The notes beneath the pieces were generated by a model. That model saw only the letters and a list, made by a program, of their open reading frames with translations, was not told the DNA's origin and ran no database searches. Shown in pieces: positions 1-64,000 of a stretch of DNA of 64,000 bases (positions are counted from its first letter, which is position 1; each line of letters starts with the position of its first letter). The translations under genes were made by a program, and so were the position numbers. Origin of the DNA: an uncultured Lachnospiraceae bacterium. Its GTDB lineage: Bacteria > Bacillota > Clostridia > Lachnospirales > Lachnospiraceae. The stretch covers positions 1 to 64,000 of the forward strand of contig CANRMI010000012.1 of NCBI GenBank assembly GCA_947631685.1, written 5' to 3'.

Positions 1-116
1 TTTTGGTTGGTTCGTTCTCTCTGAAAATTTCTCTCTTGAATTTTCAGGGCTGCATTGCTGTTCGGTTGTCAAGGTGCTGTGATTTCAAGGTAATTTCATT
101 GGAAGAAGTTACCTAA

Positions 117-205
117 CGGAGAAGGAGGGATTTGAACCCTCGCGCCGCTATTAACGACCTGCACCCTTTCCAGGGGTGTCCCTTCGACCTCTTGGGTACT
201 TCTCC
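117..205 (-). tRNA. tRNA-Ser (anticodon GGA)
   Basis: Reverse complement GGAGAAGTACCCAAGAGGTCGAAGGGACACCCCTGGAAAGGGTGC...GGGTTCAAATCCCTCCTTCTCC G: 7-bp acceptor stem, long variable arm, CTGGAAA anticodon loop, discriminator G; CCA not encoded. Confidence 0.95.
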
Positions 206-277
206 AAATAAGGTTGAAACCTTTTTTCATAATATGAAATTCCGTCGCAAGATGTGACGGGGAGAGGGTATCTCCAG

Positions 278-363
278 CGGAGAGGGTGGGATTCGAACCC
301 ACGCGCCTTTTAGGGCAAACGGTTTTCAAGACCGCCTCGTTATGACCGCTTCGATACCTCTCC
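278..363 (-). tRNA. tRNA-Ser (anticodon UGA)
   Basis: Reverse complement GGAGAGGTATCGAAGCGGTCATAACGAGGCGGTCTTGAAAACCG...GGGTTCGAATCCCACCCTCTCC G: class II tRNA with CTTGAAA anticodon loop and discriminator G; CCA not encoded. Confidence 0.95.
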
Positions 364-453
364 AAGCGTGCGCCGCTCATTCGGCGCAAAAATTATATTA
401 ACAAAAAAGGCCCAGCGTGTCAACATCTTTTTTAGGAATTTTACGCTATTTTT

Positions 454-2442
454 TTAAATATTTGTTTTATAGATAAAATTCAGAAATTTAACGGTAAAAT
501 CCGCTTCTCCGCCATAGGCAAACATGCCCACCATGGCACCGGTAAAACGTTTTCCTTTTTTAAGGCCCTCATCGCACAGATAGTAAACTCTCTCTATTTC
601 TGCCACGTTTTCCCAGTCTCCGTCATCCACGCGGCAATAAAAGGCGCGGCGGATCTTTTCGGTCTTTACGGCAAATTCCATGCGGGCCCCAACATCCGCC
701 AGCCGTCTTTTCCCATGTACCTCATCCTGTTCCCCCACATGCTCCTTTACCTGCAGGTACATTCCGTCCTTTTCACACAAAAGTCCGCAGGACACCCAGG
801 TGTTTTCATCATAGTAGCAGATCAGTCCCGCTTCCTGCCCGGCCAGCCATTTTTGATCCTTTGACACTTCCATCGCAGCAGCGGCGGCAAAGTTGAAATG
901 CTCCTGTCTGCGCAGCAGGATATTGCGGGCTCCCACATCACTTAGGGGCAGGCGGCTTCCTTTAAGAAACAGGGCAGTCCCCTCCAGCCTGATACCGTCC
1001 GGTTCAGGCGGCCTCGGCGTCATCCACTCTAAAGACAGGCGGCCATCTTCTCTACAAAAATCCGGACGGGTATCCACCCTATCCCCATGGGGCAATATCC
1101 TGTTTGCTGTTTCCTTTGGCAAAACAGGGCGTTTCTGCAGTACGCTGGGACCTTGTACCAGCGGCCAGCCGTCGGCGCTCCACACAATCGGATCCAGCGC
1201 CGTTTCCCTGCCCAAAATACTGTATTCTCCCTCCAGCTTTCTTCCGCACAGATACACCATGTACCAGTTTCCATCCGGCGTCTGTACAGGCTTGCCGTGT
1301 CCGCAGCGCTGTATGGGCGCGGTTTCGTCCATCTGACGCAGGATCGGATTGTAGGGACAGGGTTCATACTCGCCAAAGAGCTCCTTAGAGCGGGATACAG
1401 TGATCCTGTGCCCTAAGCCCGTACCTCCTTCCGCCTCAAACAAATAATAATACCCGTCTTTTTTCAGCAAATGGGGGCCTTCCGGCGCTCTTTTGTAATC
1501 TCCGTAAAATAAAAGGCGGGCCTCCCCAATCTGCCGGTCTGCGTTTTCACTGATTTCAAAAATGCGGGCGCCCCGGTTTAAGAGCATATACCGCCTGCCG
1601 TCGTCGTCCGTAAAAATGGACGGATCGATCCCATCCTCATCCAGAAATACCGGTTTACTGTAAGGACCCTCCGGCTTATCGGAAGAAACCACCATTTGTT
1701 TCCGGTAGACCCTGCCCGTATCGTTGAGCCGGTAGGTGGCACAGATATAATATCTTCCTTTATAATAGGAAATATCCGGTGCCCAGTATCCTCTTCCACC
1801 CTCGAGCCCGTCCAATTTTGCCCACTCCGGATTGGTAATAGCGTAACCGATAATCTCCCAGTGTATCAGATCCCTGGAATGAGACACCGGTATGCAGGGG
1901 AAAAAAATAAAAGAGGAATTGACCATATAATAGTCCTCTCCCACCCGCAGAATGGAGGGATCCGGATAAAAGCCGGTGCGAATGGGGTTGCGGCAGGCCT
2001 CTTCATAGGAAAATCCCACCCTTTTTGCAAAATACGCTTCCATGCCCGTAAAATCCGCTTCGTCACAGGCATATTTTACATATTCTTCGCTGCCGCAGGC
2101 GGCCAGATGCGCAATATCAAAAGGCGTCAGCAAATCATTGTCCCCGAAGAGAGGGGACATCCCCACCCGCTCCACCAGATATTTCACCAGTTCTATATTT
2201 CCCGACATAACTCCATAGTGGAGAATATTGCGGTGAAGTCCGTCCGTTACGTTCATGCTGGCCCTGGAATATTCCACTATATAGCGTACAATGGGAAGAT
2301 TGCCTGTGCGGGCTGCCAGAAAGCTCATAGGCAGTCCTTCTTCGGTGCAGTCATCTATGACCGGCGGGTTTTCTATCAACAGCTCTTTTACCTGTTCCAA
2401 ATCTTTGGCCAGAATTGCCTGTTCCAACAATGCGCTCATCAT
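454..2442 (-). CDS. Ankyrin-repeat domain fused to glycoside hydrolase family 43 (beta-xylosidase/arabinofuranosidase-like) with C-terminal beta-sandwich
   Basis: N-terminal ankyrin-like motifs (GLPMSFLAARTGNLPIVRYIVE; HRNILHYGVMSGNIELVKYLVE; LTPFDIAHLAACGSEEYVKY), then GH43 motifs (FYPDPSILRVGEDYYMVNSSF, GYWAPDISYYKGRYY, DPSIFTDDDGRRYML, APEGPHLLKKDGYYYLFEAEGG). Start set to ATG at 2442 (SD GGGAGGAA), not the longer ORF start at 2529. Confidence 0.88.
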   Translation of the reverse strand: MMSALLEQAILAKDLEQVKELLIENPPVIDDCTEEGLPMSFLAARTGNLPIVRYIVEYSRASMNVTDGLHRNILHYGVMSGNIELVKYLVERVGMSPLFGDNDLLTPFDIAHLAACGSEEYVKYACDEADFTGMEAYFAKRVGFSYEEACRNPIRTGFYPDPSILRVGEDYYMVNSSFIFFPCIPVSHSRDLIHWEIIGYAITNPEWAKLDGLEGGRGYWAPDISYYKGRYYICATYRLNDTGRVYRKQMVVSSDKPEGPYSKPVFLDEDGIDPSIFTDDDGRRYMLLNRGARIFEISENADRQIGEARLLFYGDYKRAPEGPHLLKKDGYYYLFEAEGGTGLGHRITVSRSKELFGEYEPCPYNPILRQMDETAPIQRCGHGKPVQTPDGNWYMVYLCGRKLEGEYSILGRETALDPIVWSADGWPLVQGPSVLQKRPVLPKETANRILPHGDRVDTRPDFCREDGRLSLEWMTPRPPEPDGIRLEGTALFLKGSRLPLSDVGARNILLRRQEHFNFAAAAAMEVSKDQKWLAGQEAGLICYYDENTWVSCGLLCEKDGMYLQVKEHVGEQDEVHGKRRLADVGARMEFAVKTEKIRRAFYCRVDDGDWENVAEIERVYYLCDEGLKKGKRFTGAMVGMFAYGGEADFTVKFLNFIYKTNI

Positions 2443-3137
2443 TTCCTCCCTGTCCACTCTTCCAAAATCAATTCCGCGTATTCCCCGCCCAATTCCTTCA
2501 GGCCCCGGACCACCAGACCAGCAAAGCATACCGCGCCTTCATATTTCAAATGCGTATTGTCCTCTTTTCCCTCCGAATAAGCCGCATACTCGCCGGGTGC
2601 CAGATGCATGAACCATCGGATACTTTTCTCCGCGCCGGCACTTTCCATAATCTTTCTGCTCTTTTCATACAGATCCACCAACGCCACTTTTTCTTCATCG
2701 GCAGTCTTTTTCATAGCGGCCACGTATTCCCTATGGGCGCCTTCTCCCAGATGCCCCTCTTCGGTAAAACAGCGCCTCTCCAGGGGCGTGATCAATACCG
2801 GCTTCGCGCCATAGTTTCTTGCGGTTTCTATAAAGATCTTCAGGTTTTCCACATAGGTCCCAAAAGGATCCGTATATCTTGTGACATCCTGGATTTTTTC
2901 GTCATTGTGTCCGAACTGGATAAAGAGATAGTCCCCTTTCCCTATCTGCTCCTCAATGGGCTTCAGCCGTCCTTCATCCAAAAAGCTTTTTGTGCTCCTG
3001 CCATTTTTCGCGTAATTGCAGACACGGATATCTTCTCTTGTATATAAGGAAAATACCTGGCCGATACCGGTCTGGGGATAGGTGGTAATATCGTTGGTCT
3101 GCACAGTGGAATCCCCCGCCCAAAATATTCTTTTCAT
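2439..3137 (-). CDS. SGNH/GDSL hydrolase, rhamnogalacturonan acetylesterase-like
   Basis: MKRIFWAGDSTVQTND (GDS block), QFGHND block; stop overlaps start of the GH43 gene (ATGATGA). Confidence 0.85.
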   Translation of the reverse strand: MKRIFWAGDSTVQTNDITTYPQTGIGQVFSLYTREDIRVCNYAKNGRSTKSFLDEGRLKPIEEQIGKGDYLFIQFGHNDEKIQDVTRYTDPFGTYVENLKIFIETARNYGAKPVLITPLERRCFTEEGHLGEGAHREYVAAMKKTADEEKVALVDLYEKSRKIMESAGAEKSIRWFMHLAPGEYAAYSEGKEDNTHLKYEGAVCFAGLVVRGLKELGGEYAELILEEWTGRK

Positions 3138-3150
3138 AGAAACCTCCGTC

Positions 3151-3190
3151 TAAAAAACAGGGGAAACTCCGATCAAAGGAGTTTCCCCTG
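3151..3190 (-). terminator. Rho-independent terminator of the permease operon
   Basis: Perfect inverted repeat CAGGGGAAACTCC-GATCAAA-GGAGTTTCCCCTG (3158-3190) followed on the minus strand by TTTTTTA. Confidence 0.85.
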
Positions 3191-3217
3191 CATGAATTTC
3201 AAAAACGCCTCGGGCAG

Positions 3218-4081
3218 TTATTCCTTTACCGCACCGATATTTACGCCCTTTACAAAATATTTCTGCAGGAACGGATACAGAATCATGAACGGGATGATCG
3301 CGATCATGATAGATGCATTCGCCAGCGTGGACGTGTTGATCTCGGTTGAAGGCGGCAGGTCACCGCTGCCGATCATGCTCTTTAACTGCTGCTGGAAGGT
3401 ATACAGTGAAGGCTTCATGATGTAGATGTTGGCTGCGGTATAGTCGTTCCATGCGCCAACCGCGAACATCAGACCAATGGAAGCCAGCGCCGCCTTGGAA
3501 AGAGGCAGCACAATCTTGAAGAAAATACCCATGGGCGAGCAGCCGTCAATACGGGCCGCTTCAAACAACCCCTGAGGAATGCCTTCAAAGAAGTTTCTCA
3601 TCAGCACCAGGTTATATACGTTGATACCATGCTTGACTACGATCGCCATCAGGTTGTTTACCAGTCCCAGCTGCTTGTAAACCAGGAACTCAGGAATCAT
3701 ACCGCCGCTGAATACCATGGTGATCAGCAGGAAATACGCAAAGAAATTACGTCCCGGCATTTCAAACTGGATCAGCACATAACCACCCAGAGTGGAAAGC
3801 ACCAGACCTAATAAAGTACCCAAAAGAGTGGTGATCACAGAGTTCAGCAGGGGCATATAGAGGTTGTTATAGGTTAAGATCCTCTTGTAACCCGCTATCG
3901 TAAATTCATAAGGCCACAGTCTCAAAGCCGCTACGGTCTTGGCATCCAGAGAGTCCACTATGACTTTCCAGATAGGCACCAATATCAGCAATCCGATCAA
4001 AATAAACAGCAGATAGTTGACAATGGGGAAAATCTTGATTTTTTTACGTCTTTTTACCGCAATCTTCGTATTCTCAGCCAT
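3218..4081 (-). CDS. Carbohydrate ABC transporter permease, LplC/YtcP type
   Basis: Polytopic; EAARIDGCSPMGIFFKIVLPLSKAAL (EAA loop); C-terminus YPFLQKYFVKGVNIGAVKE typical of this family. Confidence 0.9.
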   Translation of the reverse strand: MAENTKIAVKRRKKIKIFPIVNYLLFILIGLLILVPIWKVIVDSLDAKTVAALRLWPYEFTIAGYKRILTYNNLYMPLLNSVITTLLGTLLGLVLSTLGGYVLIQFEMPGRNFFAYFLLITMVFSGGMIPEFLVYKQLGLVNNLMAIVVKHGINVYNLVLMRNFFEGIPQGLFEAARIDGCSPMGIFFKIVLPLSKAALASIGLMFAVGAWNDYTAANIYIMKPSLYTFQQQLKSMIGSGDLPPSTEINTSTLANASIMIAIIPFMILYPFLQKYFVKGVNIGAVKE

Positions 4082-4092
4082 GTCCGTCCCTC

Positions 4093-5064
4093 CTATACAA
4101 TACCGCGGCCGCGTACTTTCTTACTTGCCCAGTTGCATATAAGCACCAGTACGCACCCCACCAATGATTTGAAAAGTCCAACCGCTGTGGTAAAGCCATA
4201 GTCAGAGGTTGCTCCGGCCGCAAGACCGGTACGGTAGATGTAGGTAGAGATAACATCCGCCACATCATTGACACCACGCTGCCAGAATACCAATACGGAT
4301 TCAAACAGGTTCATAACCTTTGCCAGGTTCAGGATCAATACGGTGATAATGGTATTGGCCAGTGCCGGCAGGGTAACATAGCGCATCTTCTGGAAACGGG
4401 TCGCGCCGTCAATGTCCGCGGCTTCATACAGCTCAGGATTGATTCCCGCCAGCGTTGCCAGGAATATAATGGTTCCCCAGCCCGTCTCTTTCCAGATATT
4501 AATGATATAGTATACGGGCCGCCACCATTTTGTATCGTTTAGGAAGTATATGTATTCTCCCTCTCCCAATATGCCCCAGCTCTGCAGGGCGGTGTTCACC
4601 ATACCGCTGGCAGTAGGCGCCAGGATCAGGCTGAAGATGGAAGCCGTTACTACCCAGGACATGAAGTGAGGTAAGTATATAACAGTCTGCAGAATCTTCT
4701 TTGCAAACAAATTCGCCATTTCATTTAACAATATAGAAACCACAACGGATGAAAATGTGGTAATAAGCAATTTAATGATACTCAATTCCAAAGTATTTTT
4801 GAAGGCAGTCAAAAACGCCTTTTGTTTAATGGGATCGGAAAACATATCATAGAAATTTTCCAATCCTACAAATGTAGGGGTACGCCCCACCTTATACTCA
4901 TAAAAAGCATAACGAATACCCAGCATGGGCCAATACTGTGTCAGGATGACAAAGATAAAAACAGGCAAAAACATGAGGTAAAAACCCCTGTGGTTCCAGA
5001 TTCTCTTGCTCAGAGGCTTTTTTATGACCTGAACGGTCCCTTCAGATTTATTCTTCTTGGCCAT
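4093..5064 (-). CDS. Carbohydrate ABC transporter permease, LplB type
   Basis: Polytopic; EAADIDGATRFQKMRYVTLPAL EAA motif; TSDYGFTTAVGLFKSLVG. Confidence 0.9.
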   Translation of the reverse strand: MAKKNKSEGTVQVIKKPLSKRIWNHRGFYLMFLPVFIFVILTQYWPMLGIRYAFYEYKVGRTPTFVGLENFYDMFSDPIKQKAFLTAFKNTLELSIIKLLITTFSSVVVSILLNEMANLFAKKILQTVIYLPHFMSWVVTASIFSLILAPTASGMVNTALQSWGILGEGEYIYFLNDTKWWRPVYYIINIWKETGWGTIIFLATLAGINPELYEAADIDGATRFQKMRYVTLPALANTIITVLILNLAKVMNLFESVLVFWQRGVNDVADVISTYIYRTGLAAGATSDYGFTTAVGLFKSLVGCVLVLICNWASKKVRGRGIV

Positions 5065-5118
5065 AGAATCAATCTTCCTTTCTTAGAGCGTTCCTAAAAC
5101 AAGTCTTTCTTTTTATAA

Positions 5119-5150
5119 CGACTGCCCTGCCCGTCTGGGCAGGACAGTCG
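5119..5150 (-). other. Intercistronic stem-loop between binding protein and permease genes
   Basis: CGACTGcCCTGCCC-GTCT-GGGCAGGaCAGTCG; no T-tract after it on the minus strand. Confidence 0.7.
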
Positions 5151-5185
5151 TCCATGAACTTGATCGTCAATGCTTCAGAATTTTA

Positions 5186-6823
5186 TTATTCTGCAGTATT
5201 CAGACTGTCTAATACTTCCTGTACCAGAGGGCCTGCCTGCTCTTCATAATAGGACATCCACTCGTCTACATCGCCGTTCTTTTCAATAACCTGGCTCATA
5301 ACTTCCTGCTGTACTTCCAGAATGGAAGGATTGTTTACGGAATAAACCTCGGAAGAAGGAGTAGCAGGTGCGGTTCTGCAGTTTGCAAGGAAATATTCGT
5401 TACCTGCATCAATGGAAGGATCAGCACTGGTAAAGCCATTGGTCAAAGGTGCGATAGCCAGTGCGGGATCGATGAAGTTCTTCTTCCATGCGGTAGCAGG
5501 GTCATTGGGGGTAGCCAGTAAATGGAACTGACCTTCCTCATAAGTCTTAGGCTCTGCGTCACCAATGGTAACGGTCTCTGCAGCGGTGGACCAGTGTACG
5601 CCTTCAGCGCCGTAGGTCCAAAGAGTCTGTACTACATCGCCGTCCATCATGGTCTCGATGAACAGATCGAAGATCTGCTGCTCACGGGTATTGCTGTCAT
5701 CGCCGTCGTTTAAGATAACCCATACAGGAGCGGTTCTGTCGATATAGCCGCCTACTGCTTTTACTTCATCGATAACAGGCAGGAATACGATCTCCTGATC
5801 GTCGCCTAAGTTCTTGTGTACATTGTCAACGGTGGTCTTGGTCCAGGAACCTGCCCAGTAAGCGTAGGCGCCACAGGAAGAGGTCTGGTCTGCGGACCAG
5901 AAGCCTTCACGTACGTCCTTGGTGGACATACCGGAGGTCATCGGGTTGATAACGCCGTCGTTGTAAGCTTTCTGCAGTCTTAACAGCGCTGCCTTGGTTG
6001 CATCGGTATCGAAACCGTCATACCATACACCGTCTTCACCCTGGGTAAACGCGGGATATGCGTCCTGCCAGAACTCGGGCAGATACTGAATGTAAGGGGT
6101 ATCGTCCAGCTTCGCGAATCCGGCTGCCGCGGTACCGTAGGTATCGTTCTTACCATTGCCGTCAGGATCCATGGTGGTGAATCTGGTAAGCATCTCATAG
6201 TAGTCATCAAAGGTCTTGATGTCATCTGTGCTCATGCCTACAGCATCCAGCCAGGACTTCTTAACATAAGTAATACAACCGTTGCCGTACGCGGGAGCGA
6301 AGCCGTAGAGTCTGCCGTTGATCTTCAACAGTTCATTGGTAGAGGTAGCGGTGATTCTGGAATAGAAATCCGCATTCTCATAAGCATCGGTCATATCCCA
6401 CAGATAGGAAGAGCCGTCCTCGTTGGTCAGAGCCGCGTAGGATTTGTACATTTCAGCGCTCATCAACAGAATGTCAGGCTTCTCACCTGCAGTCAGCAGA
6501 CGCTGAACAGTTTCTTTGTAGGAGTTGTGGTCCAACTGGTTGATCACCAGGTCAACGCCTACCGCGTCTTCCCACTGTTTCTCAAATTCAGCCTGACCGT
6601 TTTCCTGGGTTGCTGCCAGAGTACCGTCGATCCAGAACTCGATCTTGTCTACGGTAACATCTGTACTCTCTCCACCGTTGGAAGCAGCTTCATTGCCGTC
6701 TGCGGGAGTCGTGCCGCCGGTGCTTCCGCCGCCGTTGTTGTTGTCGGCATTGTCACCGCCGCAGCCTGCAAGGGTAGCTACCATAGCCGTGGCGAGAAGG
6801 ATAGATAAAATCTTCTTCTTCAT
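5186..6823 (-). CDS. Extracellular solute-binding lipoprotein of carbohydrate ABC transporter
   Basis: Signal peptide and lipobox MKKKILSILLATAMVATLAGCGG; ATG at 6823 with SD AGGAGGAAAG. Confidence 0.92.
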   Translation of the reverse strand: MKKKILSILLATAMVATLAGCGGDNADNNNGGGSTGGTTPADGNEAASNGGESTDVTVDKIEFWIDGTLAATQENGQAEFEKQWEDAVGVDLVINQLDHNSYKETVQRLLTAGEKPDILLMSAEMYKSYAALTNEDGSSYLWDMTDAYENADFYSRITATSTNELLKINGRLYGFAPAYGNGCITYVKKSWLDAVGMSTDDIKTFDDYYEMLTRFTTMDPDGNGKNDTYGTAAAGFAKLDDTPYIQYLPEFWQDAYPAFTQGEDGVWYDGFDTDATKAALLRLQKAYNDGVINPMTSGMSTKDVREGFWSADQTSSCGAYAYWAGSWTKTTVDNVHKNLGDDQEIVFLPVIDEVKAVGGYIDRTAPVWVILNDGDDSNTREQQIFDLFIETMMDGDVVQTLWTYGAEGVHWSTAAETVTIGDAEPKTYEEGQFHLLATPNDPATAWKKNFIDPALAIAPLTNGFTSADPSIDAGNEYFLANCRTAPATPSSEVYSVNNPSILEVQQEVMSQVIEKNGDVDEWMSYYEEQAGPLVQEVLDSLNTAE

Positions 6824-6891
6824 AACTTTCCTCCTAAAATATTTTGTGTGTAAAGTTATGCAGGACTTTCCTGCGTAATCACACCATAGCA

Positions 6892-6918
6892 TTGTATTTA
6901 TGCGTCCACAAGAGACAA
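6892..6918 (-). promoter_or_regulatory. Putative promoter of the binding-protein operon
   Basis: Minus strand TTGTCT-16 bp-TACAAT. Confidence 0.5.
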
Positions 6919-6947
6919 AACTTGCGGTCATGGGACGAAATTTGCGG
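6914..6947. promoter_or_regulatory. Direct repeat, putative AraC-family operator
   Basis: Plus strand GACAAAACTTGCGG (6914-6927) and GACGAAATTTGCGG (6934-6947), 12/14 identical, 20 bp start-to-start, overlapping the -35 region of the divergent promoter. Confidence 0.55.
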
Positions 6948-6983
6948 TGCGATTTTGCGAAGCCCTGCAATTACTGGATTTTT

Positions 6984-6997
6984 TGTAAGCGCTTACA
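6984..6997. promoter_or_regulatory. Perfect palindrome matching cre/LacI-family operator consensus
   Basis: TGTAAGC|GCTTACA fits the cre consensus TGWAANCGNTNWCA. Confidence 0.65.
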
Positions 6998-6999
6998 TA

Positions 7000-7028
7000 T
7001 TGTTTTTTTTTCATAAAACTGGTACAAT
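7000..7028 (+). promoter_or_regulatory. Putative promoter of the AraC regulator
   Basis: TTGTTT-17 bp-TACAAT, just downstream of the 6984-6997 palindrome. Confidence 0.55.
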
Positions 7029-7094
7029 TTTCTTAATGCTAAAAAATTGTACGCTGCGGGAGCCTTTGAGGGCTCCGCTGAGAGAGGGATTTCT

Positions 7095-8594
7095 TTGATT
7101 TTACATAGAAAACAAGACGAACAAAATATGCCATCTGCCCCCCCTGGGAGAAAGCTGCGGCTTCTTCTCAACCTTTCCGGCGGTGTTTTTCTGCTTTTAC
7201 TGCTTCTCTTTGGGGTGTTGCTGTACTTTCCGGTGCTTTCCCATATGAGTGCCGCCCGGCAGGCCGCCTGCCTTTTCCTTCTGGTTCTCATCGCCGGCAG
7301 CGGTATCTGCTTTTTGCGGCTGCTCTCCCGGCTCTGCGTGCGGCCCCTTACGGAGATGGAGGAGCAGCTGCGGCAGGCCAATGCGGAAAAAAATCTGCTG
7401 CAGGAGGCGGCCGACCGGCAGAAGCCCCTTCTGGCGGCCTCCTACCTGAAACGGCTTATGAGCGGTCTTTCTTCCCCGGAGGAGATCGCGTACATCCTGG
7501 AATATCTGGAGCTGCCCAAAGCCCCGGTAGTATACAACGTGGTCTACGCCGTAACCTATCACAATACGGAAGCGAAGCCTCCCATAAAAGAACCCATTTT
7601 GTCCGACGCGTCCGAAGAACCTCCTGAGCGCGGCGATTTAGCGGAAAAAGCCCTGCGCCGGTATTTCGGGGAGCCTTTCCGCTGTTATTCCCCGGAAGCG
7701 CGCATATACGCCATCCTGCTCTGGGGGGACGACGGAGAAGAGCTGCTCATGCGGACTCAGGAAACCATAGTCCAACTGCACGAGTTTCTTATTCAGGAGC
7801 ATGGCATCTGGCTTTTCGCGGGTATGGGACATGCCACCGAAAATCCCGCCAATATCTGGGAGTGCTATGAGCAGGCCATGGAGGCCGCCGGCCATTCCCA
7901 CAAAAATTATATTTTCTATCCTTATGAAATCATGGAAAAAAGCTCCGACGCTTTCTATTATCCGCCGGAGCTTTCCACCAAACTGATCCATTTTATCACT
8001 GCCGGCAGCAAGGAGCAGGTCACCGAGCTCTTTACCCTGATCTATCAGGAAAATATGGAAGAGCGCTCCCTCCCGCTAAATCTGCTGCGCTATCTGATGC
8101 AGGACATCCGGAATACCCTTTTAAAGGCCCGCTTCGCCCTGCCTGCGGAAACGGATCCCGAGAAGCTGCGGCAGCTGGACAAAAAATTTGAAGAGCATCT
8201 TTCCTTTAAGCTGTGTGAGGACCTGGCCCTTTCTCTCTGCGAACTGTTCCAGAAAGAAAACAAAAACCAGAGCCTCTCTTCCGCTATCGAAAAATATATC
8301 CATACCCACTATCAGGATCCGTCCCTGGGCTTAAATAAGATTTCGGACGAATTTCAGATCTCGGAGAGCTATTTCTCCCATATGTTCAAGGAAAAAACCG
8401 GCGTAAACTTTTCCGTTTATCTGGAGGCCCTGCGGATGCGGGAAGCGGCCAGGCTGGTGAGAAACAGCAGCACAAATCTGAGCGAGCTCTATGTGGAAGT
8501 CGGATACAACAACCCGGCCACTTTCCGCCGGGCATTCAAAAAGATCTATGGGGTAACTCCCAGCGCCATGCGGGAAAACGCCGCAAAACATTAA
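7095..8594 (+). CDS. Membrane-anchored AraC-family transcriptional regulator (YesN-like C-terminus)
   Basis: Two hydrophobic segments near the N-terminus, HAMP-like RPLTEMEEQLRQANAEK, C-terminal AraC HTH (NKISDEFQISESYFSHMFKEKTGVNFSVYLEALRMREAARLV...YNNPATFRRAFKKIYGVTPSAMR). Start uncertain: TTG 7047, TTG 7095 (SD GAGAGGG) or ATG 7128. Confidence 0.85.
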   Translation: MILHRKQDEQNMPSAPPGRKLRLLLNLSGGVFLLLLLLFGVLLYFPVLSHMSAARQAACLFLLVLIAGSGICFLRLLSRLCVRPLTEMEEQLRQANAEKNLLQEAADRQKPLLAASYLKRLMSGLSSPEEIAYILEYLELPKAPVVYNVVYAVTYHNTEAKPPIKEPILSDASEEPPERGDLAEKALRRYFGEPFRCYSPEARIYAILLWGDDGEELLMRTQETIVQLHEFLIQEHGIWLFAGMGHATENPANIWECYEQAMEAAGHSHKNYIFYPYEIMEKSSDAFYYPPELSTKLIHFITAGSKEQVTELFTLIYQENMEERSLPLNLLRYLMQDIRNTLLKARFALPAETDPEKLRQLDKKFEEHLSFKLCEDLALSLCELFQKENKNQSLSSAIEKYIHTHYQDPSLGLNKISDEFQISESYFSHMFKEKTGVNFSVYLEALRMREAARLVRNSSTNLSELYVEVGYNNPATFRRAFKKIYGVTPSAMRENAAKH

Positions 8595-8608
8595 ATGGAG
8601 GAATAGAC

Positions 8609-10129
8609 ATGCAGAAAACAAAAAGCCTCGATCACAACTTATCAAAAGACCTTCCCCGCACCGCTCCCGCGGAAGCGGGAGTACCCGCGGCCGCCATTCT
8701 GCGGTTTTTGGACAGACTGGAATATTACCAGGTCAACCTTCACAGTCTGCTGCTCATGCGCCACGGCAAACTCATTGCCGAAGGCTATTACGCGCCCAAC
8801 AGCCCTTCTCGTCTTCACCGTATGTTCTCCGTGTGCAAAACCTTAAATGCTCTGGCCGTGGGACTGCTGGCGGAAGAGGGGCGCCTTAGCCTGGATGACA
8901 GGATCGCGGACTATTTTCCGGACAAGGTCCCCGCAGATGCCCACCCCTGGATTCGGGAAATGACCATCCGCAATCTGCTGATGATGCGCACCTGTCACGC
9001 CTCCACTACCTATAAATATGATATTCACAAAGAGTGGGTGGAAAGCTTTTTCACCACGCCGCCCACCCACAAGCCTGGCACCGTATTCCACTATGATACC
9101 TCAGCGGCCCATGTGCTCTGCGTTCTGACAGAGAGACTCTCCGGGATGCCTATGCTGGATTATTTAAAGGAAAAAGCTCTTAGAAAGATCGGCTGGTCAG
9201 AAAACTCCTATATGATCAAAAATGAATTTGGGGATTCCCACGGAGGCAGCGGACTCATGGCCACTTCCGAGGACCTGCTGCGGCTGGGTATGCTCCTTAT
9301 ACAGAAAGGCCGCTGGCAGGACGAGCAGCTTCTGCCTGCTTCTTTTGTGGAGGAAATGACCTCCTGCTTAACGCCCAACGCATTGACAGCCGGAGTCATC
9401 AGTGAAACCCAGGGGTACGGTTATCAGATATGGCGTACCAGACACGATGGCTTTGCCTGCTACGGACTGGGCGGCCAGCTCGTCGTCTGTCTGCCCAAAG
9501 AGGACCTGATCTTAGTCACTACGGCGGACACACAGGGCTGCGGCGGCGGCAACGACTTTATCTACAATTGTCTTTACGAAGAGATCCTGCCGGTGCTGGA
9601 CACCACTCTGACGAAAGAGGAGGAAGCGCAGACTGCCTTTCTGCAGCAAAAGCTCGCTACTCTGATCATGGCTCCCGTCAAAACAAGGTGCCGGACGCTC
9701 CTCGACGAAAGGTACAACGCCTTGTTTTTAAACAACGCTACCTGTGGACATATCCAGCATAAAATTTTCAAACTGGAGAAAAATCCCCAGGGTTTTACGG
9801 ATCTTTCCCTTACTCTTTTCGGGAAAGACGGTTTTCTCGCCTATACCCGGAACGGTGTTCCCTGCAAGCTCAGATTTTCTCTTGACCGCTGCCAGCCGGA
9901 TACCTTTCCTGAATATAATATGTACTGCGCAAACAGCGCCATGTGGCTTGCGCCCGACACCTTTTACATCAGATCCAATCTTTTAGACACCAGCGTAGGC
10001 TCTGTACAGATTGAGCTGGTCTTTGGAGATGAGGACGTGACCGTCTTTATGAAAAAGACAGAAGAAACCCTGTTTCAAGAATACGCGGGACATTTTTACG
10101 GCCGGAGTGAGGTTTACTTTTCCGAATAG
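8609..10129 (+). CDS. Serine hydrolase, beta-lactamase class C-like
   Basis: SVCK (SxxK) motif in RMFSVCKTLNALAVGLLAEEGRLSLDDRIADYFPD; no signal peptide apparent. Confidence 0.85.
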   Translation: MQKTKSLDHNLSKDLPRTAPAEAGVPAAAILRFLDRLEYYQVNLHSLLLMRHGKLIAEGYYAPNSPSRLHRMFSVCKTLNALAVGLLAEEGRLSLDDRIADYFPDKVPADAHPWIREMTIRNLLMMRTCHASTTYKYDIHKEWVESFFTTPPTHKPGTVFHYDTSAAHVLCVLTERLSGMPMLDYLKEKALRKIGWSENSYMIKNEFGDSHGGSGLMATSEDLLRLGMLLIQKGRWQDEQLLPASFVEEMTSCLTPNALTAGVISETQGYGYQIWRTRHDGFACYGLGGQLVVCLPKEDLILVTTADTQGCGGGNDFIYNCLYEEILPVLDTTLTKEEEAQTAFLQQKLATLIMAPVKTRCRTLLDERYNALFLNNATCGHIQHKIFKLEKNPQGFTDLSLTLFGKDGFLAYTRNGVPCKLRFSLDRCQPDTFPEYNMYCANSAMWLAPDTFYIRSNLLDTSVGSVQIELVFGDEDVTVFMKKTEETLFQEYAGHFYGRSEVYFSE

Positions 10130-10881
10130 GCTGCGTATAACAGGCCCCGCCTTTTTAAGATTTCCTCCGCCAGCGCCAGATCCTCCTGCGTGGTGATCTT
10201 CAGGTTTTTATAGGAAGCTTCCACCAGCTTTACCTTAGCGCCAGAGAATCTTTCCACTATCATGGCATCGTCCGTGGGCATTTCTCCACCCTCCGGCAGG
10301 GTTTTCTCCCACTCTTCAAACCTTGCGTATGCTTCTAAGATCAAAGGCGCCGCAAATACCTGGGGCGTCTGTACCGCGAACAGACTGCTGCGTGGAGGCG
10401 TCTGTAGAGCAAAGCCCGCCTCGTCCGCTATTTTGATCGTATCCTTGACTGGTACTGCCGCGCAGCACGCGCCGTATTCTTCGGCTGCCCGGAATGTATC
10501 TTCTATGAGCTTCTCTGTCACAAACGGCCTGGCGCCGTCATGGATAAACACATACCCTTCCCTGTTTGCGGTGAAATCCTCTTCGTCCCGCAGTACCATG
10601 AGGGCATTCTGTACCGAAAGGTACCTCTCGGCGCCGCCCTCCACAATCCTGCGTATCTTCAGAAAACCACATTTTTCCACCAGCTCTTTTTCCACGTAGG
10701 CTCTCTCCCCCGCTCCCACCACCAGAAGGATATCATCTATCACGGCAGATGCGTGAAAAGCCTGCAATCCATACCAAATAACAGGCTTATCTCCAAGCAG
10801 CATATACTGTTTTGCCACGCTGCCTCCCATGCGCTTTCCCTCGCCGGCAGCCAGCAGGATCGCTGTACACCTCTTTTTCAT
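10114..10881 (-). CDS. ispD: 2-C-methyl-D-erythritol 4-phosphate cytidylyltransferase
   Basis: AILLAAGEGKRMGGSVAKQYMLLGDKPVI; VFIHDGARPFV; PTDDAMIVE. Confidence 0.93.
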   Translation of the reverse strand: MKKRCTAILLAAGEGKRMGGSVAKQYMLLGDKPVIWYGLQAFHASAVIDDILLVVGAGERAYVEKELVEKCGFLKIRRIVEGGAERYLSVQNALMVLRDEEDFTANREGYVFIHDGARPFVTEKLIEDTFRAAEEYGACCAAVPVKDTIKIADEAGFALQTPPRSSLFAVQTPQVFAAPLILEAYARFEEWEKTLPEGGEMPTDDAMIVERFSGAKVKLVEASYKNLKITTQEDLALAEEILKRRGLLYAAYSEK

Positions 10882-10922
10882 TCTTCCTCACATTCTGCCG
10901 TGAAAAAACGGCACGCTCTCTT

Positions 10923-11948
10923 TCAGGGCTTCTCCCCCAGCTTTAAATTGGGCACCGCGTTCAGGTCCAGGCCGCTGCGTGTTCCCCGCAGATACTCATA
11001 ATATCCTGCCGCGCCGATCATGGCGGCGTTATCCGTACATAAGACGGGGGAAGAATAGTAAAACCGCACGCCTTCTGCGGCGCATCTTTCCTGAAAAGCC
11101 TGACGCAGCGCGGAATTGGAAGCTACGCCGCCCGCAATGGCAAATTTATCATAACCATACTGTTTTACCGCATGCATGGAATGCTCCACCAGCACCTCCA
11201 CCACCGCCTGCTGAAAAGAAGCGGCCACATCCGCGGTACACACTTCCTCGCCCTTCATCCGGCTGGCGTTCAGATAATTCAGCACCGCGGATTTCAGTCC
11301 GCTGAAGCTGAAATCGTAAGCGTTTTCTTCCACTTTGGCCCTGGGAAAATGAATGGCCTCCGGGTTGCCTTCCTTAGAGATTTTGTCGATCTTGGGCCCG
11401 CCGGGGTACCCTAATCCGATGGCTCTTGCCACTTTGTCAAAGGCCTCTCCCGCCGCGTCGTCCCTGGTCCGGCCTATGATCTCATATTCCCCGTAGTCCT
11501 TTACCACCACCAAATGGGAATGTCCGCCGGAAGCCACCAGACAGACAAAAGGCGGCTCTAATTCTTTATTTTCTATGTAGTTGGCACTGATGTGCCCCTC
11601 GATATGATGTACGCCGATCAAAGGCAGTCCCGTGGCAAAGCTGATCGCCTTGGCCGCCGATACGCCCACTAAAAGCGGCCCCACCAGCCCGGGGCCGCAG
11701 GTAACCGCGATCCCATCCAAGTCACTAAAGCCAGTCCCGGCCTCTTCCATGGCTTGTCTGATGATCTGATTGATCTTTTCAATATGCTTTCTGGACGCGA
11801 TCTCCGGTACTACCCCGCCATACAGGGTGTGCAGGGCAATCTGGGAGGAAATCACATTGGAAAGCACCTCCCTGCCGTTTTTTACCACCGCCGCAGCGGT
11901 CTCGTCGCAGGAACTCTCTATAGCCAGCAGCACAATCTCCTTTTCCAT
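10923..11948 (-). CDS. tsaD: tRNA N6-adenosine threonylcarbamoyltransferase TsaD
   Basis: [43 protein letters not shown]; start at 11948. Confidence 0.97.
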
Positions 11949-11955
11949 AAACCGC

Positions 11956-12582
11956 TTACTCCTCCGGCTCTCCAACGGTCACATTTTCCGCCAGATCCCA
12001 GCCGTATATCCTCCAGTGGCCATTCTCGTCCTTCCGCAGCAGATACACTTCCTCCACAGGCTGACGACGGGTGCCGCTCACCAAAGTATACGTACAGTAT
12101 AAACGCGCGAAAGAGCTGCCGTCCGCTTCAAAGATGTCCACATCCGTACTCGCGGAAACACTGTAATTGGCGATCCGGATAGAATTGGCCTTATAATAGG
12201 CAATCTCGTCAGTCAGATCAATGAGATACTGCCCGTACTCGTTCTGCTCCAATAGCTCGTCGTCATAGAGCTGAAAGGTCTTATCCACAAGCTGCTTCAA
12301 TTCCTCTTCGGAATATTCCTCGTTGTAAAAACATCTGGTAATATCACTGTAATACTTGACTACTTCCTTGGGGGTGGGAGGATAATTTGTGGACAGATTG
12401 CGAGAGAGCAGCTCCTGCGCCACGGTCATTTCCGCTTCTTCCGCGTTCTGCTGCCGGTTTTTATTGCTCAGATGGTAATAGTACCCCACCATTGCCGCGA
12501 CCATAACCAGGACGATGATGCTTCCCTTCAGCACGCCGGCCTTTCCGCCGCTCTTTTGTGCCTTTGTCTTTGTGACCGCCAT
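11956..12582 (-). CDS. Membrane-anchored hypothetical protein (DUF6715-like)
   Basis: Single N-terminal TM segment then soluble domain ending [23 protein letters not shown]. Confidence 0.65.
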
Positions 12583-12622
12583 GCTTATCCCCTCCTTTCT
12601 ATCCTATTGCCGTTTCTCTTAC

Positions 12623-13531
12623 TCAATCCTCAAACCGCAGCTCCGCGGTCCGTCCGTCCTTCGCCGCTATGGAATCCGGAAAGATTTTTCTCACTCCGTC
12701 CATATACTCCTCCGGCTTTAACAGGGATGGACTGTAATGCGTCAGCCACAGTTCTCCTACGCCCGCCTGATGCGCCAAAGACGCCGCCTCATAAAAGGTC
12801 ATGTGCCGGTATTCCTTCGCCTTCTCTAACTTATCCGGTTCCCCGTACATCCCCTCGCAGATAAACAGATCCGCGCCGGCAGCATGCCTGACAATCCCGT
12901 CGGTGGGCCTTGTATCGGTAGTGTATGTCACCTTTAAGCCTTTTCGCTTTTCCCCCAGAACCATTTCCGGGTAAAGGGTACGCTCCGGCAGCTCTATGGT
13001 TTCCCCTTTCTGCAGACGATTCCAGTAACGCTTGTCAATCTGCAGTTCCATGGCTTTTTCAACCTGAAACCTGCCGGCTCTTTCCACTATCATACTATAC
13101 CCATAGCATACCACATTATGATTGACCTTGAAAGCCTCCAGCCGAAATCCGTCAAAAGAAATCTCCTCAAAAGCTTCCGTCAGCTCCATGCACTGAATGG
13201 GAAAAGGCAGTTCCGGTGCGATCACCCGCAGGGCGGAAACCACCCTGTTAAGGCCCTTGGGCCCGATCAACAGCAGGGGCTCCGTTCTTTCCGCATTTCC
13301 CATGGTCAGAAGCAGTCCGGGCAGGCCGCTCACATGGTCCGCATGATAATGGGTAAAGCAGATAATGTCAATGGGCTTGGGGCTCCACCCCTTTTCCTTC
13401 ATGGCAATCTGGGTGCCCTCTCCGCAGTCGATCAAAATGCTCTTCCCGTTATATCTCAACATCAGGGACGTCAGCCACCTGTAGGGCAGGGGCATCATGC
13501 CCCCCGTTCCCAATAAACAAACATCTAACAT
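12623..13531 (-). CDS. rnz: Ribonuclease Z (MBL fold)
   Basis: FTHYHADHVSGLPGLLLTMG metal-binding motif; CEGMYGE; HMTFYEAASLAHQAGVGELWLTHYSPS. Confidence 0.92.
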   Translation of the reverse strand: MLDVCLLGTGGMMPLPYRWLTSLMLRYNGKSILIDCGEGTQIAMKEKGWSPKPIDIICFTHYHADHVSGLPGLLLTMGNAERTEPLLLIGPKGLNRVVSALRVIAPELPFPIQCMELTEAFEEISFDGFRLEAFKVNHNVVCYGYSMIVERAGRFQVEKAMELQIDKRYWNRLQKGETIELPERTLYPEMVLGEKRKGLKVTYTTDTRPTDGIVRHAAGADLFICEGMYGEPDKLEKAKEYRHMTFYEAASLAHQAGVGELWLTHYSPSLLKPEEYMDGVRKIFPDSIAAKDGRTAELRFED

Positions 13532-13773
13532 AATTCCCTTTCCTCTGATTCCTCAACCGGCACGCGAAACTCGGCGAGCAAAGCGTCATAGCAGCTTTCA
13601 CACAGATCAAAGCGGTGCCGCGTACCATCTTTGCCGCTGAAATATCCGAATACCGTATCGGCGCTGAAACACCCCTCTTTCAGCACGCCTTTTTCCACCT
13701 TCAGCTGCCTGCCGCATCTGTTGCAGGTAACCTGCGTCAGTCCGGTCCGGTTTTTGTCCCGATAGATTCTCAC
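13525..13773 (-). CDS. Small protein with two CxxC pairs
   Basis: TCNRCGRQLK...LCESCYDALL, zinc-ribbon-like spacing. Confidence 0.6.
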   Translation of the reverse strand: MRIYRDKNRTGLTQVTCNRCGRQLKVEKGVLKEGCFSADTVFGYFSGKDGTRHRFDLCESCYDALLAEFRVPVEESEERELC

Positions 13774-13827
13774 TGTATATCATCCTCTCTGTTTTCAACT
13801 AAGGCCATTTTATCATAAAAAAATTTT

Positions 13828-14331
13828 TTAAGACATGGTAATTTGTCCATGGTCTTCCTGCTTTTTCCACAGGATCAAAGCGTCCTCCAAAGGCTTTTGA
13901 TAAAATCCGGGCCGGATTCCCGCCCTTTCAAACCCAAGGGCTTCATACAGCCGGATCGCCGCCATGTTGCTCACCCGCACCTCCAGCGTATAGGCCGTGA
14001 TTCCCAGCTCATTCCCCCAGAGCATCAGCGTCTGCAGCATCAGCCTGCCGATACCCTGCCCGCGCATTTCTTTTTTTACCGATACATTGCCGATATATCC
14101 GTCCCCGCAGGCATTCCACACACCGCAGCAGCCAATCAGGGTGCCATTCTGCTCCGCCGCCACGTAAAGCGTTTCCTGCTTTCCGATGGCGTCCTGAAAA
14201 TCCTGCCTGCTCCAGGGCTGGGAAAAAGCTTCTGCCTCCAGCGCCGCTGCGGCCTCAGCGTCCTTTTTCTCCATAGGTCTTATGAAAATCTGCTGCCCGT
14301 TTCCCAGTATCCGGCTCACTCGTTCCATCAT
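13828..14331 (-). CDS. rimI: Ribosomal protein S18-alanine N-acetyltransferase
   Basis: GNAT motif KKEMRGQGIGRLMLQTLM, EVRVSNMAAIRLYEALGFERAGIRPGFY; downstream of tsaB. Confidence 0.92.
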   Translation of the reverse strand: MMERVSRILGNGQQIFIRPMEKKDAEAAAALEAEAFSQPWSRQDFQDAIGKQETLYVAAEQNGTLIGCCGVWNACGDGYIGNVSVKKEMRGQGIGRLMLQTLMLWGNELGITAYTLEVRVSNMAAIRLYEALGFERAGIRPGFYQKPLEDALILWKKQEDHGQITMS

Positions 14332-15126
14332 TTATTCCAACCGTTCCGCTCCCTGCTCCATTCTCTCCCGCTCCGCCTGGCTTAACCGCAAATATTCCGG
14401 CCGGTGGGCATCCGCGTCCACTGTACGTCCCTGGGCATAATACTGTTCCCCCAAAGCAGCTATCGCCGCCGCCCGTTGCCTGTTGACATGGGCAGGAGCG
14501 CAGGTGCAGGGAAACTGGGCGTTCTGCAGGATACGTTCCCAAAATACGGGAACCCCGTCGCCCAAAAAGATCACTTCCCTGCCAAGCCGGTTCAATTCCT
14601 CCATAAGCTCCTCAATATCCACGGCCCGATCTGAAAGCAGATTTTCCATGCGATAGGCAAAAGCCTTTTTGGTCAGCGCCATTCCCTCTTCCAGACAGGG
14701 GGCCGCTGCCTCCAGGGCACCGCTTTCGCTCTCTGCTTTCACAAAAGTATAAACGCCTGTATATACCTGACCGCGCCTGGCATCCATTATAGGGCAGATC
14801 AGCTTGTCACTGCCCCAGAGGTTATAAGCCAGTCCCGCCAGCGTGGACACCTCTACAACCGGTTTTTCCAGCGCGAGTCCCAGCCCTTTCACCGTGGCGG
14901 AACCGATACGCAGTCCCGTAAAGGAGCCCGGTCCCGCCGCTACGGCAATCGCGTCTACAGTCCGCAGATCCAGCTCCAGCATTTCCGCGGCTGCCCGCAG
15001 CATGGGCAGGAGCGTCTGGGAATGCGTCTTCTTATGATTTACGGTATATTCCGCTTTTAAAATGCCATTCTCCGCCACTGCCACCGATGCGGTCAGTCCG
15101 GAGCTGTCCAGAGCCAGTATCTTCAT
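14332..15126 (-). CDS. tsaB: tRNA threonylcarbamoyladenosine biosynthesis protein TsaB
   Basis: MKILALDSSGLTASVAVAENG; VAAGPGSFTGLRIGSATVKGLG. Confidence 0.95.
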   Translation of the reverse strand: MKILALDSSGLTASVAVAENGILKAEYTVNHKKTHSQTLLPMLRAAAEMLELDLRTVDAIAVAAGPGSFTGLRIGSATVKGLGLALEKPVVEVSTLAGLAYNLWGSDKLICPIMDARRGQVYTGVYTFVKAESESGALEAAAPCLEEGMALTKKAFAYRMENLLSDRAVDIEELMEELNRLGREVIFLGDGVPVFWERILQNAQFPCTCAPAHVNRQRAAAIAALGEQYYAQGRTVDADAHRPEYLRLSQAERERMEQGAERLE

Positions 15127-15596
15127 AAACTCTCTCCGTTGGGACGGTGCGCAGCTTTTTCTGCGCCGCCCTTCTGCTCTATAGTGATCTTCCGGTAATC
15201 AAAGCCTTTTTCCAAGTCTTTTTCTATGGTGATCCTGGTATAGCGTTCCGGCAGTATTTCCTCTATCAGGTCGGCCCATTCTATGAGGCAGACGCCTTCT
15301 CCGTAAAAGCAGTCCTCATAGCCGATCTCTTCCATTTCTTCTACGTCCTCAATCCGGTAGACGTCAAAATGGTAAAAGGGCAGCCTGCCCTCCTCATACA
15401 TCTGTAGAATGGTAAAAGTGGGACTGTTCACAGCTTCCGCAATGCCAAGTCCCCGCGCAAAGCCCTGGGTAAATACCGTTTTTCCCACACCCAGATCCCC
15501 GATCAGCGCATAGACCTCTCCGGCCGCCGCCATACGCCCCAGTTTTTCACCCACTGCCCGGGTGTTCTCGTCTTTTACGCTCTCTATTATTTCCAT
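15123..15596 (-). CDS. tsaE: tRNA threonylcarbamoyladenosine biosynthesis ATPase TsaE
   Basis: GDLGVGKTVFTQGFARGLG (P-loop), SPTFTILQMYE, HFDVYRI, LIEWAD; start at 15596. Confidence 0.95.
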   Translation of the reverse strand: MEIIESVKDENTRAVGEKLGRMAAAGEVYALIGDLGVGKTVFTQGFARGLGIAEAVNSPTFTILQMYEEGRLPFYHFDVYRIEDVEEMEEIGYEDCFYGEGVCLIEWADLIEEILPERYTRITIEKDLEKGFDYRKITIEQKGGAEKAAHRPNGESL

Positions 15597-15696
15597 GGCC
15601 CGTCCTGCCCCTCCGTCACGCTCTTCGCCTTTGCTTCCGCTCCTGCCTTTTTCCCGCGCCGCTTTTCTCTCTGTTTCGGGCTTTCCCACTCTGACT

Positions 15697-16173
15697 CTAC
15701 TGCCGTATCTTGACCTTTCTGGCCGGCAGATGGGTACAGAGAATCTGTATCACCTTCGCCGTATTGTCCTGCAGGCAGCGTCTGGGAAAGATGCAAGCAT
15801 TCACTCTGGAGGTATACAAGATCAGACTCCTGCCGGTGGACACCGCTTTCACCACATCTTCCCATTTCCGCATTTCTTCCGTACCGTTCTGGGACACATG
15901 TACGCCCTCCTCATCCAGCACATAGTGCAGCGGTTCTTTAAAGGCCGGATTTGCCAGCATCTGCTGTCTGCTCTTTAGAAATAACGTCCAGGGCAGATAC
16001 AACAGCAGAATCGCGCCCGCTCCCGCCATCAGCCATGTCCCGGTATACAGACCGCCCACGACCATTAACGCGCCCACAAGACTGCCCAACAGTCCCGCGA
16101 AGCTGTTATAGGTATGACGCAGCATATAATCATACAGATCTCCCGCTTTTATCCGCACATCAAACTCAACCAT
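15697..16173 (-). CDS. YcxB-like membrane protein
   Basis: Two TM segments then YVLDEEGVHVSQNGTEEMRKWEDVVKAVSTGRSLILYTSRVNACIFPRRCL. Confidence 0.65.
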   Translation of the reverse strand: MVEFDVRIKAGDLYDYMLRHTYNSFAGLLGSLVGALMVVGGLYTGTWLMAGAGAILLLYLPWTLFLKSRQQMLANPAFKEPLHYVLDEEGVHVSQNGTEEMRKWEDVVKAVSTGRSLILYTSRVNACIFPRRCLQDNTAKVIQILCTHLPARKVKIRQ

Positions 16174-16193
16174 TTCCGACCTCCCGCAAACCT

Positions 16194-16221
16194 TTAAAAA
16201 GCACCTACAATGTAGGTGCTT
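16194..16221 (-). terminator. Rho-independent terminator downstream of mscL
   Basis: AAGCACCTACA/TGTAGGTGCTT stem, followed on the minus strand by TTTTTAAA. Confidence 0.8.
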
Positions 16222-16225
16222 ATGA

Positions 16226-16657
16226 TCACTTTTCTAATTCGGAAGTACAATGGGGACATCTGGTTGCTTCAATGTTGATTTCCGACTGACAGAACGGACA
16301 CTTCTTGGTGGTAACCGGCGCCGGTTCCTCATGCTTTAACTTGTTCATGGCTTTTACAAACATGAACACCACAAATGCCATAATAATGAAATTGATTACA
16401 TTGGAAATGAACGTTCCGTAATTGAAGGTAGCCGCCCCTGCCTCCTGTGCCGCTTCCAGCGTAGCGTAACTGTTCCCGTCCAAAGCGATGAACAGATTGG
16501 AAAAATCCACCTTGCCGGTGAATACGCTGACAAGAGGCATGATCATGTCGTTTACCAGAGAATTGACAATGCTGGTAAAGGCGCTGCCGATGATCATACC
16601 CACTGCCAGATCTATCATATTGCCACGCAGCGCAAACTTTTTAAATTCTTTTAACAT
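16226..16657 (-). CDS. mscL: Large-conductance mechanosensitive channel with C-terminal zinc-ribbon-like tail
   Basis: [42 protein letters not shown]-terminus [22 protein letters not shown]. Confidence 0.95.
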
Positions 16658-16759
16658 CTGTTTTTCCTCCGTTGTTTTTTAAGACAAGTTATGCTTTCTT
16701 TATTATATTGATATTCTCTGGAAAAAGCAAGTGTTTCCGGAGAACCAACCGCATTTATC

Positions 16760-18988
16760 CTATTGGGCATTGCCCCACGGTCGTCGAATCTTTAAATTAT
16801 GAAGATAATAGATCATCAGCATTGCCGCGCTCAGCAAGGATACTATCTCCGCACCTCTCCAGTACCAGGGCGGGCAGAAACCAACTTTCACAGTTCCTTC
16901 CCAATCAGCCGGAATGATCACCCGTAAATCTTTATTATCGCCATCACATATCTCCAACCTGCGTCCTTCTTCCGTCTTTGCCACATACCCCGGATAATTT
17001 TGCAGGGGCAGATCCACGTAGCCGTCCTCACTGCCGTTATTTTTAACATACAGATCAACGTTCAGCCATTCTTTTTGAGCTTCCAGAATATCCACTTCCT
17101 CCCCAGCCGCGAAATCGGAATAGGAATACAATGAAGTATCCGATCCATACCGCAAGTATTCTGCGCCAGAAAGATACCCTGTACCCATTCCCTTTGCATC
17201 ATACATATACAGGGTTCCAGCCTCTTTCATAATACTGTTCAGATAGAACAATGCCGTAATCATGGTTATCACCAAAAAGGATGCTGCTGTTCCCCGCATG
17301 ATCTTATATCCAAATTGGCGCCTGACACAGACCAGGGATACCCCGCCCGCAAAAGTAAGCAGCAGTGTCGCTGTCATAAGAAAGCGGTTAGGATATTGTA
17401 TACTGGAAACCAATACCCGCAATACCGAGTTCTGTGACTGAATGGCATCCCAGGGAAAGATTGCCAGACTCATACACATAGCTGTAATGCCGAGCACTGT
17501 CGCGATCTTTCCCGCGGCAGCCAGTGTCTTATCTTCCCCCTTTAAATAGCCCCAAAACCACAACAGGCACAGCAATCCCGCTGCGGCAGTGATTGTCATC
17601 CCTACACCTAAGGCCTCCATATTTACCATGCCGTCAGCCGCCAGATTTCTTCCTACGCCTCTATGAAAAAAACCAAAAAACAAGTTTGCCGGAAAAAGTC
17701 CCTCCTGCTGGATCCGTCTTTCCGAAACATGGCCAATCACCATATCTACTTTCAAAAGATACTCTAAAAAGGGAACCACAAACCAGGCACTCAGCGCGCA
17801 AACGCCGGCTACCGCCTTTACAAACGCCAAAAAGGTCGCTCTGCGGAACAGCCTTTTCCAGCAGATAATGCACGTCACTGCCAGAAAGAATACCGTTAAT
17901 TCGCAGGTCAGCACATGACACTGAACAATACCGCTAAATCCTACAGCCAACGCGATCCACTGTTTTCCATATCCTTTCTGCCCAACTTCTTCAGCTAACA
18001 GACAGTACACCGCGTATAAGATCAGGGGCAGCCAAAACATTGCCTGAACCTCTCCCAGCGCAGACCAGCTGTACATCTTATACAATCGATAGATAGACAA
18101 TGTATAAACCGCGCTGCAAAACAATCCCAACTTCTGAGATTGAAAAATCCCCTTAAAGCTAAAAAAAGAAATAAGGCAGGTTCCCAGGTTCAAAAAACAC
18201 AAAAATGTCATATAACTTTCCTGAAGCGTAAATCCCAAAAGCCGCATCATCGCCGGCAGATACAGCAAGGTCTCCCCATAGCATATCGACGAGGCATAAC
18301 CGTGCCCCCACAACCAGGCAGGATCTATCCGCACAGGAAATTGTCCGCTTAACAAGCCATCTTTTATATTATCAATTCTCAGCAGGTGATACGTCACATC
18401 CGATCCTGGATACAGATGTTCCGCGAATGCCGGAACGGAAGCCGTCAGCGTGATCAAAAATATCACAACAGCTGCCGCTTTCCATCGTTGAAAAATATCT
18501 CTTTTTCTCCATATGATAAACCCAATATCTGTCACCAAAAACAGCAGCATTGCCATCACTATGATACGAGTCACATCGCCATATGTCTCATATATAGAGA
18601 ATCCCAGTATCTTCAATCCTCCATCCCCGGCAGGTATCACCAGGCGGACTTCTGTTCTCTCCTTCACCCACAGATCAAAACTGGTATACCCTAAACCCGG
18701 GCTCAAATGTTCCCCGCTCGCAAAAAGCTTTCCCTGCTGTGTCACTTTTTCTATGTTCGCAAAATACTTTTGATCTTCCTGGCAGGAATAGCGCAGCTCT
18801 ACCCGATAAACACCTCTGGGCAATATCAAAGTCTGACTGGACATCCCATTTTCTGAAACGGAAAATAATTCGGGCGCACAGGTGTATACCGCGTTCTGAC
18901 GCAGCGCTATAATACCGGCGCAGATCAGTATGAAGCATAGTTCCGCAAGCAGAAGTACCGCAAACCACTTAACTTTTTGCTTCTTCAT
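16760..18988 (-). CDS. PTPS-related/YfhO-like polytopic membrane protein (paralog 1)
   Basis: Many TM segments; GSDVTYHLLRIDNIKDGLLSGQFPVRI; SWSALGEVQAMFWLPLILYA; C-terminal soluble domain. Confidence 0.75.
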   Translation of the reverse strand: MKKQKVKWFAVLLLAELCFILICAGIIALRQNAVYTCAPELFSVSENGMSSQTLILPRGVYRVELRYSCQEDQKYFANIEKVTQQGKLFASGEHLSPGLGYTSFDLWVKERTEVRLVIPAGDGGLKILGFSIYETYGDVTRIIVMAMLLFLVTDIGFIIWRKRDIFQRWKAAAVVIFLITLTASVPAFAEHLYPGSDVTYHLLRIDNIKDGLLSGQFPVRIDPAWLWGHGYASSICYGETLLYLPAMMRLLGFTLQESYMTFLCFLNLGTCLISFFSFKGIFQSQKLGLFCSAVYTLSIYRLYKMYSWSALGEVQAMFWLPLILYAVYCLLAEEVGQKGYGKQWIALAVGFSGIVQCHVLTCELTVFFLAVTCIICWKRLFRRATFLAFVKAVAGVCALSAWFVVPFLEYLLKVDMVIGHVSERRIQQEGLFPANLFFGFFHRGVGRNLAADGMVNMEALGVGMTITAAAGLLCLLWFWGYLKGEDKTLAAAGKIATVLGITAMCMSLAIFPWDAIQSQNSVLRVLVSSIQYPNRFLMTATLLLTFAGGVSLVCVRRQFGYKIMRGTAASFLVITMITALFYLNSIMKEAGTLYMYDAKGMGTGYLSGAEYLRYGSDTSLYSYSDFAAGEEVDILEAQKEWLNVDLYVKNNGSEDGYVDLPLQNYPGYVAKTEEGRRLEICDGDNKDLRVIIPADWEGTVKVGFCPPWYWRGAEIVSLLSAAMLMIYYLHNLKIRRPWGNAQ

Positions 18989-21221
18989 AGCAGATCACCC
19001 TCCTTTTCCGCCTTTTCAAAAATATTCCTATGCCTCCTCCGATCGCGGCCAAACTTATTACTTCCGCCGCGCGCCAATAAACCGGTTCCTGAAAGGAGAG
19101 CTGAAACTCCCCGCTGTAGCCTGCCGGCAGCAATACCCTTACCGCGCTGTTACCTCCGGCTTCTACCTGCAGGCTCTGTCCTGTATTTAAATCCTTTGCT
19201 GTATATCCTCTGTAATAAAGAACCGGCAGCTCTACATAACTCTCTGCCCCGCCATTTATCACACTCATTTTCATACGCAATGTGTCCGCGGCTTTTTCAT
19301 ATCCCATCACGTTTACCCCTTCCCCTTCGATCACCCGGTTTCGATACATAAGGGAAGTATCTGCCTGATACGGAAGATACTCACCATTGCTTACATAAGC
19401 AGTGCCCATGGACTGCTTATTATAAACTCTGACAATACCATGACTGCTCAAAAGGTCATCAATCTGATAAACATGAAAAAACAACGCTAAGATCAGAAGT
19501 CCTGTAAGCGCCTGCCCAAAAGTCACTACGCTGCCCCTTTCCCGCAGATATAACAACAGCACCCCGGCTAATACACTGGCGCTCAGACAGGCAATAGCCA
19601 AAAAACGATAGGGAAATTGAAGACTTGTGATCAGCATTTCCAGAAATTTGCTCCGGCTCTGCAGCCAGTCCCATGGGAAATAGGAGGAAGTGAGCACAAA
19701 CGCCATCAATGTATAGCAAAACGCCAGACGTCCCAGCTTTCGTCCCGCGAAATCGCTCTTTCCTATTCTGGCCGCAAATTCCAGATAAACCCAGGCGAGA
19801 ACCACCAGCATCAATGCTGCCCCTACAGAAAAAGCTCCCGTCCAGTTCATCCCAAATACTTCCATATCGGCCTTGGTGCCCCCGCCATAAAAGATAAATA
19901 AAAGATGCGCCGGAAAGATCCCCCTTACCTGAATCCATGGAAATGCCATTGTTTCCAAATGACCTACATTAAATTTCTCATTCAAATAATAATCCAAAAA
20001 AGGCACAAGATACCACAGATTCCATAGTAATGTCATAACGGCCGCTTTGCAAAGTTCCCAGAAGGTTTCTTTGATAAATACTTTTCGGATCAGCACCAGG
20101 CAAAGCAATAAAATACAGAATGCCAGCATTTCACAGGTAAGTACGTGGCTCTGGATTACGCCAGTCAGTCCCAGCGTTACGGGCAGCCAGCTATAACGAT
20201 ACCCTCGCCTGCTGCGGTCTCCTGTGAAGATCTGATAAAATCCATAAAAGATCAGCGGCAAAAATGTCATTGCCAAAGCTTCTCCGATCGCTGCCCGCAC
20301 ATAAATATCGTGTATTCGATAGGCGCTAACGCAATATAAAACAGCGGAGACAGTCCCCGCCCATTGATCTTTGAAGATACGCCGAAAACACTGATAAGCG
20401 ATCATAAGAGTTGCTAAATTTATCACGATCAGAAACATATTGTAAGAAGCGGACACCGCAAAACCAATCACCCGAAACAGCGCCGGTATCAATAAAAATA
20501 GATCACTGTAAAAAACAGAAGCCGCATAACCATACCCCCCCAGCCAATTGCCCTGAATTCTCACCGGAAATTGACCATCTCGAAAGCCGCTGATCAATCC
20601 TTCCACCCGCAGCACATGAAATCCCCAGTCATCACCCCACAAATTGTAATCCACCATGCATGGTACCGACATCAATACGAATGCCACGCCAAGTACTGAC
20701 CATACCAGCTTGTTTTGCAAAGAAATTCCGTATTTTCTATCATACCAATAGAATATAAACAGCGTATCAAATAAAGCAGAGCATATCAGGATCAAAAAAA
20801 GCATGATCCGACTGTCCGCGCTCGTGGTAATGATCTTCAACTGGCTTATATTTAGAGCCGCATCTCCTCCATTTATTGCATAAGCAGTGACATGATCCGT
20901 ATCACGGAGAACCCAAAGCTCACAATTTTCTTCATTATCACCCCTCCCCAATGTAATATTTCCGAAACGGACCGCCTTTGTGCCATCTACAGTATCTTCC
21001 AGCACAAATACATTGGTATCCTGAGAGGTAGTGTATGTGATCTGCACCATGTAAGTACCCGCCTCTAAATGAAAAGGTGTTCCATCAACAGGAGGCATGA
21101 CAGTCACTTGTCTTTTAAACATTGATGTCACGCAAAGTATCGCCAGCAGCAGCTCCGCGGCCAGCAATATACAAAATTTTCTGTTCTTAAATACCTCTTT
21201 CCATTTGGTCCAGTTCATCAT
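18969..21221 (-). CDS. PTPS-related/YfhO-like polytopic membrane protein (paralog 2)
   Basis: WGDDWGFHVLRVEGLISGFRDGQFPVRI; RAAIGEALAMTFLPLIFYGFY; parallel architecture to paralog 1. Confidence 0.75.
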   Translation of the reverse strand: MMNWTKWKEVFKNRKFCILLAAELLLAILCVTSMFKRQVTVMPPVDGTPFHLEAGTYMVQITYTTSQDTNVFVLEDTVDGTKAVRFGNITLGRGDNEENCELWVLRDTDHVTAYAINGGDAALNISQLKIITTSADSRIMLFLILICSALFDTLFIFYWYDRKYGISLQNKLVWSVLGVAFVLMSVPCMVDYNLWGDDWGFHVLRVEGLISGFRDGQFPVRIQGNWLGGYGYAASVFYSDLFLLIPALFRVIGFAVSASYNMFLIVINLATLMIAYQCFRRIFKDQWAGTVSAVLYCVSAYRIHDIYVRAAIGEALAMTFLPLIFYGFYQIFTGDRSRRGYRYSWLPVTLGLTGVIQSHVLTCEMLAFCILLLCLVLIRKVFIKETFWELCKAAVMTLLWNLWYLVPFLDYYLNEKFNVGHLETMAFPWIQVRGIFPAHLLFIFYGGGTKADMEVFGMNWTGAFSVGAALMLVVLAWVYLEFAARIGKSDFAGRKLGRLAFCYTLMAFVLTSSYFPWDWLQSRSKFLEMLITSLQFPYRFLAIACLSASVLAGVLLLYLRERGSVVTFGQALTGLLILALFFHVYQIDDLLSSHGIVRVYNKQSMGTAYVSNGEYLPYQADTSLMYRNRVIEGEGVNVMGYEKAADTLRMKMSVINGGAESYVELPVLYYRGYTAKDLNTGQSLQVEAGGNSAVRVLLPAGYSGEFQLSFQEPVYWRAAEVISLAAIGGGIGIFLKRRKRRVICYEEAKS

Positions 21222-21235
21222 ATCCTTTTATCTCC

Positions 21236-22492
21236 CTATTCCCCCAAATAAAACAGATGATCCATTTCTACATAGCGTTCGCCCGCGTCTATAGATTCTG
21301 ATCTCGGAGACGTATATATCTGCGCATTCATCAAGTAAACTCCTGACAATACATTTAAAACAGTCACTATCGCCAAAAACAGCGCCATGGCCTTTTTGCC
21401 CCTGCTCCAGATCATTCCTCCCACCAGACTCACTGCCACGCTCAACAGCAGAACCGCAACCACCGTATAACGAAAAGGATAACCCACATATTCCAGCAGC
21501 GCTCTTAGAAACCAGTGCAAACTCTCTACCCGGCTCCACGGTATCCAGGTCGTAGATAACAATATCGAAAAAATCGATATTCCTATCAGAAATCCCAGGG
21601 TTCTTTTGCACTCTGTATTCTCACGTTTTCTGTCCAGTATGATCCAGAGGAGCCCTGCCGCTAAAATACCCAGAAACGGCAGTCCGAGACCACAATACTC
21701 CTGAGCGGCTACGGGTGTTCCCAAATTCTGATCCCGCCCCAAAAATGACAACAACATTTGTGTCACAGGCAGACTTCTGTCTGAAAAAGAAAGCCCTGAC
21801 TCCAGATCCGCGTAAACTCCTCCCGCCGGTATCTCCCTCAAATACGGGAACCACCAAAGGGCAAAGATCAGCAGCACCGGAGCCACAGCCGCGGTCAGCG
21901 CGAGAAATGTCTGTCTCCGAAAAGTTTTCCGCCAAAGCAAAAGCGCCGCTAAAAACATAAACTCCAAAACAATGACCGCTGTTGGAATATGAGAGACACA
22001 GACTCCCAGAAGCCCCAAACTTACCGGCAGAATCCAGACATAGTATCGCCGCGCGGAAACAGGCTTCTGATAGAGTTCCCACAAGCCATACAACAAAAAA
22101 GGGAGAAAGATAAAAGCCGTTACTTCTCCCAAGGATCCTCTCGAGTATCTTATATACATACTATACACCGAAAAGCTATAGCAAAAACTGCCGGCCATTC
22201 CTGCGTATACATTGCCTGAGATTCTATAAAAACAATAGCTGGAGCTGATCAGTGTCATGAAATTCGCTGCCAAAAGGTACAGCCTGCAGCAGGCAAGCCT
22301 GCTTAAGCCTGTCCCCTGCAGCCACACCAGTAAATATAAAAAAGGTCCGCGCGCTCCTGGCTTATCCAAGAAGTAAAGCCCAAGGTGCTCACTGGCAGGT
22401 ATATAATCCATGGTCAGAGGAGTAGACAGGTATAAAAATAACACTCCTAATACAAAAATAATATTTCTTTGTCTTTTATTTTTCACTTCCAA
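21236..22492 (-). CDS. Reduced PTPS-related-like polytopic membrane protein (paralog 3)
   Basis: YSRGSLGEVTAFIFLPFLLYGLWELY and TTWIPWSRVESLHWFLRALLEYVGYPFRYTV align with paralogs 1 and 2; lacks their N-terminal region and C-terminal domain. Confidence 0.7.
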   Translation of the reverse strand: MEVKNKRQRNIIFVLGVLFLYLSTPLTMDYIPASEHLGLYFLDKPGARGPFLYLLVWLQGTGLSRLACCRLYLLAANFMTLISSSYCFYRISGNVYAGMAGSFCYSFSVYSMYIRYSRGSLGEVTAFIFLPFLLYGLWELYQKPVSARRYYVWILPVSLGLLGVCVSHIPTAVIVLEFMFLAALLLWRKTFRRQTFLALTAAVAPVLLIFALWWFPYLREIPAGGVYADLESGLSFSDRSLPVTQMLLSFLGRDQNLGTPVAAQEYCGLGLPFLGILAAGLLWIILDRKRENTECKRTLGFLIGISIFSILLSTTWIPWSRVESLHWFLRALLEYVGYPFRYTVVAVLLLSVAVSLVGGMIWSRGKKAMALFLAIVTVLNVLSGVYLMNAQIYTSPRSESIDAGERYVEMDHLFYLGE

Positions 22493-22671
22493 GCCGATGC
22501 CACCCGTAACCTTTCATATATTACATGAATCCGTTTGTTTTTTGATCGCAAAAAACGCATTACATAAAATATACCATATCTTATCCCTGCCTGCAATAAA
22601 ATGCTTTTTCATCGACCGCGCGATTTTCCCATCCAATCCTGTTTTCCCCTAAATCGGGGCGGACGGCTGCT

Positions 22672-23409
22672 TTACCGCAGAACCGCTTTCTTTATCACTG
22701 GACTCAAGGGCTTATAGATCACCATGGTGATCAAAGAAATCACGCCGCCCTTTAAGAGATTTAAAGGTCCCACCGTCAGACACACAAAAGTCGTCAGGTT
22801 GGAAATGCCCGGATGAATAGCCTGCCCCATTCGGATAATATCGTCGATGGATTCCATGTGAAACAGCTCCACAAATTTAGGCAGCAGATAGACGGCGTTG
22901 AACAGCGTACCAAAGACCGTCATCGTCAGGGTTCCCGCCACGCATCCTAAGAGAGCTCCCTTCTTGGTCTTGGTAAACTCATATACCGCGCTGGCCGGCA
23001 AAAGCAGCGTACAGCCCACGGCAAAATTAGCCAGATCTCCCACAAAGGCCGTACTGGTTCCCTTGATCAGCAGCTTCAGCAGTATTTTGCAGAACTCGAT
23101 CAAGACGCCCGCCACCGGTCCAAAAGCAAATCCACCTATCAGAACAGGCAGTTCGCTGAAATCCACCTTGTAAAATTCCGGTGCCAGAAAGGGCAGGGGA
23201 AAATCAAAAATATGGAGTACCAGCGCAATGGCGGAAAGCATTCCCGTGACAGTAGTCACCCTGGTAGTCAAAACAGGCTTCTTCACGCCTCTTTTTTTGT
23301 CTGCCGCCTTCTGGATGAGCAGTGCCGCCACAAACATCAGGGCGATCACCCCCAGAAATTCCAGTACAAAGATCACATTTTCGGTTACAGTCTGCCATAA
23401 TTCTTTCAT
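22672..23409 (-). CDS. ECF transporter S component, RibU-like (riboflavin)
   Basis: VDFSELPVLIGGFAFGPVAGVLIEFCKILLKLLIKGTSTAFVGDLANF; six-TM size; preceded by FMN riboswitch; ATG at 23409 (MKELWQ). Confidence 0.88.
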   Translation of the reverse strand: MKELWQTVTENVIFVLEFLGVIALMFVAALLIQKAADKKRGVKKPVLTTRVTTVTGMLSAIALVLHIFDFPLPFLAPEFYKVDFSELPVLIGGFAFGPVAGVLIEFCKILLKLLIKGTSTAFVGDLANFAVGCTLLLPASAVYEFTKTKKGALLGCVAGTLTMTVFGTLFNAVYLLPKFVELFHMESIDDIIRMGQAIHPGISNLTTFVCLTVGPLNLLKGGVISLITMVIYKPLSPVIKKAVLR

Positions 23410-23458
23410 TTTAACCTCTCCTTCCAAATTTAAAATGGTAAGGAAATTCTTCGATCAA

Positions 23459-23489
23459 AAAAGCCCCGAATACATTCGGGGCTTTCGCG
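23459..23489 (-). terminator. Attenuator terminator of the FMN riboswitch
   Basis: Minus strand CGAAAGCCCCGAATGTATTCGGGGCTTTTTTG. Confidence 0.9.
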
Positions 23490-23540
23490 CACAGCCACAT
23501 TCTCCGCGTCAAAATACGCGGAAATGATCGGACTCGCTCA

Positions 23541-23689
23541 TCTTCTTTCATCCAGACTTTACTGTTGGTACCGGATTGTACCGGTTCAGCCATATGCTTC
23601 CTTTCAGAAAGCATACAGGTCGTAGACTCGTCGCGGGCATCAGCCCTTTGCTTCACTACCAGTAGGGAATTTCACCCAACCCCGAAGAA
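23541..23689 (-). ncRNA. FMN riboswitch (RFN element)
   Basis: Minus strand TTCTTCGGGGTTGGGTGAAATTCCCTACTGGTAGT...AAGGGCTGATGCCCGCGACGAGTCTACGACC...GGCTGAACCGGTACAATCCGGTACCAACAGTAAAGTCTGGATGAAAGAAGA, the conserved RFN core. Confidence 0.95.
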
Positions 23690-23741
23690 TTTCTTTTTTA
23701 TTTATAGGGATTCCTTCAGGCAGGAAGAAATCCCTTGCATA

Positions 23742-23770
23742 AGCATACCTCTCTTTGGAGTATTTGTCAA
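23742..23770 (-). promoter_or_regulatory. Promoter of the riboswitch transcript
   Basis: Minus strand TTGACA-17 bp-TATGCT, right after the tex stop codon. Confidence 0.65.
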
Positions 23771-23771
23771 A

Positions 23772-26156
23772 TCATTTGCCTCTGTTTATCTTCATGGTGA
23801 GACTGATCCGCTTCTTTTCCATATCTACGGCCAGTACCTGTACCTCCACGACATCTCCCACACTCACGGCTTCCAGGGGATGCTTGATAAACCGGTCCGT
23901 AATCTGGGAGATGTGTACCAGCCCATCCTGGTGGACGCCAATATCCACAAAAACACCAAAATCGATCACATTGCGGACCGTCCCTTTTAAGATCATACCG
24001 GGCTTCAGATCTTTCATATCCAGTATATCGCTGCGCAGAACAGGTGCCGGCATGCTCTCTCTGGGATCCCTCGCCGGTTTCTCCAATTCCTTTAAAATAT
24101 CATTCAGCGTAATCTCGCCAATCCCCAGCTCTTCCGCCAGTTTATGCTTGTCCCCAATGCGTTTTTCCAGATTTCCCACAGATTCAGGAGCCGAAAGCCT
24201 CTCCTGCTTCTGGTGCCTGTCCTCAGGTGTCTCTGAAACCGCGGTACCTGCCATAGCCTGTGCCAGTGCCCTGCCCATGGCGGTATTGGTGTTGCGCACT
24301 TGAATCTGTCTGCGGGCATTTCCCTCGCGCAGACTGCCGCCCTTACTTTCTTTGGGGCGCTCCTGCCTGCCCGTCTGCTTTTCGGCAGCCCGTTTCTGAA
24401 ATTCCCGCACATCCTCCATGGTAAGTCCCAGCTTCTGCAACAGTTTCATGGCCGCGTCATAGGATTCGGGGTGTACGCTGGTCGCGTCCAAAGGATTGTC
24501 CCCGCCTAAGATCCGTAAAAAGCCGGCGCACTGCTCGTAGGCTTTAGGGCCTAATTTGGCTACCTTCAAAAGCTGCTGTCTGTTGGTAAAACGACCGTTG
24601 CTTTCTCTGTAGTCCACGATATTTTTCGCGATTGTTTTACTAATACCGGAGATATATTCCAAAAGGGATACGGAAGCCGTATTCAGATCCACACCCACTT
24701 TGTTGACGCAGTCTTCCACCACGCCCTCCAGAGTCTCCCCCAGCTTCTTCTGGTTCATATCATGCTGATACTGCCCTACGCCAATGGATTTCGGATCGAT
24801 CTTCACCAGTTCCGCCAGTGGATCCTGCAGCCTTCTGGCAATGGAGGCCGCGCTTCTCTGCCCCACGTCAAAATGGGGAAATTCCTCCGTAGCCAGCTTA
24901 CTCGCGGAATAAACGGAGGCACCCGCTTCATTTACGATGACATACTGTACCGGCGTATCCAGCTCCTTTAATATCTCCACGATCACCTGCTCCGACTCTC
25001 TGGAGGCTGTACCGTTCCCCACGGAGATCAGGGAAACGCCATACTTTTTGATCAGTTTTTTCACTTCGGCCTTGGCTTCCTCCACCTTGTTCTGGGGTGC
25101 CGTAGGATATACCACTTTGGTATCCAGCACCTTGCCCGTAGGATCCACCACTGCCAGCTTACATCCGGTTCGGAAAGCGGGATCCCAGCCCAGCACAACT
25201 TTCCCCGCAATGGGAGGCTGCATGAGAAGCTGCTCCAGATTCCTGCCGAATACGCTTATGGCGCCGTCCTCCGCTTTTTCCGTTAAGTCGCCGCGTACTT
25301 CCCTTTCTATGGCCGGCGCGATCAGGCGCTCATAGGCGTCTGCCGCCGCTTCCTTCAAAATAGGAGTCGTATAGGGATTTTCCGCGGTGATCACCTGCTT
25401 CTCCAAATAGCGCAGAATCCTCTCCGTGGGCGCGTTGACTTTTACCACCAGGAACTTTTCACTTTCGCCCCGGTTTAAGGCCAATACCCTGTGGCCGGCT
25501 ATCTTTTTCACCGGCTCCTCAAAATGATAGTACATTTCATAAACGCTCTGGGTTTTTTCTTCTTTCGCCGCGGACGTGATCACGCCCTCTTCCATTGTGG
25601 CGTTCCGGATATACAGGCGGTGCTCCGCATCATCGGAAATACTCTCCGCCAGAATATCCTTGGCTCCCTGAAGAGCATCCTGCGCAGTTTTTACCTGTTT
25701 TGCCTCTTCGACAGTATCGTCTGTTATATATTTAGCGGCTTCCTCCAGTACAGGACCCTGCGCATCCTGCCGCAGAATATATTCCGCCAGGGGCGCCAGA
25801 CCTTTTTCTTTTGCCACGCTGGCTCTGGTTTTCCTCTTAGGTCTGTAGGGACGGTATAGGTCTTCTACCACTACCATGGTTTCCGCCGCCAGGATCTTTT
25901 CTTTCAATTCTTCTGTGAGCTGCCCCTGTTCCTCAATGCTTCGCAGTACCTGCTCTTTCTTTTCTTCCAGATTGCGCAGATAGCTCAACCGCTCACCCAG
26001 ATTCCTGAGCTGCTCATCATTCAAAGAACCCGTAGCTTCCTTGCGGTATCGGGAAATAAAAGGAATGGTGTTTCCTTCATCAATCAATTTAACGGCAGCT
26101 TCTACCTGCCATTTCTGCACCTGCAGTTCTTCCGTGATTTTTTTTACAATATCCAT
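23772..26156 (-). CDS. tex: Tex-family RNA-binding transcription accessory protein
   Basis: GWDPAFRTGCKLAVVDPTGKVLDT; HhH motifs; C-terminal S1 domain LKPGMILKGTVRNVIDFGVFVDIGVHQDGLVHISQ; start at 26156. Confidence 0.96.
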   Translation of the reverse strand: MDIVKKITEELQVQKWQVEAAVKLIDEGNTIPFISRYRKEATGSLNDEQLRNLGERLSYLRNLEEKKEQVLRSIEEQGQLTEELKEKILAAETMVVVEDLYRPYRPKRKTRASVAKEKGLAPLAEYILRQDAQGPVLEEAAKYITDDTVEEAKQVKTAQDALQGAKDILAESISDDAEHRLYIRNATMEEGVITSAAKEEKTQSVYEMYYHFEEPVKKIAGHRVLALNRGESEKFLVVKVNAPTERILRYLEKQVITAENPYTTPILKEAAADAYERLIAPAIEREVRGDLTEKAEDGAISVFGRNLEQLLMQPPIAGKVVLGWDPAFRTGCKLAVVDPTGKVLDTKVVYPTAPQNKVEEAKAEVKKLIKKYGVSLISVGNGTASRESEQVIVEILKELDTPVQYVIVNEAGASVYSASKLATEEFPHFDVGQRSAASIARRLQDPLAELVKIDPKSIGVGQYQHDMNQKKLGETLEGVVEDCVNKVGVDLNTASVSLLEYISGISKTIAKNIVDYRESNGRFTNRQQLLKVAKLGPKAYEQCAGFLRILGGDNPLDATSVHPESYDAAMKLLQKLGLTMEDVREFQKRAAEKQTGRQERPKESKGGSLREGNARRQIQVRNTNTAMGRALAQAMAGTAVSETPEDRHQKQERLSAPESVGNLEKRIGDKHKLAEELGIGEITLNDILKELEKPARDPRESMPAPVLRSDILDMKDLKPGMILKGTVRNVIDFGVFVDIGVHQDGLVHISQITDRFIKHPLEAVSVGDVVEVQVLAVDMEKKRISLTMKINRGK

Positions 26157-26314
26157 AGTCCCCTTACTCCTCCCAGATAAAAGCGGCAGCGCCAATGGCC
26201 GCATCATTGTCATTATACTGAAAACATACGGATTTTTCAATTCCAAAACTTTAATTTGTAAAAACCGTCAAAAGGTGCTACACTGATATTATACATTACA
26301 AGGAGCCGGTTTCT

Positions 26315-26716
26315 ATGGACTATACGGAGTATCAAAGCAGCAAACGGTTTGCCCTGGCTTCCATGATACTGGGCATCTGTTCTCTTCTGTTTTTCTGTAC
26401 AATATATCTGCCCCTCCCCTTAGGTGCCTTAGGATGCCTGTTCGCCATCCTGTCCCGCCGTCGGGGAAAGGCTTTATCCGGGACCGCCATAGCGGGGCTT
26501 ATCACCTCCTGTCTGGGCGCGCTGGCAGGGCTGATAATGCTTGTGGTTGTAATCTTCTCGGCCGTTACGCTCCTGCAGCCTTCTCACAGAGACCAGCTGA
26601 ACGCGCTGTTTGAGCAGACCTATGGCATGGATTTTGAGGATTACATTGAAACCATCTACGGTGAAGATTTTGACATGGATCTTTTGAACTCTCTCTATGG
26701 AGAAGATGTTGAGTGA
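26315..26716 (+). CDS. Small membrane protein (DUF4190-like)
   Basis: Two TM segments: FALASMILGICSLLFFCTIYLPLPLGALGCLFAILSRRRGKALSGTAIAGLITSCLGALAG. Confidence 0.65.
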   Translation: MDYTEYQSSKRFALASMILGICSLLFFCTIYLPLPLGALGCLFAILSRRRGKALSGTAIAGLITSCLGALAGLIMLVVVIFSAVTLLQPSHRDQLNALFEQTYGMDFEDYIETIYGEDFDMDLLNSLYGEDVE

Positions 26717-26758
26717 TTGTCTGCCGATCCCGCGGGCAGAAGAAAGGTAAGGTGGCAT

Positions 26759-27316
26759 ATGAATTTCAGTATAAACGGTATACAGCCTCTTATTTATCCC
26801 GGCCAGCTTCGCTCCAGTACAGAACCGGAGCGAACCAGACCGGATCAAACCGGACTGGATCAGGGCAGAACAGGCCAGACCAGACCGGATCCGACCAGAC
26901 CAAATGAGGACAAGGCGGATAAGAATAGGCCGGATCCATTGGGAAAAAAGGGGGATGGCAGAGAAGAATGCCAGACCTGTAAGAACCGCAAGTATCAGGA
27001 CGGTTCCGACGAAATGGTCTCTTTTAAATCGGCGGCTCATATTGCGCCCGGCGCTGCCGCTTCCGTGGTACGCGCCCACGAGCAGGAACATGTTTCCAAC
27101 GCTTACGCCAAGGCAGCTACTAACAACGGTAAGGTCATCAGGGCTTCCGTTTCCCTGCATACGGCTATATGTCCTGAATGCGGACGCTCTTATATTTCCG
27201 GCGGCACCACCAATACACAGATAAAGTACTATAATGAGGAAAATCCCTACCAGCAGGAATTAAAATCCGCTGACAGAGCCAAATACAGCGGCCGCAATAT
27301 CGACTACGCAGTTTAG
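26759..27316 (+). CDS. SprA-like putative metallopeptidase with repetitive linker
   Basis: CQTCKNRKYQDGS...SFKSAAHIAPGAAASVVRAHEQEHVSNAYAKA...CPECGRSYISGGTT; HEQEH fits HExxH; ATG at 26759 with upstream AAGGTGG. Confidence 0.75.
   Translation: MNFSINGIQPLIYPGQLRSSTEPERTRPDQTGLDQGRTGQTRPDPTRPNEDKADKNRPDPLGKKGDGREECQTCKNRKYQDGSDEMVSFKSAAHIAPGAAASVVRAHEQEHVSNAYAKAATNNGKVIRASVSLHTAICPECGRSYISGGTTNTQIKYYNEENPYQQELKSADRAKYSGRNIDYAV
26817..26936 (+). repeat. Degenerate 15-bp tandem repeat, about 8 units
   Basis: Contiguous units such as gaaccagaccggatc, aaaccggactggatc, agggcagaacaggcc, agaccagaccggatc, cgaccagaccaaatg, aggacaaggcggata, agaataggccggatc; encode RTRPD-QTGLD-QGRTG-QTRPD-PTRPN-EDKAD-KNRPD. 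Confidence 0.85.
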
Positions 27317-27325
27317 GAGATTTTT

Positions 27326-28042
27326 ATGAACACCTATTTATCCAGCGCACAATTAAAGGATCGGGCAAAGGCCTGTCTGAGCGGACACTATGGCTTTCTG
27401 ATCGGTGCCATTCTCATCGAGGGACTGATCATTTATGCGTTGTCCTTTTTGGTTCCCGCCGCTGCCCTGCCTTTCTCCATTTCCAGACTGCTTCTGGGAG
27501 AAGCCATCAGATTCTGCCTCTCCGTTTTTACCGGCGTCTTCAATGTCGGATTTGCATTCATCTATTTGAAGCTGGCCTGCGGCAGCAGACCGGTGCTCTC
27601 CGATATTTTCTACGGTTTTTCCAGCTGCCTGGGTACGTCTTTGCTGATTTCCTTGGTTTTTAACGCCTTTTCCCTGCTGCCATTGGCCACATATATTCCC
27701 GCTTTCTTAGGCGTGCAGAGCCGCAATATGAAAATCATCCTGCTGGCCCTGCCTGTACTGGCCGTTACGACTGCTGCCTATATTCTGCTCTGGCTCATGT
27801 TTTCTCAGTGCTATTATCTTATGCTGGATTTTCCGAATAAAACTGCCGGTGAGATCCTCTCTCTCAGCCTGCGGCTCATGCGCGGTCAAAAGGGGAGGCT
27901 CTTCTGCATCCTGCTCAGCTTTCTTCCCCTTCTGCTCTTGGGATGGTTATCCATTGTCGGCACCATCTGGGTGGGCCCCTATCTCCAGATGGCCATGGCT
28001 CTTTTTTATCTGGATATCATGAAACCGGCGCAGAAGAATTAA
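27326..28042 (+). CDS. DUF975 family membrane protein
   Basis: N-terminal LSSAQLKDRAKACLSGHYGFLIGAILIEGLI; RGQKGRLFCILLSFLPLLLLGWLSIVGTIWVGPYLQMAMALFYLDI. Confidence 0.8.
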   Translation: MNTYLSSAQLKDRAKACLSGHYGFLIGAILIEGLIIYALSFLVPAAALPFSISRLLLGEAIRFCLSVFTGVFNVGFAFIYLKLACGSRPVLSDIFYGFSSCLGTSLLISLVFNAFSLLPLATYIPAFLGVQSRNMKIILLALPVLAVTTAAYILLWLMFSQCYYLMLDFPNKTAGEILSLSLRLMRGQKGRLFCILLSFLPLLLLGWLSIVGTIWVGPYLQMAMALFYLDIMKPAQKN

Positions 28043-29173
28043 TCTTCCGCACCGGCTACCGGTTTGGCTCCTGTGCTGAGCCACTTTAAATATCCGTTGA
28101 TAAAACTGTCCAATGCTCCGTCCAGTACCGCGTCCGCATTGCCGTTGACTACTCCTGTCCGGTGATCCTTTACCATGGTGTAGGGCTGCAATACGTAGGA
28201 ACGTATCTGATTTCCCCATCCGATTTCCTTGACTTCTCCCCGAATATCGGAAAGCTTTTCCGCATTGGCCTCCTGCTTCAGTAAATACAGCTTGGCTTTC
28301 AACATCTGCATGGCCTTGTCCTTGTTCTGGAACTGGCTCCGCTCATTCTGGCACTGCACCACCGTTCCCGTAGGAATGTGGGTGATACGGATAGCGGAAG
28401 AGGTCTTATTGATATGCTGTCCGCCCGCGCCGCTGCTTCGGTAGGTGTCTATCCGCAGATCCTCTTCATTGATCTCCACGTCCAGATCCTCTTCAATATC
28501 CGGCATAACATCCAGGGACACAAAGGAAGTCTGCCGCTTTCCCTGGGCATTGAACGGCGATATTCTTACCAGTCTGTGCACACCCTTTTCGGACTTCAAA
28601 TAACCGTACGCGTTCTCTCCGTTCACCTGAAAGGTAATGGATTTGATGCCCGCTTCGTCTCCGTCCAGAAAATCCAGCACGTCAATGGTAAAGCCCTTGC
28701 GTTCCGCCCAGCGGGTATACATGCGGTAAAGCATACCGCACCAATCGCAGCTTTCCGTCCCTCCCGCGCCGGCGTTCAGCTTCAGGATAGCGTTGTTCTG
28801 ATCATATTCGCCGGAAAGCAGTGTCTGAATCCGCAGATCGTCAAATCTGCCGATAAATTCATCCAGCTCCGCCTGTATTTCTTCAACCAGAGAAGTGTCG
28901 TTTTCTTCATCCGCCATCTCGATCAGCGTCAGAATATCCTCGTACTGCTCGTAAATTTCCTGATAATCCTTACAGGTATCCTGCAGATTTTTCAGTTCTT
29001 TCATCTGTTTGTTGGAGCGCTCCGGATTGTCCCAAAAATCCGGCGCTTCCATTTCTCTGTTCAGTTCTTCGATACGCTTTGACTTGGCAGCCAGGTCAAA
29101 GTGAATCCCTCACTTCCGCCAATGGAGTTTCGTAAGCCAGCAGTCTGGCTTTCATCTGGTCTGTTTCTACCAT
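28039..29173 (-). CDS. prfB: Peptide chain release factor 2, with programmed +1 frameshift
   Basis: Main ORF has GGQHINKTSSAIRITHIPTGTVVQCQNERSQ. Upstream ORF starts ATG 29173 (MVETDQMKARLLAYETPLAEVRDSL) and reaches CTT TGA C at 29101-29095; +1 shift continues DLAAKSKRIEELNREMEAPDFW. Confidence 0.95.
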
Positions 29174-29205
29174 TTCGCGTCACCCTCTTTCATAAAAATA
29201 TTGCC

Positions 29206-31773
29206 TCAGGCCCTTCGGCCGCAGCACTGCTTATATTTTTTACCGCTGCCGCAGGGGCAGGGATCGTTGGGATAAATCTTTGTATTTTCCCTTCTGGCTG
29301 GCATCCTCGGCCCGCTGTCGTCCTTATTGGTACCGGTAACCTTGGCTACCTGTTCCCTCTCCACCTTCTGTTCCAGCTTGACGCGCAGCAGCAGGCGGAC
29401 AGTGTCTTCCTTGATATTCTCCGTCATTTCATCGAACATCTCGTAGCCGCTCAGCTTATATTCCACTAACGGATCCCTCTGTCCGTAGGCCTGCAGGCCG
29501 ATACCCTGACGAAGCTGCTCCATATCGTCGATATGGTCCATCCACTTTCTGTCGATCACCTTTAACAGGATTACCCGCTCTACTTCACGCATCATTTCCG
29601 CTTCAGGGAATTCCGTTTCCTTGGCTTCATAGAGCTTTACAGCCTCTTCTTTCAGCTGCTGCTTCAAACCATTTTTCTTTCCGGCGCTGATCCGCTCCCT
29701 GGTCAAAGGCTCTAAGGGAATGATGGGCAGCAACAGTGTATTCAGTTCATTCAGATCCCATTCCGCAGGCTCCGTATCTTCTCCTATGGCAGTATCCACG
29801 CAGCGCTCGGTAATATCCGTGATCATCTTATAGATAACGTCCCGCATACTCTCGCCATCCAGCACCCTGCGTCTCTCGCCGTAAATGATCTCCCTCTGCT
29901 CGCTCATAACCCTGTCATATTCCAGCAGATTTTTACGGATACCGTAGTTGTTGTTCTCTATCTTCTTCTGCGCGGATTCAATGGCGTTGCTCAGCATTTT
30001 ATGCTCGATCTCCTGGCCTTCCGGAATGCCCAGCGCCGTAAACATGCTGATAAGCCTCTCGGAACCGAACAGACGCATCAGATCGTCCTCCAATGAAATG
30101 TAGAATTTGGATTCACCGGGATCTCCCTGCCGTCCCGCACGTCCCCGCAGCTGATTGTCGATACGTCTGGATTCGTGACGTTCCGTACCGATGATCTTCA
30201 GGCCTCCGGCCTCTCTCGCCGCCTCGTCCAGCTTAATATCCGTACCACGTCCGGCCATGTTGGTGGCTATGGTAACCGCTCCGTGAATACCGGCATCCGC
30301 TACAATTTCGGCCTCCAGCTCGTGGAACTTGGCATTTAACACCTTGTGCTCGATCCCGCGCCGCTTCAACATGGCACTCAATTCCTCGGAAGCCTCAATG
30401 GTGATGGTACCTACCAGAACAGGCTGTCCCTTGGCATGGGCTTCCTCCACCGCCGCTACAATGGCCCGGAGTTTTTCTTTTCTGGTCTTATATACAGCGT
30501 CCTGATGGTCCACCCTGATGACGGGTTTGTTGGTGGGAATCTCAATAACATCCATACCGTAAATATCCCTGAACTCCCTTTCCTCCGTCAGAGCGGTACC
30601 GGTCATACCGGCTTTTTTCTCAAAGAGATTAAAGAAATTCTGGAACGTGATGCTGGCAAGCGTCTTGCTTTCCCGCTTTACCTTTACCCGCTCCTTGGCC
30701 TCTATCGCCTGGTGCAGACCGTCGGAATAGCGCCGTCCGGGCATGATACGTCCCGTAAATTCGTCCACAATGAGCACCTGGTCGTCCTTCACCACATAGT
30801 CCTTGTCCCGGGCCATCAGGTTGTGAGCGCGCAGAGCTAAGATAATGTTATGCTGGATTTCCAGATTTTCCGGATCTGCATAGTTGGCTATCTGGAAAAA
30901 CTGCTCAACTTTTTCAATACCCGCCGCAGTCAGATTGATCACTTTGTCCTTTTCGTTGACGATAAAATCTCCGGTCTCCTCCTGCGTCACGCCCATTATG
31001 GCATCCATTTTGGACAATTCCGGCATATCCTCGCCCCTGCGCATCTGGCGGGCCAGAATGTCGCACATTTCATAGAGCTTGGTGGATTTGCCGCTCTGTC
31101 CGGAAATGATCAGAGGCGTTCTGGCTTCATCGATCAGTACGGAGTCCACCTCATCGATAATGGCATAGTGCAGCCCCCGCAGGACCAGCTGCTTTTTATA
31201 TACCACCATATTGTCCCGCAGGTAATCAAATCCCAGCTCGTTATTGGTCACGTAAGTAATATCGCAGTTATAGGCTTCCCGCCTCTCGTCCGGCGTCATA
31301 CTGTTTAAGACCACGCCTACCGTCAGTCCCAGAAATGTATGCACCTGCCCCATCCATTCGGCATCACGGTGGGCAAGGTAATCGTTGACGGTTACGATGT
31401 GCACCCCTTTTCCCTCCAGGGCATTGAGGTAAGCGGGCAGCGTGGAAACCAATGTCTTACCTTCACCGGTACGCATTTCCGCAATACGTCCCTGATGCAG
31501 GATGATACCGCCCACCAGCTGTACCCGGTAGTGTTCCATGTTCAGTACCCGCTTCGCCGCCTCTCTTACCACCGCATAGGCTTCGGGAAGCAGATCGTCC
31601 AGCGTCTCCCCTTCTTTCAGGCGCTTCTTAAACTCGTCCGTTTTCGCCTTTAATTCCTCGTCGGTGGCCTGCTGCATAGCCGGGCGCAGCGACTCGATCT
31701 TATCTACCAGAGGCTCTATCCTCTTTAATTCCCTGGAACTGTGGGTTCCGAATATTTTTGTTGCTAAGCTCAT
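29206..31773 (-). CDS. secA: Preprotein translocase subunit SecA
   Basis: [40 protein letters not shown]-terminal [18 protein letters not shown]; start at 31773. Confidence 0.97.
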
Positions 31774-31918
31774 AAGGTACCGTACTCCCTTCACGCATGT
31801 GCGTACACAGAAATCTATCCCCTCTTTGGATATACAAAAGTTATTTTAACAGATTTAACCTCCGGATTCAACCAAAAGCAGGCCAAAACCATGAAAGTTT
31901 TATGAACAATCTGTAAAT

Positions 31919-31947
31919 TTGACTTCATAAAAAAGTGTCTTTATAAT
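31919..31947 (+). promoter_or_regulatory. SigA-type promoter of the pectinesterase gene
   Basis: TTGACT-17 bp-TATAAT. Confidence 0.75.
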
Positions 31948-31992
31948 AAAAGGCAGAAAAACGCTTTGTTCACGCAAAAAGGAGGAAATCCC

Positions 31993-33060
31993 ATGCCTGA
32001 AACCATTCATCTTTATGTCAACTACCCGGACAGGCAGCCCTGCTTCCCATCTCTGGGGCAGGCGCTGGCCTTTCTTTCCCATACGGACGAAGCCGGCGTA
32101 AAATATGCCCCGCCGCAGTTTCCCGCCCCGGCAGAGCCGGACATTCCCCCTGCGGTGATCCATATAGGCGCCGACGTCTATCGGGAAAATCTGGTGATTG
32201 AGCGCCCCTATGTGACGCTTCTGGGAGAAAACGCGGAAAACACGATCCTGACTTATGATCTGGCAGCCAGGGATGCCATGCCCGACGGCAGCCTGCGGGG
32301 AACCTTCCGTACCGCTTCCGTCCGGGTGCACACCCATGATTTTACTGCCAAGCAGATCACTTTTCAAAACACGGCCGGATACGGCCATACCGTGGGACAG
32401 GCGCTGGCTCTCTACGCCGATGGAGACAGGCTTTTATTTGAGGACTGTAGGATGCTTGCCAGCCAGGACACACTCTTTACCGCGCCGCTGCCCCCTTCCC
32501 CTGCCAGCCCCGGCGGGTTTACGGGACCGGGCGAACACGCCCCAAGAGTTCCCGGCAGACATCTGTACCGCCGCTGTTATCTGCAGGGAGACGTGGATTT
32601 TATTTTCGGCAGCGCCATCGCTTATTTTGAAGAATGCACGATCTTTTCCAAAAAGCCGGCCGACCGCAAACCGCCGGAAAGCCCCGCGGACGAAACCATT
32701 TACGGCTACATCACTGCCGCCTCCACTCCAGAAGGGATGCCTTTCGGCTATGTATTGAAAGACTGCCGCCTGATCAGCGACTGCCCTCCTCACACCGTCT
32801 ATTTAGGACGCCCCTGGAGGGAATGGGCCAAAACCATCTTTTTACACTGTGAAATGGGTGCCCACATTCATCCTGCGGGCTGGCATGACTGGCAAAAGCC
32901 CCATGGCCACTTCTATTACGGAGAATATGACTCTTTCGGAGAGGGTGGAGATACGGCGCAGCGGGCGCCCTTTTCCCATATCCTGACCGAGGAAGAAGCT
33001 TCCGCCTACACCATAGAAAACGTCCTAGGCGCGCCGGACGGCTGGAATCCCTCTGCCTAA
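31993..33060 (+). CDS. Pectinesterase (CE8)
   Basis: GTFRTASVRVHTHDFTAKQITFQNTAGYGHTVGQALALYADGDR; GDVDFIFGSAIAYFEEC; YLGRPWREWAKTIFLHCEMGAHIHPAGWHDW; ATG 31993 with SD GGAGG. Confidence 0.95.
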   Translation: MPETIHLYVNYPDRQPCFPSLGQALAFLSHTDEAGVKYAPPQFPAPAEPDIPPAVIHIGADVYRENLVIERPYVTLLGENAENTILTYDLAARDAMPDGSLRGTFRTASVRVHTHDFTAKQITFQNTAGYGHTVGQALALYADGDRLLFEDCRMLASQDTLFTAPLPPSPASPGGFTGPGEHAPRVPGRHLYRRCYLQGDVDFIFGSAIAYFEECTIFSKKPADRKPPESPADETIYGYITAASTPEGMPFGYVLKDCRLISDCPPHTVYLGRPWREWAKTIFLHCEMGAHIHPAGWHDWQKPHGHFYYGEYDSFGEGGDTAQRAPFSHILTEEEASAYTIENVLGAPDGWNPSA

Positions 33061-34217
33061 ATTCCCTGCAGCCAGGAAAGATACAGCAGCATGGCGGGCA
33101 GCAGCAGAATCGCAAAGAACAGATTGGCAAAAGTAAAATACCGGAAGTACTTCCCCCGTTTTTCAGGCATTTCCCTGACTATGAATTTATAGGATATGAG
33201 GCTGGCCATGGAAGCGATCAAGGTTCCCAGTCCTCCTATATTCACTCCAGCCAAAAGCGCCGCTCCGTTATGGGTAAAGCCGGACAAAAGAGCGGCGGCA
33301 GGCACGTTGCTGATGATCTGGCTGGTGAAAAAGGCCACAAGCAGCTCCCTGCCGGCCAAAAGTCCGGCCAGAAAACCGCTGACCGCCTCTATCCGTCCCA
33401 TATTTCCCACAAAGACAAAGAACCCCACAAAGGTGAGCAGCAGGGAATAGTCCACCCGCAAAAGCACTTTCGGCCGCAGAAGCAGGGCGCCCAGCAGCGC
33501 CGCCGTAAAAGGGATCCAGACGGGGAGCAGCCGCAGTACCGTAAGCAGGGACAGCAAAAAGGCCAGGCCGTAAAAACCGACCAGCACCGCCTGCTTTCTC
33601 CTGTCATGGTCTTCCTCCTTGCCATCGGTCAACAGAGCCTCTTTTTCCAGGGGCTCTTTTTTTATACGCCCTACGCAGAGCAGCAGAAGCAGCGCGGATA
33701 GGCCCGCTATGGGCAGCGTCACCTTCATAAATTCCGGCAGGCTCATGCCAAATGCGGTATACAGATACAGATTCTGCGGATTTCCTATGGGAGTCAGGGC
33801 ACTGCCCATGTTGGCCGCCACGGTCTCATATACCACAAGGGGCACTCCCAGTTCTTCTTTTCCCGCCATTTTCAAAAGCAGCAGCGTAAAGGGTACAAAA
33901 GTAATCAGCGCCACGTCGTTGGTAATGAACATAGCTGAGAAAAAGCACAGAAAGACCATGACAAAGCACAGCCTGGCCGTGGTGTCGGCTTTCTTCAGCA
34001 TCATGCGGGCTATCCTGTCAAATACGCCCAGCTCCTGCAGCCCTGCCATGACCACCATTAAGGCAAACAGGATCCCCAGCACCCTGAAATCAATATATCC
34101 TGCATAGGCTTTATCCGGCGGTACCCAAAACATGGAAACGGCGCCTAAAAACAGCGCCGCGCAAAGTACTATTTCCTTTTTGATAAAACCCAAAAATGTT
34201 TTTCCTGCCTCTTTCAT
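33057..34217 (-). CDS. ArsB/NhaD/CitT-superfamily anion transporter
   Basis: Polytopic; ITNDVALITFVPFTLLLLKMAG; TPIGNPQNLYLYTAFGMSLPEF; SNVPAAALLSGF; start approximate (MKEAGKTF). Confidence 0.8.
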   Translation of the reverse strand: MKEAGKTFLGFIKKEIVLCAALFLGAVSMFWVPPDKAYAGYIDFRVLGILFALMVVMAGLQELGVFDRIARMMLKKADTTARLCFVMVFLCFFSAMFITNDVALITFVPFTLLLLKMAGKEELGVPLVVYETVAANMGSALTPIGNPQNLYLYTAFGMSLPEFMKVTLPIAGLSALLLLLCVGRIKKEPLEKEALLTDGKEEDHDRRKQAVLVGFYGLAFLLSLLTVLRLLPVWIPFTAALLGALLLRPKVLLRVDYSLLLTFVGFFVFVGNMGRIEAVSGFLAGLLAGRELLVAFFTSQIISNVPAAALLSGFTHNGAALLAGVNIGGLGTLIASMASLISYKFIVREMPEKRGKYFRYFTFANLFFAILLLPAMLLYLSWLQGI

Positions 34218-34238
34218 CCCGTCTCCTGTCAAAAACTG

Positions 34239-35075
34239 TTATAAAGCCTCATAAAGCTTCAAAATATGATTTTTACACTGTATATTGTTTTCCGGCGTGG
34301 TATTCTCCAGCGTAACGTGGATATAGGGCTTTCTTTCCTTGATAAATTTCAGCACAGCGGTATAATCCATTTCTCCCAGACCGGCTCCCACGGACACCAG
34401 CCCCTCTTCCTTTACCTGAAAATCCTTGATATGGACCATGGCTATGTTTTCTCCCAGTACTTCTATGGCCTCTTCCACGATCTCCCTCTGCCGCTTATAG
34501 TTGCTTATATCCAGCAGATTGACCGGATCCAGTATGATCTGCAGATTGGGGGAAGCGATCGCCTTCAGCACCTGCTCTGCTCTGGCAGGATTGTACACGA
34601 TATGTTTGAAGACCGGCTCAATGGCCACGATGACGCCCATTTTCTCCGCGTACTCCACCACGGGGCGCAGATTGGCGATAAAAGTTTCCAGAGCTTCCTC
34701 CCCATGGCATTCGGGTACCGCCGTATAGGTTTCGTTTGGCGCCCCGGTTTCCGTTCCCACCACGCCGCAGCCTAACAGGGAGGCAAACCGGATATGCGCC
34801 ATATAACGCTTCTGTATGGCGGCCAGCTTTTCCGGATTGGGGTTCGCCAGATTGAGGTAGCAGCCAAGCACCGCGATATCCACGTCGTTCTTCGCGAACA
34901 CCTTTTTGATATACATGGCCAGCCCCGGCGTCAGAGCCCCGTCATCCGTGGGAAACTCTCCGATCACTTTGGAAAGGGCCAGATGCCCGCAGGCAAATCC
35001 CAGCCCGTGTACATCCGCGATTCTCTCCTCAAAAGGTAATTTTTTAGTATCATGCAATCTGATCCCTAACTGCAC
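34239..35075 (-). CDS. Sugar phosphate isomerase/epimerase-like TIM barrel protein
   Basis: VIVAIEPVFKHIVYNPARAEQVLKAIASPNLQIILDPVNLLD; MVHIKDFQVKEEGLVSVGAGLGEMDY. Confidence 0.82.
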   Translation of the reverse strand: MQLGIRLHDTKKLPFEERIADVHGLGFACGHLALSKVIGEFPTDDGALTPGLAMYIKKVFAKNDVDIAVLGCYLNLANPNPEKLAAIQKRYMAHIRFASLLGCGVVGTETGAPNETYTAVPECHGEEALETFIANLRPVVEYAEKMGVIVAIEPVFKHIVYNPARAEQVLKAIASPNLQIILDPVNLLDISNYKRQREIVEEAIEVLGENIAMVHIKDFQVKEEGLVSVGAGLGEMDYTAVLKFIKERKPYIHVTLENTTPENNIQCKNHILKLYEAL

Positions 35076-35133
35076 CCTTCTCTCTCCTTTTCAAATTGCT
35101 CTTTTTCCTGCAGAATTCAGACAGTTTCCTGCC

Positions 35134-36702
35134 TTAATCTATTTTCTCAACTTCATCCACACCGATCAATTCCAGGGCTTCTCCCGCCTGTCCCTCTATC
35201 CTCACATGGTCCAGACAGAGCTTTGCAACATTTCTTGCAAAAAGTCCTCTCTTAGAGGATGCCTCCACGCCCTCCGACATGGCCGGCACATCGCGTCGGG
35301 GGTTCTCCGCATAGGACACGGAGACGTTGCGCAGCACCAGCTCCTCAATCTTGGCCTCCGGCAGCCCGTCAAAATAGGCCGCGGCCACATGGCAGCCGGT
35401 ACAGTCCATATTTTCAAAGACCAGCCTCTTTACGGCAGGCGTTCTGTCGTCCACAGGATAGGTTTCCCTGCTCTGCACATACTCCGTTTTTCCGTCCGGA
35501 TCGCAGAAATAGAAACAGTTTACCACCAGGGGCGTCATCACTTCTTCCAGCGTCAGGTTCCTGAACACAATGCCGTCCAGAACGGCGTCCCTTCCCCTGC
35601 CTCTCCTGGTCTTGATGCGCAGTCCTCTGTCGGTATGCCTGAAATAACAGTCCTCCACCGTCATATTGACTACTCCGCCGGCCATTTCGCTTCCCACTGT
35701 CACCGCGCCGTGGCCGTTTTCCATGAGGCACTGTCTGATATGGAGATTTTCGCAGGGCTGCTTATATTTCCTGCCCATATAGATCTTGCCGGATTTGACC
35801 GCGATACAGTCGTCGCCCAGGGAAAAACGCACACCCAAAATTTCCACATTTTTGCAGGATTCCGGATCCAGTCCGTCCGTATTGGGGGAGTCCTGGGGAT
35901 TTTTCACCGTCACCCCCACAAAACGCAGGTCCTCACTGAAGAAAGGATGCAGTGTCCAGGAGGGTGAATTTTGAAAGGTAAGTCCCTGCAGAGTGACCTG
36001 CCTGCTGCCGCTTAGGAAAAACAGCCTTGGCCTGAAAGCTATGTTCATTACCTTGGGAGCGTTCCACCAGTTTTCTTTTGAGGCGCAGCCGTTTACGATC
36101 CCCTCCCCATAGAGTATGACATCCTGCACGCCCACGCCGCAGATGATTCCGGAAAACATGGGCAGCGGATTGCCCTCCCAGGTTCCCAGGATATACTCCT
36201 TTTGTTCGTCATAACTTTCCAATACCGCCGGGAATACAGGAAAACGGCTTCTGTCCGTGTCCGCTTTCAGTTCCGCTCCCGCCGCCAGCTCCAGCCTGAG
36301 CCCGCTCTTCAAAAAAATGCTGGTGATACGGTAGGTCCCCGCGGGGATCAGGACTCTGCTCTTAGGAGGACAGGCCATAATGGCCGCCTGGATAAAATGG
36401 GTATCGTCCTGTATGCCGTCGCCCTTGGCGCCGAATTTTTTAACGTCCAGCGTCACAAACTCTTCTTCGGTACGAAAGCTCACACAACCCAGTTCCTTTT
36501 CTTTTTCCCTGACAGAAACTTCATAAAGAGTATCCGGCTTCAGGCCATAGATTCCTTTGATGACCTCAGAAGCCTCTCCGTAATATTCTCCGTTTACATA
36601 GAGCTCATACGCGGCTTTTGTAAAATATCTCCCTCCGTCCGCGATCTCAATAGAAGCGCTCCTGGCGGTGCGCATAACACATTTTACATCCATAGTCCTC
36701 AC
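35134..36702 (-). CDS. GH28 polygalacturonase-like
   Basis: FGAKGDGIQDDTHFIQAAI; NTDGLDPESCKNVEILGVRFSLGDDCIAVKSGK; NGHGAVTVGSEMAGG; LRIKTRRGRG. Confidence 0.93.
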   Translation of the reverse strand: MRTMDVKCVMRTARSASIEIADGGRYFTKAAYELYVNGEYYGEASEVIKGIYGLKPDTLYEVSVREKEKELGCVSFRTEEEFVTLDVKKFGAKGDGIQDDTHFIQAAIMACPPKSRVLIPAGTYRITSIFLKSGLRLELAAGAELKADTDRSRFPVFPAVLESYDEQKEYILGTWEGNPLPMFSGIICGVGVQDVILYGEGIVNGCASKENWWNAPKVMNIAFRPRLFFLSGSRQVTLQGLTFQNSPSWTLHPFFSEDLRFVGVTVKNPQDSPNTDGLDPESCKNVEILGVRFSLGDDCIAVKSGKIYMGRKYKQPCENLHIRQCLMENGHGAVTVGSEMAGGVVNMTVEDCYFRHTDRGLRIKTRRGRGRDAVLDGIVFRNLTLEEVMTPLVVNCFYFCDPDGKTEYVQSRETYPVDDRTPAVKRLVFENMDCTGCHVAAAYFDGLPEAKIEELVLRNVSVSYAENPRRDVPAMSEGVEASSKRGLFARNVAKLCLDHVRIEGQAGEALELIGVDEVEKID

Positions 36703-37259
36703 CCTGCCTCCTGCAGACAGCGCCCCAGCGCTTCGTATTTTTCCGTAGAGAGCAATTCCTTCTCACAGGCCGACACCAGGGCCTCCCCTGCCCTGCGCAA
36801 GTCCGGCAGCTTCTCCTTTTCGGGACTGTCCCGCAATTCCTCTTTGGGAAACTGCCGCATGAGAAGCTTTTCCCTGCTGACAAAGAGCTTTGCCTGCTCC
36901 TTCAACAAATCCTGAATACTTCTGTAATGTTCGTATATTTCCGGACTCATTTCCGAAAGGGTGTCGGTCAAAAGCGTCAGAAGATCCGCCGCCTGTTTTG
37001 TCCCATAGGTTTTCTCCAAGCGCTTTCCCAGACAGCTTAACTGCGCCGCAATATCCGCGTATCCCGCTTTCTTTCCGTACTGTGTCTCATACTTCATGTA
37101 TACGGGATAGACCAGCCTGCCCGCTTCATACACATCCATTTCCGGCTGAAAGGCCACAAAGACTCCATCCTCGTCCCTGGGCAGCATTTTTACAAATTCC
37201 GCCGCATCCTTCAGCGCTTCCTGTCCGCCATCGCGGGCCTGCTCCAAAAATACCTTCAT
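36699..37259 (-). CDS. Hypothetical protein with possible GH88/GH105-like segment
   Basis: DGVFVAFQPEMDVYEAGRLVYPVYMKYETQYGKKAGYADIAAQL resembles GH88/105 N-terminal regions; too short for the full barrel; start at 37259. Confidence 0.5.
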   Translation of the reverse strand: MKVFLEQARDGGQEALKDAAEFVKMLPRDEDGVFVAFQPEMDVYEAGRLVYPVYMKYETQYGKKAGYADIAAQLSCLGKRLEKTYGTKQAADLLTLLTDTLSEMSPEIYEHYRSIQDLLKEQAKLFVSREKLLMRQFPKEELRDSPEKEKLPDLRRAGEALVSACEKELLSTEKYEALGRCLQEAG

Positions 37260-37290
37260 GTAAACCCCTTCTTTCTTCACCCTCTGCGGA

Positions 37291-37333
37291 GAATGTCCGG
37301 CAAAAGGCCAAAATAACCTGCTGCCGGACATTC
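37291..37333 (-). other. Intercistronic stem-loop downstream of uxaA
   Basis: Perfect 12-bp inverted repeat GAATGTCCGGCA...TGCCGGACATTC; no T-tract. Confidence 0.75.
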
Positions 37334-37345
37334 CTGTTTTCTTCC

Positions 37346-38839
37346 TTACAAGGTGACGCCCTGTTTAAAGATCGCCATATCATGGAAGCCCGCTTCCTCA
37401 CTGCGGACTTTTTTACCGGAGGCTACCTCCAGCACATAGTCAAAGAATTTTCTGGCCGTTTCCTCCGGATCGGCGTCCTCCACCAGCACGCCTGCATTAA
37501 AATCGATCCAGCCGGACTTTTTGCCAGCCAGCCTGGAATTGGTAGAGATCTTCACCGTAGGAACAGGAGAAGCAAAAGGCGTTCCCCGTCCCGTTGTAAA
37601 GAGTACGATCTGGGCTCCTGCCGCCGCCAGCGCGGTGGCCGCTACCAGGTCATTTCCGGGAGCGCTGAGCAGATTCAGTCCGGGAGTCTTTACCCTCTCT
37701 CCGTAATCCAGTACGCCCCGCACATAGGAGCTGCCGGATTTCTGGGTACACCCTAAGGACTTATCCTCCAACGTGGAGATCCCTCCCTTTTTGTTTCCCG
37801 GAGAAGGATTTTCATATATGGTCTGATTGTGGCTGGTAAAATAATTCTTAAAATCGTTGATCAGTTTCACCGTTTTGTCAAACAGCTCTTTGTTTTCACA
37901 ACGGTTCATCAAAAGCGTCTCCGCGCCGAACATCTCAGGTACTTCCGTCAGGATCGTGGTGCCGCCCCTGGCCGTGAGCATATCGGAAAACCGTCCCACC
38001 AAAGGATTGGCCGTGATACCGGAAAGACCGTCGCTGCCTCCGCATTTCATACCTACGATCAGCTTGCCGGTGCCCACCTTCGCGCGGGTAAACCCCTTGG
38101 CATAGTCGATCAGTTCCCTGCAGACTGCCACGCCGTCCGCCAGCTCGTCATCGCTTTCCTGTGCCACTAAAAAACGAACTCTTTTTTCATCATATTCGCC
38201 GATATATTCTTTCAATACGTCAATATTGCTGTTTTCACATCCCAGGCCCAACACCAGTACGCCGCCCGCGTTGGGATGATTGATCAGGTCCGCGAGAATG
38301 GTACGGGTATGTTCCTGGTCATCCCCCATCTGGGAACAGCCGTAAGGATGGGGAAAGGCGATAACCTCCTCCACGCTTCCTTCCACGTAGGCATTGGCTT
38401 CCCTGGCAATAGCGGCCGCCACGTTGTTGACGCAGCCCACCGTAGGGATCACCCAGATCTCGTTGCGCACTCCCACCTTGCCGTCCGGCCGTTCAAAGCC
38501 CATAAAATAAGCCTCTTCTTCCGGCTGTATATTGACTTTTACCGGCTCATAGCTGTACTCCAGCAGATCTCCCAGAGCCGTTTTGATATTGTGGGTGTGT
38601 ATCCACCGGCCTTTGGGAATATCCTCTTTGGCGTTGCCGATGCGGAAGCCGTATTTAATGACCTCTCCGCCGGCGGGAATGTCGCGGACAGCCATTTTGT
38701 GTCCCGCGGGGATTTCCTCCGCCGCCGTCACGCTTACCTCGCCTCCTTTATCCGGTATCGTCAGTACCCTGCCTGCCGGAATGGGATTTAAGGCTACGAT
38801 CACATTGTCATTCTCATGGATTTTTATAAAGTCCTGCAT
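37346..38839 (-). CDS. uxaA: Altronate dehydratase
   Basis: IHENDNVIVALNPIPAG; GVRNEIWVIPTVGCVNNVA; MKCGGSDGLSGITANP; FTTGRGTPFASPVPTVKISTNS. Confidence 0.95.
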   Translation of the reverse strand: MQDFIKIHENDNVIVALNPIPAGRVLTIPDKGGEVSVTAAEEIPAGHKMAVRDIPAGGEVIKYGFRIGNAKEDIPKGRWIHTHNIKTALGDLLEYSYEPVKVNIQPEEEAYFMGFERPDGKVGVRNEIWVIPTVGCVNNVAAAIAREANAYVEGSVEEVIAFPHPYGCSQMGDDQEHTRTILADLINHPNAGGVLVLGLGCENSNIDVLKEYIGEYDEKRVRFLVAQESDDELADGVAVCRELIDYAKGFTRAKVGTGKLIVGMKCGGSDGLSGITANPLVGRFSDMLTARGGTTILTEVPEMFGAETLLMNRCENKELFDKTVKLINDFKNYFTSHNQTIYENPSPGNKKGGISTLEDKSLGCTQKSGSSYVRGVLDYGERVKTPGLNLLSAPGNDLVAATALAAAGAQIVLFTTGRGTPFASPVPTVKISTNSRLAGKKSGWIDFNAGVLVEDADPEETARKFFDYVLEVASGKKVRSEEAGFHDMAIFKQGVTL

Positions 38840-40284
38840 AATGCTGCCCTCATACCGTTTGCTTTAATATCATCCAGATAACCGCAGACCGCGTCGCTAA
38901 GTCCCGCTACCTTTGTCAGATCCTGGCCGTGGAACGCCTCGTTGGAAAGATAGCCCTCCACAAAGGTTCTGGTATCCTTACCGCTGTTTTCCTTAAAGAA
39001 TTCCAGCACCTGCATATCGTCCATGATCTTGTATTCCTCGCCGTTACGGTGTCCGATCAGCGCTTTCTCCCGGATCTCATTTCCGGTATAGAATGCCATC
39101 AGAGCGGCAATGGAGAAAGTCAGATGTACCGGCAGCTTTCCGTATTTCTCCACATATCCCAGGAGGCTGGGCAGACATCTCGCGCGCCATTTGGAAACGG
39201 AATTTAAGGAAATGGAGAGCAGCGCGTGTTTAACATAAGGGTTGTTAAACCGGGTGATCACCGCCTCGGCGAAATCCTTCAATTCCTTCTCAGGCAGCGT
39301 CAGCGTAGGAATCACCTCGTCGAAGATAGTCTTCATCATGAAATTCCGGATGTCATCGTCCTGCATGGATTCCAGTACAATATCATTGCCGGCCAGATAG
39401 GAAGCCAGCACAAAGGAAGTATGGGCACCGTTTAAGATACGCACCTTACGCTGCTTGTAAGGCTTCTGGTCATCGGTAAAGATAACGGGCAGCCCCGCGT
39501 CAGGCAGAGGAAACTCCCTGCTGATGTCTTTGGCGCTTTCGATAACCCAGAGCGCAAAGGGTTCTCCGGTTACCAGGATCCTGTCCTCGTATCCGAGGCT
39601 CTCCCAAATGGACTCCGCCTCGTCCTTCGGATAGCCAGTGATAATGCGGTCCACCAGGGTGGAGGTAAATACGCAGGCTTCGTCCACCCACTTTTTAAAG
39701 CCGTCCTCCAGTCCCCACAGCTCGATCAGCTGCATCACGCACTTTTTCAGCATAATGCCGTTATCGTCGATCAGCTCTACCGGAAGCATTACCAGGCCCT
39801 TGTCCATGGCGCCGTTGAAATGGGTATATCTGGTATATAAGAATTTAGTCAGTTTTCCAGGGAAGGTCATAGGAGGATTCAATTCAAATTTGTCCTCGGG
39901 ATTGAACACGATACCCGCTTCGGTGGTATTGGACACTACAAAGCGCAGGGTATCCAGCTTTGCCAGATCGTTATATTTGTCGTACTCGCGGTAGGTATCC
40001 ACCACATCGGCCACGCTGGTAACCACACGGTTCAACACCTTGGGTTCTCCATCCACGATGCCTCTTAAAGATACGGTATACTGGCAGTCCTGCTCATGGA
40101 ACATATCCAAGCTGCCAAATTCAATAGGTTTGATCAGTACGATGTCGCCGTTAAATTTGCCGGATTCATTGGCTATATCGATCATGTAATCCACAAATCC
40201 GCGAAGGAAATTTCCTTCTCCAAACTGCACTACTTTAACAGGTCTTTCCTTTTTGCCGCTTAAAGCTTTGTTCATTCGTTCCAT
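38824..40284 (-). CDS. uxaB: Tagaturonate reductase
   Basis: VVQFGEGNFLRGFVDYMIDIANESGKFNGDIVLIKP; VSNTTEAGIVF; RKVRILNGAHTSFV. Confidence 0.95.
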   Translation of the reverse strand: MERMNKALSGKKERPVKVVQFGEGNFLRGFVDYMIDIANESGKFNGDIVLIKPIEFGSLDMFHEQDCQYTVSLRGIVDGEPKVLNRVVTSVADVVDTYREYDKYNDLAKLDTLRFVVSNTTEAGIVFNPEDKFELNPPMTFPGKLTKFLYTRYTHFNGAMDKGLVMLPVELIDDNGIMLKKCVMQLIELWGLEDGFKKWVDEACVFTSTLVDRIITGYPKDEAESIWESLGYEDRILVTGEPFALWVIESAKDISREFPLPDAGLPVIFTDDQKPYKQRKVRILNGAHTSFVLASYLAGNDIVLESMQDDDIRNFMMKTIFDEVIPTLTLPEKELKDFAEAVITRFNNPYVKHALLSISLNSVSKWRARCLPSLLGYVEKYGKLPVHLTFSIAALMAFYTGNEIREKALIGHRNGEEYKIMDDMQVLEFFKENSGKDTRTFVEGYLSNEAFHGQDLTKVAGLSDAVCGYLDDIKANGMRAALCRTL

Positions 40285-40353
40285 TGTCCTTCTCCCAACC
40301 CTTTCCTGCTTTCAGATTTTTGTTGTCCGCCCCGTGTTTTCCGCCTTTTATTA

Positions 40354-40367
40354 TGTAAGGGCTTACA
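40354..40367. promoter_or_regulatory. LacI/cre-type operator at the uxaB promoter
   Basis: TGTAAGG|GCTTACA, one mismatch from a perfect palindrome, immediately downstream of the uxaB -10. Confidence 0.65.
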
Positions 40368-40372
40368 GAAAA

Positions 40373-40401
40373 ATTTTACCTCTTTTTTCCGGTTTCGTCA
40401 A
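40373..40401 (-). promoter_or_regulatory. uxaB promoter
   Basis: Minus strand TTGACG-17 bp-TAAAAT. Confidence 0.75.
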
Positions 40402-40451
40402 TATCCACATTTCATCTAAAAAGAGAGAGATTTTTTCGGAAAAATTTGCCC

Positions 40452-40480
40452 TTGCTTTTATTCCCCCGTTCCAGTATAAT
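40452..40480 (+). promoter_or_regulatory. Promoter of the LacI-family regulator
   Basis: TTGCTT-17 bp-TATAAT. Confidence 0.75.
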
Positions 40481-40496
40481 TTTTGTAGAATTTTTC

Positions 40497-40510
40497 TGAA
40501 ACCGCTTACA
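40497..40510. promoter_or_regulatory. LacI/cre-type operator upstream of the regulator gene
   Basis: TGAAACCGCTTACA matches cre consensus TGWAANCGNTNWCA; lies just downstream of the -10. Confidence 0.65.
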
Positions 40511-40530
40511 TTTCAGGTACAGGTGCAGCC

Positions 40531-41556
40531 ATGACGACAAATATGACGATTTACGATATTTCTGAAAAAGCCGGTGTTTCGATTGCTACAGTGTCCCGTG
40601 TTTTAAACGGCAGCAGCAACGTCAGCGAAAAGACCAAGAAAAAAGTGATGGACATCATCAACCGATATGAGTACACGCCCAACGCTTTCGCGCGGGGACT
40701 GGGGCTCAATACCATGAAGACCATCGGTATCATGTGCGCCGATTCTTCGGATCTGTATCTGGCCAAAGCGGTATATTATATTGAACAGCTTTTACGCTCC
40801 AACGGCTATGACAGCCTTTTATGCTGTACGGGTTACGACCTGAATACCAAAGAGCAGTCCATGGAACTGCTGATCTCCAAAAAAGTGGACAGCATTGTCC
40901 TGGTGGGTTCCAATTTCATCTACGAAAAGGAGGAAGACAACCGCTACATCTGTGACGCCGCTTCCGTGGTTCCCGTCATGCTCTTAAACGCGGCCCTGGA
41001 GGCGCCCAATGTATACAGCATCGTTTCCGACGATTATACTTCCATGTATAAAGCCACCGCGCAGATGATCGCCTCCGGCAGAAAGGAGATCCTCTACTTT
41101 TACAACTCCTTTTCTTACAGCGGCAAGCGCAAACTGGCGGGTTACAGAGCCGCCATGGAGGAGGCGGGCATCTTTCAGAACGGGCTCCGGATGCAGTTTT
41201 ATAAGGGCTCCCATGAGGACATTCACGCCATGGCCAAGCAGCTGACCGAAGCCAGCCAATGCGGCCTGTCTTTCGACGGCGTTATCGCGGCAGACGACAA
41301 CCTGGCCCTGGGCGCGGTAAAGTACGCCCTGCAGAACGGCCTGAAAATACCCGAAGACCTTTCCATCATCGGTTACAACAACTCTCTTCTGGCCACCTGC
41401 TGCGAGCCGGAGCTGACCTCCATCGACAACAGACTGGAAACTCTCTGCCAGCATCTGATCACCACGTTGATGGGTATTTTAAACGGTGAGGAAATGCCTA
41501 AAAAAACTGTCTTCTCCGGAGAGATCATCCAAAGAGGAACTACACTGCTGCAGTAA
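40531..41556 (+). CDS. LacI-family transcriptional regulator
   Basis: MTIYDISEKAGVSIATVSRVLNGSSNVSEKTKKKVMDIINRYEYTPNAFARGL. Confidence 0.95.
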   Translation: MTTNMTIYDISEKAGVSIATVSRVLNGSSNVSEKTKKKVMDIINRYEYTPNAFARGLGLNTMKTIGIMCADSSDLYLAKAVYYIEQLLRSNGYDSLLCCTGYDLNTKEQSMELLISKKVDSIVLVGSNFIYEKEEDNRYICDAASVVPVMLLNAALEAPNVYSIVSDDYTSMYKATAQMIASGRKEILYFYNSFSYSGKRKLAGYRAAMEEAGIFQNGLRMQFYKGSHEDIHAMAKQLTEASQCGLSFDGVIAADDNLALGAVKYALQNGLKIPEDLSIIGYNNSLLATCCEPELTSIDNRLETLCQHLITTLMGILNGEEMPKKTVFSGEIIQRGTTLLQ

Positions 41557-41606
41557 TCCGGCACCGCCGGCAAACATATGCATCACAAGCAAACGGAGGT
41601 AGGAAA

Positions 41607-43016
41607 ATGAAAACATTTATGGACAAGGATTTTTTACTGGACAATGAGACCGCCAAAACTCTTTTCCACGACTATGCTGAAAAGACGCCTGTTCTGGACT
41701 ATCATTGCCACATCAATCCCAAAGAGATCGCGGAAGACCGCAAATTTGACAATATCACCCAGGTCTGGCTGGGCGGCGACCATTATAAATGGCGCTTTAT
41801 GCGTTCCTGCGGCGTGGATGAAAAGTACATTACCGGAGACGCTTCCGACAAGGAGAAATTTTTCAAATGGGCCGAATGCTTAGGCAAGGCCATAGGCAAT
41901 CCCCTCTATCACTGGAGCCACCTGGAGCTGCAGCGTTATTTCGGCTATCATGGCGCTTTAAATAAAAATACTGCGGAGGAGGTCTGGAATCTCTGCAATG
42001 CCAAGCTCTCTGACCCTTCTATGAGCGTGCGCAATATCATCCGTAATTCCAACGTCACCCTTATCTGCACCACCGACGATCCTGTTGACAGCCTGGAATG
42101 GCATAAGAAGATCGCGGAAGATGCTTCTTTTGAAGTCAAAGTCCTGCCCGCATGGCGTCCCGACAAGGCCATGAACATTGAGAAGCCCGATTATCTGGAT
42201 TATCTGGATAAGCTGGCCGCTGTCTCGGATATGCCTGAGATCACTACCTTTGAGGCGTTAAAGACAGCCTTGAAAAAGCGCATGGCTTTCTTTGCTTCCA
42301 TGGGGTGCAATGTATCCGACCACGCTCTGGAATATGTGATGTACTGCCCCGCTTCCGAAGACGACGTGGAAGCCATTTTCTTAAAGAGACGGAACCGCAT
42401 TCCTCTTACCAAAGAGGAGGAATTAAAATTCAAGACCGCTTTCATGCTCTTTGTGGGCGAACAATACCACGAGCTGGACTGGGCTATGCAGCTACACTAC
42501 GGCTGTAAGCGTGACAACAATACCCTGATGTATGAAAAGCTGGGCCCCGATACCGGTTATGACTGTATCAACAATTACGCGCCCAGTTCCCAGATGGCGG
42601 ACTTCTTAAACGCGTTAAATCAAAACGACAAGCTGCCCCGGACGGTAATCTATTCCTTGAATCCCAACGACAACCAGGCGATCGGCACCATTCTGGGCTG
42701 CTTCCAGGATTCCACTGCCGTTGCCAAGATCCAGCAGGGCAGCGCATGGTGGTTCAACGATCACAAGACCGGTATGGTGGATCAGATGACCTCCCTTGCC
42801 AACCTGGGGAATCTTTCCGGCTTCGTAGGGATGCTGACCGACTCCAGGAGCTTCCTCTCCTATACCAGGCATGAATATTTCCGCCGCATCCTCTGCAATC
42901 TGCTGGGAACTTGGGTGGAAAACGGTGAATTTCCTGCGGATATGGAGATCCTCTCCGAAATCGTAAAGGATATTTCCTACAACAACGCAAAGCGGTATTT
43001 CAAATTTCCCCTGTAG
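41607..43016 (+). CDS. uxaC: Glucuronate/galacturonate isomerase
   Basis: PVLDYHCHINPKEIAEDRKFDNITQVWLGGDHYKWRFMRSCGV; CTTDDPVDSLEWH; GMLTDSRSFLSYTRHEYFRRILCNLLG. Confidence 0.96.
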   Translation: MKTFMDKDFLLDNETAKTLFHDYAEKTPVLDYHCHINPKEIAEDRKFDNITQVWLGGDHYKWRFMRSCGVDEKYITGDASDKEKFFKWAECLGKAIGNPLYHWSHLELQRYFGYHGALNKNTAEEVWNLCNAKLSDPSMSVRNIIRNSNVTLICTTDDPVDSLEWHKKIAEDASFEVKVLPAWRPDKAMNIEKPDYLDYLDKLAAVSDMPEITTFEALKTALKKRMAFFASMGCNVSDHALEYVMYCPASEDDVEAIFLKRRNRIPLTKEEELKFKTAFMLFVGEQYHELDWAMQLHYGCKRDNNTLMYEKLGPDTGYDCINNYAPSSQMADFLNALNQNDKLPRTVIYSLNPNDNQAIGTILGCFQDSTAVAKIQQGSAWWFNDHKTGMVDQMTSLANLGNLSGFVGMLTDSRSFLSYTRHEYFRRILCNLLGTWVENGEFPADMEILSEIVKDISYNNAKRYFKFPL

Positions 43017-43043
43017 GGAATACATTTCTTTCTGTAAATAAAA

Positions 43044-43105
43044 GCAGCCGGCAGAGCGGTGTGGAGCGCACATCCTTAGCTTTGCCGGCTGTTTCTTTTT
43101 CTTTT
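43044..43105 (+). terminator. Rho-independent terminator downstream of uxaC
   Basis: CAGCCGGCAGAGC...GCTTTGCCGGCTG followed by TTTCTTTTTCTTTTTT. Confidence 0.75.
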
Positions 43106-43150
43106 TTATCCTTTTATTTCCTTTATCTCTTATATCCGCTTGTCATCCTC

Positions 43151-43681
43151 CTACAGACAGGTTACATTTTTCTCCCAGCTGTATTCGTGAGGCTCTTTTT
43201 CCGTTCCCTTATGTCCTAACGCTATCGCTATCTGAAACTCATAGCCCGCCGGAAGCTGCAGCGCTTCGGCAAAGTGTGCTTTCTTCTCACCCCGCATGGC
43301 ATCCTTGATACAGCCGATGATCAGACTGCCCAGTCCCATACTCTGAGCCGCCAGCGCAATGTTTTCCACTGCGATACCGGCGTCTAAGGGGCTCCAGTAA
43401 AAGCTCTCGTCCGCGCTCAGCATCAGAACCACAGGCGCCTCATAATAAAAATTGTGGGGCGGATTTTCAATGCCCCGCTCTTTATTTTTTACATCTTCGA
43501 TCTCTCCCAGGATGGGATTGTTCCCCTCCACCACGGTAATGTGGATTTCCTGTTTATTGGCAGCCGTAGGGGCCTGCAGCCCTGCCAGGATCAACTGCTT
43601 TAATTCCTCTTTGGTGAGCTTTTCATCAGTGTATCCTCTGGTGGAACTCCTTTTTTCAATACTCCGCAATACTTCGTTCAT
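43151..43681 (-). CDS. Nitroreductase family protein
   Basis: EKRSSTRGYTDEKLTKEELKQLILAGLQAPTAANKQEIH; DAGIAVENIALAAQSMGLGSLIIG. Confidence 0.9.
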   Translation of the reverse strand: MNEVLRSIEKRSSTRGYTDEKLTKEELKQLILAGLQAPTAANKQEIHITVVEGNNPILGEIEDVKNKERGIENPPHNFYYEAPVVLMLSADESFYWSPLDAGIAVENIALAAQSMGLGSLIIGCIKDAMRGEKKAHFAEALQLPAGYEFQIAIALGHKGTEKEPHEYSWEKNVTCL

Positions 43682-43839
43682 GGCAAACCCTCCTTTACAA
43701 CAGTACCATAAAGAACTTTTATATTATAACAAAATACGGCTTCTCTTACAAGTCAAACGCACTATGAAAATAAGATTGGAAAATCTATTGCGCTCAGGCG
43801 GGGCGTTTCGATATAATAAAGGGTAAGAGGGAGGCGGCC

Positions 43840-44685
43840 ATGAACCAGCAATTTACACCCCATAACAACAAAGACATTTCCCAGATCCGCGTTACAACAG
43901 GCAGGCGAGGCGCCGAGTCTCCCCTGCAGCCGGACCACTATCATCTATACTACGAGATTTTTTATCTGTTTTCCGGCCGCTGCCGCTATCTGTTAAAGGA
44001 CACCTTTTACTCTCTGGAAAAGGGCGACTTTGTGCTGATCGCTCCCGGAGATCTGCATCATTCCCTCTACTATCCGGATACGCCCTGCGAGATCGCGGCC
44101 CTCTATTTTAAAGAGGGCTTCCTGCTGCCGCAGCTGTTTGCCTATCAGGGGGAAGAGCATATGCCTCCCCGCCATTCCCTGCGGGGATCGGTTCCCTCTC
44201 TGTATCAGGAAGAATTTGAGGCCCTGCTTTTCAGGATGCTGGCGGAAAGCAGGAAAGGGGATAAGCATTCCCCCTCTTTCATGACCTGCTTTTTAAACGA
44301 ACTGCTGTTGCTGCTTTGCCGCCACAGCGTCATTTCCGAAGAGGAACCGGACCTGGTCAATGCCAGGGACGCCGACATCATGAGCGCCGCCAAATATATC
44401 TACAGAAATTTTCAAAAACCTCTGACGCTGCAGGAAGCAGCGGACGCCGCCGGCTTAAGCGTCACTTATTTTTCCCGCAAGTTCAAGCTGCTCACGGGTA
44501 TGGGATTCAAGGAATATCTGAACTATATCCGCTTAAAACACGCCGCGGCCGCCCTGTTAGATACCTCCAAAAGCATCACGGACATCGCGCTGGAATACGG
44601 TTTTGGCAGCAGCGGCTACTTTAAGGACCTGTTTAAAAAAGAATACGGAATATCTCCCAGAGAATACAGAAAAAACCGCGGCTAA
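43840..44685 (+). CDS. AraC-family regulator with N-terminal cupin
   Basis: YYEIFYLFSGRCRYLLKDTFYSLEKGDFVLIAPGDLHHS; C-terminal LTLQEAADAAGLSVTYFSRKFKLLTGMGFKEYLNYIRLKHAAAALLDTSKSITDIALEYGFGSSGYFKDLFKKEYG. Confidence 0.92.
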   Translation: MNQQFTPHNNKDISQIRVTTGRRGAESPLQPDHYHLYYEIFYLFSGRCRYLLKDTFYSLEKGDFVLIAPGDLHHSLYYPDTPCEIAALYFKEGFLLPQLFAYQGEEHMPPRHSLRGSVPSLYQEEFEALLFRMLAESRKGDKHSPSFMTCFLNELLLLLCRHSVISEEEPDLVNARDADIMSAAKYIYRNFQKPLTLQEAADAAGLSVTYFSRKFKLLTGMGFKEYLNYIRLKHAAAALLDTSKSITDIALEYGFGSSGYFKDLFKKEYGISPREYRKNRG

Positions 44686-44695
44686 GACCGCGGTT
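44672..44695. terminator. Possible bidirectional terminator between convergent AraC and buk genes
   Basis: AAACCGCGG-CTAAGA-CCGCGGTTT spanning the AraC stop codon; weak T-tract. Confidence 0.5.
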
Positions 44696-44714
44696 TCTGC
44701 TTTACTGCCTATAT

Positions 44715-45782
44715 TTAATATTCCTTTGCCTTCTCCTCGCCATTGATCACGCGCAGCGCACCCTGTGCCAGGGCCAGCAGTTCATCCTCTCCGGGATATA
44801 CCGTAAAGGGCGCGATCCATCCGGCTTTCTCCTTGAGATTGGCGATCACGTCTTCCCCGTAGGCAATACCGCCGGTTACGATGATCTGATCCACCTTTCC
44901 CTCCAGGACGCAGGCCATGGAGCCAATATCCTTCGCTACCTGATACAGAAAGGCTTCTTTTACCTCCGCCGCATGGACATCTCCCTCATTTGCCATTTTA
45001 GTCACCGTACGCATATCGTTGGTGCCAAGATAAGCGTTAAAGCCGCCCTTGCCCACCAGCTTGCCGTATACCTCTTTCTCCGTATATTTGCCGGAGAAAC
45101 ACATTTTTACCAGAGCGCCGGAGGGTACCGCGCCGGCTCTTTCGGGAGAAAAAGCGCCGTCCCCGTCCAATGCGTTAAATACATCCACGACCTTGCCGCC
45201 TATATGAGCGCCCACGGACACGCCGCCGCCCATATGCACCACGATCAGACGCAGGGACTCATAGGGCTTTCCAACCTCTTTGGCATAGCGCTTTGCCACC
45301 GCCTTTTGATTCAGCGCGTGAAATACGCTGGTACGGGGCAGTTCCGGTACACCGGAATACCTTGCTACTGCCTGCAGCTCGTCCACCACAACCGGATCCA
45401 CGATATAGGAGGGAATCCCCAGACTGTCTCCGATCTCCTTTGCCAGGATACCGCCCAGATTGGAGGCGTGCTGTCCCTGCCTCCCCGCGATCAGATCCTG
45501 CAGCAGCTCTTCCGTTACCGCGTAAGTGCCGCCGGGAATGGGCTTTAACATACCGCCCCGCCCCACTACTACATCTAAAGATCGTAAGTCAAACTGCTTT
45601 TCACTGAGCAGGTCCGTGATGATCTGTTTACGGAAATCCTTCTGATCCACAATGGAAGCATAGCGGGCAATCTCCTCGGTACTGTGCCGCAGGGTTTCCT
45701 CAAACAATAAGGTCTCATCCTCAAATACACCGATCTTGGTGGAGGTGGAACCGGGATTAATGATCAAACTTTTCACTGCCAT
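44715..45782 (-). CDS. buk: Butyrate kinase
   Basis: [61 protein letters not shown]. Confidence 0.95.
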
Positions 45783-45801
45783 CTTCTTTTCCTCCGGATA
45801 T

Positions 45802-46725
45802 TTATTTGTTCTTACTCATTTCTTCCGCAACCACCGCCGCCAGAGCCATGGAATTTACCTTGGTCTCAAAGGTATCGGAGCGGCTGGTCAAAATAACGGG
45901 CACCTTGGTACCGGTTAAGATACAGCCGTTCTTTACGCCGGGTACCATATGCACGATTGCCTTGTAGGTCAGATTGCCTGCATGAATGTCGGGGAAGAGC
46001 AGAATGTCCGCATCGCCCTGAATCTTCCTGTTTGTAGCGCCCTTGTGCTTCGCCGCTTCCGGATCCACCGCCAGATCCAGAGACAGGGGGCCGTCAATGA
46101 TACAACCGGTGATCTCTCCCGCCTCGTTCATACGGGTAAGTTCCGCCGCCTCCACAGTTACAGGCATTTTGGGATTCACTACTTCCACCGCCGCTAAAGG
46201 AGCTATCTTCGGGCAGTCGATACCACAGGCCTTTGCCACAGGCAGCGTATTCTGAATGATATGTACCTTGTCCTCCAGCGTGGGGTAGGTCATAAACGCC
46301 ACGTCGGTTAAGAAGAGCAGCTGGTCAATGGCCGGAATATCAAATACGCAGACATGGGAAAGCACGCCGCCGGTACGCAGCCCCACTTCCTTGTCCAATA
46401 CACTCTTGAGGAAATTCTTGGTGTCGATCAGCCCTTTCATGTACATGTCAGCCTTGCCTTCGTGAGCCAGCTTTACCGCCTTTAAGGACGCCTGGATCAT
46501 ATCCGGCTCGTCAATGATCTCATAGCCTGTCAAATCCATACCGATGGAAGAAGCAATTTCTCTTATTTTCGCTTCATCACCCACCAAAATGGCTTCCGCG
46601 ATCCCTCTCTTTTTTGCTTCGGCCACCGCTTCCAGCACCGCTTCGTCCTGGGCTACGGAAACAGCCACTTTTTTCATTCCGCACTCGTTCACTTTCGCGA
46701 TCAGTTCATCAAATCCCTTTTTCAT
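45802..46725 (-). CDS. ptb: Phosphate butyryltransferase
   Basis: [79 protein letters not shown]; start at 46725. Confidence 0.95.
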
Positions 46726-46794
46726 ATTTCCATCTCCATTCTGCCGCCAGAACGGCATTTTCTTTCCTAATTCTGTAAGGATTCCATGGTTAAA

Positions 46795-46823
46795 ATAATA
46801 ACACTAACATGCTGAAAAATCAA
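46795..46823 (-). promoter_or_regulatory. Promoter of ptb-buk
   Basis: Minus strand TTGATT-17 bp-TATTAT. Confidence 0.65.
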
Positions 46824-46827
46824 GCCG

Positions 46828-47748
46828 CTAACGCCGGCTCCCATTTCGGGCGCGCAGCCTGCCCGCTGGCAGAACCAGAAGCATACCAACCCCCGTTCCC
46901 AATACCGCGATTCCAAGTAAAACGCCCGCCATAGACAGCGTCAGCAGACTTTTATCCGCCAGCCAGATAGTGACAACACCGGCACCATAACCCAGCATGG
47001 TAGGAAGTCCTATGGTAAGCGCCCGCACCCAAGCGGCCGGCTGTCTGTAAAACCGCCCCTTTCTAACGTCCTCCAGGGCTTTGGCCGTCCCGGCCAGCAC
47101 ACAGAGCAGAATGCACAGCCCCACCCCTGCCGGTACGGGATACGTCCTCTTATCTTCCTTTGCCGCCTCTAAGCCGCCCTCCAGCCGGCTGCTTTCCAGG
47201 GTAAAGGTACTTCCGTCCTCAAGCTTTTCTAAAAATGCCTCTTTTGCGGCGGTCTGCAGCGACTCCTTTCCCAGCGCCTGCGCCGTGTTTTGGAAAGCCG
47301 GATGTTCTGCGATATATTTTCCGTACCACTCTACGGCTATTTCCGAAAACAGCGTTTCAAACAGGATTTCATCTATCACGTAAGTCACGGCGGAATCGCC
47401 TCGTTCCCAGACCTCTATGCTCCAATAGCCCCTTCCCGCGGCAATCTCTTTCAGCAGGTCTTCTCCGAGAACATAACCGCATTCCGCCTTTCCCTTTATC
47501 ACATTTTGTTTTACCTCTTCCGCACTCTCACAGGGGACAAAACAGACCAGCCCCTCGTGTGTGGCAAGCTGCTCTGCCAGACCGGAATCCTTGGCGTAAA
47601 CGGCGGCAAAGATGACCGTCCTGGAAACGCTTTCCGCCTTTACGATCCCTGCCGTCACGCATACGGTAAGCACCAGCGTGATCCACACGCTCTTTTCCAG
47701 AAGCATTCTTTTGGTCAATATCCGAAAGAGGAGCAGCGCTTTTTTCAC
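46828..47748 (-). CDS. ABC-2-type permease-like membrane protein
   Basis: N-terminal TM, long extracytoplasmic segment, C-terminal TM cluster; part of ABC cluster. Confidence 0.6.
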   Translation of the reverse strand: MKKALLLFRILTKRMLLEKSVWITLVLTVCVTAGIVKAESVSRTVIFAAVYAKDSGLAEQLATHEGLVCFVPCESAEEVKQNVIKGKAECGYVLGEDLLKEIAAGRGYWSIEVWERGDSAVTYVIDEILFETLFSEIAVEWYGKYIAEHPAFQNTAQALGKESLQTAAKEAFLEKLEDGSTFTLESSRLEGGLEAAKEDKRTYPVPAGVGLCILLCVLAGTAKALEDVRKGRFYRQPAAWVRALTIGLPTMLGYGAGVVTIWLADKSLLTLSMAGVLLGIAVLGTGVGMLLVLPAGRLRARNGSRR

Positions 47749-48971
47749 AGACCGGCCCTCCTTCTTTTCTGCATCTGCGATACCGCGCAGCCCGCCAGAT
47801 AGAACAGTCCCGTAAACACTGTCAGCCCTGCGGCAGTTCTGCCGGCGTTCTCCAGGTTTCCCGTAAACAGCAGCACAAAGACCTCCTTGAGATAGGAGGC
47901 GGGCGAAAGAAACGCCAGTCTCTCCACCACTTCAGGCAGAAGCGCGGAGGGTAAAAAGCAGCCTGAAACATACCCCATAAACAGCACCGCTGTCCCCAGG
48001 AGCAGGACCGCTGCCGCCGGAGAATCCGCCAGTAAATAGAGTAGCTGCAGAAAAGCCGCCCCACAGCAAAGGCCCAAAAGCAAAAGCCCGCAGGCCTGCA
48101 GACTCCAGACCGGGCGCAGATTTTCCCTTATCCCGGGCAGCAGCAAAAGGAGTGCCGTCAGTCCGCCCAGAAAGCACAGCAGCAGCACAGTGACCAGACT
48201 CCTGCCCGCCAGCTGCGCCCACAGCGGGATCCTTCTTCTGAACAGGAGCATGGTCTGCTCCCTTATATCTCTTTTCAGATAGGCCCCGAAAAAGAGTCCC
48301 GAACCCAGCAGCCAAAGGGTGAGTAGCGCGCTGCCGTAGTAAACCGCAAGGCTTTGGTTTCCTATAGGGGAAAGGCTGCGCCGTCGAAAATATTCCTCCC
48401 TGTTCATCACCAGGTTGAGATTGAACGCATCTATTTCCCGGTACATACCGGCCAAAGCTTCTCTGCCCTCTCCGAACTTTTCTGTCAGGCTGTCCGAAGC
48501 ATATATTTCTGCCTGCGCTGTCTGCAGCAGCCCCACACCCGCTTCGGCCAGTTCTTCAAACAAAACACCCAGGGGCTTTGCCTGCTCGGAAAGATAGAGT
48601 CTGCCCGGTATATTTTCTCCGTCCAGAATACCCTCCACCGCATGCTCCGGCAGCACGATAAGCGCTGTCAGCTCTCCCTGCCGCAGTTTTTCTTTTCCCG
48701 CCTCTTCCGTGACAGGCAGCAGCCTGCAAAAGCTCCTTACGGACTCCATATTTTCCACATAGGATACTGCCAGATCGGTGAGCGGGTTGTCGTCGGCCGT
48801 ATATCCCACTTGTATCATGCTCCCGCCGTTTTTTGTCTCCATCCATTTTTGCGCGCAAAAAATCAGCAGACCGATTCCCAGCAAAACCAATACCGCCCTT
48901 TTCAAAAGGGAGGGCAGCAGGAATACCGCCCTCTTATATTCTGTTTTCAGCCAGATACAGAACCGCCTCAT
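47745..48971 (-). CDS. ABC-2-type transporter permease
   Basis: TM, large extracytoplasmic domain, then five or six TMs with SGCFLPSALLPEVVERLAFLSPASYLKEVF (ABC-2 C-terminal signature). Confidence 0.75.
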   Translation of the reverse strand: MRRFCIWLKTEYKRAVFLLPSLLKRAVLVLLGIGLLIFCAQKWMETKNGGSMIQVGYTADDNPLTDLAVSYVENMESVRSFCRLLPVTEEAGKEKLRQGELTALIVLPEHAVEGILDGENIPGRLYLSEQAKPLGVLFEELAEAGVGLLQTAQAEIYASDSLTEKFGEGREALAGMYREIDAFNLNLVMNREEYFRRRSLSPIGNQSLAVYYGSALLTLWLLGSGLFFGAYLKRDIREQTMLLFRRRIPLWAQLAGRSLVTVLLLCFLGGLTALLLLLPGIRENLRPVWSLQACGLLLLGLCCGAAFLQLLYLLADSPAAAVLLLGTAVLFMGYVSGCFLPSALLPEVVERLAFLSPASYLKEVFVLLFTGNLENAGRTAAGLTVFTGLFYLAGCAVSQMQKRRRAGL

Positions 48972-48974
48972 CTG

Positions 48975-50471
48975 TTATAATCCCAGTCCATTAGAAGCCC
49001 CCTGCAGCTCCATAAGCATACCGTAGAGCTCCAGCTCATTTAATTTAAAAAAGTCTTTGGCGCCCTCCGGCACCGTGATTTTCTCCGTATAGGGGGCAAG
49101 GCTCATGCTGCCGGACATTACCAGCACATCTTCTCCGTCTACAAGTACATTCAGTTTTCCTATCTCGAAAGAACAGCTCTTTCCCTTCTCTATCTCTTCC
49201 AGTACGCCCTCCGCCGCAAGCGACGCGGTGTTGTCCGGCGTTTCCAGCATCAGCTCTACGTCAAATTCTTTGGCGTCCGTATCCCAGTCGTTTCGATACT
49301 CGACATGGATACAGTCCTCACTGTCTTCTCTGCTCAGATCGGCCTCAAGGGAATATGTCCTCTCCCCGCCGTAAAGCTCCGCTTCTCTTGTAAGCGCCAG
49401 GACATAACGGTTTTCGTCCTCTTCTATGGAAATTTCCCCTTCGATACAGTCCAGCGGCCGTTCTGCTCCGGTAAACATTAAAGCTGTCCCCAGCGTCTCC
49501 GTTCTGCCGTCAGAGGTTTTCATTTCCATGTCCTCCACCGTTTCTACCGCCAGGATCCTGTCCTTATTATCCAGATAAAAGCACAACCGGATGTCCTCTT
49601 TCAGTTCAAGCTCCAAATTCTTTTTCAGCTCGTTCTGAAATTCCGCTATATTGCCGTCTTTGCCCAGAACCTGCTCCAGCTTTTCTTCCAGATAATCGCT
49701 CTCGATCACGGTTTCCCCAAGGTCCTGCAAAAGCCTGTTCACATCGTTTTGATCCAGAGTCAGCAGGATTCCCTCGCAGACCACTTCTTTTCCGCTTCGC
49801 TCTATTTCTTTCTGCTCCCCGCTCTCTTCGATAAGCATACTTTCCTTGATCCGTTCCAGATCCCGGCTAAAGACCTGGATCAGCTCCTGTCTTAACGCTT
49901 CCCTGTTTTCCTCTTCCTCTTCGGGGGAAGCTTCTCCAAAGAAGTCATAGCTGAAATCCTCATCCAACAGATCTTCCCCTAAAAGCTGCGCCCAGACACT
50001 GTTCTGATAATCCTTTCCCAGCGTAGAAAAATTGACCGCATATGTATCAGAAAATACCGTGGGCAGTTCCAGGTAGAGGATATTGTCCGCTGCCGTCAGG
50101 TCCAGCTGCATCAATTCCACATTGTAGGCACTGAGCCTGATACCGCTCTGCCAGGCTTGCTCCTCATAGCTGTAGCTGCTCTGTATATCCACGCCTATAG
50201 TAGGCAGCTCTTTTATTCCCGGCAGCGTGATATTGAAAGAAGCATCCTGTGCGCCGCTTTCCTGTCTCTCCTGCAGCATCTCTGCAAGACCGATCTCTTC
50301 CCAGACCGGATTCCGGTACTCCTCCGTCTGTTTCACCATATCGGTAATTCCCCTGATCAGCCTGGCCTCCGGCGTCCTAAAGAGAAAATGATAGGTCAAA
50401 AATCCTCCTGTTCCCACCGCCAATACGCCGGCGGCAATGCCTCCTAAAAGCCATGCTTTTGAAGCTTTCAT
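48975..50471 (-). CDS. DUF6583-like membrane-anchored extracytoplasmic protein
   Basis: N-terminal TM anchor WLLGGIAAGVLAVGTGGFLTYHF then about 470 aa extracytoplasmic domain. Confidence 0.6.
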   Translation of the reverse strand: MKASKAWLLGGIAAGVLAVGTGGFLTYHFLFRTPEARLIRGITDMVKQTEEYRNPVWEEIGLAEMLQERQESGAQDASFNITLPGIKELPTIGVDIQSSYSYEEQAWQSGIRLSAYNVELMQLDLTAADNILYLELPTVFSDTYAVNFSTLGKDYQNSVWAQLLGEDLLDEDFSYDFFGEASPEEEEENREALRQELIQVFSRDLERIKESMLIEESGEQKEIERSGKEVVCEGILLTLDQNDVNRLLQDLGETVIESDYLEEKLEQVLGKDGNIAEFQNELKKNLELELKEDIRLCFYLDNKDRILAVETVEDMEMKTSDGRTETLGTALMFTGAERPLDCIEGEISIEEDENRYVLALTREAELYGGERTYSLEADLSREDSEDCIHVEYRNDWDTDAKEFDVELMLETPDNTASLAAEGVLEEIEKGKSCSFEIGKLNVLVDGEDVLVMSGSMSLAPYTEKITVPEGAKDFFKLNELELYGMLMELQGASNGLGL

Positions 50472-50487
50472 TGTAACTTCCTCCCTT

Positions 50488-51156
50488 TCACAATACCTCC
50501 ATCAGTGCCCGGCCCCGCAGGGATACCGGAATTTCCCTGCTGACTCCGTCCTTTAATACATATACCTTGTCGCAGATCTCCAGATCTCCCTCCTCATGGG
50601 TTGCCATGAGGACAGTGCCTCCCATTTTCTTAAATTCCTGCAAATAGGTCCGCACTTCCATTCTCCCCGGCATATCCAGCGCGGCGGCAGGTTCATCCAA
50701 AAGCAGAACAGGGGGCGCGCCGACCAGGGCGCAGCCGATGCTGACTCTCTTCTTTTGTCCGCCGGAAAGCCTGCCTACGCGGCTTCCCGCCAGCTCGGCC
50801 AGTCCTAAGCGGCTCAAAAGCGGCCCCTCTAACGCCGCCTTTAGCGTTTTCTTATCCTCGTACCAGAGCAGCAGATTGTCTCTGACCGTCAGTTCTTCTA
50901 TCAGATGCCCGTCCTGGGGCACATACCCGGTATAGCGTAAAAAAAGCTGTTCACAGGCGGGCTGTCCGTCAAAGAGCAGTCTGCCGGTATATGCCTTGCG
51001 CATACCGGACAGGATATTGAGCAGGGTGGATTTGCCGCAGCCGTTTGCCCCGGCCAAGCCCACGCATTCCCCCGCTTTGGCTGAAATGTTCACATTCCGC
51101 AGGACCTGCCTTTTTCCGTACGCGCTCGCGATACCTGACGCTTCTATCCGTTCCAT
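50488..51156 (-). CDS. ABC transporter ATP-binding protein
   Basis: GLAGANGCGKSTLLNILSG (Walker A), LSGGQKKRVSIGCAL (signature), VLLLDEPAAALD (Walker B). Confidence 0.95.
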   Translation of the reverse strand: MERIEASGIASAYGKRQVLRNVNISAKAGECVGLAGANGCGKSTLLNILSGMRKAYTGRLLFDGQPACEQLFLRYTGYVPQDGHLIEELTVRDNLLLWYEDKKTLKAALEGPLLSRLGLAELAGSRVGRLSGGQKKRVSIGCALVGAPPVLLLDEPAAALDMPGRMEVRTYLQEFKKMGGTVLMATHEEGDLEICDKVYVLKDGVSREIPVSLRGRALMEVL

Positions 51157-51194
51157 GCCTTTCCTTTCTTTCCAAAAGCACCTTATTTGTCAAA

Positions 51195-51235
51195 TGGCCG
51201 AAAAGCCGGTGCTTATTGCATCTGCTTTTCGGCCA
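51195..51235 (-). terminator. Stem-loop/possible terminator downstream of etfA
   Basis: TGGCCGAAAAGC...GCTTTTCGGCCA, 12-bp stem; T-tract weak. Confidence 0.5.
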
Positions 51236-51288
51236 CCTCATCTGACCATTTCAGTTGTGCCAATACCGGCCTAATCTCCTATCGGAAA

Positions 51289-52335
51289 TTACTTTGCAGC
51301 CATTTCCGCTTTCAGCTTCTCTGTCAGGAGCGGCACGATCTTGTTTAAGTCGCCTACAATACCGTAGTCTGCCACCTCAAAGATGGGAGCGGTCTCGTCC
51401 TTATTGATCGCTATGATAATATCCGATTCCTCCATACCTGCCAAATGCTGGATAGCGCCGGAAATACCGATTGCGAAATACACATTGGGACGGACGGTCT
51501 TGCCGGTCTGTCCTACCTGCAGATCCTTGGGCTTCCATCCCGCGTCCACAACCGCGCGGGAGCAGCTTACGGTAGCGCCCAGAACTTCTGCCAGATCGTC
51601 CAACAGCTTAAAGTTTTCGGGACTGCCTACGCCACGTCCGCCAGATACCAGAATCTTGGCATCCATAATATCTACGGTGTCGGTAACGGCCTTTACCACC
51701 TTCAGGATCTCCACATACTTGTTGTCAGGAGTGAATCCGGGATTGAACTCCTCTACAACTGCCTTCCTGCCCTCTTCCTTAGGAAGCTTCTGCATAACGC
51801 CGGGACGAACGGTTGCCATCTGAGGCCGGAAATCCGGACACGCGATCGTAGCGATGGTATTGCCGCCGAAAGCGGGACGGGTCATCAGCAGCTGGTTGTG
51901 CTTCTGCTCTTTTCCGGGAACAGGAGCCAGCGGGAAATCGCCGATGTCCAGCTGGGTACAGTCAGCCGTCAATCCGGTATGGATCCTCGCGGATACACGG
52001 GGGCCCAGATCACGTCCGATAGCGGTCGCGCCTACCAGGAAGATCTCAGGTTTGTACTTTTCGATCACGGAAGCCAGTGCATGCGCGTAAGGCTCGGTCC
52101 TGTATTCCTTTAATTCGGGATCATCCACAACGATAACTCTGTCCGCGCCGTATGCTCCCAACTCGTCCGTCAGTCCCTTTACACCGCTGCCCACCAGGAC
52201 CGCGGTCACTTCAGTACCTAAATCGTTTGCCAGACTTTTGCCTTTGCCGATCAGTTCCAGCGCAATACCACTGATCTCATTGTCCACCTGCTGCGCAAAG
52301 ACAAATACGCCTTTATATTCTTCTAAACTCATCAT
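51289..52335 (-). CDS. etfA: Electron transfer flavoprotein subunit alpha
   Basis: VSGGRGVGSPENFKLLDDLAEVLGATVSCSRAVVDAGWKPKDLQVGQTGKTVRPNVYFAIGISGAIQHLAGM. Confidence 0.97.
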   Translation of the reverse strand: MMSLEEYKGVFVFAQQVDNEISGIALELIGKGKSLANDLGTEVTAVLVGSGVKGLTDELGAYGADRVIVVDDPELKEYRTEPYAHALASVIEKYKPEIFLVGATAIGRDLGPRVSARIHTGLTADCTQLDIGDFPLAPVPGKEQKHNQLLMTRPAFGGNTIATIACPDFRPQMATVRPGVMQKLPKEEGRKAVVEEFNPGFTPDNKYVEILKVVKAVTDTVDIMDAKILVSGGRGVGSPENFKLLDDLAEVLGATVSCSRAVVDAGWKPKDLQVGQTGKTVRPNVYFAIGISGAIQHLAGMEESDIIIAINKDETAPIFEVADYGIVGDLNKIVPLLTEKLKAEMAAK

Positions 52336-52378
52336 TTCCTCGCTTTCTGCCGCCTAAGCGGCAAGTTCATTCTCACAT

Positions 52379-53161
52379 TTAGATGACATGCTTCTCTTTT
52401 AATTTGCCGACAATATAATCCACGGACTCCGCGGGATCCAAGTTCACCTTTTCGCCCGCGCCCTTTCTTACCTTATCGGAAGCCTTTGCTATCTGGGTGG
52501 GAGAACCCTTCAGACCCAAATTGGAATCGTCTACATCTACCAGATTGGCTCTGCCCCAAACGGTAATATCAGCCTTTACGGCATCGAAGATACCGCCGGG
52601 CGTCATGTAGCGGGGCTCATTCAATTCAGCTAACGCCGTGATCAGACAGGGCATTTTTGCCTTTAAGACATGATACCTGTCGTCAAATTGCCGCTCTACG
52701 ATCACACTGTCACCTTCAATTTCAATTTTCTGCGCGTAGGAAATAACGGGGATTCCCAGGTGCTCGGAAATCTGAGGACCTACCTGCGCGGTATCACCGT
52801 CGATAGCCTGACGGCCGGTAATAATCAGATCATATTCCAGATTGCGGATAGCACCCGCCAGTGTCTGGCTGGTCGCCCAGGTATCAGCGCCGCCCAGTAC
52901 TCGGTCCGTTACCAGAATGCCCTTATCCGCGCCCATGGCCATTGCCTCACGCAGCACATCCTCTGCCTTGGGAAGTCCCATGGTAATTACCGTTACCTCT
53001 GCTCCGTATTTATCTTTTAATCTCAGCGCCGCTTCCAGACCTGCTTTATCATCAGGGTTCATGATAGTCAGCATGGCGCCTCTGTCCAGCGTACCGTCGG
53101 GATTGAACTTTACGCCGCCCTTTGTATCGGGTACCTGCTTAATACAAACAACGATTTTCAT
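52379..53161 (-). CDS. etfB: Electron transfer flavoprotein subunit beta
   Basis: MKIVVCIKQVPDTKGGVKFNPDGTLDRGAMLTIMNPDDKAGLEAALRLKD; IITGRQAIDGDTAQVGPQISEHLGIP. Confidence 0.97.
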   Translation of the reverse strand: MKIVVCIKQVPDTKGGVKFNPDGTLDRGAMLTIMNPDDKAGLEAALRLKDKYGAEVTVITMGLPKAEDVLREAMAMGADKGILVTDRVLGGADTWATSQTLAGAIRNLEYDLIITGRQAIDGDTAQVGPQISEHLGIPVISYAQKIEIEGDSVIVERQFDDRYHVLKAKMPCLITALAELNEPRYMTPGGIFDAVKADITVWGRANLVDVDDSNLGLKGSPTQIAKASDKVRKGAGEKVNLDPAESVDYIVGKLKEKHVI

Positions 53162-53204
53162 TGTATCTTCACTCCTTCTATGATTGTTTATGGTATCGGT
53201 TGGC

Positions 53205-54356
53205 TTATTTCAACAGCGCCGCGGAGATGACCATACGCTGTACCTCGGAGGTACCCTCGTAAATCTCGGTGATCTTGGCGTCGCGCATCATACGCTCTAC
53301 ATCATATTCTCTGGTGTAACCGTAACCGCCGTGAAGCTGAACAGCCTTGGTGGTCACTTCCATGGCTACTTCCGCGGCGTAAAGCTTTGCCTGGGCAGCT
53401 TCAAAACCGTATTCCTTCTGATTTGCCTTAGCGAGTGCGGCCTTGTAGACCAAAAGCTTTGCAGCCTCTACCTTGGTAGCCATATCGGCTAACTGGAACT
53501 GGGTGTTCTGCTGCTGCGCAATGGTTTTTCCAAACTGCTTTCTTTCCTTGGTGTAAGCAATGGTTCTTTCCAGAGCGCCTTCCGCAATCCCCAGCGCCTG
53601 GGAAGCGATACCGATACGTCCGCCGTCCAGAGTGTGCATAGCAATCTTAAAGCCCTGTCCCAGCTTACCCAGGAGATTCTCTTTGGGCACACGGCAGTCG
53701 GTAAAAATCAGCTCATAGGTGGATGAACCGCGGATACCCATTTTCTTCTCCTTGGTACCGAAAGTAAAGCCGGGCGTACCCTTCTCTACGATAAACGCGG
53801 AAATCTCCTTGATCATCCTGCCGCGCTTTTCTATCATACCGGTCACCGCGAAGATAACGTATACATCCGCTTCCTTACCGTTGGTAATGAAGATCTTGGA
53901 GCCGTTGATCACATAGCTGTCGCCGTCTTCCACAGCCTTGGTCTGCTGCCCCTGGGCGTCGGTTCCGGCACCGGGCTCGGTCAGTCCGAAAGCGCCTAAC
54001 TTCTCACCCTTTGCAAGGGGAACCAGATATTTCTGCTTCTGCTCTTCCGTACCGAAAGTCTGGATCGGATCACAGCAGAGGGAAGTATGCGCGGAAACAA
54101 TAACGCCGGTAGTGCCGCAGACTTTGGAAAGTTCTTCTACGCACATCACATAAGTAAGCGGATCACAGCCCTGTCCGCCGTACTCCTTGGGAACGGGAAT
54201 GCCAAGGAAACCTAATTTTGCCATTTTCTCCACGGTAGCCCGGGGAAACTCCTCGGTTTCGTCAACCTCCTGTGCCAGGGGCTTTACTTCTTTTTCAGCA
54301 AACTCTTTAAAAAGAGCTCTTGCCATTTCATGTTCTTTTTTCAAAGCAAAATCCAT
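53205..54356 (-). CDS. bcd: Butyryl-CoA dehydrogenase (acyl-CoA dehydrogenase family)
   Basis: [82 protein letters not shown]. Confidence 0.95.
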
Positions 54357-54391
54357 GATCTCATTTCCTCCATATCTGTTTTATTTCATCA

Positions 54392-55231
54392 TTATTTTGC
54401 GTAATCGTAGAATCCCTTGCCGGTCTTCTTTCCCAGCTTGCCCGCACGTACCATCTTTCTCAACAGGGGATGAGGACGATACTTGGGATCTCCGGTTTCG
54501 TTCTGCAGTACCTCCATAATGGCCAGTACAATGTCCAGACCTACCAGATCTCCTAAAGCCAGGGGGCCCATGGGATGGGAAGCACCCAGCTTCATCGCCT
54601 CGTCAATATCGGAAACACTTGCGATACCGTCGGCGTAAATACCGATTGCCTCGTTGATCATGGGGATCAGGATCCTGTTTACCACAAATCCGGGAGCCTC
54701 TTTTACTTCTACGGGAGTCTTGCCGATCTCAACGGCAATGCTCTTAATCTTTTCAACCAGTTCCCCGGGCGTATTTTCACCGGCGATCACTTCTACCAGC
54801 TTCATCCTGTCCGCTGGATTAAAGAAATGCATACCGATCATAGGTCTGTCCAGACCAGCCCCGATTTCCGTAATGGACAAAGAAGAGGTATTGGTGGCGA
54901 AAATGCAGTCAGGCTTTACAATGTCCTGCAGCTCCTTAAAGGTAGTCTTCTTGATCTGCATATTCTCAGGTGCCACCTCGATCACCAGATCACAGTCGGT
55001 ACAGATGTCCTTTAAACCGGTTACGATCTTAGCCGCAACAGCATCCGCCTTCTCCTGGGTGATCTTCTCCTTTCCTACCAGGAAATTTAAGTTCTTTAAG
55101 ATCCTGGCCTTTCCGCCATCAGCAAATTCCTGCTTAATATCGCAGAGACATACGTCATAACCATCCGTCATTGCAAATGCCTGCGCGATTCCGGCACCCA
55201 TAGTGCCCGCCCCGATAACACCAACTTTCAT
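54392..55231 (-). CDS. hbd: 3-hydroxybutyryl-CoA dehydrogenase
   Basis: [54 protein letters not shown]. Confidence 0.96.
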
Positions 55232-55263
55232 TGTAATTCCTCCTTATGATCATCACTTTATAA

Positions 55264-56049
55264 TCAGCAGTTTTTAAAAGGTTCCTTTACTTTTTCCTTG
55301 TTCTTGTCAAGGAAAAATGCCATACCGTATTTCTGGTCTTCGGTCTCGAAGCAGTCACCGAACAGCTTCTCCTCCAACGCGACAGCTTCGTCCATATTCA
55401 GATCCAGGCCCTCGTTGATCGCCTTCTTGCAGTTGCGAACCGCGATGGGCGCGTTCTTCGCGATCGTTGCCGCCATTTTTTCCGCCGCGGGAAGCAGCTC
55501 CTCCTGGGGATAGACCGCATTGACAAGTCCGATGCGAAGCGCCTCGTCCGCTTTGATGTTTCTTGCGGTATAGATCATCTGCTTTGCCATGCCTGCGCCC
55601 ACCAGACGGGCCAGCCTCTGTGTCCCGCCGAAGCCGGGTGTGATACCCAGTCCTGTTTCAGGCTGTCCGAACACAGCATTGTCGGAGCAGAGCCTGATGT
55701 CGCAGCTCATGGAAATCTCACAGCCGCCGCCCAGGGCAAAGCCATTCACTGCCGCGATAACAGGAATGGGAAAAGTTTCCAGCTTGCGGAACACATCATT
55801 CCCTTTCTTGCCGAAAGCTTCTCCCTCCGCTTTTGTCAGCGTGCTCATTTCTCCAATATCGGCACCGGCCACAAAAGATTTCTGGCCAGCTCCCGTTAAG
55901 ATCAGGCATCTCACCACATCCAGATCCACCGCATCCAGGGTGGCATCCAGTTCTTCCAGAACCTGGGAGTTCAACGCATTTAACGCTTTCTCCCGGTTGA
56001 TCGTAATGATTGCCGTCTGTCCTTTTTGTTCATAAAGTACGTATTCCAT
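55264..56049 (-). CDS. crt: Crotonase / short-chain enoyl-CoA hydratase
   Basis: [96 protein letters not shown]; start at 56049. Confidence 0.96.
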
Positions 56050-56096
56050 ATTCAGCCTCCGTTGTTTTCTTCTTCCGGTCTGCCGTCTGCCTGTTG

Positions 56097-57281
56097 TCAG
56101 TCTTCGATCTTTACAATGGTGGAGCAGCCCATACCGCCGCCGATACACAGCGTCGCAAGTCCGGTCTTTGCGCCCCTTGCCTGCATCTCATGCAGCAGGG
56201 TGACTAAGATACGGCAGCCGGAAGCGCCTACCGGGTGTCCCAGCGCGATCGCGCCGCCATTGGGATTCAGCTGTCTGTCCACATCGATGCCCAGCTCTCT
56301 GCCTACCGCCACGGACTGCGCCGCAAAGGCTTCATTTGCCTCGATAATGTCAAAATCCTCGATCTTCATGCCTGTCTTAGCCAGTACCTTCCTGGTGGAA
56401 GCCACGGGACCGATACCCATTACTTCCGGTCTTACGCCTGCCAGTGCGCCCGCTACATAGGTAGCCATGGGTTTTACGCCCAGCTCCTTAGCCTTTTCCT
56501 CGCTCATAACCACAACAGCCGCAGCGCCGTCGTTGATACCGGAAGCGTTGCCCGCGGTTACGAAGCCTCCCGGATTAATGGGACGCAGCTTTGCCAGGCC
56601 CTCCATGGTGGAACCGGGACGGGGACCTTCATCCTTATTAAATATAATGGTCTCTTTCTTTTTCTTCACTTCCACGGGTACGATCTCCGCGTCAAAAGCG
56701 CCGGAAGCCTGTGCGGCCTCCGCCTTCTGCTGGCTCTTTAAAGCGAACTCGTCCAGCTCTTCTCTGGTAAGTCCCCACTCCTCGCAGATATTGTCCGCGG
56801 TCTTAATCATATGATAATCATTAAAGGCATCCCACAATGCATCCTTGATCATGGTATCTACCAGCGTGCCGTTGTTCATTCTGTATCCGTAACGGGCCTG
56901 GGGGATTGCGTACGGAGCCATGGACATATTTTCCATACCGCCTGCTACCACGATGTCAGCTTCACCGGCCATGATCATCTGCGCTGCCTGATTGACACAG
57001 TTCAACCCGGAACCGCAGACCACGTTCATGGTCACTGCAGGTACCTCAATCGGAAGCCCTGCCTTAATGGAAGCCTGGCGCGCTACGTTCTGTCCCTGTG
57101 CCGCCTGGATTACGCAGCCCATGTATACCTGATCCACCGCTTCGGGAGCAACTCCCGCTCTCTTTAACGCTTCCTTCATAACGATCGCCCCCAGCTCCAC
57201 TACAGGGGTGGTGCTCAGGGAGCCGCCCATGGTGCCTATCGCCGTCCGGCATGCACCGGCCAATACTACTTTTCTTGCCAT
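56097..57281 (-). CDS. thlA: Acetyl-CoA acetyltransferase (thiolase)
   Basis: [84 protein letters not shown]; start at 57281. Confidence 0.95.
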
Positions 57282-57426
57282 TTGTCTTTCCTCCGTCTTT
57301 GCATTTTCAGGATCCCGCAATGATTGTTATTTTTTTGTCATTGCCACTTCTCTCATTTTATCATAGCCGCATGTCTTTTGCAACGGCTTTTTATTTTCCC
57401 GTTCACGGAAATTTTCCTAAACTGTC

Positions 57427-57490
57427 TGCGGAAGATTTTCAGGAAATCTGTGCATTTGCGGAATCTTTTGAAAAATTTGCGGAATCCTTT
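57427..57490 (+). repeat. Three TGCGGAA direct repeats upstream of a promoter
   Basis: TGCGGAA at 57427, 57457 and 57478, each followed by GATTTT/TCTTTT/TCCTTT. Confidence 0.5.
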
Positions 57491-57523
57491 CGGGAAATCT
57501 TTCTGGCAGTTTCCTCCGGCCTA

Positions 57524-57532
57524 TGCTACAAT
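57524..57532 (+). promoter_or_regulatory. Extended -10 promoter element
   Basis: TGCTACAAT (TG-N-TACAAT) upstream of the 57601 CDS. Confidence 0.5.
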
Positions 57533-57600
57533 GGGATTGCTTCTGAAAGAAAAATTTGACTGAATTTTGACTGAACCTGACTTGCAGGAGGGATTTGAAA

Positions 57601-58707
57601 ATGTCTCGCATGGGAAAATACATGATGATTTTTGGGTTTCTGGAGTTCATAGGTCTGGCGGCTTTTGGGTTTTTCCTCTTCTCCCGTTCCGACGGCACTT
57701 TCCCGGACGGAGGTTCCCGCAGCCGAACTGAAAATTTTCCAATCTCGGCTTTATCCTACCGCGCTTGGAGCGTCTTTGCGGAGGAAGAAACGCCTCTAAA
57801 CTCCTATCTGCGCATTTCCGATCTGGTGTCCGTTCCGGAAGTGATTCCGCCTAACCCCAAAAATACGTATGACATGCTCTGTATTCCCACCTTTTTCGCG
57901 AAATTCGGAGAGCTTTACTTTCTTGTGGACTGTTACCACGATCAGATCATCTACCACGACAACCTGACCGATCCGCTCACCGAATGGAACGTTATGACGG
58001 ACCAGATCTTCCGCGGCCACACTCTGGCCAGTGACGGCCTGGTCTATCTGGCGGACGACACGGAAAATAACCGTATCCTCGTCTTTGAAAAAATGGGAGA
58101 AAATTTTGTCCTTACCCAGACCTTTTCCGAGATTGGCAGCCGTCCCCACTACATCGTTTACCATGAGCCCACCGACACCTTTTACGCCTGGAGCTCCACA
58201 ACCGGCGAAATGTACTTATTCCGCCGGGAAAAGGGAGATAACCGCATATATCTGACAGAGATCCGCAGCATAGAAGAGCTGGCCGGTGTCTACGTCCGTT
58301 CTTTTACCATTTCAGGCGAAGACATTTATTTTGTGTCCGGCGCTTCCTGCATCCTGCAGGCCCGCCTGTCGGATTTTACGGTTCTCGCGCGTTATCCCGT
58401 ACCGGAAAACATGGCCGGTATGATACAGCTGGCTCCCATACAGGACTATTACTATATCACCGTTTCCACGGATATTTCCGGCAATCCTGAATACGCCACC
58501 ATACTGCGCACCACGGATTTAAACAGTCTGGCTGAAGGAGAGTTCGAAGAAATCTTCGACTATTTTCTTACCGACGGCACTCCCTATTACATCACCAGCA
58601 TCGACGGTGCCTATTACATGACGGAGCACAGACCAGCACCCTATGGAGGTCTGTGGCGTTTTCAGGTAGAGAACAATGTAATTTCGGACGTGGAAAGCCT
58701 CTATTGA
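57601..58707 (+). CDS. Hypothetical secreted/membrane-anchored protein, possible beta-propeller
   Basis: N-terminal hydrophobic anchor MIFGFLEFIGLAAFGFFLFS; repeated strand-like motifs; ATG 57601 with SD GGAGGG. Confidence 0.6.
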   Translation: MSRMGKYMMIFGFLEFIGLAAFGFFLFSRSDGTFPDGGSRSRTENFPISALSYRAWSVFAEEETPLNSYLRISDLVSVPEVIPPNPKNTYDMLCIPTFFAKFGELYFLVDCYHDQIIYHDNLTDPLTEWNVMTDQIFRGHTLASDGLVYLADDTENNRILVFEKMGENFVLTQTFSEIGSRPHYIVYHEPTDTFYAWSSTTGEMYLFRREKGDNRIYLTEIRSIEELAGVYVRSFTISGEDIYFVSGASCILQARLSDFTVLARYPVPENMAGMIQLAPIQDYYYITVSTDISGNPEYATILRTTDLNSLAEGEFEEIFDYFLTDGTPYYITSIDGAYYMTEHRPAPYGGLWRFQVENNVISDVESLY

Positions 58708-58713
58708 ACTGTG

Positions 58714-59703
58714 TTAAGAATAAAAGCCCCATATGTTCTTTATCTGATATTTCAGCTTTTCATAGCTCCACTGCATCCCGCTTCTTTCCATGCTGTTGGG
58801 ATCATTGACATAAAACCCGGCCGCGTCGTATCCTCTCACCACGATAAAATGGCCGGATGTAGTAAAATCTCCGGGGCGCATACTGAGTATCACCATGCCT
58901 CCCCCGTCTAAACAGTTTTTGATCTCTTCTTCATCCAGCCCCAACTCCCGCACTGTCAGGCCGTATTCCGCGCCGGCGGCGTCAAAGAGCGTCCACGCGG
59001 TTCCGATCCCTTCCACATAATGTCCATTCCGCATACTGTACTCTCCCAGTTTATCCGGTGTGGCTTCCATATTCTTTGTCAGAGAAAAGATCACCATGGA
59101 CAGGCAGGTAGGCGCGCAGCCGGCAATTCCGATATTACTTTCCCCATAGGGCGCATATCCCCAGCGGCTGTCCCACTGTAAGAAAAGGGGAAACTCCTCC
59201 TCTGCTTCTTCCTGCGTAAACCCTCCCACAGCTTTCTTTTCCGCGGCAGGATAACCCATCACAAAATCCGCCATTTCCGGATTCCCCAAAAACGCTGCCA
59301 GCAGTTCTTCCGGATAGAGCTGCCTGTCCGCATAAATTGCCGCTGCCGTTTCATCTTCTTTTGCCAGAAGAGCCAGAGCCTTTTCCAGTTCCTCATCCTG
59401 CAAAAGCCTTTCGGTATCATCCACATTTACAACGGGCAATTCCTCCGGAAGTTCTCCTCCCGCTGCCGGACCACCGGTATCCATTTCCTCATAAAAGGCA
59501 GCCACCGTATCAGGCGCTCCCGTCCCAGGCCGATGCCTCTCTGCCAGCGTCTTTCCCAACCCTTTTCCCAGGCTTATCATACAGGCTGTCAGCAGAGCCG
59601 TACCTGCGAACAGGTACATCCACCTGCGCATTTTCTGCTTTCTCCTTTTTAATCGTTCCGCTCGCCTTGCCGCTGCCTGACGGCTGTTGGTACCCCCCCG
59701 CAT
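58714..59703 (-). CDS. C39-family (papain-like) peptidase, membrane-anchored
   Basis: N-terminal TM; LQWDSRWGYAPYGESNIGIAGCAPTCLSMVI...GHFIVVRGYDAAGFYVNDPNS (Cys/His of peptidase C39_2). Confidence 0.85.
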   Translation of the reverse strand: MRGGTNSRQAAARRAERLKRRKQKMRRWMYLFAGTALLTACMISLGKGLGKTLAERHRPGTGAPDTVAAFYEEMDTGGPAAGGELPEELPVVNVDDTERLLQDEELEKALALLAKEDETAAAIYADRQLYPEELLAAFLGNPEMADFVMGYPAAEKKAVGGFTQEEAEEEFPLFLQWDSRWGYAPYGESNIGIAGCAPTCLSMVIFSLTKNMEATPDKLGEYSMRNGHYVEGIGTAWTLFDAAGAEYGLTVRELGLDEEEIKNCLDGGGMVILSMRPGDFTTSGHFIVVRGYDAAGFYVNDPNSMERSGMQWSYEKLKYQIKNIWGFYS

Positions 59704-59854
59704 ACGGTTTCCTCCTCTTTTTTCTTGTTTTACTCCTGTCTGCGTATACCGATTAGATGGTTTTATGATAAAAGATTTTTCTTTTCATTTCTTTTAGGGT
59801 TGTTTAATTTTTGATTAAGATTAAAACAAGCCGCTTTCCTTTCCCGATTATCAG

Positions 59855-59883
59855 TTGCGAATTTTCGCCGCAAGTGTTAAAAT
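59855..59883 (+). promoter_or_regulatory. Promoter of the glycosyltransferase operon
   Basis: TTGCGA-17 bp-TAAAAT. Confidence 0.6.
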
Positions 59884-59952
59884 AAGTGCATTAATTAAGA
59901 TACTTATTATACATAATATAGTTACACTGATAAAAACCTTTGGAGAACCGTT

Positions 59953-61368
59953 ATGTATAAGAAACAGAAAAAGAGCTGGGCAAAGCACTGGGATTTCCTG
60001 CTTGTGGACATCATATGCCTGGAAGTTTCCTTTTTTATATCCTATCTCATCCGCCTCAGCAGAGAACCTGACAGGATTGAAATGATTCAGGAGTATTACA
60101 GCAAACTGGCTGTAGTGCTTCTGCTGTCCGTTATCTGCGTAACGTTTTTCTTTGAGTCCTACTCCGGCATTCTGCGGCGGAACAAGCTGCAGGAATTGAC
60201 TGCTTCCATTACCAACTGCACCGTTATCGCCATTATCCTGATCGTGTATATCTGGCTGACCAAGCAGGGAGAGATCTATTCCCGTCAGGTTGTGGTGGTA
60301 CTCTGGATCTTATCTCTGCCGTCCGTGTACCTCTTCCGCTGCCTCTGGAAACGCCTCATCCGCTACCAGATGATACACAACAAGGCTTTCAACCAGCTGC
60401 TTGTCATCACGGAAGACCGCTACGCCCAGGAATGCGTCCACAGCTTCCGGCACACGCTCTACAAGGAGTTCGAGGTTTCCGGCCTTGTCATTTTAGATAA
60501 GAACAGAACGGGAGACGTCATTGAAAATGTCCCGGTAGTCGCCTCCAGGGAAGACTGTCTGCAATACATCTGCGGCAGCGTGGTGGACGAAGTGTTTCTC
60601 AATACCAATACCAAGGACATAAGTGAGGATATTGCCAACGAGCTGCTGGAGCTGGGTGTTACCGTCCATTTCAATCTGGTCCAGGCTTCCGCACTGCGTC
60701 CCAACAAGATCATAGAGCGCTGCGGACAGTACATGGTATTGACCAGCAGCATGAAGATTGCCTCCAACAGACAGCTTTTTATCAAACGAGCCATGGACAT
60801 CTTAGGAAGCCTCGTAGGGCTGCTGCTTACGGGCATCGCCTTTTTGATCTTTGCTCCCATTATCAAAATACAGTCCAAGGGACCTATTTTTTATTCCCAG
60901 ACCAGAATCGGCAAAAACGGACGTCCGTTTCAGATATATAAGTTCCGCACCATGGTAGTGGGCGCGGACGCCATGCAGGCCGACCTTATGCAACAGAACG
61001 AAATGGACGGCCATATGTTTAAGATGAAGGACGATCCCCGGATCTTCGGAATTGGCCGGTTCATGCGCAAATTTTCCATTGACGAACTGCCCCAATTTTT
61101 CAATGTCTTAAAGGGCGAAATGAGCCTGGTGGGCACCAGGCCCCCTACCGTGGAAGAATTTGCCCACTACGATCCGCACCACAAAGCCAGGCTGGGGATC
61201 AAGCCGGGGCTTACCGGAATGTGGCAGGTCAGCGGCCGCAATGAAATTCGGGATTTTGAAGAGATCGTCCGGCTGGACACCCATTATATTTCCAACTGGT
61301 CCTTAGGAATGGACTGCCGGATACTGTTCAGGACCATTTTGGTCGTTTTGACCGGAAAAGGATCATGA
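59953..61368 (+). CDS. Polyprenyl glycosylphosphotransferase (sugar transferase)
   Basis: KRAMDILGSLVGLLLTGIAFLIFAPIIKIQSKGPIFYSQTRIGKNGRPFQIYKFRTMV; FSIDELPQFFNVLKGEMSLVGTRPPTVEE. Confidence 0.95.
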   Translation: MYKKQKKSWAKHWDFLLVDIICLEVSFFISYLIRLSREPDRIEMIQEYYSKLAVVLLLSVICVTFFFESYSGILRRNKLQELTASITNCTVIAIILIVYIWLTKQGEIYSRQVVVVLWILSLPSVYLFRCLWKRLIRYQMIHNKAFNQLLVITEDRYAQECVHSFRHTLYKEFEVSGLVILDKNRTGDVIENVPVVASREDCLQYICGSVVDEVFLNTNTKDISEDIANELLELGVTVHFNLVQASALRPNKIIERCGQYMVLTSSMKIASNRQLFIKRAMDILGSLVGLLLTGIAFLIFAPIIKIQSKGPIFYSQTRIGKNGRPFQIYKFRTMVVGADAMQADLMQQNEMDGHMFKMKDDPRIFGIGRFMRKFSIDELPQFFNVLKGEMSLVGTRPPTVEEFAHYDPHHKARLGIKPGLTGMWQVSGRNEIRDFEEIVRLDTHYISNWSLGMDCRILFRTILVVLTGKGS

Positions 61369-62129
61369 TGACGGATATTTCCATTACTATCGTAGCTTAC
61401 AACAATGAATCTGACGTGCGAAAGGCGGTGTGCTCTATCCTGGAGCACACCCCTTCGGACATATCCAAAAAAATATACATTGTGGACAACAGTACACAGC
61501 CTGATTCCCTGGAACCGTTTTCAGAAGAGCATCCTGAAGTGATCTACGATAAGACTCCTGAAAACCTGGGCTTTGGCGCCGGCCACAACAGGGTGCTTCC
61601 CCTTTTGGACTCCCGCTTTCACGCCATTGTCAATCCCGATATTCTGCTGACGGAGGACAGTTTCGGGATCCTCATCCGGTTCCTGGAGGAAACCTCCGCG
61701 GGCATGGCTGTTCCCCGCATGGTGGACGCGCAGGGCATTCCCCAAAAGACCTGCCGCAGGGAATTGACGGTTTTGGACCTGCTCATCAGGCACCTGCCTT
61801 TCGGATTCCGCAAACGGCGCGCTTTCCATACCATGCAGGATATGGACTATGACAGTCCCTTTCCCGTTCCCTTTGCTCAGGGCAGCTTTCTGGTGCTGCG
61901 CACCCAGCTGTTTCGGGAGCTGGGCGGATTTGACGAGCACTTTTTCATGTATGTGGAAGATGTCGACTTCTGCCGGCGCCTGAACGCGGTCAGCAGTCTT
62001 TACTACTGCCCCCGCACCACGGTAATCCATCGGTGGGAAAAGGCCTCCCATACCGACAAGGCACTGCGCCGGGAGCATCTGCGCTCCATACTCTTTTATT
62101 TTCACAAATGGGGGTGGAAACTATGGTAG
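61365..62129 (+). CDS. Glycosyltransferase family 2 (rhamnosyltransferase-like)
   Basis: DISITIVAYNNESDVRKAVCSI; NLGFGAGHN; FDEHFFMYVEDVDFCRRLN. Confidence 0.92.
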   Translation: MMTDISITIVAYNNESDVRKAVCSILEHTPSDISKKIYIVDNSTQPDSLEPFSEEHPEVIYDKTPENLGFGAGHNRVLPLLDSRFHAIVNPDILLTEDSFGILIRFLEETSAGMAVPRMVDAQGIPQKTCRRELTVLDLLIRHLPFGFRKRRAFHTMQDMDYDSPFPVPFAQGSFLVLRTQLFRELGGFDEHFFMYVEDVDFCRRLNAVSSLYYCPRTTVIHRWEKASHTDKALRREHLRSILFYFHKWGWKLW

Positions 62130-62851
62130 ATAAGATCAGGATCTCGGTAGCCATGACCACCTATAATGGAGAAGCGTTTTTGCGGGAACAGCTCGCCTCC
62201 ATTCTTCCCCAGCTGACTGGAAAAGACGAGTTGATCATTTCGGACGACGGTTCCCATGACAGAACACTGGAGATCATAAACGAATTTGCGGTGGGAGAGG
62301 TTCCTATCAGCCTGTTCGCCGGTCCTCACGCAGGCATCAAGGCCAATGTGGAATGCGCGCTGCGCCACTGCCGCGGCGAGTACATCTTCCTAGCCGACCA
62401 GGACGACATCTGGGCTCCCGATAAAGTAAAAGAGGTCCTTCTCTGCTTTCAGAAGCAGAAGGCCTCTCTGGTGATCCATGATGCCACGGTATTTACGGAA
62501 AATAAAGACAGGCCCGATATGGCTTCCTTCTTCGCATTCCGCCATTCCGGTCCCGGCGTTTTGAAAAACCTCTGGAAAAACAGCTATATCGGCTGCTGTA
62601 TGGCTTTCCGCCGGGAGTTACTCTTCCGGGCCCTGCCCATTCCCGCCACCATTGAAATGCACGATCAATGGCTGGGCATTATAAATGATTTTTATTACAA
62701 AAAATCCTACTTCTACGATAAACCGCTGCTCTGCTACCGCAGGCACGAAACCAACAATTCCCAAATGCAGCATTATGGGCTTTTTAAGATGCTCCGCAAC
62801 CGGCTTGTTTTTTCAGGCTGCTTTTTGAAGCGGATTTTTCTGGGCCGATAG
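62123..62851 (+). CDS. Glycosyltransferase family 2
   Basis: RISVAMTTYNGEAFLREQLASILPQL; ISDDGSHDRTLEI; FLADQDDIWAPDKV; start at 62123. Confidence 0.92.
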   Translation: MVDKIRISVAMTTYNGEAFLREQLASILPQLTGKDELIISDDGSHDRTLEIINEFAVGEVPISLFAGPHAGIKANVECALRHCRGEYIFLADQDDIWAPDKVKEVLLCFQKQKASLVIHDATVFTENKDRPDMASFFAFRHSGPGVLKNLWKNSYIGCCMAFRRELLFRALPIPATIEMHDQWLGIINDFYYKKSYFYDKPLLCYRRHETNNSQMQHYGLFKMLRNRLVFSGCFLKRIFLGR

Positions 62852-62871
62852 GCGCTTTGAAAGGAGTTTAC

Positions 62872-64000
62872 ATGGATCAGCTTTCTCTTTTTGATTCGGA
62901 TCATTTTTCCGGCGCGGCTCCGCTTTCTTCCCCCCTGGCAGACAGGCTCCGCCCGCAGGAACTGGACGAATATATCGGCCAGAAACATCTTTTAGCTCCC
63001 GGCAAACCTCTGCGGCAAATGCTGGAGCGGGACATGATCGCCTCCATGATCTTCTGGGGGCCTCCCGGCGTCGGCAAAACCACTCTGGCCCGCATTATCG
63101 CGAACCGCACCAAATCCCGCTTTATCAACTTCAGTGCCGTTACCAGCGGTATCAAAGAGATCAAAGAGATCATGAAGCAGGCGGAGGATAACCGCGCTTA
63201 CGGTATCCGCACACTGGTTTTTGTAGATGAGATCCATCGCTTCAACAAGGCCCAGCAGGATGCCTTTCTGCCCTATGTGGAAAAAGGCAGCATCATCCTG
63301 ATAGGCGCTACCACGGAAAATCCCTCTTTTGAGATCAACGCCGCGCTTTTATCCCGCCTCAAGGTCTTTGTCTTAAAAGCCCTGACCAGCGATGAACTGA
63401 CGGAGCTGCTTCAGCATGCCCTGCAGAATAAAAAAGGCTTCGGCAGCAGCACCATACATATGGACGAAGATATGCTCCCGGCAATCGCTGCGGCTTCCGA
63501 CGGCGACGCCCGCTGCGCGTTAAACACTTTGGAAATGGCCATTTTGAACGGGGAGATCGCACCGGACGGCTCCATTACCGTTACCCAGGAAATATTGGAG
63601 CAGTGCCTTGGGAAAAAAGCTCTGCTTTACGACAAAAACGGAGAGGAGCATTATAACCTGATCTCCGCTTTGCACAAATCCATGCGCAACAGCGATCCGG
63701 ACGCCGCTGTCTACTGGCTGGCCCGTATGCTGGAAGCCGGCGAGGATCCGCTGTATATCGCCCGCCGCCTGATCCGGTTTGCCAGCGAGGATATTGGCCT
63801 GGCTGACAGTCAGGCTCTGCAGGTGGCCGTCGCCGCTTACCAGGCCTGTCATTTCAACGGTATGCCTGAGTGCAATGTCAATCTCACTCATGCCGTGGTC
63901 TACCTTTCCCTGGCCCCCCGCTCCAATGCCCTCTATAAGGCCTATGAGGAGGCCAAAGCGGACGCTCTGACCATGCTGGCGGAACCCGTTCCTCTGGTTA
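62872..64000 (+). CDS. rarA: Replication-associated recombination protein A (AAA ATPase), truncated by window end
   Basis: MDQLSLFDSDHFSGAAPLSSPLADRLRPQELDEYIGQKHLL...FWGPPGVGKTTLARIIA...VDEIHRFNKAQQDAFLPYVEKGSIILIGATTENPSFE; no stop before 64000; absent from the ORF track. Confidence 0.95.
   Translation, partial: MDQLSLFDSDHFSGAAPLSSPLADRLRPQELDEYIGQKHLLAPGKPLRQMLERDMIASMIFWGPPGVGKTTLARIIANRTKSRFINFSAVTSGIKEIKEIMKQAEDNRAYGIRTLVFVDEIHRFNKAQQDAFLPYVEKGSIILIGATTENPSFEINAALLSRLKVFVLKALTSDELTELLQHALQNKKGFGSSTIHMDEDMLPAIAAASDGDARCALNTLEMAILNGEIAPDGSITVTQEILEQCLGKKALLYDKNGEEHYNLISALHKSMRNSDPDAAVYWLARMLEAGEDPLYIARRLIRFASEDIGLADSQALQVAVAAYQACHFNGMPECNVNLTHAVVYLSLAPRSNALYKAYEEAKADALTMLAEPVPLV

Follow-up and report, generated by a model that had tools for sequence, protein, structure and literature searches.

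A 662-residue protein encoded in the window, the 64,000-nucleotide stretch of Lachnospiraceae DNA analysed here, carries an N-terminal head of ankyrin repeats joined in one frame to a complete GH43 glycosidase and its C-terminal beta-sandwich. The usual accessory modules of glycosidases are carbohydrate-binding or beta-sandwich domains. The ankyrin-GH43 architecture exists and recurs, and the literature that we searched apparently does not describe it; many Lachnospiraceae and some other Clostridia have conserved it, and it is no oddity of the window genome. Our preferred reading, to which we assign a probability of roughly one half, is that the protein is a cytosolic GH43 exo-glycosidase for importer-supplied oligosaccharides, and that its head is an integral, rigidly attached accessory domain rather than a flexible tether for an esterase.

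The gene lies on the minus strand (Table 1); a plus-strand reading of 454-2442 contains 6 stops and was rejected. Immediately 5' of the ATG at 2442 the sequence reads AGGGAGGAA, in keeping with the good Shine-Dalgarno site reported by an earlier, sequence-only reading of this DNA. That reading had also placed ankyrin repeats, a complete GH43 domain and a C-terminal sandwich in a single frame, and Pfam matches to Ank_2, Glyco_hydro_43 and GH43_C2 within the 662 residues bear it out. No signal peptide is visible in the sequence, again as described, since the N-terminus of the protein is itself the first ankyrin helix. A pair of tRNA-Ser genes (GGA and TGA anticodons; 116-363, minus strand) lies just downstream.

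The lack of a significant ankyrin match in residues 1-140 had been named beforehand as grounds for abandoning the assignment. The Ank_2 match found there is significant (4.3e-11; 43.6 bits against a cut-off of 27.3, residues 7-94), and the head additionally matches Ank_4 (3e-9), Ank (9e-7) and Ank_3 (2e-6). Ankyrin chains in the PDB, including ankyrin-1 and DARPins, match residues 13-94 by phmmer (1e-18) and are matched by the head profile at 5e-49. An AlphaFold model computed from an alignment of 79 relatives (mean pLDDT 91, pTM 0.90; pLDDT 86-98 across the head) resolves the head into the helix pairs 2-11/15-24, 39-46/49-58, 73-80/83-93 and 107-115/131-142. Thus the ankyrin nature of the head stands, and the earlier count of "about three" repeats gives way to four helix pairs, which were found again in a model of the L. 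phytofermentans orthologue built on a shallower alignment (pTM 0.84). Residues 114-128 form a clade-specific insert that is missing from 70 of the 79 relatives.

The enzyme part is an ordinary GH43. The PF04616 match spans residues 151-427 and profile positions 2-288 of 288, and phmmer aligns residues 143-646 with GH43 structures (3e-137), which are xylosidases and arabinofuranosidases, the best being 6ms2. Foldseek superposes the model on the five-bladed propeller of 6ms3 with a TM score of 0.91 by target. The putative catalytic residues, assigned by homology, are D161 (Asp base), D273 (Asp pKa modulator) and E321 (Glu acid); D161 is kept in 79/79 relatives, and D273 and E321 in 78/79 each, with an X in one.

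Table 1. Features of the ankyrin-GH43 gene and its operon in the window
Feature	Position	Strand	Basis or remark
Ankyrin-GH43-GH43_C2 gene	454..2442	-	662 aa plus stop; sequence, translation, Pfam
GH43_C2 beta-sandwich, residues 466-660	463..1047	-	Pfam 7.8e-32 (466-658)
GH43 catalytic propeller, residues 152-432	1147..1989	-	Pfam 8.8e-81; Foldseek to 6ms3
Fixed-length head/enzyme junction, residues 143-151	1990..2016	-	alignment of 79 relatives
Ankyrin head, residues 1-142	2017..2442	-	four helix pairs; Pfam Ank_2 4.3e-11, AlphaFold helices
YIVEYSRASMN, residues 54-64	2251..2283	-	best-conserved part of the head within the window's subgroup
Shine-Dalgarno-like AGGGAGGAAA	2443..2452	-	abuts ATG; read from sequence
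GDSL/SGNH esterase	2439..3137	-	no signal peptide; stop overlaps ankyrin-GH43 start; Pfam Lipase_GDSL_2 3.5e-11
ABC importer permease 1	3218..4081	-	BPD_transp_1 1.2e-12
ABC importer permease 2	4093..5064	-	BPD_transp_1 2.2e-14
Probable lipoprotein solute-binding protein	5186..6823	-	lipobox MKKKILSILLATAMVATLAGCGG; position before permeases kept in orthologous loci
AraC-type regulator	7047..8594	+	divergent from operon; HTH_18 3.5e-21

The attachment of the head is constant. Exactly 8 residues separate G143 from N152 in 79/79 relatives, and repeats 2-3 are free of indels throughout this set, whereas the linker region between GH43 and C2 is variable (18 to 114); one orthologue (L014:1480-3672, plus strand) carries a tandem NPETNQEV-like repeat inserted near that linker. 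The fixed junction, the indel-free repeats and the pTM of 0.90 together suggest that head and enzyme form a rigid unit, with head-body contacts that are predicted from the pTM only. Over 43 pairs, many of them related and some with dS near saturation, the median dN/dS was lowest for GH43 (0.04), followed by the head (0.09) and C2 (0.13), and the head is, by these comparisons, under purifying selection. The stretch EYSRAS, which follows helix 2 of repeat 2, is one that we take to be non-consensus for ankyrin. Its apparently absolute conservation in sequence set A3 was set aside, that set having been partly selected by YIVEYSRASMN itself; among 41 heads gathered without that selection, E57 was kept in 37/40, Y58 in 35/40, Y54 in 34/40 and S59 in 32/40. 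Covariation between head and enzyme showed no overall enrichment (ankyrin-GH43 0.85x) in an analysis underpowered at Neff 59, although individual pairs (D109-R284, for example) seem suggestive.

How widespread the fusion is had been left as a question by the sequence-only reading: it recurs in Lachnospiraceae and is present in another clostridial family. It occurs in 12/61 genomes of the same genus, and a search with the head profile (A2) found the head in 30/397 genomes of the family and in the second clostridial family; at 10 class-level loci, too, the head sits on this GH43. A scan of the GTDB species collection for the head yielded 139 relatives or loci. Among the best 80 of these, almost all are labelled Lachnospiraceae or other Clostridia, and head-bearing members include Lachnoclostridium phytofermentans, Lachnospira multipara, L. 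pectinoschiza, Anaerocolumna aminovalerica and [Clostridium] fimetarium. The same GH43 continues from the head in 133/133 ORFs examined, a count in which some loci are one gene fetched twice. When the whole protein was searched against the 397 genomes, the best GH43 matches (49-64% identity) all carried the head and those at 43-49% identity lacked it, except for G442, which is diverged (47% identity) yet headed, and G253, in which an insert interrupts the head. In the tree, the head-less GH43 group forms one branch (support 100/100) apart from all headed sequences. The simplest reading of these sequences is that the head was probably gained once, in an importer-linked GH43 lineage, in a tree whose root is not fixed.

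In the window the gene belongs to an operon whose composition, with two permeases, a lipoprotein, an AraC regulator, an esterase and GH43, in a gene order kept in relatives, is that of a Gram-positive glycan utilisation operon. The coupling to an SGNH esterase and an importer operon that had been proposed for it is confirmed by an ATGA overlap between its start codon and the esterase stop and by the permeases upstream on the same strand. The lipoprotein (5186..6823) had no Pfam match. The esterase contains GDST, GHND and DNTHL motifs, as read from its sequence, and is similar to YxiM and to rhamnogalacturonan acetylesterase in the PDB (1deo, 1e-7); NCBIfam PaeY matches it at 2e-22 and 79.5 bits, below the cut-off of 1000. 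By sequence, it resembles rhamnogalacturonan/pectin acetylesterases. A gene for a beta-lactamase-fold serine hydrolase (8609-10129, plus strand) adjoins the AraC regulator, and similar genes flank several orthologous operons. Across relatives the recurrent order is lipoprotein, permease, permease, sometimes the esterase, sometimes a second GH43 ('A'), and then the ankyrin-GH43. GH28, a GH88-like hydrolase, pectinesterase and UxaC (glucuronate isomerase) lie near orthologues in many or several loci, and as neighbours they indicate pectin. No pectinase adjoins the window's own operon, so that the pectin reading draws on the orthologous loci and on the esterase.

For substrate, cellular site and head function alike, we infer the following. 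The adjacent ABC importer would bring in acetylated pectic or hemicellulosic oligosaccharides, which the coupled esterase would deacetylate and which the GH43, of arabinofuranosidase and/or xylosidase type, would trim in the cytosol as an exo-glycosidase. The head would pack on the enzyme's own body, where it would stabilise the enzyme or influence how the enzyme assembles or how substrate enters. A head without any function, the neutral passenger of an accidental fusion, is disfavoured and very improbable: the head does evolve faster than the catalytic domain, but its dN/dS of about 0.09, its constant repeat and junction lengths and its retention in the close homologues detected all argue against neutrality.

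Ankyrin repeats are classic protein-binding modules, and retention of the head therefore also fits docking to some partner. The sequence-only reading had suggested that the head scaffolds the enzyme with the esterase encoded just upstream, for which the ATGA overlap in the window speaks. The bifunctional GH43-CE of Bacteroides eggerthii (6mly) shows that such activities can be joined, although there GH43 and esterase activity are fused covalently in a protein that has no ankyrin, whereas the window's esterase is a separate gene. However, of the 74 collection loci that extend at least 3 kb upstream of the gene, only 39 have an esterase upstream in the same orientation. None was found there in the other 35, including those of Lachnospira, where the head is retained and an esterase gene of this type is absent from the cluster; it is also missing from most of the congeneric loci among L007-L014. 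As a general role of the head, scaffolding of the esterase thus lacks support, and docking of this kind is quite improbable. The importer permeases are more constant, being found upstream on the same strand in 51/74 loci, and a link to the transporter is possible. The more specific proposal that the head anchors the enzyme to the importer's cytosolic face (permease or ATPase), channelling oligosaccharides, gains from eleven inspected loci of head-less enzymes (B), which are mostly solitary, for example beside groEL, and stand apart from such importers. Yet about one third of headed loci have no adjacent permease, other glycosidases of these operons do without a head, and clade and context are confounded, and we regard such anchoring as unlikely.

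Docking of the enzyme onto the partner GH43 A, so that the two would attack one oligosaccharide in turn as a complex, is a tentative alternative. A is present in 26/30 head-positive versus 22/367 other family genomes (Fisher 1.5e-23) and directly upstream in 29/74 loci, and in four genomes (L159, L160, L162 and L163 of G104, G449, G253 and G330) single polypeptides of 1131-1189 aa have the order A-C2-Ank-B-C2, with the head at the seam and its first ankyrin repeat unrecognised. In G152 the frame of such an A-Ank-B fusion is broken, and in the window genome a lone A-type GH43 lies on another contig (L002; G000:C9:55181-56671), apart from the ankyrin-GH43 operon. Against docking to A, the same partner is equally frequent with B that has no head (11/12 genomes with only head-less B; 11/355 with neither), A and head-less B are fused without any ankyrin in one 1051-aa ORF of G004 (L170:4667-7819, plus strand), and the head is retained even where A and B are already covalently joined. 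A and B belong together, and the first two of these observations show that the head is not needed for their pairing. Under a wider proposal, which we hold to be doubtful, Clostridia would use the head as a dedicated module for assembling an importer-linked glycosidase complex in the cytosol; the head would join both GH43s, and perhaps the importer, and pectic oligosaccharides would thus be processed as they enter the cell. Our preference remains the rigidly attached accessory domain.

Among solved enzymes, BlXynB of Bacillus licheniformis (6ms2/6ms3) is the closest by fold, sharing the propeller, the C2 sandwich and the catalytic residues (43% identity over about 510 residues; TM 0.91 by target), but it has no ankyrin head. 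BoGH43A and BoGH43B of Bacteroides ovatus (5jow, 5joz; TM about 0.90 by target) likewise represent two related GH43s per utilisation system and also lack ankyrin, whereas the two clostridial enzymes appear to be cytosolic and are in some genomes fused into a single polypeptide. Ankyrin-1 and the DARPins share the repeat fold and consensus of the head, which differs from them in its non-consensus EYSRAS stretch and its fixed junction to an enzyme. The sequence-only reading had allowed that the fusion might be a common architecture of known function; it is indeed recurrent, but searches for ankyrin with GH43, beta-xylosidase, domain architecture or CAZyme fusion returned no paper that describes it or its function. 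The main text of a C. phytofermentans CAZyme study (PMC4230839) makes no mention of GH43 or ankyrin, and a Butyrivibrio pectin study (PMC6344614) mentions GH43 beside importers and no ankyrin. A head exclusive to one GH43 lineage offers a testable example of an intracellular glycosidase that has taken on a fold known for protein interaction; the protein may shed light on how the cytosolic end of pectin use is organised in gut Lachnospiraceae, and a family now recognised by domains only gains a concrete functional question.

Some loci were considered individually. L048 is not headed and belongs to the head-less group. L182 of G098 (1478-2959, plus strand) encodes a head-less GH43 on a long branch, with 53% identity to the window enzyme; it may reflect loss of the head or a separate origin. 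Its neighbours look foreign; contamination or transfer is possible. L181, a candidate head without GH43, was a weak match and was rejected as an unrelated ankyrin protein; its ORF (1162-2328, plus strand) lies behind a toxin-like ORF and has N-terminal ankyrin repeats followed by a second half that, by eye, is SUFU-type (immunity-like) in appearance.
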